NCBI GenBank assembly: GCA_020344555.1
Contig: CP070827.1
Location: 4,790,497-4,823,332, forward strand
DNA: 32,836 nucleotides
Direction: 5' to 3'
Origin: Phycisphaerales bacterium
GTDB lineage: Bacteria > Planctomycetota > Phycisphaerae > UBA1845
Below the pieces are notes generated by a model. That model did not search any database. It was not told where the DNA came from and was given only the letters and a program-made list of their open reading frames with translations. A program made the translations under genes and the position numbers. Shown here piece after piece: positions 1-32,836 of the stretch (the stretch's first letter is position 1; each line of letters starts with the position of its first letter).

Positions 1-214
1 ATGATCTGGTGGCCGGCTCGCGTCACCAGATGATCGGCCAAAAGTGAGAATTGCTTGCTTCGTCGAATGTGCCAAGACATGTGGGCATGGTTCACAACGT
101 GTATCATCGTCCACCCAGTCGGCGAAGCTACGGAGCGACGAAGCCACGAAGCGACGAAGGGATTGGCGATTGTGCCAGCGCCCAGGGATGGGGCACCCGC
201 GCCACGGCTCGCGG
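1..214. other. Intergenic stretch at window edge with a hairpin and short repeats
   Basis: No gene is supported here. An 8-bp inverted repeat (ATCTGGTG at 4-11, CACCAGAT at 24-31) could form a hairpin with a 12-nt loop, but no T-run follows. Around 133-160 the 9-mer GCGACGAAG occurs twice, separated by a related CACGAAG, giving a small imperfect direct repeat. The cytochrome gene on the minus strand ends at 215, so this is its 3' flank. I see no convincing terminator. Confidence 0.4.
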
Positions 215-1957
215 CTACGGCAAGATTGTCAGTGCCGATGCGATCACGGTTGGTGTCTTGTCGGCCGCGTCGTAGAGATCGCCGAACTGGTTGTTTAGCG
301 GCGTGTCGATTTCGCGGGCCTCAACGGCGAAGCGGTATGACACGCTCTGATAGAGCAGCTCGGCCGTGACGGTGAACGGCCCGTTGCGGCCGGCAGTATC
401 GATCTCGTAGGTGATCTGATCGGACCCGCCGGTGAAGTTCACGTCGTTGGCGGCCTCTCCGTAGACGGCGACATCCGCGTGGGCCGTCGCCTTGTCGAAA
501 CCGCGCGGCAAGAGGCGATTGTCCTTGGCATATGCCGCAGCCCGAAGAAGCGTGTAGGTCACCTCGGCCGCACTGTCCTCCATAATGGCTTCGTAGATCT
601 GAACCTGATCGGCCGAGGTAATCACGTCGCGGTGGGGCTCGAAGATGGTGGCGTCCATCACGGCATTGTTGCCGATGATGCTGCCGTCGGTCTGGGGTGT
701 ACCCGATTCGAAGATTACCGTGCCGTTGGAATCGGTGATGGTAAGGAGGATCCACGCACGGCGGGAGGGAAAGCTGGTGGGGAACTTGTGGCCCGTCATG
801 TTGGTCACCTCCAGCGTGGTGGTAAGCGTTTGGCCGCTTATCCGGGCATCGATGATGGCCAGGTCGGCCGTTTCGTTCTGCAGGAAATCCTCGGTACGGG
901 CGATGGAGTCGTTGAACTGCACTGTAGAGGCAGTGAGTCCGAGTTCCTCTATATTGTCACGAAGGAGCCGCAACATTTGCACATTGCCGCCAAGGAACTG
1001 ATGCTGATAAAACGGCTCACGGGCCTCGAGTCCGGAGGGGACCCGCGAGATCACCGCCGACCCCTCGGCGACGGGCATGTGGCAGTCCTGGCATTGTTGA
1101 TCATCGCCCACGCCGTCGCCGAACTCGCTGTGCTGCCATTCCAAGAACGGCGTCTGCTCGGGGAACGTACCGACTATCTCTCCTTGTGCATCAAGCGTCG
1201 GAGTGAACAGTGTGTGGCAGGTGGCGCACAGGCCGGAAGCACCGATGTGCTCTCCGAAGACCGGCGTGTAACCGACGGACGCCTGCATGACGCCGGGCTG
1301 TTGCGGGTCGAGATATGGGCCGAACAGCAGGCGGCCTGGCGCAACCGCCTGCGTGTCGATTTCGTAGTTTCCGTTGAAGCTCCCTTCAGGATCGGCCAGG
1401 AACGTGCCCTGAATCTGGTGACACAGGCTGCACGAGACGCCGTCCAGTGCCGGCACGTGCAGGGAGTTCTCGTCGCTGAAGAACCCACCGTTCAGGATCA
1501 AGGTATCGGTTCCGTCGGCAACGGCCTGAGTGTGCGCCATGGGCATGTGGCAACTCGCGCAGACATCCTCGATCGTCTCGCGCAAATCGGGGGCGTGTTC
1601 GACTTCTGCAGCGACCGAAGCGAGGAAGAACGGATCCCTAGTGGCGTTTGCCATCATTGTGGCACGCCAATGGGCGTCGATCGACACATCCGCTCCGGTC
1701 TCATCGGTCAGCTCACTGTGGCAGGCGGCGCAGTTGCCGGACCCGACGAAATTCTCCGTGGAGAAGTTGACCAACGGAAGGCCGGCGACGTTGTCGTTGA
1801 CGTTGTCGTTGGCGTTGTCGTCACCGTTGTCATTCACATTGCCGTTGTCGCCGGGACCGTCTATTGGGGCGCAACCGACAAGCTGGCCTGTCGTCGCGAC
1901 CATAAGTGCACCGGCAAGTAGCCAAACCACCGATTGTTTTGCTCGCTGCGTGTTCAT
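215..1957 (-). CDS. Multihaem (5 x CXXCH) cytochrome c lipoprotein
   Basis: A 580-residue periplasm-facing electron-transfer protein. Residues 1-29 form a lipoprotein signal with lipobox LVGC (Cys29), followed by an Asn/Asp-rich linker at about 33-57. Five haem-attachment motifs are visible: CAACH (76-80), CASCH (133-137), CSLCH (176-180), CATCH (244-248) and CQDCH (289-293). The spacing resembles cytochrome c554-type multihaem domains. Residues from about 300 lack cysteine motifs and look like a beta-rich C-terminal domain. I chose the start at 1957 because GGAGG lies 6 nt upstream and the signal peptide begins there; the reading frame stays open a further 106 codons upstream without signal-like sequence. 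The redox partner is not visible. Multihaem c-type cytochrome is sure; the exact family is not. Confidence 0.9.
   Translation of the reverse strand: MNTQRAKQSVVWLLAGALMVATTGQLVGCAPIDGPGDNGNVNDNGDDNANDNVNDNVAGLPLVNFSTENFVGSGNCAACHSELTDETGADVSIDAHWRATMMANATRDPFFLASVAAEVEHAPDLRETIEDVCASCHMPMAHTQAVADGTDTLILNGGFFSDENSLHVPALDGVSCSLCHQIQGTFLADPEGSFNGNYEIDTQAVAPGRLLFGPYLDPQQPGVMQASVGYTPVFGEHIGASGLCATCHTLFTPTLDAQGEIVGTFPEQTPFLEWQHSEFGDGVGDDQQCQDCHMPVAEGSAVISRVPSGLEAREPFYQHQFLGGNVQMLRLLRDNIEELGLTASTVQFNDSIARTEDFLQNETADLAIIDARISGQTLTTTLEVTNMTGHKFPTSFPSRRAWILLTITDSNGTVIFESGTPQTDGSIIGNNAVMDATIFEPHRDVITSADQVQIYEAIMEDSAAEVTYTLLRAAAYAKDNRLLPRGFDKATAHADVAVYGEAANDVNFTGGSDQITYEIDTAGRNGPFTVTAELLYQSVSYRFAVEAREIDTPLNNQFGDLYDAADKTPTVIASALTILP
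1790..1855 (-). repeat. Imperfect 12-bp tandem repeat encoding an Asn-Asp linker
   Basis: Within the cytochrome gene, units of about 12 bp (coding strand AAC GAC AAC GTC and variants) repeat to encode NDNV/NDNG-type tetrapeptides directly after the lipidated cysteine. This is a flexible hydrophilic spacer between the membrane anchor and the first haem domain. Such repeats can change length by slippage. Confidence 0.75.
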
Positions 1958-2334
1958 TGCCAACCTCCGAGGACGAAACTGGATATCGAAACATACATCG
2001 CGGCTGAGGCGCGGTTTAACAGAAGGTCCAGAGGCTGTCCAGACAGGTATGACGATTCTGTGGTGGGTCACTGTTCCGATGGGCACGGTACGCGGGAGCG
2101 GCGAGCGGGTGCGCCCGGCCTGTTCCGGTTTCGCAGCGCCCTTGAAGCGTCTGCGCGGCAATGGTGGTGTCACCATGTCGATGCAACATGGGGCTGCCCT
2201 ATCCACACAAGCGGATTCGCGAGACGCTGGACCAAAAAGGGGCGGGATTGCCATCGGCCCTTCGCCGCACGGCATCCTGCACTGCCGACGACTGTCTTGA
2301 CATGGGTGGGTTGTCGGCGTGCCCTCAGGTCTGA
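1958..2334. other. 377-nt gap between cytochrome and peptidase genes
   Basis: Apart from the ribosome-binding site of the cytochrome gene (GGAGG on the minus strand at about 1964-1968) I see no gene, RNA or clear promoter. The open frames crossing it are extensions or shadows of neighbouring genes. Confidence 0.5.
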
Positions 2335-4209
2335 CTACGGTCGTCTCCGGGCGGACAGTTCGACGTCGAGGATCAGCTCCTCCTGGCCGCGGCGCACGGT
2401 CACCTGGATGACATCTCCCGGTTCCTTGTGGGCGGTCGCGGCCCGATATTCGTCGAGGCCACTTATGGGAAGGCCGTCAATCCGGATGATGCGATCATCG
2501 GATTGCATGCCTGCCTTGTCGGCCCCACTGCCCGGGAACACGCGTACGACTCGCCAGCCGGGGGCGCCGGACGTGTCGTCCATGTCCGGCACGACACCCA
2601 TCACGACGCCGTGGCCCGGACCGGTGCTCCGGAATATGCTCGCCCGCTTATCCACCTGTGCAAAGACCGGAGCGTCCTCCTCGTTCATAACGTCCAGGAC
2701 AATGTGGTAGGCCAGATCAACAATTTGGGCGGCGCCTTCGGCGTTGATCTTTTCGGTATCGTCACTGGGCTGGTGTAAGTCGCGGTGCATGCCGGTGTGG
2801 AAGAACAGCGCAGGTATGTCCGCGCGATAGAACGGGGCGTGATCGCTGGGCCCCCGGGCACTGTCTTCGGGAAGATACTCGATGCCGGCCTCCTCCGTTC
2901 GCCGTTCGATGATCTCCTTGAACGAACCGCCCGTGCCTAGGCCTTGAATCCCGAGCATATTGGCTTGGTTGTCGGGGTTGAGTCGGCCGATCATGTCGAA
3001 GTTGAGCATGGCAACCACCGAATCGAGGTCCACGGTCGGCTCCTCGACGTAGTGCCGGCTGCCGTGCAAGCCTGTCTCCTCCCCGGCGAAGGCCATAAAG
3101 ATAACGCTGCGATTACGATTGGGCGTCCGGGCAAGGGCCCAGGCCGCCTCGATTACGCCTGCGGTTCCGGAGGCATTGTCGTCAGCCCCGTTGCAGACCT
3201 GACCCCGGCGGACTCCGACATGATCGTAGTGAGCGCCAATGACTATGTACTCGTCGGCATGTGTTCCGGTTCCCGGCAGTACGCCGATCACGTTTCGGGC
3301 CGGAATATCTTTGGACTCGTACGCCACGGTTCCCGCCACCCGCACTCCTGCCAACGGAGCGGAAACATTCCGGCCTTCCTCGTCAAGCTGTTGTTGCAGT
3401 TCGGTCAGCGAGCCGAGCCCACCGGCGGCAAGAAGCTCGTCGGCTAAGTGCCGCTTGACGTGTAACGCCGGAAGGCCGTGGTCTTCGCCGCGCGGCCGGA
3501 AGCGCATCAGGCCATCGATGCCGTCTTCACCAGGGTCCTGATTGGCGACGAAGACGGCCGCCGCACCCTTCTCGGCTGCGAGTTTCACTTTCCGATCAAA
3601 CCTGGCATGGTCGGTGTAACCGCCATCGGGATCCCAACCGGGCGGCTCCCGTCGCAGCATGAGTACAACACGGTCGGTGGCGTCGATGCCGGCGTAGTCG
3701 TCGTATTCCTGGTCCGGGTTGGCTGCGCCATATCCGACGAAGATCATTTCACCGTCGAAGTCACCTTGGGCCGAGAAGCTGAATGGCGTGAAGTCGGCTT
3801 TGACGAGTGCATCGACGGAGGCTCCCTGGAAGGTCAAGTCGGTCTCATCTAGCAGTTCCGCAGGACGGGAAATGGTGAATTCCTGGAAATAGGTTGCGTC
3901 AGGACCGCCCGGTTCGAGCCCGGCCGCGGCGAACTGACCCGCAATATAGCCAGCCGCCAAGTCGATACCTCTGGAGCCGTTGTCCCGGCCCTCGAGCTCG
4001 TCATGTGCGAGCAGGGCAATGTGCGACAGGTAGCGATCGGGAGGAGTCTTAGGCGTGGCGGCCAATGGAACGGTTGGTGCCGGTGGTGACTGTGTGCCTT
4101 GCGCTTCAGGCGATAGCCTAACCGCACGCGACGTGCACGCTGATACGCCAACCAGCAACATCACGCTGAACACACCGAGCAACAGACATCGGTCGTCGCG
4201 ACGGATCAT
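2335..4209 (-). CDS. M28-family metallopeptidase lipoprotein with PA and PDZ domains
   Basis: A 624-residue secreted zinc aminopeptidase-like protein. Residues 1-25 are a lipoprotein signal with lipobox VSAC (Cys25). A protease-associated (PA) domain occupies roughly 150-290. The M28 catalytic domain spans about 305-505, with the expected di-zinc residues: H327 and D329 (GAHYDH), D344 (DDNASG), E377/E378 (AGEET), D405 (NFDMIG) and H471. A PDZ domain lies at about 535-620 (core VFPGSGADKAGMQSDD), which may present substrates or bind C-termini. The start at 4209 has GGAGG 6 nt upstream and begins the signal peptide; the frame is open 41 codons further upstream. All catalytic ligands are present, so it should be active. 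The natural substrate is unknown. Confidence 0.92.
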   Translation of the reverse strand: MIRRDDRCLLLGVFSVMLLVGVSACTSRAVRLSPEAQGTQSPPAPTVPLAATPKTPPDRYLSHIALLAHDELEGRDNGSRGIDLAAGYIAGQFAAAGLEPGGPDATYFQEFTISRPAELLDETDLTFQGASVDALVKADFTPFSFSAQGDFDGEMIFVGYGAANPDQEYDDYAGIDATDRVVLMLRREPPGWDPDGGYTDHARFDRKVKLAAEKGAAAVFVANQDPGEDGIDGLMRFRPRGEDHGLPALHVKRHLADELLAAGGLGSLTELQQQLDEEGRNVSAPLAGVRVAGTVAYESKDIPARNVIGVLPGTGTHADEYIVIGAHYDHVGVRRGQVCNGADDNASGTAGVIEAAWALARTPNRNRSVIFMAFAGEETGLHGSRHYVEEPTVDLDSVVAMLNFDMIGRLNPDNQANMLGIQGLGTGGSFKEIIERRTEEAGIEYLPEDSARGPSDHAPFYRADIPALFFHTGMHRDLHQPSDDTEKINAEGAAQIVDLAYHIVLDVMNEEDAPVFAQVDKRASIFRSTGPGHGVVMGVVPDMDDTSGAPGWRVVRVFPGSGADKAGMQSDDRIIRIDGLPISGLDEYRAATAHKEPGDVIQVTVRRGQEELILDVELSARRRP

Positions 4210-4387
4210 GGATTGGCCTCCTGAATGATGCACTTCGACGAACATATATCCGGGTTCCCGGTACCCATCATAACCGAGTAGGATCGCGTGCCGGCGGATG
4301 CGACAATTATCGACAAAACGGACCGGGGTCATGGGCGGGTAGCGTTACCCGATTCACAAACCGGGCTTGATCACAAATGAGAGTGCT

Positions 4388-7300
4388 TCAGGCCACGTTA
4401 GCGCCGGCAAACTCCACGCTCACCTGCGTCGAGATGCCGGGCTCTTGCATGGTAATCCCGTAGAGTTGATCCGCCACGTTCATCGTCCACTTCGAGTGCG
4501 TAATTATGATGAACTGCGTATCGCGGACGAATTCCTGGATGATCCGGTTAAAGCGCTCGTTGTTGGCTTCATCGAGAGCGGCATCCACCTCGTCCAGGAA
4601 CGCGCACGGCGCCGGACGGGACTTGAAGATGCTCATAAGAAGTGCAATCGCCGTAAGCGACTTCTCGCCGCCGGACATCAGCGAGATGGCCTGGAGGTCC
4701 TTCCCGGGAGGTTGGGCCAGGATCTCGATCCCGCACTCCAGAACATTGTCGGGATCTTCGAGAATGATATCCGCCCGACCGCCACCGAAGAGCTTACGGA
4801 ACAGAGCACGGAAGTTTTCGCGGATCTGTTCCAAGGCGGCTGTGAAGCGCTCCCGTGATTCGCGATTCAGCCTGTCGATCAACTGTTCCAACTGTCGGTG
4901 CGAGGCGGTGAGATCATCCCGTTGTCTGGTCAGGAAGCCGTGCCGTTGCTCCAATTCCTCCAGCTCGGTAATTGCATCGAGATTCACGTTGCCGAGCCGC
5001 TCCATCTTGCCACGAAGCTCGGTGATTTCGGTCTCGACCTGTTCCCAATCCTGTTCCTGGTGGTCGTACTGCGTGTAGCGCTCGGCCAGATCAATACCCA
5101 GCTCATCGGACACGCGGGAGACCAGATCGCCGCGCCGGACGTTAGTCTCGGTCAGCGACATTTGGTGTCCGTGCAGCTCGGCTTCGACGGTCTCGAGACG
5201 GCTACGGGCGGTTTTGAGGGCCTCAGTCAGGTTCTCCGACTCGTGGCGGAGGGCCTCCCGCCGATGCCGCAACTCCGTGCACCTTCCTTCCAGTTGCTCG
5301 ATGGTGGTATTCAGCGACTCCAGCCGCTGCCGGCCCTGCTCGACCGTGCTTTCGGCATCCGCGATTCGGGCTTCACATTGTTCGAGATCGTGCCCCAGGG
5401 CACCGAACGAGGTTTCGAGTTCCCGAATGATTCGTCTTAGAGCATTGATCGTCTCGGCAGCCGCGGCACGCTTCTCGGTCAATTGGCCGGCGCTCACCTT
5501 GACCTGGGTGAGCTCTTCCTGCACCTCCCGCCGAGTGGCCACGATCTTGTCGATCCGATCCTGATGGGCTGCAACCTTCTCTTCGCGCTGCCTGTTTTCC
5601 TGTTCGATGGCCTCGAGCGATTTGCCCTCTTCAGCGCTCTTTTCGAGCACTTCATTGATCTGGTGCTCGATCATTGCGACCTCTTGAGCGATCAACGGCT
5701 GCTCATTGGTTAACCGCTTGACCGTGTCGTCGATGCTCTGCAGGGCGGTGTTTGCCTCGACCTTGGCCGTGCTGGACTCGTAAATCGCCGTTCGCAGCTC
5801 TTGCTGCACATCATCCAGGTGGCTGATTTCCGCGTCAATACGGTTGAGCTGGTCACCCAACGTATCGATCCGCTTGTCGAGTTCGGTTGTTCGGGACCCG
5901 ATGTCGCGCAACTCGCTCTTACGGGAGATCAGACCTGTCCCCGACGAGGGCGGGCCCAGACTGATGCAACCGTCCGGCCTCACCACCTCACCCTGCAGAG
6001 TGACAAAACGATGGCCGGCGACGTCCATGGCAGCCATGGCCAGGGCGGCGTCAAGGTCCTCCGCCACCACGGTCTTTCCAAACAGATGGCGCCCGAGACG
6101 CTCGAACTGATCGGGGAAGCGAACGAGGTCAATGGCCCGTGCAACGAAGCCGGGCTGCCCCGAGAAGTCTCGTTCGTTGACAATCGGCGGCAGCCGGTCG
6201 AGGCAAAGGGCGGTCAACCGTCCGGGGAGGCTACTGAAGACTTCCGGGTGGGCGAGGAAGGTACGGCTATCGGTGATGACCAGGTGCTGGGCGGCCTCGC
6301 CCAGGACCGCTTCGATGACGCGGGCGTGAGCGACGTCCGCGTCGAATATATCAGCCACAAGTCCGGCCACGCTACCGAGCGCCGCCGGTGCGCCGTCTTG
6401 ATGCTTTTGGTCGAGAAGTCGGCGTGCCCCGGCGCCGACACCTTCCATACGTTGCTCCAGATCTTCCAGCAACTCGCGACGCGACAGCAAAGCGCTGCGC
6501 TGCTCCTTGGCTCCGGCAAGCCCGTCTACAACCTGCTGCCTGAGGGCCCCGGCGCGGGTGGCTTCGGCCTTTTTCCCTTCGAGACGGTCTGTCTCCTCGG
6601 CGATCAGGACATCGAGCTCGCCCAGGCGTCTATCGAACTGAGCCTTCCGTTCCAGAGCAGACTCCAACTCGAGGGAAATCCGCGCGTCGCGTTCGGAAAG
6701 TCGGCCTTTTTGACCGACCAACGACTCGCGATGGGTGTTGAGCCGGATGATCTCATTGTGCATTTGGGCGCTGTTGCGGAGCAGATCGATAATGCCGGCC
6801 TTTTCGTCTTCGAGAATCGCCTGGGCCTGGGTCAAGTCGCGGGCCAGCGACCGATCGCGTTCTGTCAGCTCATCAACGCGGGCATGCAATTCACGAGTCT
6901 GGTGCTGCAAACCGACCGCTGATTCCTGTGCTTCAGACAGTTGACGTTGACTTTCCTCCAGGCGCCGCCGGTCGGCAGCCTGGCGTTCCTTCAATCGCTC
7001 TAACAGCACCCTTTGTTCGTCCGCCCGTTTGGCGCCCGACTCGATACGCTCTTCCTGGGCCAGTAGCCCCGACTTGGCCTGGAGGAACTCGCTGTCCGCA
7101 GCGTTGATCTCATCGGCCAGGCCATCAAGCTGGGAGGTAAGTTGTGCCCCGTTTGCCTCGTGGCGGTCGATGTCGGTTCGAATGCCGGTGACTTGGTCAC
7201 TGCGCTGCTGCACGTCGTGCGTCAGACGGTCAACCTGTTCGGTGAAGCGGTGATACTCCGCCATCGCATAGCCGGAACGAAGCTCGTTCAGGCGGGCCTC

Positions 7301-7954
7301 ATATGCTCTGTAACTTCGAGCCTTGCCGGCCTGAAGCTTGACGCTGCGAAGACGTTTCTCCAGCTCCGCGATGATGTCCGCCACACGCAGCAGGTTCTGC
7401 TGGGTCCGCTCCAGCTTCCGCTCCGCTTCGCGCCGCCGCGCTTTATACTTACTAATGCCCGCAGCCTCGTCGAAGATGATGCGGCGTTCCGTAGGGCTGC
7501 TCTGGAGCAGGCTGTCGACGCGGCCCTGCTCGATGACGGAGTACGCCTCCACCCCGACGCCGGTGTCCATGAACAGCTCGCGGATATCCTTGAGGCGGTT
7601 GGTCTTACGATTGAGCAGGTACTCACTCTCGCCCGACCGGTAGAGCTTTCGCGTGACGGTGACTTCCTCCTGATCAAGCGGAAGAGTCCGGTCGGAGTTA
7701 TCGAAAACCAGGTCGACTTGAGACAAGCTGCTACTGCGGCGGGTGCTCGAGCCGTTGAAGATCATGTCGCTCATCTGCCGCCCGCGAAGCGAGCGGGCGG
7801 ATTGCTCGCCGAGCACCCATCGGAAGGCGTCGACGAGGTTGCTCTTGCCGCAGCCGTTCGGGCCCACAATGCAGGTGATCCCCGGACCAAAGTCGAAGTC
7901 GACCCTATCGGGAAAGCTCTTGAACCCAAGCGTGGTAATGCGTTTGAGAAACAT
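4388..7954 (-). CDS. smc: Chromosome segregation protein SMC
   Basis: A 1188-residue structural-maintenance-of-chromosomes ATPase of normal bacterial length. The N-terminal head carries the Walker A motif GPNGCGKS (31-38). Long coiled coils flank a hinge domain at roughly 500-675. The C-terminal head carries the ABC signature SGGEK (1094-1098), Walker B ending in D1121-E1122, the D-loop and a His switch (ITHSK). SMC dimers with ScpA/ScpB compact and align newly replicated DNA; neither partner gene is in this window. A GGAGG motif lies 11 nt before the ATG. The neighbouring M28 gene follows on the same strand after 178 nt, so co-transcription is possible but not shown. Confidence 0.97.
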   Translation of the reverse strand: MFLKRITTLGFKSFPDRVDFDFGPGITCIVGPNGCGKSNLVDAFRWVLGEQSARSLRGRQMSDMIFNGSSTRRSSSLSQVDLVFDNSDRTLPLDQEEVTVTRKLYRSGESEYLLNRKTNRLKDIRELFMDTGVGVEAYSVIEQGRVDSLLQSSPTERRIIFDEAAGISKYKARRREAERKLERTQQNLLRVADIIAELEKRLRSVKLQAGKARSYRAYEARLNELRSGYAMAEYHRFTEQVDRLTHDVQQRSDQVTGIRTDIDRHEANGAQLTSQLDGLADEINAADSEFLQAKSGLLAQEERIESGAKRADEQRVLLERLKERQAADRRRLEESQRQLSEAQESAVGLQHQTRELHARVDELTERDRSLARDLTQAQAILEDEKAGIIDLLRNSAQMHNEIIRLNTHRESLVGQKGRLSERDARISLELESALERKAQFDRRLGELDVLIAEETDRLEGKKAEATRAGALRQQVVDGLAGAKEQRSALLSRRELLEDLEQRMEGVGAGARRLLDQKHQDGAPAALGSVAGLVADIFDADVAHARVIEAVLGEAAQHLVITDSRTFLAHPEVFSSLPGRLTALCLDRLPPIVNERDFSGQPGFVARAIDLVRFPDQFERLGRHLFGKTVVAEDLDAALAMAAMDVAGHRFVTLQGEVVRPDGCISLGPPSSGTGLISRKSELRDIGSRTTELDKRIDTLGDQLNRIDAEISHLDDVQQELRTAIYESSTAKVEANTALQSIDDTVKRLTNEQPLIAQEVAMIEHQINEVLEKSAEEGKSLEAIEQENRQREEKVAAHQDRIDKIVATRREVQEELTQVKVSAGQLTEKRAAAAETINALRRIIRELETSFGALGHDLEQCEARIADAESTVEQGRQRLESLNTTIEQLEGRCTELRHRREALRHESENLTEALKTARSRLETVEAELHGHQMSLTETNVRRGDLVSRVSDELGIDLAERYTQYDHQEQDWEQVETEITELRGKMERLGNVNLDAITELEELEQRHGFLTRQRDDLTASHRQLEQLIDRLNRESRERFTAALEQIRENFRALFRKLFGGGRADIILEDPDNVLECGIEILAQPPGKDLQAISLMSGGEKSLTAIALLMSIFKSRPAPCAFLDEVDAALDEANNERFNRIIQEFVRDTQFIIITHSKWTMNVADQLYGITMQEPGISTQVSVEFAGANVA

Positions 7955-8181
7955 AGGTTAGGCTACCTCCGTGTGCCCCGGTCAACCGGCCATCCGTGAC
8001 CGCCGCAAGTATCGTACCCGCTGCCCCGCGAGCACGCAAACAGCTACGTTACGGTAACCCCGGCCGGAGTGCAAGAGCGGAAAGGCTCAAAAGCGAGCCG
8101 ACGGGGAGTCTCGCAGGACCAGGCCTGCCGGGAGTCGGTGAAGCCTGGCCTGAACGGGTCGCTCCGCGCTGCGGATCGGGG

Positions 8182-8187
8182 TATAAT
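8182..8187 (+). promoter_or_regulatory. TATAAT box just upstream of the histidine kinase ATG
   Basis: A perfect TATAAT lies with its 3' end 7 nt before the ATG at 8195. If used as a -10 element, transcription would start at or next to the ATG, giving a leaderless mRNA. I see no good -35 hexamer 16-19 nt upstream, so this is weak. Confidence 0.25.
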
Positions 8188-8194
8188 CAATGGC

Positions 8195-10177
8195 ATGGGT
8201 ACCCGTCGCAGCCAGCATGGCAGGGTGCATGCCGCCACCCGGCCGCCTGCCACTCGCCGTCGTGGGCCGGCCAAATCGCCACCACAATCTGCCCGGATAA
8301 TCGACTATCAGAGCCTGTTCGAGCAGGCCCCCGACGCCATCCTGGTTGTTGACAGCGAAGGTCATTACATTGACGCAAACCCTGCTGCCTGCGTCCTGAC
8401 GGGGTACACACGCGACGAATTGCTGCAGATGCGCATCGGGGATCTCACCACCCCTTCGGAGCGACCCCGCTCCGCCGAACGTTTCGACCTGTTGCAGAAG
8501 ACCGGGCGGACGCGCGCCGATCGCATCCTGCAGCGGAAGGATGGGACCCAAGTACCGGTCGAGGCCCACGCCATCGAGCTGGGAGATGGGACGTATCAGA
8601 CCATTATCCGCGATATCACCGAGCGGCTGAACGCTCAGCAGGAACTGCAGCGCTCACTGGACGCTTACAGCACCCTGGTCGGGCTTTGCAATGCGGCGGT
8701 TATCGCCGCAGACTCCAGGGGCAGGATTACGTCGTGGAACCCTGCCGCGGAGGCCCTGTTCGGGTACTCCGCGACAGAGGCCGGCGGAATGCCCATGACA
8801 AAGCTGATCCCCCGGCGTCTTCGCCGCACGCACCTGTCCAGCTTTCGTCGACACGCCGACTCTGCCACCGAGGAGCCCTTCGGCAGGACGATCTACACCG
8901 AAGCTCTGCGGAAGGACGGAACCGAGGTGCCCGTCGAGATCGCGGTAGCCGTTGGTCAGCAGGCGGGCAGGCCTGTCTATACCGCTGTCGTCCGCGATTT
9001 CGCCGAACATCGGAATGTGATCGAGAAGCTCAACGACGCGTTGCAGCGGCTGCAGTTTCACGTTGAACGTATGCCGCTGGCGTACATCGTATGGGACACG
9101 GATTTTCGCGTTGTCGAGTGGAACCCGGCCGCGGAGCGAACCTTCGGTTACGCCAAGAGCGAGGCAGTCGGCAAGCACGCCTATGACCTCATTGTGCCGC
9201 CGGACGCGGTCTCGGCTGTGGACGCGGTGTGGTTCGATCTTCTGAAGGGCGACACGTCGAGTCATTCGATCAACGCGAACGTGCGCAAGGACGGATCCAG
9301 ACTGACCTGCGAATGGTTCAATACTCCGCTGCGCGATTCGGTGGGTCGGATACGGGGCGTCGCTTCTATGACCGTGGACGTCTCCAAGCGGGAGGCCATG
9401 GAGGCCCAAATTCGCGATGCTCAGAAGCTGGAGGGCCTGGGGGTGATGGCCAGCGGCATCGCCCATGATTTCAACAGCTCGCTGATGATTATCCTCGGCA
9501 ACACCGCGTTATTGCGGTCGGTCAAAGGTCTGCCTGCTGGAGCGATCGAGCACATCGAATTGATCGAGGAGGCTGGGTCACGCGCCGACGCACTGATCAA
9601 GCGCCTTCTGGCCTATTCCCGCACCGGACGCCACAATCCACAGCCCACAGACCTCAATACGGTCATCCAAGACGCGATCAAGTTCGTGCGATCATCGGTC
9701 GGAAAACGGCACGACCTGAAGCTTCGGTTGGCAGATGATCTTGCCACCATCCTGGCTGACCGCAGCCAGGTCGAACAAATCCTCCTGAACCTGTGCTTCA
9801 ACGCCAAGGAGGCAATGGCCGATGGCGGGGCCATAGCGATCACGACGCGGTGCGCTGAGTTGACGGCGGCTGATGCGGTCCGTTGTGTTCCACCCGATTC
9901 CAGGCCGGGGCGGTACGTCGTGATGGTAGTTACGGACACCGGCTGTGGTATGGATGAGGGCACCGTCATGCGGATGTTTGATCCCTTCTTCACCACGAAG
10001 GTGGAGGGTCATGGGCTGGGGCTCGCAGCCGTGCTGGGAATCCTGCGACAGCACAGTGCCATGGCGATGATCGATTCAAAGCCCGCAGCAGGCACCGAGG
10101 TCCGGGTCTTTTTCCCCGTTCACCAGGAGGAGACAAAGCCGAAACGTCGCCGGCCCGCAAGGAAACGCCGATCCTAA
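8195..10177 (+). CDS. Soluble triple-PAS sensor histidine kinase
   Basis: A 660-residue two-component kinase with no membrane segment or signal peptide, so the signal is probably cytoplasmic (for example redox state or a small ligand). Three PAS domains lie at about 37-150, 157-275 and 285-400, two with the typical WNPAAE...FGY core. A dimerisation/phosphoacceptor helix follows, with H-box GIAHDFN (His424), then a HATPase domain with N-box (LNLCFNAKEA), DTGCGM and a GHGLGLA loop. There is no receiver domain, and no response regulator is encoded nearby, so it is an orphan. The frame also opens from a GTG at 8069; I preferred 8195 because the extra 42 residues are low-complexity, although neither start has a clear ribosome-binding site. 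Its stop interleaves with that of the convergent gene. Confidence 0.9.
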   Translation: MGTRRSQHGRVHAATRPPATRRRGPAKSPPQSARIIDYQSLFEQAPDAILVVDSEGHYIDANPAACVLTGYTRDELLQMRIGDLTTPSERPRSAERFDLLQKTGRTRADRILQRKDGTQVPVEAHAIELGDGTYQTIIRDITERLNAQQELQRSLDAYSTLVGLCNAAVIAADSRGRITSWNPAAEALFGYSATEAGGMPMTKLIPRRLRRTHLSSFRRHADSATEEPFGRTIYTEALRKDGTEVPVEIAVAVGQQAGRPVYTAVVRDFAEHRNVIEKLNDALQRLQFHVERMPLAYIVWDTDFRVVEWNPAAERTFGYAKSEAVGKHAYDLIVPPDAVSAVDAVWFDLLKGDTSSHSINANVRKDGSRLTCEWFNTPLRDSVGRIRGVASMTVDVSKREAMEAQIRDAQKLEGLGVMASGIAHDFNSSLMIILGNTALLRSVKGLPAGAIEHIELIEEAGSRADALIKRLLAYSRTGRHNPQPTDLNTVIQDAIKFVRSSVGKRHDLKLRLADDLATILADRSQVEQILLNLCFNAKEAMADGGAIAITTRCAELTAADAVRCVPPDSRPGRYVVMVVTDTGCGMDEGTVMRMFDPFFTTKVEGHGLGLAAVLGILRQHSAMAMIDSKPAAGTEVRVFFPVHQEETKPKRRRPARKRRS

Positions 10178-12099
10178 TGCACTTGCGTATCCGGCGGCTG
10201 GTCGGCGAACAGTCGGATCGCTGCCTGGGGGATTCTCCTGATCTTCTGATAGGTCCAGGGTTGCTCAATGCTGAGATAGGCCATCGACCCTACGAATCCA
10301 GTGAGTCCCACGAGACAGATCACGATTAGCGGAGTGACAACCGTCTTGCGAAGGAAGAGGTAGCGTCGGTCCTTTGCAGTAATGATCTCATCGATCGACT
10401 CGAGCAGGGGCAATCCGAGGCTTCGGGCCACCTGCCCCGAGGCCCGGTAAACATGATCGAACACTTCGGCAAGGACAACGAACACGACGCCGGTGGCCAG
10501 ACCTGCCAGAAGGGACAGCAAGACAATGGTCTGGGACTTTGGGGATATGGGGATGCTGCTACCGCGCGCCGGCTGCCCCTCGGAAAACCGCAGCAGACGG
10601 TTCTGCTCGACTGCCTTGATAGCGGGCTCGATGCTGGCCAGCGTCGTCTCCAGCCGTCTTTGCTTCTGTTTGGCTTGTGCTACCCTTCCTGTGACCTCCG
10701 CGAATTCCTCCTGCTTGTCGTAGACCTCCCGTTTGGCCTGGCGAATCTGGTCGGTGGCCAGCTCGTTGGTTCGCATGCTGATCTCAATGTCCTTGAGCTT
10801 GCCCTTTTGGGCGGCGATCTGTACGAGCAGTCTGGCACGATCTCCGTTGTACGGTTGCCCGGCCAGGACCGCACTTGATGATACCTTGGCGAGCGTGCCA
10901 AGCGATCCATTGGTGACCGCGGCGTCGTAGTCGATGGCGCACTGGTGCTCCAGCTCGTCCTGAAGCCAACCACGCCGAACAAAGAGTTTCTCGATTTCCG
11001 GATGGAGATCGGTCATCCCCCGGGTCGTCCTCAACTCCTCTATCTTCTGGTCTACTTCCCGGATCTGACCGCTGAGCTGGTGGGCCTGGGGGCTTACGTA
11101 GACCTCGTTACCGGGAGTCTCACCTTCATCAGCCGGCTCCGGTCCCGAGGCCACCGGCAGTTCCGTCGCGGCCAGCAACTGTTGCAGCGCTGAGAGCTCG
11201 GCCTGGTACTCTCGTTGCCGCAACTGCAATTCCCGACGTTCCATTTCCAACTGAGCCAGCTTCAGCGAGATGGCACCGGGATTGTTCGGGTCCACGTGGG
11301 GGTTCTCCAGGCGGAGACGGGTCTCCTCGCGCTGGGTCTTCTTCACTTCCGCACCTGCTTCTTGAGCCTCCTGCTCGAAATAGTCACGTTGACTGGTCAG
11401 AAAGTTGCGAATCCAGGACATCGTACGGCGACCGTAGGTGCGCTTCACTTCGTCAACCAGCTTCCTGCCGATGGTCGGATCCGGGCCGGTGTAAGTGATC
11501 CGTATGATGTCGATGTGTTCGCTGGGCGACACGGTTGAGACCCTGAGCCCGGAGGCGAGCGAACGTGCCAGTGCGTTGCGCCGTTGTGTGGAAGCCGCGG
11601 TCAAGGTTCCGTCCGGGTCACGCTCCAGGTCTTTGGTCAAGCCGAGATTCTCGGCGACCTCGGACATGCACTCGACGGAAGTCAGATCCTGCACCATGGT
11701 GTTGCGGAAGTATTTGAAGGACGCGGCGCCCGCGGAAATCGGAAGATTGGTCATCACAGGATCGTTTCGGCGCTCGAAGGACGTGGTGGCTCTGTAGGTC
11801 CGCGGATAGTACAGGCTCAGAACAAATGCGGCGCAGGTCACAATACTGAAGGGGATGAAGAACGCCCAGCGGTGCAGTGACAGCATCCGCAGAGCGTCGT
11901 GCAGAGTCCTGCGAATCTCCGCGAAGGGACGGTCTTCATCGATGACATGCTCCCCCCGACCCAGCGAGCCTGCACCTGTCGGTCGATACCGACCTGAGGT
12001 GTACGCCGGCTTGTTCACCCGCCTCCCACTTTTGCCACGCTTGTGCGGCATAAGCCAAACACTCTGTCCGGTTTCTGCATACGCGCCAGGTCGGTCCAC
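10174..12099 (-). CDS. Wzz/GumC-like polysaccharide chain-length/co-polymerase protein without kinase domain
   Basis: A 641-residue inner-membrane protein of the Wzz/GNVR (polysaccharide co-polymerase) type, which sets chain length or aids export of surface polysaccharide. TM1 is at about 78-98, followed by a long periplasmic region with coiled-coil segments (about 200-290 and 430-500). TM2 is at about 522-547. After TM2 comes a short stretch with VARSLGLPLLESI, like the linker that precedes the tyrosine-kinase domain in BY-kinases. Here it is followed by a third TM (about 589-611) and a 30-residue tail instead of a kinase. The start is uncertain: an in-frame ATG at 12051 (residue 17) also fits, and neither has a strong ribosome-binding site. 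It heads the left arm of the glycan locus, downstream of a glycosyltransferase. Confidence 0.82.
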   Translation of the reverse strand: MDRPGAYAETGQSVWLMPHKRGKSGRRVNKPAYTSGRYRPTGAGSLGRGEHVIDEDRPFAEIRRTLHDALRMLSLHRWAFFIPFSIVTCAAFVLSLYYPRTYRATTSFERRNDPVMTNLPISAGAASFKYFRNTMVQDLTSVECMSEVAENLGLTKDLERDPDGTLTAASTQRRNALARSLASGLRVSTVSPSEHIDIIRITYTGPDPTIGRKLVDEVKRTYGRRTMSWIRNFLTSQRDYFEQEAQEAGAEVKKTQREETRLRLENPHVDPNNPGAISLKLAQLEMERRELQLRQREYQAELSALQQLLAATELPVASGPEPADEGETPGNEVYVSPQAHQLSGQIREVDQKIEELRTTRGMTDLHPEIEKLFVRRGWLQDELEHQCAIDYDAAVTNGSLGTLAKVSSSAVLAGQPYNGDRARLLVQIAAQKGKLKDIEISMRTNELATDQIRQAKREVYDKQEEFAEVTGRVAQAKQKQRRLETTLASIEPAIKAVEQNRLLRFSEGQPARGSSIPISPKSQTIVLLSLLAGLATGVVFVVLAEVFDHVYRASGQVARSLGLPLLESIDEIITAKDRRYLFLRKTVVTPLIVICLVGLTGFVGSMAYLSIEQPWTYQKIRRIPQAAIRLFADQPPDTQVH

Positions 12100-12358
12100 T
12101 ACAATGACGCAGCCCGCCGAACGTCAACACGGTAGCCGGCGGGCGATCCGCATTTCTCGGATAGCGCGCAGTCGCGCCCCTTTTTTCGGACGCCGTGTGG
12201 ATGCGCTTGAGGCCAAAGAACCGGTGGACGGCTCACGTCGGAGGTGCTGTCTTGCGGTGATCTTCAGAATGGCATTACCGGACGGTAAGCCTCGCCACAT
12301 TCGTGGGTCGGTCTTCTCCACTATCGGCGCGCGATTCGCACACCGAGGCAGGCAAACC

Positions 12359-13549
12359 TTATACGGCCGGAGGATACATCGTCGCACTGATCACACCGGC
12401 GGTGGTCTTGTCGGGTGTGACCAGCAGCGTCCGGTAGTACGCCTCGTACGCGCGGGCTGTCCGATCGAAGTCGTACTCAGCGGCGCGAGTCCGGGCTGAA
12501 GCCGCAAACCTTTGGCAAAGGTCCGGACTCTGACCGAGCACCGTCAACGCATCGGTGATCGCCGAGGGGCTTCCGGGTTCAACAATGCGCCCCTCGATTC
12601 CATCGCGTACCGTAAGTCCGTTATCGCCGACATCCGTGGCGACAACGGGCAGGCCGGTTGCCATGGCCTCGAGCAGCGCGTTACTCATTCCCTCAGATGC
12701 GCTGCTGCATACATAAGCGTCCATACATCGCATAAGCGCCGGCACGTCCTCGCGCCTGCCGGTGAAGACGACCCGATTGGCAATGCTCAGAGCGCTGGCC
12801 TGCTCGGTCAGCGACGCCAGCAGAGGGCCTTCTCCGACGACGAGCAGTCGAATGTTCGGAACGTGCTTTGCGGCGTAGGCCACGGCCCGGATCAACGCCC
12901 AATGCTGCTTTACCGGCGTCAGAGCCCCCACGGTCCCCACGACGAAGCCCAGGTCATCGAACCCGAAATTGGCCCGCATTCGCTTTCGTGTACCGCTGGG
13001 CAGACTGCCGAACCGGCGCAAGTCAACACCGTTGGGCAGCACGTCGATCCGGTCTGAGGGGACGCCGGCCTGGTCACACAGTTGGCGTCGACCGGCCTGG
13101 GAAACGCTCACAAAACGAGCACCGGCAAGCACGGCCCATCGGGCCTGTCGCCGTTGCCGTCGGCTAAGCGGCTGCGTCGTCTCCAGGCCGTGAAAGCCAA
13201 GCACCAGCCGAGCTCCAGGCGTCAGGATCCTGGCGATGATTGCGTCAATCCAGCATCCCGTGTTACGGGCATGTATGAGCGCAGCCTGATAATCGCGCGT
13301 GATCTTTGCCAGCCCAGGCCCGGTCCACCACGATCGCCCTACTGCGGCGATCGGTCGGCAGGCTACGTGATCAGGCAAACGTGCTGACAGGCGTCCGGCA
13401 CCGCGCAGCGTGACAACCACGTGACGAAGGACTGAGGGATCAAAGGCGCGCAACAGGGCCACAAGTGTGCGTTCCGTGCCGCCGCCTTCCAGCGAGTGGA
13501 TGACGTGGACAACGACTGGATGGTTAGCCGGGTTCATATTGCAGGCCAC
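12359..13549 (-). CDS. GT4-family glycosyltransferase
   Basis: A 396-residue glycosyltransferase of the GT-B fold, family 4, expected to add a sugar from an activated donor to a lipid-linked glycan at the cytoplasmic membrane face. The N-terminus carries a GGGTERTL loop typical of GT4 acceptor domains. The donor domain shows VGEGPL and the E-x7-E signature at E286/E294 (SEGMSNALLEA), then LPVVATDVGDN. The listed start is a GTG. An ATG four codons later (13537) is an alternative. Either way the gene overlaps the 3' end of the upstream membrane-protein gene, pointing to translational coupling. Donor and acceptor cannot be read from sequence. Confidence 0.92.
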   Translation of the reverse strand: MACNMNPANHPVVVHVIHSLEGGGTERTLVALLRAFDPSVLRHVVVTLRGAGRLSARLPDHVACRPIAAVGRSWWTGPGLAKITRDYQAALIHARNTGCWIDAIIARILTPGARLVLGFHGLETTQPLSRRQRRQARWAVLAGARFVSVSQAGRRQLCDQAGVPSDRIDVLPNGVDLRRFGSLPSGTRKRMRANFGFDDLGFVVGTVGALTPVKQHWALIRAVAYAAKHVPNIRLLVVGEGPLLASLTEQASALSIANRVVFTGRREDVPALMRCMDAYVCSSASEGMSNALLEAMATGLPVVATDVGDNGLTVRDGIEGRIVEPGSPSAITDALTVLGQSPDLCQRFAASARTRAAEYDFDRTARAYEAYYRTLLVTPDKTTAGVISATMYPPAV

Positions 13550-14885
13550 CGAAAACGGCGTCCTTCTTGCCTAAGTATGGAATCTCCGCCAACTTCGGGA
13601 CTTCAACATCCGCAGTCGCCTCGCGCACCACAACACGGTATAGACACAGCGGAAGAACAAGAATCCACCAGTACGACTCGCAGTAGAAGCGTTCGGTTCC
13701 CAACCCGGTCACGAAGTACGTGACAAAGGCCACAAGGAATCCATAAGCGAGCAGCTTCGTCTGGGTGGGATGATTTGTGCCGTCGGCAAGTCTGGTACTG
13801 AGAAAGAGAAACCTCAAGGATCCCGCAACCATCAGCAAAAAGACGATGCCGCCGTGGATGCCGAACTCGGTGAAGCAAACCAATAAGGTGTTGTGCGAGG
13901 ATCGTTTGTAGTACCGCGGGTTGTAGGATCCAATCACGCGCGGGAAATTGCCAGGCCCGACACCCTGTGGGTTGTCCGCGAGGACTCTTAGCGAAAGCAG
14001 CCAGATTTCGGAGCGTCCGACGGTGGCGGTGTCCTGGGCCAGCGCTTCCCTGTCGGTGAGTGTCCCCATCCGGTTCCAGAAATGGTCATCGGTGAGCGCA
14101 AACGCGATTACTGCTCCGCCAATAAGAAGACAGTGGATACGATACCGTCTGGCGCGTGGTGCCATGAGAACGGCGGTCAGCACGCCGGCGACAAGGCCGA
14201 TAAACGCCGAACGGGTTCGACATAGAATGATCGTGTTGACCGACAACGCGCCGGCTACCACCGCGAATATGCGCCATCTCCACCTGCGAGCGGTCAGAAA
14301 CGCCGCACCAATGATCGGCAGTACGGCGGCGAGATGCGCGGCCAGGCCGGACGTGGTTGAGAAGTCCGGACCACCGACCAGCTCGAGACGCCCCAGGTAG
14401 AATGCGGAGGCGGGTGACGTGAACGCGTCGTATCCTACGTATAAGCTTCCTGCGACAAGGGTCCAGATCACCAGCCTCAGGTTCGCCCGTGTGGTTGCGA
14501 GCCGCCCGAGGATAAGAACGAACAACAGCATCTTCCACACTTTCTCGAAGGCGTACGCCGAGTCACTGTTGTAGCCGTGGCCAATGACCAGGTTGAGGGC
14601 ACCAGAGGCCACAAGAATCAGTACACCGACCTCCCATAGGGAGACAAAGGGCCTGACTTGCGGCACGTGCTTTCGCCCGGTTAGCAGTCCGACGATCGTG
14701 AATGTGGCCGCCAGCAGGGAGAATCGCATGCCAAGGGCCGCTAGGGGCGCACCCCACCACGTCCACTTCGGGTGCACCTGGTAGGTCATCATGTAATTGA
14801 GCACGCCCCAGATAGGGTTCACCAGCGCCATGAGGCAGGCACCCCAGAAAAGGACGAAATAGAGGGTGGTTTTAAGAGGCCACAT
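13524..14885 (-). CDS. O-antigen ligase/polymerase-like (Wzy_C-type) integral membrane protein
   Basis: A 453-residue polytopic membrane protein with about ten hydrophobic segments. The Wzy/WaaL-type motif is visible around CRTRSAFIGLVAG (about 225-237). A large periplasmic loop follows, with GVGPGNFP and the SSHNTLL stretch, then a C-terminal pair of TM helices. This class polymerises glycan repeats or transfers a finished glycan from undecaprenyl diphosphate to lipid or protein. The N-terminal half resembles O-glycosylation ligases found near exosortase loci, but no exosortase is in the window. Its last 26 nt overlap the start of the glycosyltransferase gene. Ligase versus polymerase cannot be decided here. 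Confidence 0.82.
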   Translation of the reverse strand: MWPLKTTLYFVLFWGACLMALVNPIWGVLNYMMTYQVHPKWTWWGAPLAALGMRFSLLAATFTIVGLLTGRKHVPQVRPFVSLWEVGVLILVASGALNLVIGHGYNSDSAYAFEKVWKMLLFVLILGRLATTRANLRLVIWTLVAGSLYVGYDAFTSPASAFYLGRLELVGGPDFSTTSGLAAHLAAVLPIIGAAFLTARRWRWRIFAVVAGALSVNTIILCRTRSAFIGLVAGVLTAVLMAPRARRYRIHCLLIGGAVIAFALTDDHFWNRMGTLTDREALAQDTATVGRSEIWLLSLRVLADNPQGVGPGNFPRVIGSYNPRYYKRSSHNTLLVCFTEFGIHGGIVFLLMVAGSLRFLFLSTRLADGTNHPTQTKLLAYGFLVAFVTYFVTGLGTERFYCESYWWILVLPLCLYRVVVREATADVEVPKLAEIPYLGKKDAVFGGLQYEPG

Positions 14886-15055
14886 CCTGGAACTCTACGA
14901 CGCGGTCGCCTTGACGCAGCGAGCCGGCCCCGCCATCGACGCAAGAATGTTCCGCATGCGCACGAAACGTATGTCGACAGGATGCGCTGACTGTTAGAGA
15001 CAGGCCCGCTCTACCATCGTTCACGAACATGAAGACCCCTCAGGCTGGATCGCCG

Positions 15056-16051
15056 TCACCGGCGCTCGTAGACCGCCAGCAGGCAGGACTCGGGATACCG
15101 CAGGCCGCAATGCCGCAGCAGAAGCCGGCAGCACAGCTCGACGTATCGCAACCGCCGGAAACGACCGGATGCCCGGCAGTCATCCAGGCGGACAAAGTAA
15201 CGCTCCTGAAAGCCCGCCGCGCGAAGGACGTTCATGAGGCGCCGCCTGGTATTCATCCGGTAGACGACCCGGAAGGTGTCTCTCTTCTCGACCTTCCACA
15301 CCAGGGTCTTCAATCGATGATGAAACCGAAACGGTATTAGCCGCGCAGCGATGGAGACCGGCGCCCATTTGTTGACCGTGTATACGACCACCCGGCTGCC
15401 TGGCCGGGTCGCACGTGACAATGACGCCAGAGCCTTGCGCGGCTCTGCAATGTGCTCTGCCACCATTCGCAGCGTCACGACGTCGAACGGCTCGTCGCTA
15501 CTGAAGTCTTCAATCGGCTGCTTCACCTTTCGGTGAACGTAACGGTTGTCGTCCAATGTGTCGGATGGATCGACACCCATGAGGAGACCGCACCGGCCCG
15601 CGACAATCTGCGCCAGGCGCGGATTGCTGGGGAATATCTTTCGCCCGCAGCCCACGTCCAGCCATCGCATGCCCGGCTGGATCAGTTTGGCCACCAACGC
15701 CTCATAGTAATCGTCAGGGTTGAAGTAATCGAAAGCCCGCTGCATGCGCGGTGCCCACCCCGCCCGGACCAGGTTGCCGTGTTTGAGCCGAAAGGTGCGC
15801 TCGAGATCCTCACGTGTCAGCGTGATCTGGGAATGTGCAGGTCGATCCGTCGGGGGCGCGACGTTACCTCCCCTCCGGGTGCGTGGTCCACTCGTCATGG
15901 ACACGGGGCACATTTGCGCCGGTCTCATAATCTGCATCACAGAGCTGTCGCCACCAGCCCGGTTCGCCATTAGCTGCATGGTCCTGCACTGCACAGGGGT
16001 CACGCTAAAAATATCGGTCCTTGTCGGCCTGCGCTTAATCGCAGGTTTCAC
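15056..16051 (-). CDS. Class I SAM-dependent methyltransferase (glycan locus, left arm)
   Basis: A 331-residue protein with a Rossmann-type SAM-binding domain. Motif I is LDVGCGRKIF, the acidic end of beta-2 is MGVDPSD, and MVAEHIAEP fits motif IV/post-IV. The recognisable domain begins near residue 75, so the true start is uncertain. ATGs at residues 25, 28, 39, 42 and 52 are all possible, and none has a strong ribosome-binding site. It lies 170 nt upstream of the ligase-like gene on the same strand, so it probably heads the left operon. The acceptor is likely a sugar or lipid carrier by context, but the sequence does not show it. Confidence 0.82.
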   Translation of the reverse strand: MKPAIKRRPTRTDIFSVTPVQCRTMQLMANRAGGDSSVMQIMRPAQMCPVSMTSGPRTRRGGNVAPPTDRPAHSQITLTREDLERTFRLKHGNLVRAGWAPRMQRAFDYFNPDDYYEALVAKLIQPGMRWLDVGCGRKIFPSNPRLAQIVAGRCGLLMGVDPSDTLDDNRYVHRKVKQPIEDFSSDEPFDVVTLRMVAEHIAEPRKALASLSRATRPGSRVVVYTVNKWAPVSIAARLIPFRFHHRLKTLVWKVEKRDTFRVVYRMNTRRRLMNVLRAAGFQERYFVRLDDCRASGRFRRLRYVELCCRLLLRHCGLRYPESCLLAVYERR

Positions 16052-16210
16052 GACATGGGTTATTCACGATGGTCAGAATCAGTGCCGATAACACTTCGTG
16101 CCGCCGGTTTATCGGTACTGGGACCGAGCTAATCGGGAACTTGTAGTCCCACCCAGGCTGCTTGCGGCGACGGCGCGGTAAGCGATTCCTGGGAATTTCC
16201 GTCTCGTCAA

Positions 16211-17056
16211 ATGGCCGCGGTGATGAAGCTGAGGGCGCCACTTCCACCTGATCGCACGGTCCGTCAACTCGAGAACCACTTTGAAGTGGAAAGGGCCATC
16301 GCCTCACGGCTGAAGCAAGTCGACCGGCCGGAGCGCGCCCACATCTACCGCACCATGTACCACAAGCTGTTCGAGAAGGTCCCCGACCACCCAAGGCTGA
16401 AGCGGCGAGATAATCCCGAGCGCACCGCTGCCATCAGCCGGGCACGGCTCAGACTGCTAAATCGCTTCATCAACAGCAGCGCGGTGATGGTCGAGTTCGG
16501 ACCGGGCGACTGCCGGCTCTCCTACGAACTTTGCAGGCACGTGAAGTCGGTTTACGGAGTCGATCTCTCCGACCAGCGCCGGAATCGTGAGGATGTACCC
16601 GATAACTTCAGGCTCCTGGTCTATGATGGGTACAATCTCGCACTTGAAAAGAACTCCGTAGACATCTTCTTCAGCGACCAGCTTATCGAACATTTGCACC
16701 CGGAGGACACCGCCCTGCACTTCCAGATGGTCAGAGATATCCTTAAAGATGGTGGGGTCTACGTCTTTTGCACACCGCACAAGCTGACCGGTCCTCACGA
16801 TATCTCGAAGTACTTCTGCAAAGAACCCCAGGGGTTTCACCTCAAGGAGTGGACCTACGCGGAACTGGTGTGCGTCTTGAGGGGGCTGGGCTACCGCTCC
16901 TGGCAGGGCTTCTGGAGCTTCAGGTCCCGGTCGATACGCATACCGGTGTGGTGCTTCCTCCTGGTTGAACGGCTGCTGCGTCTGCTTCCCGGCTCCGCTC
17001 GCCGTACGTTCGGGCGGCGCTTCGTGGGGGATATCTGCCTGGCTGCTTTCCGGTGA
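16211..17056 (+). CDS. Class I SAM-dependent methyltransferase (first gene of right arm)
   Basis: A 281-residue methyltransferase with motif I VEFGPGDCRLS (residues 94-104), D118 after beta-2 (YGVDLSD), and DQLIEHLHPED as motif IV. The IFFSDQLIEHL context is typical of small-molecule or glycan methyltransferases. The C-terminal stretch IPVWCFLLVERLLRLL is amphipathic to hydrophobic and could touch the membrane. It is divergent from the left-arm methyltransferase across 159 nt, which must hold the promoters of both arms. An ATG at residue 5 is an alternative start. The substrate is not determinable from sequence. Confidence 0.85.
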   Translation: MAAVMKLRAPLPPDRTVRQLENHFEVERAIASRLKQVDRPERAHIYRTMYHKLFEKVPDHPRLKRRDNPERTAAISRARLRLLNRFINSSAVMVEFGPGDCRLSYELCRHVKSVYGVDLSDQRRNREDVPDNFRLLVYDGYNLALEKNSVDIFFSDQLIEHLHPEDTALHFQMVRDILKDGGVYVFCTPHKLTGPHDISKYFCKEPQGFHLKEWTYAELVCVLRGLGYRSWQGFWSFRSRSIRIPVWCFLLVERLLRLLPGSARRTFGRRFVGDICLAAFR

Positions 17057-17147
17057 GGCCCTGACATCCATAGCAGCAGTCTGGTTCGCACGTACTCTGT
17101 GCACTTAAGGTGTAGCTCAGGAGCCGGTCTTCAGCGTCCGATAGTCC

Positions 17148-18314
17148 ATGAGGTTGCAGGAGAGTGCGCGGCCGAACGGACGGCCGGGCTCCAACGGAAC
17201 CGTTCTGGATGAAGCGCGTTTTCTTATGCGATGGGCTGTCGGTAAGAGGCCGGCTGAGCGGGTGACGGCTAAGCGCCGGCGGCGTTGGATTCAACGTCTG
17301 CAGCGGTCCTGCTGCGAGTATTGGCCTGATCTTGACGCCAACATCAGCGTTACGCTAAAGCGCCGAGTGCATCGGGGATCCGGCGGTTTGATCCTATGTG
17401 GGGTGATACGAGGCACGCGGGCCTGCCGCTCGTTTTGCATAAAGTGGTGTCCTGCCGCGGATGCTACTGACATGGCGCTGACCCAAACGCGCATGACGTG
17501 GTGGCGCCGACACCATCCTGCACTATGCCGTGAGGTCGTGGATATCCCGGCGTTTTGGCCCGACGAGAAAGTCTTGTTGATGGAGGGGCGCCGAGGTGAA
17601 CGCCTCGGCCGACACCTGACCTATGGACTTGCGCCGGTACCGAGGAGTACCTCGGACCTGGATGGCTACAGTACCAGGCTGGGCGAATGGCTCCGCGTCT
17701 TTGCCGGCGGGCATCCCGAATATGGGCCCGACATTGAACCGTTGCTCGGTATGCAAGCCCGACGCCGAGACGACGGGCAACTCACGGTCAACGCCCGCCG
17801 TCTCCTCGAACAGCGCATCGAACGCGGCCGGCAGGCCGCGTACGCGCTTGGCCGAGAAAGACTGACTTCCGCACGCTCCTGGGCCGATCGCTTCGACCTT
17901 GATGCCATCATTGCGGCATTTGGTGATCGGGAGCCGGCCGGCTTCATCCACGGAGACGTGAAGCCCGACAATGTTCTGGTACGAAACGGTGATCTGACGG
18001 TGATCGACTGGTGGACGACGCCGCGGGTAAGTTGGCCGCTTTCGGACGTGGCCACATTTGCCGGGAACCTCCGGCTGTACGGCCAACGTCCTGCTGTGGA
18101 ACGGGCATGGCGCTGCTTCGCGCGGGCCTACTACCCGGTGGGACTGGACGAACGAACAAAGCAGGCCATCGATCTTGTGGCCACGATCATGTGTTTGACC
18201 GCCATCGCCGAGAAACCCCGGCAAACCTCCCTTGGCAGAGTGGCCGCTTCAGTGTGGTATGACCGCTTCGCTCGTCGCCTGGCAGCCACGGCGAGCCCCA
18301 TCGCACAAGTGTGA
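17148..18314 (+). CDS. APH-like (aminoglycoside/choline-kinase fold) phosphotransferase
   Basis: A 388-residue predicted small-molecule or glycan kinase of the protein-kinase-like fold. The catalytic loop HGDVKPDN (H268, D270, N275) and the metal-binding IDWW (D287, replacing DFG) are intact. K99 in FCIKWCP is the probable ATP-anchoring lysine. The length and the alpha-helical insert between lobes fit APH/choline-kinase relatives. The first 60 residues are basic and poorly conserved-looking, and there is no clear ribosome-binding site, so the start may be downstream. Position inside a glycan cluster, directly coupled to a methyltransferase, makes a sugar or lipid-linked substrate more plausible than an antibiotic. 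Resistance activity should not be assumed. Confidence 0.8.
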   Translation: MRLQESARPNGRPGSNGTVLDEARFLMRWAVGKRPAERVTAKRRRRWIQRLQRSCCEYWPDLDANISVTLKRRVHRGSGGLILCGVIRGTRACRSFCIKWCPAADATDMALTQTRMTWWRRHHPALCREVVDIPAFWPDEKVLLMEGRRGERLGRHLTYGLAPVPRSTSDLDGYSTRLGEWLRVFAGGHPEYGPDIEPLLGMQARRRDDGQLTVNARRLLEQRIERGRQAAYALGRERLTSARSWADRFDLDAIIAAFGDREPAGFIHGDVKPDNVLVRNGDLTVIDWWTTPRVSWPLSDVATFAGNLRLYGQRPAVERAWRCFARAYYPVGLDERTKQAIDLVATIMCLTAIAEKPRQTSLGRVAASVWYDRFARRLAATASPIAQV

Positions 18315-18328
18315 AAAGGGTCGTCGAC

Positions 18329-19108
18329 ATGGGCCTCGCAAAGAGCATAGATGGCAACCGCTTGCAGCAGATCAAAGACTCCCTGCGCAACTCATACACC
18401 AAACAGTCCGCGACCTACGATGCCCAGCGGACCATCAGCGCCAACGGAAAGTTCTTTTTTGAAGTGGCCTATCAGACAATTGATGAATTGATAGGCCCGA
18501 CGGATGAAGATACGGTCCACGTCGACATGCCCTGTGGAACCGGACGCTTCCTGTTCTATCTGTGCGAGCGTGGACGGACCCATAATATGCTCGGGGTCGA
18601 CCTTTCCCCGGGGATGCTCCGGACCTGTCAGCACAAGGCTGGAGAACGTTCAAAAACCGTGTCGCTGGTAATGGGGGATGCCTTCCGTCTACCGCTGGCC
18701 AACGACAGTGTCGACATCCTGACGAGCATGCGTTTCTTTCACCTTTTCCCGCGGCGTTACTGGCCGGCGCTGCTTGCCGAGACGTATCGCGTCATTCGTC
18801 CCGGAGGCTTTCTAATCGCCGAGATGCGGAACCTGTTTCGCGGGGTAGCCGGGGCGTTGTATGTGGAGTACCGGGATCGCTGGTTCTACGGCGGTCGACG
18901 GCGTTCGTATGTCTGGCCGCACCAGGTTGGCGGCCTGTTCCGCCGGTGGGCGTGCGTTGAGAGTCGAGGTGTGGGTCTGGACGGCTTGGCGCGCTTGTCT
19001 GCCGTTGCCCCGGGACCGGCGCGCCGGCTGCACGGCCTGACCAGGTATCCGCTCTGCCGGCACCTGGCCAAGGAGCTGGTTGTCAAGGCCTATAAGCCGC
19101 TTCACTGA
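18329..19108 (+). CDS. Class I SAM-dependent methyltransferase (UbiE-like), coupled to the kinase
   Basis: About 259 residues. Motif I is VDMPCGTGRFLF and the following acidic residue is in LGVDLSPGML. Motif II/IV is VDILTSMRFFHLFP, then IRPGGFLIAEM. The frame also begins at a GTG at 18311 that overlaps the kinase stop as GTGA. I chose the ATG at 18329 because AAGGG lies 8 nt before it. Either start implies translational coupling with the kinase gene. The 3' end overlaps the next gene as TGATG. The last 60 residues are basic and may bind membrane or a polyanionic substrate. This could methylate a product of the adjacent kinase, which is inference from gene order only. Confidence 0.85.
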   Translation: MGLAKSIDGNRLQQIKDSLRNSYTKQSATYDAQRTISANGKFFFEVAYQTIDELIGPTDEDTVHVDMPCGTGRFLFYLCERGRTHNMLGVDLSPGMLRTCQHKAGERSKTVSLVMGDAFRLPLANDSVDILTSMRFFHLFPRRYWPALLAETYRVIRPGGFLIAEMRNLFRGVAGALYVEYRDRWFYGGRRRSYVWPHQVGGLFRRWACVESRGVGLDGLARLSAVAPGPARRLHGLTRYPLCRHLAKELVVKAYKPLH

Positions 19109-19800
19109 TGTTGCTGATCACCTTTTCAGGATTGGACGGGAGTGGGAAGAGCACACACGTGGCCCGCACGGCTGACTACTTGTCACGGCGGGGCTATCGC
19201 GTGGGCGCGCTTCCGACGGCACGGATTTCCGCCGGTGGTATACCGGTCGTAGCGAGCCACATGTTGCGGCGGTTGACTCCAACGACGCGAGAAGCCAAGA
19301 AGCAGACCACATCGGCGCAACCACAACACCGAGCGTATGCCGTAGGTCCGGCCGTGCGGCCCGGCTGGAGACAACGGGCCGTGAGCCTTACAAGGCTGAT
19401 CGTTTATCCGCTTGACTGCCTTGCTCTCTTCCTGTCGATTCGGGCATTGCACTGGCTGGGATACACTGCGGTGGTGTGTGACCGCTACGTTTATGACAAG
19501 ATGGCCAACCTGCCGAACGCGAACGGCACGCTTGGGCGGCTGATGTGCCGGCTTGCACCCAGCCCCGACGTCGCGTTTCTGATCGACACCTTGCCGGAGG
19601 TGGCCCGCCGGCGGCGTGAGGAGCATGACGCTAGTTACTATGTAGCGAAATATGCCGGTTACCGGCGACTGATCAGCAGCCGGCGCGAATTGACATTGAT
19701 ACCGAGCACGACAATCGAGGAGACACAAGAAGCTGTGGAACACGTCCTCGACGCCCAGGCAGCCCGACAGCCCATCGCCATCGCCTACCGGACGGCATGA
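19108..19800 (+). CDS. Thymidylate-kinase-like P-loop kinase in glycan locus
   Basis: A 230-residue nucleoside-monophosphate-kinase-fold protein. Walker A is GLDGSGKST (8-16). A DRY motif (VCDRYVYDK) and an Arg-rich LID-like helix (EVARRRREEHDASYY) followed by KYAGYRRL match dTMP-kinase topology. Compared with housekeeping Tmk it has an expanded, basic and hydrophobic middle (about 55-125, including LIVYPLDCLALFLSI), suggesting membrane contact or a different substrate. Its start overlaps the methyltransferase stop (TGATG). Thymidylate-kinase-like proteins turn up in polysaccharide clusters, where their substrate is usually unassigned. I would not call this the cell's essential tmk. Confidence 0.8.
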   Translation: MLLITFSGLDGSGKSTHVARTADYLSRRGYRVGALPTARISAGGIPVVASHMLRRLTPTTREAKKQTTSAQPQHRAYAVGPAVRPGWRQRAVSLTRLIVYPLDCLALFLSIRALHWLGYTAVVCDRYVYDKMANLPNANGTLGRLMCRLAPSPDVAFLIDTLPEVARRRREEHDASYYVAKYAGYRRLISSRRELTLIPSTTIEETQEAVEHVLDAQAARQPIAIAYRTA

Positions 19801-19872
19801 TCCAACGGCCCGCCGGAGTGCCTTACCTACGCCCCAGTACCGCGTCTCACAAGAAACACGACTATCATCGCT

Positions 19873-19896
19873 GGACCGAGAATCCCTTCTCGGTCC
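19873..19896. other. Perfect 10-bp hairpin after the kinase gene
   Basis: GGACCGAGAA (19873-19882) pairs perfectly with TTCTCGGTCC (19887-19896) around a 4-nt TCCC loop. It lies 72 nt after the stop of the thymidylate-kinase-like gene, in a convergent gap. No T-run follows on either strand, so it is terminator-like only in stem strength. Confidence 0.6.
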
Positions 19897-19958
19897 TCCG
19901 GCAGGTGCCGAGAATCCCGATGCACATCGGGACTCGGCACAGCGTACAGCCTGCCGGA
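19897..19958. repeat. Compound nested palindrome (REP/BIME-like) in convergent gap
   Basis: Three nested stems: TCCGGCAG (19897-19904) with CTGCCGGA (19951-19958); GTGCCGAG (19905-19912) with CTCGGCAC (19933-19940); and TCCCGATG (19915-19922) with CATCGGGA (19925-19932). Only a 2-nt bulge (AA) separates the inner two stems. The 11-mer CCGAGAATCCC is shared with the neighbouring hairpin at 19873-19896, as if one derived from the other. Location between convergent genes is typical of REP-type elements. A bidirectional transcription end or RNA-stability role is possible. Confidence 0.6.
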
Positions 19959-19974
19959 CTCCCCCGCTTGCGGC

Positions 19975-20187
19975 CTAGTTGCACGGCGGAACGACAGGAT
20001 CCGGGTCGTTGACCCAGTCTATCTTGGACCCCGCCTTGGACATCCAACCCAAAGCGGCGGGGCGAGGCGGACGAATCCAGCGGCCCGAGGGTAGCGCCAA
20101 CCGCGACGCAAAACGCAGACCTAGCTTCCATGCCGCCCGCTCTTTTTCTTTTGCTGTGGGGTTGTCGAGTTCCTGCTGATTACTCAT
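19975..20187 (-). CDS. Small hypothetical protein coupled to the SGNH hydrolase
   Basis: A 70-residue protein I do not recognise. Its ATG lies inside the end of the SGNH hydrolase gene (an 8-nt overlap, ATGAGTAA), with AAGG 5 nt upstream, so translation is probably coupled. The N-terminus is charged (EKERAAWKLGLR), the middle is basic and Pro-rich (PSGRWIRPPRP), and the tail is acidic and Pro-rich, ending in Cys. There is no signal peptide or membrane helix. Coupling suggests that it works with the hydrolase or in the glycan locus. It could also be a chance frame, but the overlap and ribosome-binding site argue for a gene. Confidence 0.55.
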   Translation of the reverse strand: MSNQQELDNPTAKEKERAAWKLGLRFASRLALPSGRWIRPPRPAALGWMSKAGSKIDWVNDPDPVVPPCN

Positions 20188-21400
20188 GTCGCCTTACGTC
20201 CTGGTTGCTTGGGGACAATCGCTCTGACTGCGGGTGACGCCCGCTCGGCAGACCTTTCGGTTGCACGGCCTCCGCCAGGGAGGCCGTTGCGTCTTCACGC
20301 CTGTCCTTCCGCCTGGTTGCCAGTGAGACAATATGCGGCCTTATCCTGCCACTGATGAAACCTGCCAGCCTCACCTTGCCCTCCTCGGTGAAGTGACAGT
20401 AGTCCGTCATCCAATCGTTGCTTCCGCGCAGAGCGGCCGCCACGTCGATCACGTGGACGTCATTCCACCGCCCGGCGAACGAGCGCGTCACGTCGTTCAC
20501 GTCGTCGACCGCATCAGCCCACCGCCGTTGCAGGTGGAACCTGTACTCGTATTCGCGGTTGAAGACCTGGGTGCACAAGAAAACCTCGATACCGCGGGCC
20601 CGAGCGATGGATACCAGCGTACGAATGTTCTGCCGGTAGGGTTCGATACTCTGGTAGGGGCGCGGACCGGACTGGTCAATGTCCTTTGTGATATCGATCT
20701 TGATGCCCCGCGTCCCGACCTTTCTCTCGAACACTGCCCGGAATCCCACAAAGGCCGCCGAGTGGTCCAGAAACTCGGGCAGGCGGTCCCAAAGCAGTGG
20801 AGCGTCTCTTTCAAACCGTTTCCTGAAGTGTGTGTAATCCGGTGATACGGTTTCGCTGAACGCGAACACGGCATCGTTGATCGCCTGGTACACGACAATG
20901 GCATCGGGCTTCAGCGGAAGGCAGCGGGTGATGAAGTTGATCAGCGACTCCAAGCTGGTCCAGCACTGGTTGCCGGCGTTGATCACCTCCAAATTGAGGT
21001 CGTGCCGGGCGAAATCGTCGCGGAGCTCCTGTTCCAAATGCACCGGGTATCCGTTCCAGGTCGTCGATCCCCCCAGGCAGAAAATGCGGTAGGAGTTTTG
21101 GGCCTTCTCACGGGAGAATGGCTTGCCATGAAAACCGAGCTCGTTGACCTCCGGATGTTCCGGATTGGGAACGTAGGGGAGATAAGGGTAATCCCCACGC
21201 TGCAGGGGCCACGACTTCCCCAAGCGCCAGTCACGGCGTTGTCTATAGGTTTCACGGAGTTCCTCCACCGACACGTAGGTCCAGGCATCGATGGCGCGAG
21301 CCAGGCCCTCGACGAGCCCCGTCATTAGCGCGAAAATCGCGATGATGAACAACGTTTTCTTCCGTCGCGACAACGCTGGTGTGGAGGCGTCGGCTCTCAC
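20180..21400 (-). CDS. Membrane-anchored SGNH/GDSL-family hydrolase or acyl-group esterase
   Basis: A 406-residue SGNH-fold enzyme with an N-terminal anchor helix at about 16-33 (LFIIAIFALMTGLVEGLA), which places the domain outside the cytoplasmic membrane. The four catalytic blocks are intact: S112 in GGST, G143 in INAGNQ, N175 in YQAIND, and D333-x-x-H336 in DYCHF. These enzymes remove or transfer acyl (often acetyl) groups on glycans and other esters. In this locus a role in O-acetylation or deacetylation of the surface polysaccharide is a fair inference. The start is a GTG with GGGAGG ending 5 nt upstream, an excellent ribosome-binding site. The basic tail after about residue 355 (ATRRKDRREDA) is extra relative to the core. 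Confidence 0.88.
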   Translation of the reverse strand: MRADASTPALSRRKKTLFIIAIFALMTGLVEGLARAIDAWTYVSVEELRETYRQRRDWRLGKSWPLQRGDYPYLPYVPNPEHPEVNELGFHGKPFSREKAQNSYRIFCLGGSTTWNGYPVHLEQELRDDFARHDLNLEVINAGNQCWTSLESLINFITRCLPLKPDAIVVYQAINDAVFAFSETVSPDYTHFRKRFERDAPLLWDRLPEFLDHSAAFVGFRAVFERKVGTRGIKIDITKDIDQSGPRPYQSIEPYRQNIRTLVSIARARGIEVFLCTQVFNREYEYRFHLQRRWADAVDDVNDVTRSFAGRWNDVHVIDVAAALRGSNDWMTDYCHFTEEGKVRLAGFISGRIRPHIVSLATRRKDRREDATASLAEAVQPKGLPSGRHPQSERLSPSNQDVRRHE

Positions 21401-21615
21401 TGATTCCTCCCGGGATCATCCCAAGCGCACATCCCAATAGATTATCGGTTGTCATGTGATCGCGGTTGCTTTGTTTTCGGTGGAGTTCTCAGGTCAAATC
21501 GCACTTGTGACGCATACCAACCCGGATTTCCAAGATGGAGTGTTCGTGATGGCAGGATTCGTGCAGTTTCTCCCTGTGATTCAAGGGTCTCCAGCGATTT
21601 TGACAGGAGCACCCG

Positions 21616-21997
21616 ATGGGTGGCGGGCGAAAACAAGCACTTTGTGTGCAATTTGATGGCAAGCTCAGGCTCGAATTCCACGGAGCGAAGATCACGGGTG
21701 ATGCGGGCTTGCTTGCGTTCCGTGAACTCGACGAAGCCTTCCGTTTGACTGAGAAGGGAAGCACGGTGTTGTCGGATTGCCGACGTGGAAAGAACACACG
21801 ACATTGGTTGCTGGGCATGTTGCGACAGAGTGTCTACGGGCGTTTGGCGGGTTACGAAGATGTCAATCCCGGCGCGCCGGGACAGAACGTCTGCGCATCG
21901 ACCCGGCAATGCGTCGCATAGTCGGTGGCCGCGCGAAAGAGAGGGAAACCGCGTCCACCAGCCACCGCGGCAGTTGTTCACGGCGATTCGGGACCGG
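21616..21997 (+). pseudogene. IS1380-family transposase, frameshifted and internally deleted
   Basis: The ATG at 21616 opens with GGGRKQALCVQFDGKLRLEF, then KITGDAGLLAFRELDEAF and LLGMLRQSVYGRLAGYEDVN, which is the conserved N-terminal region of IS1380 transposases. The frame is lost near 21880. The expected continuation ERLRIDPAMRRIVGGRAKE is read in another frame from about 21886. About 30 codons later the sequence jumps to a C-terminal block (PPRQLFTAIRDR, 21966-21997), so the catalytic core is missing. Family assignment is from memory of the motif string. Confidence 0.75.
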
Positions 21998-22001
21998 CCA
22001 G

Positions 22002-22163
22002 ACAACGTGGTTCCGAAGGCGGGAATGGGCGAACTCCCGTCCCGGCGCCTTGGAAGGGCGCTCAGATGGGCACGAAACACGGTGAGAAAAGCCGTTTTCA
22101 ATTGAACCGCGCAGCCTGCCTGGGTACGATGGCGGCTTGAGGCTCGATAAATGGGGAATGTCG
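22002..22163 (+). repeat. 162-bp IS right-end repeat, copy 1
   Basis: Matches 30176-30337 end to end with no gaps. I count about 24 mismatches by eye (about 85% identity). Both copies end in ...CTCGATAAATG-NNN-AATGTCG. This is probably the 3' untranslated part and right terminus of the IS1380-like element. Confidence 0.85.
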
Positions 22164-22190
22164 GTTTCGGTCTTCCCAGCCAGATTGCCA

Positions 22191-22219
22191 TTGCACCAGT
22201 CGGGCTGTTCGATTATGAT
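22191..22219 (+). promoter_or_regulatory. Possible sigma-70-type promoter of the beta-helix gene
   Basis: TTGCAC (22191-22196) and TATGAT (22214-22219) are separated by exactly 17 nt, placing transcription start near 22226 and leaving a leader of about 57 nt before the ATG at 22283. It lies just outside the IS relic. The -10 is good; the -35 matches only in TTG. Confidence 0.4.
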
Positions 22220-22282
22220 ACGAGAAGGCGGGGAAGCCCACGCCCTACAAGCGCACTACGTCACTGTGCAGGAGGTGCGAAG

Positions 22283-25200
22283 ATGTTCCCGCGTCGCGTA
22301 TTGCCCGGGTTGCTTATCGTTGCCTGCTTCGCCGGATCCGCTCAAGCTCAGAACGTTCGTTACGTCGATGACGACGCGCCAGGAGTCGGCAATGGCCTGG
22401 CCTGGTCAACGGCCTACCATGACCTTCAGGATGCCCTCACCGAGGCACTGGGCGATCCGACGATCACCGAAATTCGCCTGGCCAGTGGGACATATGTTCC
22501 CTCATTGCAGACTGTGCCGGGAGTGGCACGCACGGAGGCGTTCCAACTGATAAACGGCGTAACGCTCTCCGGCGGGTATCGAGGCTGTCCAGGTGGCGAT
22601 TGTGATAGCGGCGACCCCGACGAACGCGACACTGCGCTCTACGAATCCATCCTCACCGGCGACCTCGACGGCGACGATGCGGCCGTCTCGTGCACGCGGG
22701 ACGCCCCCGATTGCGACTCGTTCGGAGGCCTTTGCATCGATGGCCTTTGCATCATCCAGGACAACCACGCCGAGAACGCCAAGCACGTGGTCAGGGCCTC
22801 CGGTGTCGACGAGACGGCGGTCCTGGACGGCTTTACGATCAGCGGCGGCAACACCAACGACAAGGGCAGCGGGATGTACAACGAGGAGAGTAGCCCGACG
22901 GTGACCGGTTGCACGTTCAGTGGAAACATCGGCTACGGGATGAGCAATTTCTCTAACTGCAGCTCGACAGTGACCGGTTGCACTTTCAGCAGAAACTTCG
23001 GCGGCGGGATGTACAACCACTGGTACAGCAGCCCGACGGTGACACGTTGCACGTTCAGCGGGAATACGGCCGATGTCAGCGGCGGTGGGATGTTCAACAA
23101 CCACTTCAGCAGCCCGACGGTGATCAACTGCACATTCAGCCAGAACTCGGCCTTCAACGGCAACGGTGGTGGGATGTACAACCACTGGTACAGCAGCCCG
23201 ACGGTGACCGGTTGCACATTCAGCGAGAACTCGGTCTATGGCGACGACATGAGCCGCGGCAACGGCGGCGGGATGTACAACTTTTTCTCCTGCAGCCCGA
23301 CCGTGTCTGACTGTACCTTCAGCGGGAACTCGGCCGACACCAACGGCGGTGGGATGAGCAACGATAGCAGCAGCCCGACGGTGACGAACTGTACGTTCAG
23401 CGGCAACTCGGCCGGCAACGGCGGCGGGATGTACAATGATTATCTTAACGATTCGATGGTGACCAACTGCACGTTCACAGGAAACTCGGCCAAGAACGGC
23501 GGCGGGATGTACAACATATCCAGCAGCAGTCCGACAGTAACCAACTGCACCTTCAGAGGTAACAAGGCTGAGGACGGCGGCGACGGCGGCGGGATGTACA
23601 ATGTTTATTATAGCGATTCGACGGTGGTCAACTGCACGTTCACCGGGAACTCGGCCGACACCGACGGCGGCGGGATGTACAACGACTGGTTCAGCGACCC
23701 GACGGTGACCAGTTGCACCTTCAGAGGGAACTCGGCCGACAAGGGCGGCGGGATTTACAGCTTCTTCTCCAGCAGCCCGACCGTGTCTAACTGCACCTTC
23801 AGCAGCAACTCAGCCGGCGGCGGGGGCGGGATGCACAACAACGGAGGCAGCCCGACGGTAACGAACTGCACGTTCAACGGGAACTCCGCCACGGGAACCG
23901 GTTACTACTACGCTGGCGGCGGGATGTACAACCACGGCAGCAGCCCGACGGTGACGAACTGCATTCTTTGGGGCAACAGCGACGCCAGCGGATACGGCAG
24001 GACATCCCAGGTTTCCGACATCGGCGGGAGTCTGACTACCGTAGCCTACAGCTGCGTCCAAGATGCGGTCGCACACGACGGGGACGTCTTCCCGGGCCTG
24101 GGCAACATCGATACAGCTCCTCTCTTCGTCGATCCAGCGGGTTTGGACGGAATCCCTGGTACGGGGGATGAGGATCTGAGCCTCCTTCCACGCTCGCCCT
24201 GTATCGACGCCGGGGACAATACGGCGGTTCCGGCTGACGTGCACGACATGGACGGTGACGGTGACACGGACGAACCGATTCCGGTTGATGTGATCGGGCT
24301 TTTGAGATTCTTCGACGACCCTTGCGTGCTTGACATCGGGAATCCCGATCCGTCGGAGCCGGACCTGGGAATCGTGGACCTGGGCGCTTTCGAGTATCAA
24401 GGGGACGTCCCCGGTGATCCTGACGAGGACGAGTTGCAGGGCTGCGCGGACAACTGCCCCCTCCACGCCAACCCGGATCAGGCGGATTGCGATGGTGATG
24501 GTCTGGGCGACTACTGCGCCTTGGAGCTTGGGGCAAGCCGCGATTGCAACGGTAACGAGATTCCGGATGAGTGTGACATCTCCGGTGCGACGTCGACCGA
24601 CGTGGACGGCAACGGTGTTCCGGATGAATGTCGGAGAGTGTACTACGTAGACGACGACGCCCCGTTCGAGGGAGACGGGCTTGCCTGGACGACCGCCTTC
24701 GTCTACCTGCAGGATGCTCTGGCGATTGCCTACAATGGCGACGAGATCCGTGTTGCGGCCGGCACCTACACGCCCGACCTCGCCGAAGGCAGCAGCGTTA
24801 CATCCGGTGACCGGGAGGCCGCGTTCCCACTGATCAGCGGTGTGGCGGTGAGCGGGGGCTATCAGGGATGTCCCAGTGGAACGTGCTACGGCTGCGGTCC
24901 TGACGAACGGGACATAGTGCTGTACGAGACATCCCTCAGCGGCGACCTTGCCGGGGATGACGCTGAGGTTGTCTCACCTGATGACCTACTGAACGAGCCA
25001 ACGCGCGAAGAGAACAGCTACTCCGTCGTCACCGGTGGAGGCACGGACGAGACTGCCCTAATAGATGGCTTCACGATCACCGGCGCCAGCGCCAGCGGGA
25101 TGTACAACGTTTCCGGCGAGCCGACAGTCATGAACTGCACGTTCAGCGGAAACTCAGCTCGCCACGCTGGTGGTGGAATGCACAACATCAGCAGCAACCC

Positions 25201-25978
25201 GACGGTGATGAACTGTACGTTTAGCGGTAACTTGGCCGGCAACGACGGCGGCGGGATGTACAACATCAGCAGCAGCCCGACGGTGAAGAACTGCATGTTC
25301 AGCGGCAACTCGGCCGACGGTACCGGCGGCGGGATGTGCAACTACCACGGCCACCCGAGGCTTACGAACTGCACGTTCAACGGAAACGCGGCCAGCGAGT
25401 ACGGCGGCGGGATGTACAACCACGACGGCGCCCAAACCCTGACGAACTGTATACTGTGGGGCAACACGCGCGCCGGCGATGTGCGCGACGAGCAGGCGCA
25501 AGTGTCGGAGATGGACGGTGTGACCTACAGCTGCATCGAAGGATGGGAAGGAGTTGGCGTTGGGAACACCGGGGCTGATCCCTTGTTCGTCGACCCTGGG
25601 TATTGGGATGACCACGGCACACCAGACGACCCGGACGACGACTCCTGGGTTGACGGCGACTATCACCTCCAACCTAGTTCACCCTGCATCAACACCGGCG
25701 ACAACACCACCCCCGAGCTGCCGGAGACAGACTTGGACGGCTACGCTCGGATCATGTGCGATGTCGTGGACATGGGGGCATATGAGTTCGGCATGGGTGA
25801 CTATGAGTGCGACGGCGACGTGTGCCTGGGTGACTTCGCCGCGTGGGAAGCCTGCATGACCGGCCCGGACAATGAACCCTATCCGGAGGGCTGTCAGGCA
25901 TTCGACTTTGCGCAAGATGGAGACGTCGACCTGGAGGATCTTGCCGCGTTCCAAGCCGCCTTCACCGGCTCGTTGTAG
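22283..25978 (+). CDS. Secreted giant right-handed beta-helix protein with duplicated module and dockerin-like C-terminus
   Basis: A 1231-residue exported protein. Residues 1-22 are a Sec signal peptide (cleavage after AQA). Module 1 starts with YVDDDAP (27) and carries about 14 solenoid coils of the type GGGMYN..SSPTVTNCTFSGNSA (about 196-567), similar to chlamydial Pmp-type repeats. A Ca-binding, Asp/Asn-rich linker (about 647-786, with DNCPLHANPDQADCDGDGLGD) resembles thrombospondin type 3 repeats. Module 2 repeats the layout from Y787 with about 5 coils (938-1060). The C-terminus (about 1173-1231) has two Asp-rich EF-hand-like segments, as in Phycisphaerae dockerin-type anchors. The start is set by GGAGG 7 nt upstream; the open frame extends 44 codons further up into the IS edge. 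Likely an adhesin or surface-structure protein; an enzymatic carbohydrate role is also possible, as no catalytic residues can be assigned. Confidence 0.9.
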   Translation: MFPRRVLPGLLIVACFAGSAQAQNVRYVDDDAPGVGNGLAWSTAYHDLQDALTEALGDPTITEIRLASGTYVPSLQTVPGVARTEAFQLINGVTLSGGYRGCPGGDCDSGDPDERDTALYESILTGDLDGDDAAVSCTRDAPDCDSFGGLCIDGLCIIQDNHAENAKHVVRASGVDETAVLDGFTISGGNTNDKGSGMYNEESSPTVTGCTFSGNIGYGMSNFSNCSSTVTGCTFSRNFGGGMYNHWYSSPTVTRCTFSGNTADVSGGGMFNNHFSSPTVINCTFSQNSAFNGNGGGMYNHWYSSPTVTGCTFSENSVYGDDMSRGNGGGMYNFFSCSPTVSDCTFSGNSADTNGGGMSNDSSSPTVTNCTFSGNSAGNGGGMYNDYLNDSMVTNCTFTGNSAKNGGGMYNISSSSPTVTNCTFRGNKAEDGGDGGGMYNVYYSDSTVVNCTFTGNSADTDGGGMYNDWFSDPTVTSCTFRGNSADKGGGIYSFFSSSPTVSNCTFSSNSAGGGGGMHNNGGSPTVTNCTFNGNSATGTGYYYAGGGMYNHGSSPTVTNCILWGNSDASGYGRTSQVSDIGGSLTTVAYSCVQDAVAHDGDVFPGLGNIDTAPLFVDPAGLDGIPGTGDEDLSLLPRSPCIDAGDNTAVPADVHDMDGDGDTDEPIPVDVIGLLRFFDDPCVLDIGNPDPSEPDLGIVDLGAFEYQGDVPGDPDEDELQGCADNCPLHANPDQADCDGDGLGDYCALELGASRDCNGNEIPDECDISGATSTDVDGNGVPDECRRVYYVDDDAPFEGDGLAWTTAFVYLQDALAIAYNGDEIRVAAGTYTPDLAEGSSVTSGDREAAFPLISGVAVSGGYQGCPSGTCYGCGPDERDIVLYETSLSGDLAGDDAEVVSPDDLLNEPTREENSYSVVTGGGTDETALIDGFTITGASASGMYNVSGEPTVMNCTFSGNSARHAGGGMHNISSNPTVMNCTFSGNLAGNDGGGMYNISSSPTVKNCMFSGNSADGTGGGMCNYHGHPRLTNCTFNGNAASEYGGGMYNHDGAQTLTNCILWGNTRAGDVRDEQAQVSEMDGVTYSCIEGWEGVGVGNTGADPLFVDPGYWDDHGTPDDPDDDSWVDGDYHLQPSSPCINTGDNTTPELPETDLDGYARIMCDVVDMGAYEFGMGDYECDGDVCLGDFAAWEACMTGPDNEPYPEGCQAFDFAQDGDVDLEDLAAFQAAFTGSL
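22866..23985 (+). repeat. Coding tandem repeat array 1 (about 14 coils)
   Basis: DNA-level imperfect repeats of about 66-99 bp, each containing a variant of CCCGACGGTGAC..AACTGCAC followed by TTCAGCGG and GGCGGCGGGATGTACAAC. They encode beta-helix coils. Unit length varies, mostly by changes in the Gly/Asn/Asp-rich loop. Confidence 0.85.
25093..25465 (+). repeat. Coding tandem repeat array 2 (about 5 coils)
   Basis: The same coil-encoding unit as in the first array, repeated about five times in the second half of the beta-helix gene. The last unit in both arrays ends NCILWGN instead of NCTFSGN, so the terminal coil is conserved between the two modules. Confidence 0.8.
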
Positions 25979-26289
25979 GCGCCGCGCAGCTTTAGCTTGA
26001 CTCGAATCCAGAGCATGCCTGCTCACCGATCCGACCGTGGCCCCTCGCCTTCCCGGTCACGCCGCTGACACCCCACCGTGTGGCGGTTCAGGGTTGAGTA
26101 AAACGGATCAAACCGAACGATCCCCGACCAAACGGTGCCATGAGCCGACCCCGCGCCAATGTGCCAACGGTAGACGGACTGCAGTCGGCGCGATACGCTC
26201 ACGCGGCACAGTGCGGCTTACGGCGGTTGCCCGCCTGGCCCCTGACACTGTTGCGGCAGAGTTGTTTACAGGGTGGGAGGTCCTACCTC
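25979..26289. other. 311-nt gap between beta-helix gene and fxsA
   Basis: No gene, tRNA or clear terminator is visible. The last 10 nt carry the GGGTGGGAGG ribosome-binding site of the next gene. Open frames here are upstream extensions of the FxsA frame. Confidence 0.5.
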
Positions 26290-26742
26290 GTGTTGTTGCG
26301 TTTGGTGCTATTGTTGACCGTCGTTCCGCTCGTGGAGCTGCTGATTCTGCTACGCCTGGCGGAGTGGTTCACCTGGAAGAGCACCATCGCATTAGTCGTG
26401 GTGACCGGGGTCGTTGGAGCCTGGCTGGCGAGACGTGAAGGGCTCAAGGCGCTCGCCCGGATACGCGCCGATCTGGCCGCTGGGATCCCGCCGGCCGGCG
26501 CCGTCGTGGACGGTGCGCTGATTCTAGCCGCAGGTCTGGTCCTGGTGACACCCGGCATCCTGACCGACATATGCGGGTTCGCCCTGCTGGTTCCGCCGGT
26601 CCGTCACTGGGTTCGGCGACGCCTGAGTGAAGCATTCAAGAAGCGAATGGTGGTGATTCAAAACGGTCAGCACGATTCGTTCATCGACGTTCCGGCCACG
26701 GGTAGAGATGTCGGCAACGGGGAGGCGGATCAGCTTGAATAG
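26290..26742 (+). CDS. fxsA: FxsA family membrane protein
   Basis: A 150-residue cytoplasmic-membrane protein of the FxsA family, known in E. coli for relieving phage T7 exclusion by the F plasmid when overproduced; its normal role is unclear. The family start LLRLVLLLTVVPLVELLIL is evident, followed by GAWLARREGLKALARI, and a second hydrophobic hairpin (ALILAAGLVLVTPGILTDICGFALLVPPVR) with the typical TPG-x-LTD core. The start is a GTG, chosen because GGGAGG ends 9 nt before it and the resulting length fits the family. The frame itself is open 50 codons further upstream. It lies 23 nt before gatC, so it probably belongs to that operon. Confidence 0.85.
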   Translation: MLLRLVLLLTVVPLVELLILLRLAEWFTWKSTIALVVVTGVVGAWLARREGLKALARIRADLAAGIPPAGAVVDGALILAAGLVLVTPGILTDICGFALLVPPVRHWVRRRLSEAFKKRMVVIQNGQHDSFIDVPATGRDVGNGEADQLE

Positions 26743-26765
26743 CGCCGTATTGCGGAGCCATTGGC

Positions 26766-27071
26766 ATGGCATCATCTTTGGATGAGACTGCTGTCCGTCA
26801 CGTTGCCCACTTAGCGAGACTCGATGTGACTGATGAGGAAGTGGTTCGCTTCGCTGAGCAGCTATCCAGCATCCTGAGCTATGTGGAGCAACTCAATGAA
26901 CCGGACACGACCGGTATCCCGCCGACGGCCCATGCCCTCCCGGTTACCAACGTGTTCCGCGACGACACTGTTCGCCCGTGTTGGGAACCGGATCGCGCGT
27001 TGCACAACGCGCCGCAGCACCAGGAGGATTTCTTCCGGGTCCCCAGGGTGTTGGGTCAAGACGGTACCTAG
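26766..27071 (+). CDS. gatC: Asp-tRNA(Asn)/Glu-tRNA(Gln) amidotransferase subunit C
   Basis: A 101-residue GatC. The N-terminal helix region ETAVRHVAHLARLDVTDEEV and the following FAEQLSSILSYVEQLNEPDT are the family hallmark, and the C-terminal RDDTVRPCWEPDRALHNAPQ and FFRVPRVL match the strand that wraps the A/B subunits. GatCAB converts misacylated Glu-tRNA(Gln) and/or Asp-tRNA(Asn) to the correct amide forms in the cytoplasm. gatA follows after 3 nt. A weak GGAG lies upstream of the ATG. gatB is not in the window. Confidence 0.94.
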   Translation: MASSLDETAVRHVAHLARLDVTDEEVVRFAEQLSSILSYVEQLNEPDTTGIPPTAHALPVTNVFRDDTVRPCWEPDRALHNAPQHQEDFFRVPRVLGQDGT

Positions 27072-27074
27072 ACG

Positions 27075-28544
27075 ATGACGTTTCCGGCTACAACGGTGGA
27101 AATCGCACAGGTGGTTGCATCCGGTGAGCGATCCGCCCAGGAGGTGGTGCGTGAGTGCCTGGACCGCATCGAGGCGACCGACGGTGCGTTGAGTGCCTTT
27201 CTCAGTTGTGATCGTGACCGGGCGTTGTCCTGTGCGCGGAACATCGACGCCGGCCGCGCCAAAGGTGACAAGCTCGGCCCGCTGGCCGGTGTGCCCGTTG
27301 CCGTCAAGGACAATATTTGCACGACCTTCGGCGTTACGACGTGCGGCTCCAGGATTCTCGATCCGTTTCACTCGCGGTACGACGCCCACGTCATCGAGCG
27401 GTTGGAGGGCGCCGGCGCAATCATTGTGGGCAAGACCAATCTCGACGAGTTCGCGATGGGCAGCAGCACGGAGCACGGTGCGTCCGGCTCGACTCATAAT
27501 CCGTGGGACCCTGCTCGCGTAGCCGGCGGCTCGTCAGGTGGGTCGGCGGCCGCCGTAGCGGCGAGGATGGTGCCGGCCGCCCTTGGCACCGACACCGGCG
27601 GCTCCGTCCGACAGCCGGCTGCGTTCTGCGGCGTGGTGGGGCTGAAGCCGACCTACGGTCGCGTTTCGCGCTATGGGCTGGTTGCGTTTGGCAGCAGCCT
27701 CGATCAGATTGGACCGATTGCGAGTGACGTGCGGGACGTCGCGTTACTGTTGAACGTAATTGCCGGCCACGATGCCCGTGATTCGACCAGCGTTGACGCC
27801 CCGGTCCCCGATTATGTCGCCAAGCTGAGCCAGCCTCTTGATGGCGTTCGCATCGGCGTGAGCGACCGGTACTTCGGCGAAGGGCTTGACGGCCAAGTGC
27901 GAGACGCCGTCTGGGCCGCCATCGATCTGATGCACCGCGAAGGTGCTGAGATTGTCCCAATAGACCTTCCGCACATGAAATATGCCGTAGCCTGTTATTA
28001 CATCATCGCCCCGGCCGAAGCATCCAGTAACCTGGCGCGATTTGACGGCGTGCATTACGGCTTCCGGACGGGCGAGCCCAAAGACATCATCGATCTGTAT
28101 GTATCCACACGCGGCCAGGCCTTCGGCCCCGAGGTGAAACGCCGGATCATGCTCGGCACCTACGTTCTGTCCAGCGGCTATTACGATGCCTATTATCTCA
28201 AAGCGCTGAAGGTGCGAACACTGATCAAACGGGATTTCGACCGGGCATTCGAGAGCGTCGACGTCATCGCGTCACCGGTCACTCCGACAACAGCGTTTCG
28301 ACTTGGCGAAAAGACCGACGACCCGCTGGCGATGTACCTCGAGGATATTTACACTATTTCCGCCAATCTGGCAGGTATCTGTGCGATCAGTCTGCCTTGC
28401 GGGCTCGACCGGCAAGGGTTGCCCATAGGCCTTCAGCTTACCGGGCCGGCGTTTGGTGAGGAGAGACTTCTTTCCGTTGCCCACCAGTACCAGCTTCGCA
28501 CCGATTACCACACCAAACGGCCGCCCGCAACGGCTGCGGCGTGA
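27075..28544 (+). CDS. gatA: Asp-tRNA(Asn)/Glu-tRNA(Gln) amidotransferase subunit A
   Basis: A 489-residue amidase-signature enzyme of normal GatA length. It releases ammonia from glutamine and channels it to GatB. The catalytic triad is present: K78 (VAVKDN), cis-Ser S153 (GGSSGGS) and nucleophile S177 ([10 protein letters not shown]). The GatA-typical [12 protein letters not shown] follows, as does the C-terminal [17 protein letters not shown]. It starts 3 nt after the gatC stop. The absence of gatB downstream means the complex is encoded at two loci. Confidence 0.96.
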
Positions 28545-28588
28545 GACTGGTCCATGGAACGGTCGACGCAACGCGTCGGTAGTGCGTC

Positions 28589-29830
28589 ATGATTATCAAA
28601 GCTCGGTATGTCGTACCAGTTGACCGCCCGGCGATCGAGAACGGGGCCGTGGTAATCGAGCGTCGGCGCATCGCCGCCGTCGGCTCCGCAAGAGAGCTCC
28701 CCGGCCGGCCTGCGGCAGATTTTGGTGACGCCGTTATCTGCCCTGGTTTCGTCAACGCCCACACCCACCTTGACCTGAGCATGTTTGCGGGTCGAATCGC
28801 CCCCGGCCCGGATTTCATTGCCTGGTTACGAGATTTGATGGCGATAATCACGGCCGAACCTGCCACGCCAAAGCGCGTGCACGAAGCAGTGCGCGCAGGC
28901 ATTGCCCGGTCACTCGAATCCGGCGTTACGATGATTGGTGACATCACCCGGACACCGCAATGGACGCGTGAGGTTCTATCAGCCTCCCCGTTGCGCGGCA
29001 TTTCGTTTGGCGAAGTAACCGCGATCGGGAACCGAAGGCAACTGCTCTTTGAACGGCTTGATGCAGCCCTTGTGGAAGACAGGCGCTCTGAGCAGATGAA
29101 GATCGGCATATCCCCGCACGCTCCGTATACCTTGGAGCCGGCCGGGATGCTGGCCTGTGCCGAGCGAGCCGATAAGTGCAACGCCCCGTTGTGCATTCAT
29201 CTGGCTGAGACGGTCGATGAGGAGCGTTTCACGCGCGAATGCGAAGGGCCGTTTGCAGATTACCTGCGCGGACTCGGCGTGTGGGACGAACTGATACCAA
29301 CGAGCGGCTGCGGACCGGTGGAATTGGCCGAGCGCACCGGATTGCTCGGCAAACGAACCATAATTGCTCATGCCAACTATGTCACCGATGCCGACATAAA
29401 CCGCATCGCCGCCGGCAATGCCGGCGTGGCGTATTGTCCGCGCACTCACCAGGCGTTTGAACACGCCTCACACCGGTTTCGTGAAATGCTGGCCGCCGGC
29501 ATCAATGTCTGCGTCGGTACCGACAGTCTGGCATCCAACCCCTCGCTGTCGATCCTGGACGAGCTGCGCTTCCTGCGACACGAACACGCAGATTTGACCG
29601 CCGACGAGATCATCGCACTGGGGACGCTCCGCGGCGCCCGCGGACTTGGGTTTGCGGATGTGGCTGGGTCCCTCACGACGGGCAAGATGGCCGATCTGGC
29701 CGTAATACCCTTGGATACTTCCAACGCCGTGGCCGGCTGGGATTCCATCTTTGAATCCAGACAGCCGCCGATCGCGGTGTACGTGTCAGGAGAGTTGTAC
29801 CGCAAGACCGGTGAGGGACTCGATGAATAA
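28589..29830 (+). CDS. Amidohydrolase-superfamily deaminase (MTA/SAH or aminodeoxyfutalosine deaminase-like)
   Basis: A 413-residue metal-dependent hydrolase of the TRZ/ATZ group. Metal and catalytic residues are visible: H58 and H60 (NAHTH), H177 (SPHAPYT), H204 with E207 (HLAET), H261 (AHANY) and D312 (GTDSLASN). The closing TLRGARGLGF...GSLTTGKMADLAVI is the composite beta-domain signature of the group. Relatives deaminate purine nucleosides such as methylthioadenosine, S-adenosylhomocysteine or aminodeoxyfutalosine (menaquinone pathway). The residues do not decide among these. It lies 44 nt after gatA on the same strand, so it may be the last gene of the fxsA-gatCA operon. IS relic copy 2 begins about 25 nt after its stop. 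Confidence 0.87.
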   Translation: MIIKARYVVPVDRPAIENGAVVIERRRIAAVGSARELPGRPAADFGDAVICPGFVNAHTHLDLSMFAGRIAPGPDFIAWLRDLMAIITAEPATPKRVHEAVRAGIARSLESGVTMIGDITRTPQWTREVLSASPLRGISFGEVTAIGNRRQLLFERLDAALVEDRRSEQMKIGISPHAPYTLEPAGMLACAERADKCNAPLCIHLAETVDEERFTRECEGPFADYLRGLGVWDELIPTSGCGPVELAERTGLLGKRTIIAHANYVTDADINRIAAGNAGVAYCPRTHQAFEHASHRFREMLAAGINVCVGTDSLASNPSLSILDELRFLRHEHADLTADEIIALGTLRGARGLGFADVAGSLTTGKMADLAVIPLDTSNAVAGWDSIFESRQPPIAVYVSGELYRKTGEGLDE

Positions 29831-29864
29831 ACCCGTGCGCGGCAAGGCCGGCTCTCGTCAACGA

Positions 29865-30115
29865 GCAGTCAGGTGTACGCGGCTCTCATGCCACAAGTTC
29901 AAGGACAACCAGATTCGTTTGCAGCTCTTCGTTCTGGCGTGCAACCTCGGCAATCCCGACTTAAGTCGGGAAGGATCAAGATTGGGGCGAAGGTCGTGCA
30001 GTACGCTCGGTATGCCACGCTCCCGATGGCAGAGGTGGCAGTGCCGCGGCAGTTGTTCGCAGCGATCTTGGACCGCATTCAGCGGTTCGGTGTGCGTCCG
30101 CCGCTGGTACGTCCT
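29865..30115 (+). pseudogene. IS1380-family transposase C-terminal fragment
   Basis: The fragment reads AVRCTRLSCHKFKDNQIRLQ and LFVLACNLGN, then changes frame at 29954-29971 (the palindrome) and resumes as KIGAKVVQYARYATLPMAEV and AVPRQLFAAILDRIQRFGV. Both blocks are standard for IS1380 transposase C-termini. About 25 residues normally lie between them and are missing here, replaced by the palindrome. Confidence 0.72.
29954..29971. repeat. 18-bp perfect palindrome TCCCGACTTAAGTCGGGA
   Basis: A perfect palindrome preceded by AA, at the exact point where the transposase relic loses frame and about 25 codons. The same outer sequence, AATCCCGA-N6-TCGGGA with N6 different, occurs at 19913-19932 inside the compound hairpin. 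The two may be members of one small repeat family. Confidence 0.7.
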
Positions 30116-30175
30116 GCCGGACGCGAGGCTAGCGATTGGGGGCTGGCAGGGATTGGTGCTGCCCCGACGCGCCGA

Positions 30176-30337
30176 ACAACGTGGTTCCGAAGGCGGGAAC
30201 GGCCGAACTGTCGTCCCGGCGCCTTCCAAGGGCGGTCAGATGGGCACCAAACACGGTAAGAAACGCCGCTTTCACCTTGCTCGGGCAGCCTGCCTGGGTA
30301 CCTCGGCGGCTTGAGGCTCGATAAATGAAAAATGTCG
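30176..30337 (+). repeat. 162-bp IS right-end repeat, copy 2
   Basis: The gap-free partner of 22002-22163, about 85% identical by hand count, in the same orientation. Confidence 0.85.
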
Positions 30338-30767
30338 AGAAGAACGTTGACGGGCGGGTACGGACCGGGTAAATAGGCTGGTCCACTTTTTTCAAGGGCG
30401 TCAGGAATTCGCGTGGAGGACGTGCGGCGCTGCCGGATGCACGTGGGACTTCTGTGAGTTCGTACCCGGGTGCCAATTGGCCGGAGGGTGAGAGGCTGAC
30501 GGGCTGTCGGCGAAGTCCCGTCAGAAAAAGGCACGCGCGTCTGATCTCCCCTAACATCTTCCAGACAATGACGGCGTGGCCGCCGAATCGCTGTCTGCGG
30601 CGGTCCAAAGAGCCTCTTTCTCTTGTGAAATCCATGTCGCGCGCTTCCGCCTCGTCGCGGATAAGGCGGGATTCGTTGCGCATCCCAGAGGGAGTACACG
30701 GTCACGTCCGCGGGTCGAACGGGTGCGTTGCCTGTTCGGCGGCGCGGATCGAGGGAGGAGTGTAGTG
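30338..30767. other. 430-nt leader region of the protease gene with hairpin and possible promoter
   Basis: No gene is supported. A possible promoter, TTGACG (30347-30352) with a 17-nt spacer and TAAATA (30370-30375), sits 10 nt past the IS right edge and would give a long leader of about 385 nt. A hairpin lies at 30496-30524: CTGACGGG pairs with CCCGTCAG around a 13-nt loop, followed by an A-run. The ribosome-binding site GGAGGAG is at 30754-30760. No known riboswitch was recognised. Confidence 0.4.
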
Positions 30768-32441
30768 ATGAGAAAAGCAGTGCGAAGGTATTGGAGTGTC
30801 GTACTGGGAGTCGGCACACTCGTGTTCGCCGCGGCCACGGCAACCGCAGATTCACCGACCGGCCGGGCCGTTGCCCGAGCGGCTCCCCAGGCAACCGTGG
30901 GAGGGCTCACCGTCGCGGAGTATCTCGGGCGGCAGGGGGAGCTGCACGCCCGGCTCACGGCGGCGATGCCGGCAGGGGCCCTCGACACCCCCGTTCGTGT
31001 CGAGCTCACCCAACAGGACCTGGACGATCTGGCGACGCCTACCGCGCCTCCGCTCCGCATCGGCGTCGTCAAATCCATCAGGCCGGTCAACGTGGCCGGA
31101 CTGGGGCGCGGGCAAGCTGGAGGCGTCTTCGAAGAGACGCAAGATAGCGGCTTCACCTGGGCGATGACGATTTCATCCCCGGGAGCTGAGGGCATTCGCG
31201 TGCACGTGCGTAATTTCTCCCTGCCTGATGGCGCTGCCATGTACATCTTCACCCCGGAAGGCAGCGCCCAAGGCCCGTATCAAGGTGTCGGCCGCAACGG
31301 GGATGGCGAGTTCTGGACGCACACTGTCTTCTCGGAAACCGCCGTGATTCAGGTGCGTCATGACGGGCCGGCCACCGCCCAGGACAAGGCCAACGTGCGA
31401 TTCGTGATTGATAGCGTCGGCCACATCCGCCCCGATCGCCCCCATCCGGTGCAGCAGGATTGGCCGCAAGACCGATGCGGCAACGAAGACTGCGTCCTCG
31501 ATGCCAATTGCGGTAGCGTTGCTCCGGCCAATCAGGATGCCATCGCCAAGATGGAGTGGATTGCCGGGGCCTTCATTTATACCTGCACGGGTGGGCTGAT
31601 TGCGGACACGGACGGCTCGACACAGCGTAATCTGTTTCTGACGGCCAATCACTGCATCAGCAAGACCAAAGACGCCAAGAACGTGGAGACCTACTTCTTC
31701 TATTGGACGACGTCGTGCAACGGGGAGTGCCCGCCATGGCCTTCGACGCCTCACACCATCGGCACCACGATTCTGGCGACGAGCCGCGACGGCGACTTCT
31801 CGCTCCTGGAGCTATGGGAGGATCCCCCGTCGGGCACGGCGTTCCTCGGATGGAACAACACGCCCATCGCCTACACCAACGGCGCCGACCTGTACCGGGT
31901 GAGCAACCCCAATTACGGACCGCAGGTCTACTCCCACCACGAGGTCGACGCGGATACCGGGACCTGCACGGGGCTGCCGCGAGGAGAGTTCATTTACAGT
32001 GCTGACGTTGAGGGCGCGACAGATGGTGGAAGCAGCGGCGCGCCGGTCGTCAACAGTGCCGGCGAGATCGTTGGCCAGCTATATGGCTGCTGCGGCTACG
32101 ACTGCGCCGACGTGTGCGCCGGGGCGGGCACGAATTGGACGGTCGACGGGGCCCTAGCCTACTATTATGACAGTGTGGCGGAGTTCCTGGATCCTGACGG
32201 TGGTTGCACGTCCCCCGCCGACTGCGATGACTCCGAACCCTGCACGGACGACACCTGTGTGGACGGTACCTGCTACAACACGTGGGCGGCGTGCGGTCTA
32301 TCCGATGGCTGCTGTGGTCCGGAGTGCAGTTCCGCCAATGACCCGGATTGTGCCGAGTGTGGGCTGAAGGGCGATCCCTGCACGACCGGCGAGGATTGCT
32401 GCTCCGGCCTATGCCACCCGGTTCAAGGTACCTGCAAGTAG
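30768..32441 (+). CDS. Secreted trypsin-like serine endopeptidase with Cys-rich knottin-like tail
   Basis: A 557-residue exported protease. Residues 1-28 are a signal peptide (hydrophobic core 11-26, ATADS cleavage region). An N-terminal beta-rich prodomain (about 95-220) precedes the chymotrypsin-fold domain. The catalytic triad is H295 (FLTANHC), D343 (RDGDFSLLEL) and S423 (GGSSGAP). The layout resembles the lysyl-endopeptidase branch of family S1. From residue 480 the tail is Cys-rich: one CDDSEPCTDDTCVDGTC-type repeat, then CGLKGDPCTTGEDCCSGLC, which has inhibitor-cystine-knot spacing. The start is set by GGAGGAG 7 nt upstream of the ATG at 30768; the frame runs 64 codons further up. Cleavage specificity is not proven. 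A strong terminator-like hairpin follows. Confidence 0.9.
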   Translation: MRKAVRRYWSVVLGVGTLVFAAATATADSPTGRAVARAAPQATVGGLTVAEYLGRQGELHARLTAAMPAGALDTPVRVELTQQDLDDLATPTAPPLRIGVVKSIRPVNVAGLGRGQAGGVFEETQDSGFTWAMTISSPGAEGIRVHVRNFSLPDGAAMYIFTPEGSAQGPYQGVGRNGDGEFWTHTVFSETAVIQVRHDGPATAQDKANVRFVIDSVGHIRPDRPHPVQQDWPQDRCGNEDCVLDANCGSVAPANQDAIAKMEWIAGAFIYTCTGGLIADTDGSTQRNLFLTANHCISKTKDAKNVETYFFYWTTSCNGECPPWPSTPHTIGTTILATSRDGDFSLLELWEDPPSGTAFLGWNNTPIAYTNGADLYRVSNPNYGPQVYSHHEVDADTGTCTGLPRGEFIYSADVEGATDGGSSGAPVVNSAGEIVGQLYGCCGYDCADVCAGAGTNWTVDGALAYYYDSVAEFLDPDGGCTSPADCDDSEPCTDDTCVDGTCYNTWAACGLSDGCCGPECSSANDPDCAECGLKGDPCTTGEDCCSGLCHPVQGTCK

Positions 32442-32449
32442 TACCGACG

Positions 32450-32494
32450 TCCCATCGGACCGCGCGGAATGCAGCAACCGCGCCGACGATGGGA
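32450..32494 (+). other. Two-tier hairpin after the protease gene
   Basis: The outer stem is TCCCATCG (32450-32457) with CGATGGGA (32487-32494). The inner stem is CGCGG (32463-32467) with CCGCG (32478-32482). It starts 9 nt after the stop codon and is probably part of a structured 3' UTR. Confidence 0.5.
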
Positions 32495-32525
32495 GACGCC
32501 GCTGGAGCTGCCATAAGAAGGTCGG

Positions 32526-32566
32526 ACCCGCCGGTAATGCGGCGGGAGGCGCTGCAGCCGGCGGGT
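32526..32566 (+). other. 9-bp GC-rich inverted repeat in 3' UTR
   Basis: ACCCGCCGG (32526-32534) pairs perfectly with CCGGCGGGT (32558-32566). An alternative pairing with GGCGGG at 32541-32546 is possible, so the region could switch between two folds. Confidence 0.45.
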
Positions 32567-32575
32567 AAGTCAAAC

Positions 32576-32604
32576 AAGGGCGGGAGCATGATGCTCCCGC
32601 CCTT
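32576..32604 (+). terminator. Strong terminator-like hairpin of the protease gene
   Basis: A perfect 13-bp stem: AAGGGCGGGAGCA (32576-32588) and TGCTCCCGCCCTT (32592-32604), with a 3-nt TGA loop. It is followed by CTTGTG, a weak T-rich tail. It lies 135 nt after the protease stop and is the best intrinsic terminator candidate in the window. Confidence 0.75.
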
Positions 32605-32836
32605 CTTGTGTCCGGCCGTACTGCACCGAGTTCATTCCGGCCGCCTGGCACAGACTCTGCCTAATGCGGCGCACGCCACCTTGAGGGGTCTGTGTTGGGC
32701 GTCGAGTTGAAGCGTTTCGAGGGTGGGCAGCCCCGTACGGGGTGGCCGAAAATAGACCAGGGCGTCAGTGCATGGCTTCGACGCTTGACGGACAGGTGAC
32801 AGCTTCCGCACTGGCGGGCCCCGAGGTACGTCGGGA
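32605..32836. other. Unannotated right edge
   Basis: No gene is recognised. A 12-bp palindrome CCCCGTACGGGG occurs at 32731-32742. The open frame that crosses to 32710 is the shadow of the protease gene continued past its stop. Confidence 0.4.

Follow-up and report, generated by a model that had tools for sequence, protein, structure and literature searches.

What do separate kinase and methyltransferase genes do when they stand in a row inside a polysaccharide locus? The window, a 32,836-nt stretch of a Phycisphaerales genome (contig CP070827.1; genome G000 below), contains a methyltransferase (MT1), an APH-fold small-molecule kinase, a second methyltransferase (MT2) and a TMK-like P-loop kinase. 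The first-pass annotation had proposed that the separate kinase and methyltransferase activities may make a phosphate/methyl cap or decoration on a surface glycan. The part of this proposal that concerns decoration stands better than the part that concerns capping.

Organization of the locus

All four genes are real open reading frames on the forward strand, at the coordinates first annotated (Table 1). The coupling described for the last three is also borne out. The stop codon of the APH gene and the GTG start of MT2 overlap by 4 nt (GTGA), or a 14-nt gap follows the APH gene if the alternative ATG start of MT2 at 18329 is used, and the stop codon of MT2 overlaps the ATG start of the TMK-like gene (TGATG). 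MT1 ends 91 nt before the APH gene. In most of genus g5 the APH-to-MT2 gap widens to 72–172 nt, so translational coupling is not universal.

Table 1. Features of the cassette and its surroundings (positions in the window)
Feature	Position	Strand	Evidence
Wzz/PCP-like chain-length protein	10174-12099	-	TIGR03007 81.3 bits (cut-off 278.85); hydrophobic segments near both ends
GT4 glycosyltransferase	12359-13549	-	PF13692; TIGR03088 216.7 bits (cut-off 409.05)
O-antigen ligase/Wzy-like polymerase	13524-14885	-	PF04932 54.4 bits; TIGR03097 81.2 bits (cut-off 188.1)
MT0, divergent methyltransferase	15056-16051	-	PF13489
MT1, methyltransferase	16211-17056	+	PF08241 above Pfam gathering cut-off
APH-fold small-molecule kinase, module core	17148-18314	+	PF01636 38.6 bits (gathering 23.2)
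MT2, class I SAM-dependent methyltransferase, module core	18311-19108	+	PF13649/PF08241 above gathering cut-off
TMK-like P-loop kinase, altered acceptor site, module accessory	19108-19800	+	PF02223 37 bits, above gathering cut-off
SGNH/GDSL-family protein, N-terminal hydrophobic segment	20180-21400	-	PF13472

The Wzz-like, GT4 and O-ligase/Wzy-like genes do adjoin the four reading frames. Their best NCBIfam matches are XrtA families (TIGR03007, TIGR03088 and TIGR03097), as in exosortase A (XrtA/PEP-CTERM) exopolysaccharide loci, although all three score below the curated cut-offs. Exosortases (PF09721) are present in 14 of 14 genomes searched, with two in G000. The locus differs from XrtA/PEP-CTERM loci in that the exosortase, the priming glycosyltransferase and the Wzc-like genes lie about 75 kb from the cassette. 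The genes annotated in the window, in its flanking regions and in the exosortase locus include no ABC exporter.

Two further genes flank the cassette. MT0, a fifth gene absent from the list in the earlier annotation, is kept in the genus (82% and 60%). The SGNH/GDSL-family protein adjoins the cassette across the genus (92% in G002; the C-terminal part in G001) and is possibly a glycan O-acyl hydrolase or transferase. MT1 is found only in G000 and G002, where the orthologue is 81% identical, and is probably an operon mate outside the conserved core. A phage origin was considered and rejected; PHROGs matches are limited to general methyltransferase and TMK.

Conservation of the module

A search for conserved neighbourhoods, as the first-pass annotation had suggested, finds the coupled trio kept together. 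APH, MT2 and TMK-like genes are colinear in seven genomes of two genera (G000, G002, G006, G490, G491, G492 and G493), with 33–40% identity between the genera. Because the order recurs in seven genomes and dN/dS between G000 and G002 is low (0.29 for APH, 0.27 for MT2 and 0.19 for TMK), it is beyond chance. An O-ligase/Wzy homologue and a GT4 gene lie within about 10 kb in every trio genome except G490, whose contig starts at the APH gene; the glycan-gene context is thus seen in at least six of the seven trio loci. The module, found in a small group of environmental Phycisphaerae, is rare, with 9 occurrences among 114 genomes of the order and 1 among 392 in a phylum sample.

The remaining two genomes with the APH family, G001 and G478, carry a different, non-orthologous methyltransferase directly downstream of the kinase (22–26% identical to MT2, 51% to each other) and no adjoining TMK-like gene; the whole of G001 gives no TMK match at E 0.001. 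The G001 module also adjoins O-ligase/Wzy genes, and the 7.4-kb contig of G478 contains no glycan biosynthesis gene. The APH family and an adjacent methyltransferase, with motifs intact, are found in all nine genomes that have the family, as separate reading frames at every locus. Since G001 and G478 keep a kinase and a methyltransferase without the TMK-like gene, these two activities form the core and the TMK-like kinase is accessory. That a single kinase family is found with two unrelated methyltransferases suggests that kinase and methyltransferase act one after the other.

The APH-like kinase and MT2

The APH-like protein belongs to the PF01636 superfamily by gathering score, by fold and by its catalytic HGDxxxxN...D signature. 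K99, the HGDxKPxN motif (D270 and N275) and D287 are invariant in A6. The AlphaFold model (pLDDT 74.7) has as structural neighbours, by VIA Z score, TvaE (20.9), methylthioribose kinase (19.0), glucosamine kinase (18.4), maltokinase (18.1), AmiN (17.8), LxmK (17.7) and LicA (16.4). WbdD is a weak, motif-only match of the APH profile (E 0.0019–0.0024), beside eukaryotic protein kinases, and membership of the WbdD family was rejected on this ground. WbdD does not occur among the 50 structural matches listed by VIA for the model, an absence that proves nothing. Phosphocholine decoration of the LicA type was also rejected; LicA is a middling neighbour, and no LicC- or LicD-like partner is recognised among the annotated neighbours.

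The family is chromosomal, lineage-restricted and syntenic, and has no match in 72,556 plasmids. In view of this and of surroundings that show no mobile or resistance context, a role in aminoglycoside resistance was rejected. In MT2, the VDMPxGTG motif is conserved in seven orthologues.

The TMK-like kinase

The model of the TMK-like protein matches dTMP kinases with Z 18.8. It shares with bacterial dTMP kinase (Tmk, TIGR00041/PF02223) the fold, the P-loop (GxDGxGK) and the DR[YF] motif. It differs at the acceptor site, where the dTMP-binding FMASR and SxxAYQ are replaced by YPxDC and DRYxxDK, and in its TIGR00041 score of 34.8 bits against a cut-off of 83.25. The dTMP-binding motifs (FxxSR and SxxAYQ) are replaced in all seven family members, and seven housekeeping Tmk proteins of relatives have them, apart from S or A variants. 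The trio-bearing relatives hold a separate Tmk (E 1e-27 to 1e-38). A TIGR00041 search of G000 itself finds nothing because tmk is truncated there to a C-terminal fragment of 38–40 residues (93–97% identity), probably an assembly lesion. A dTMP kinase role was rejected on the loss of the binding motifs and the separate Tmk of the relatives. Unrelated substrates, which the first-pass annotation had named as one of two possible refutations of its proposal, are mostly excluded for both kinases, the APH-like protein having intact catalytic residues and no resistance context.

The classical acceptor of TMK-fold enzymes is a phosphate group. The acceptor helix of the TMK-like family is hydrophobic (19-residue mean 1.4–1.8, versus 0.6–1.2 in Tmk), which hints weakly at a lipid-linked acceptor. 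Three distant relatives of the TMK-like protein have kinase or glycan-related partners: one is fused to two GT4 domains, another carries an N-terminal nucleotidyltransferase-like fusion and lies beside CpsD/GT genes, and a third adjoins another APH kinase and PF14907.

A putative modification cassette

We propose, with about even confidence, that APH, MT2 and the accessory TMK-like kinase are a cytoplasmic modification cassette for a Wzz/Wzy-type, exosortase-associated exopolysaccharide. In this scheme, the APH-like kinase would phosphorylate a hydroxyl of a sugar precursor or of a lipid-linked repeat unit, and MT2 would methylate the product, either on the phosphate itself or on a nearby hydroxyl. 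The TMK-like kinase may transfer a further phosphoryl group within this pathway, onto an acceptor other than dTMP, and the modified unit would then be exported and polymerised. We infer the glycan substrate, the order of the steps, the site of methylation and the TMK acceptor. The chemistry has precedent, since methylphosphate termination in Klebsiella O7 was shown experimentally to use a fusion of an APH-like kinase and a methyltransferase (PMC11231755).

Counted against a glycan cassette are the G478 pair without a glycan gene, the great diversity of small molecules on which APH-fold kinases act, the non-universal coupling and the sub-cut-off Wzz, GT4 and O-ligase assignments.

Alternative explanations

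The enzymes could instead make activated sugar precursors. In this case APH would be an anomeric sugar kinase of the glucosamine kinase or NahK kind, the TMK-like protein would phosphorylate a nucleotide or a sugar phosphate, and the methyltransferases would act on the sugar. Glucosamine kinase, maltokinase and methylthioribose kinase among the best APH neighbours would fit this, as would the phosphate acceptor classical for the TMK fold. However, neither the module nor the annotated genes next to it include a sugar nucleotidyltransferase, and the methyltransferases are kept with or without TMK; we consider this explanation unlikely.

Somewhat less probable again is a true split cap. As with WbdD and O7, APH would phosphorylate the non-reducing end and MT2 would add a methyl group to that phosphate, which would set or mark the end of the chain. 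Kinase–methyltransferase pairs do make methylphosphate termini, and WbdD of E. coli O8/O9a and Klebsiella O3/O5 likewise combines a kinase and a SAM methyltransferase in a glycan locus. WbdD is a fused, ABC-dependent protein with a ruler, and its kinase is similar to the APH profile only at motif level. Klebsiella pneumoniae O7 ORF6-N combines a class I methyltransferase with a predicted kinase fold that most resembles the APH-like AmiN, itself an APH neighbour here, and also serves a surface glycan (PMC11231755). However, ORF6-N unites its activities in a single polypeptide that also has a coiled-coil ruler and a CBM, and it works in an ABC-transporter pathway; ruler and ABC pathway are common to the known terminators (PMC11231755). 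The cassette enzymes are separate, show no ruler, include an extra TMK-like kinase and lie in a Wzz/Wzy-like locus. The two kinase models contain no ruler-length helix (longest 21 residues in APH and 30 in TMK), and the annotated surroundings no ABC exporter. Chain length is already accounted for by the Wzz-like regulator, and a cap leaves the TMK-like kinase unexplained. The capping claim is weakened accordingly. The wider claim of a cap or decoration by separate enzymes gains from a trio that is conserved and at nearly every locus has glycan-polymer genes next to it, from catalytic signatures kept in both kinases, from a TMK-like protein distinct from the dTMP kinase and from the O7 precedent. 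We think it more likely that phosphate and methyl groups decorate a Wzy-type, exosortase-associated exopolysaccharide than that they end its chains.

A non-glycan small-molecule or natural-product pathway (e.g. RiPP-like, cf. TvaE and LxmK), beside polysaccharide genes by chance, seems improbable. The RiPP kinases TvaE and LxmK are among the top structural matches, APH has a weak NCBIfam match to LxmK, and the G478 pair has no obvious glycan genes near it, but no RiPP partner gene is recognised among the annotated neighbours and O-ligase/Wzy genes adjoin the module in six of seven trio loci and in G001. Taken at face value, the Pfam names would make the two kinases an ordinary dTMP kinase and a phosphotransferase for antibiotic resistance, with unrelated methyltransferases as neighbours, but this is highly improbable given the separate Tmk of the trio relatives, the lost dTMP-binding motifs and an APH family that is lineage-restricted, syntenic and without a match in the plasmids searched.

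Significance of the cassette

A doubtful but more specific version of the decoration reading is a Wzy-type pathway in which three separate proteins, an APH kinase, a methyltransferase and a dTMP-kinase-fold enzyme turned to a new use, would work one after another to build a methylated phosphate or diphosphate substituent. We know of no TMK-fold enzyme with demonstrated activity on a glycan or a lipid-linked acceptor. A literature search for an APH/TMK/methyltransferase glycan system found none, in agreement with the first-pass annotation. If the decoration reading is true, bacterial surface glycans would also receive phosphate/methyl modifications from free-standing enzymes, in systems that do not belong to the ABC-transporter O-antigen pathway. 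Glycan assembly would become a function of a dTMP-kinase-like family labelled by fold in annotation, and the surface polysaccharides of the Planctomycetota, hardly studied so far, would become more accessible.

Conservation and distribution of the cassette

The four open reading frames predicted by the first-pass annotation, two methyltransferases (MT1, MT2), an APH kinase and a TMK-like kinase, are present at the positions given there, and each scores above its Pfam gathering cut-off. The proposed coupling of the last three, the cassette, is found in the sequence as GTGA (APH/MT2) and TGATG (MT2/TMK) overlaps. On the opposite strand, upstream, lie a methyltransferase (MT0), an O-ligase/Wzy-like protein, a GT4 and a Wzz-like protein. 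The best NCBIfam matches of these upstream neighbours are XrtA (exosortase-A) system families, every one below its curated cut-off. Beyond the window, selected ORFs were annotated. About 75 kb to the left, an exosortase is fused behind a nucleotidyltransferase/hexapeptide region, in a locus also holding DUF3485, a Wzc-like ATPase and a priming glycosyltransferase.

Coordinates of the features discussed
Feature	Location	Strand
MT1	window 16211-17056	+
APH kinase	window 17148-18314	+
MT2	window 18311-19108	+
TMK-like kinase	window 19108-19800	+
MT0	window 15056-16051	-
O-ligase/Wzy-like protein	window 13524-14885	-
GT4	window 12359-13549	-
Wzz-like protein	window 10174-12099	-
Beta-helix protein	window 22151-25978	
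Second O-ligase/Wzy paralogues, genus g5	L022:7797-9710; L018:7792-9717; L019:7718-9646; L012:2834-4762	
Exosortase fusion (L087)	G000:C1:4711000-4718000	
Housekeeping tmk fragment (L089)	G000:C1:1679806-1679925	

By tblastn with the window proteins, the region is entire in the genus mate G002 at ~79-93% identity, the beta-helix protein excepted. For APH, MT2 and TMK, dN/dS between G002 and the home genome, G000, is 0.19-0.29, a clear sign of purifying selection. In G002, nothing corresponding to the beta-helix protein (right-handed, 1275 aa) stands between the GDSL and FxsA genes, which makes it a lineage-specific insertion or loss.

The trio is indeed conserved together in related genomes, with APH, MT2 and TMK colinear in G000, G002, G006, G490, G491, G492 and G493 and each 32-41% identical across genera. 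All trio loci but that of G490, whose contig starts at APH, have an O-ligase/Wzy homologue and a GT4 no more than ~10 kb away. In g5, a second genus with the trio, a second O-ligase/Wzy paralogue adjoins the cassette. At its C-terminus the L022 copy bears an FKBP-type prolyl isomerase domain (PF04932 + PF00254), an unusual joining of a membrane glycan enzyme to a chaperone, and the L018, L019 and L012 copies resemble it in length.

The APH family is rare, occurring in 9 of 114 genomes of the order and, in an even sample of 392 genomes of the phylum, in G000 alone. Scanning the APH alignment against 84,980 species, each represented by one genome, gave only seven strong relatives, by peptide patterns that divergent members can escape. 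Six are titled Planctomycetota or Phycisphaerae and one Alphaproteobacteria, the latter syntenic with the other six. This record (JANQQE010000030.1) is also assigned, as G006, to the window's own family; given that placement and the synteny with Phycisphaerae, the title is probably a mislabel. The other records of relatives, retrieved by name, are MAGs and bear Planctomycetota or Phycisphaerae in their titles.

A kinase-methyltransferase pair and a probable accessory TMK

In G001 (same genus) and G478 (different family), the APH kinase is followed directly by a methyltransferase non-orthologous to MT2 (22-26% identity to MT2, 51% to each other). That the pairing is kept despite the partner swap is the strongest argument that both enzymes act in one pathway. 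The same swap suggests a dispensable role for TMK. Neither pair is adjoined by a TMK, and searching the G001 genome, an incomplete assembly, at E 0.001 yields no TMK. Because several relatives are fragmented MAGs, its absence from G001 and G478 could be partly assembly loss; in both genomes, though, the contig runs on past the methyltransferase into a gene other than TMK.

Predicted structures of the two kinases

The models were built on 7-8 sequences. APH (pLDDT 74.7) shows a genuine APH fold with invariant Lys99, HGDxKPxN motif and Asp287. Its best structural match is TvaE (Z 20.9, 280 residues, 3.4 A), followed by PsiK (20.2), methylthioribose kinase (19.0), glucosamine kinase (18.4), maltokinase (18.1) and AmiN (17.8). 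The substrates of these neighbours are diverse, and the acceptor therefore cannot be read from the fold.

The TMK-like model has a dTMP-kinase fold (Z 18.8; pLDDT 67.6, with residues 38-48 and 57-85 at low confidence). Aligned with seven housekeeping Tmk of relatives, the family retains the P-loop and DRY, and all seven members carry YPxDC in place of MASRA and DRYxxDK in place of the DRFxxSxxAYQ-like sequence. Genuine Tmk is found in 14 of 15 genomes searched. The exception, G000 (5.25 Mb, one contig, completeness rating 71%), retains only the last 38-40 residues, a C-terminal fragment that suggests an assembly lesion, in line with this rating.

Three distant TMK-like proteins occur elsewhere in the phylum. 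One is joined to two GT4 domains (L034); one, in a CpsD/GT locus, is fused to an N-terminal nucleotidyltransferase-like part, recognised by eye without a Pfam match (L033); and one adjoins a PF14907 nucleotidyltransferase and a further APH kinase (L035). Another group (L070 and L069), in tandem in G042 and ~3 kb apart in G031, adjoins apparent CHAD-domain and Ppx/GppA-type polyphosphate proteins (read by eye) and possibly has a polyphosphate-linked role.

Proposed glycan decoration

Substrates, order of reactions and product are inferred throughout. The main rival to glycan decoration is a sugar-activation pathway. On its short contig G478 shows no gene for glycan biosynthesis, and the glycan setting of the module is thus not proven for every locus.

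The first-pass annotation raised the possibility of a split capping system, making a phosphate/methyl cap or decoration, by analogy with WbdD of E. coli O8/O9a. Klebsiella O7 makes this analogy closer: there a methyltransferase and a kinase domain that most resembles APH-type AmiN produce a methylphosphate terminus (PMC11231755). In those terminators, however, one polypeptide holds both activities and a coiled-coil ruler, and it serves an ABC-exporter pathway, whereas the window has separate kinase and methyltransferase ORFs. The predicted APH and TMK-like models contain no coiled-coil ruler, and no ABC exporter was seen among annotated genes of the window, its flanks and the exosortase locus. 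The window also encodes a Wzz-like regulator. On all these grounds we prefer decoration over capping. On the likeliest reading, the cassette would phosphorylate and methylate a glycan intermediate, both modifications preceding its export and polymerisation.
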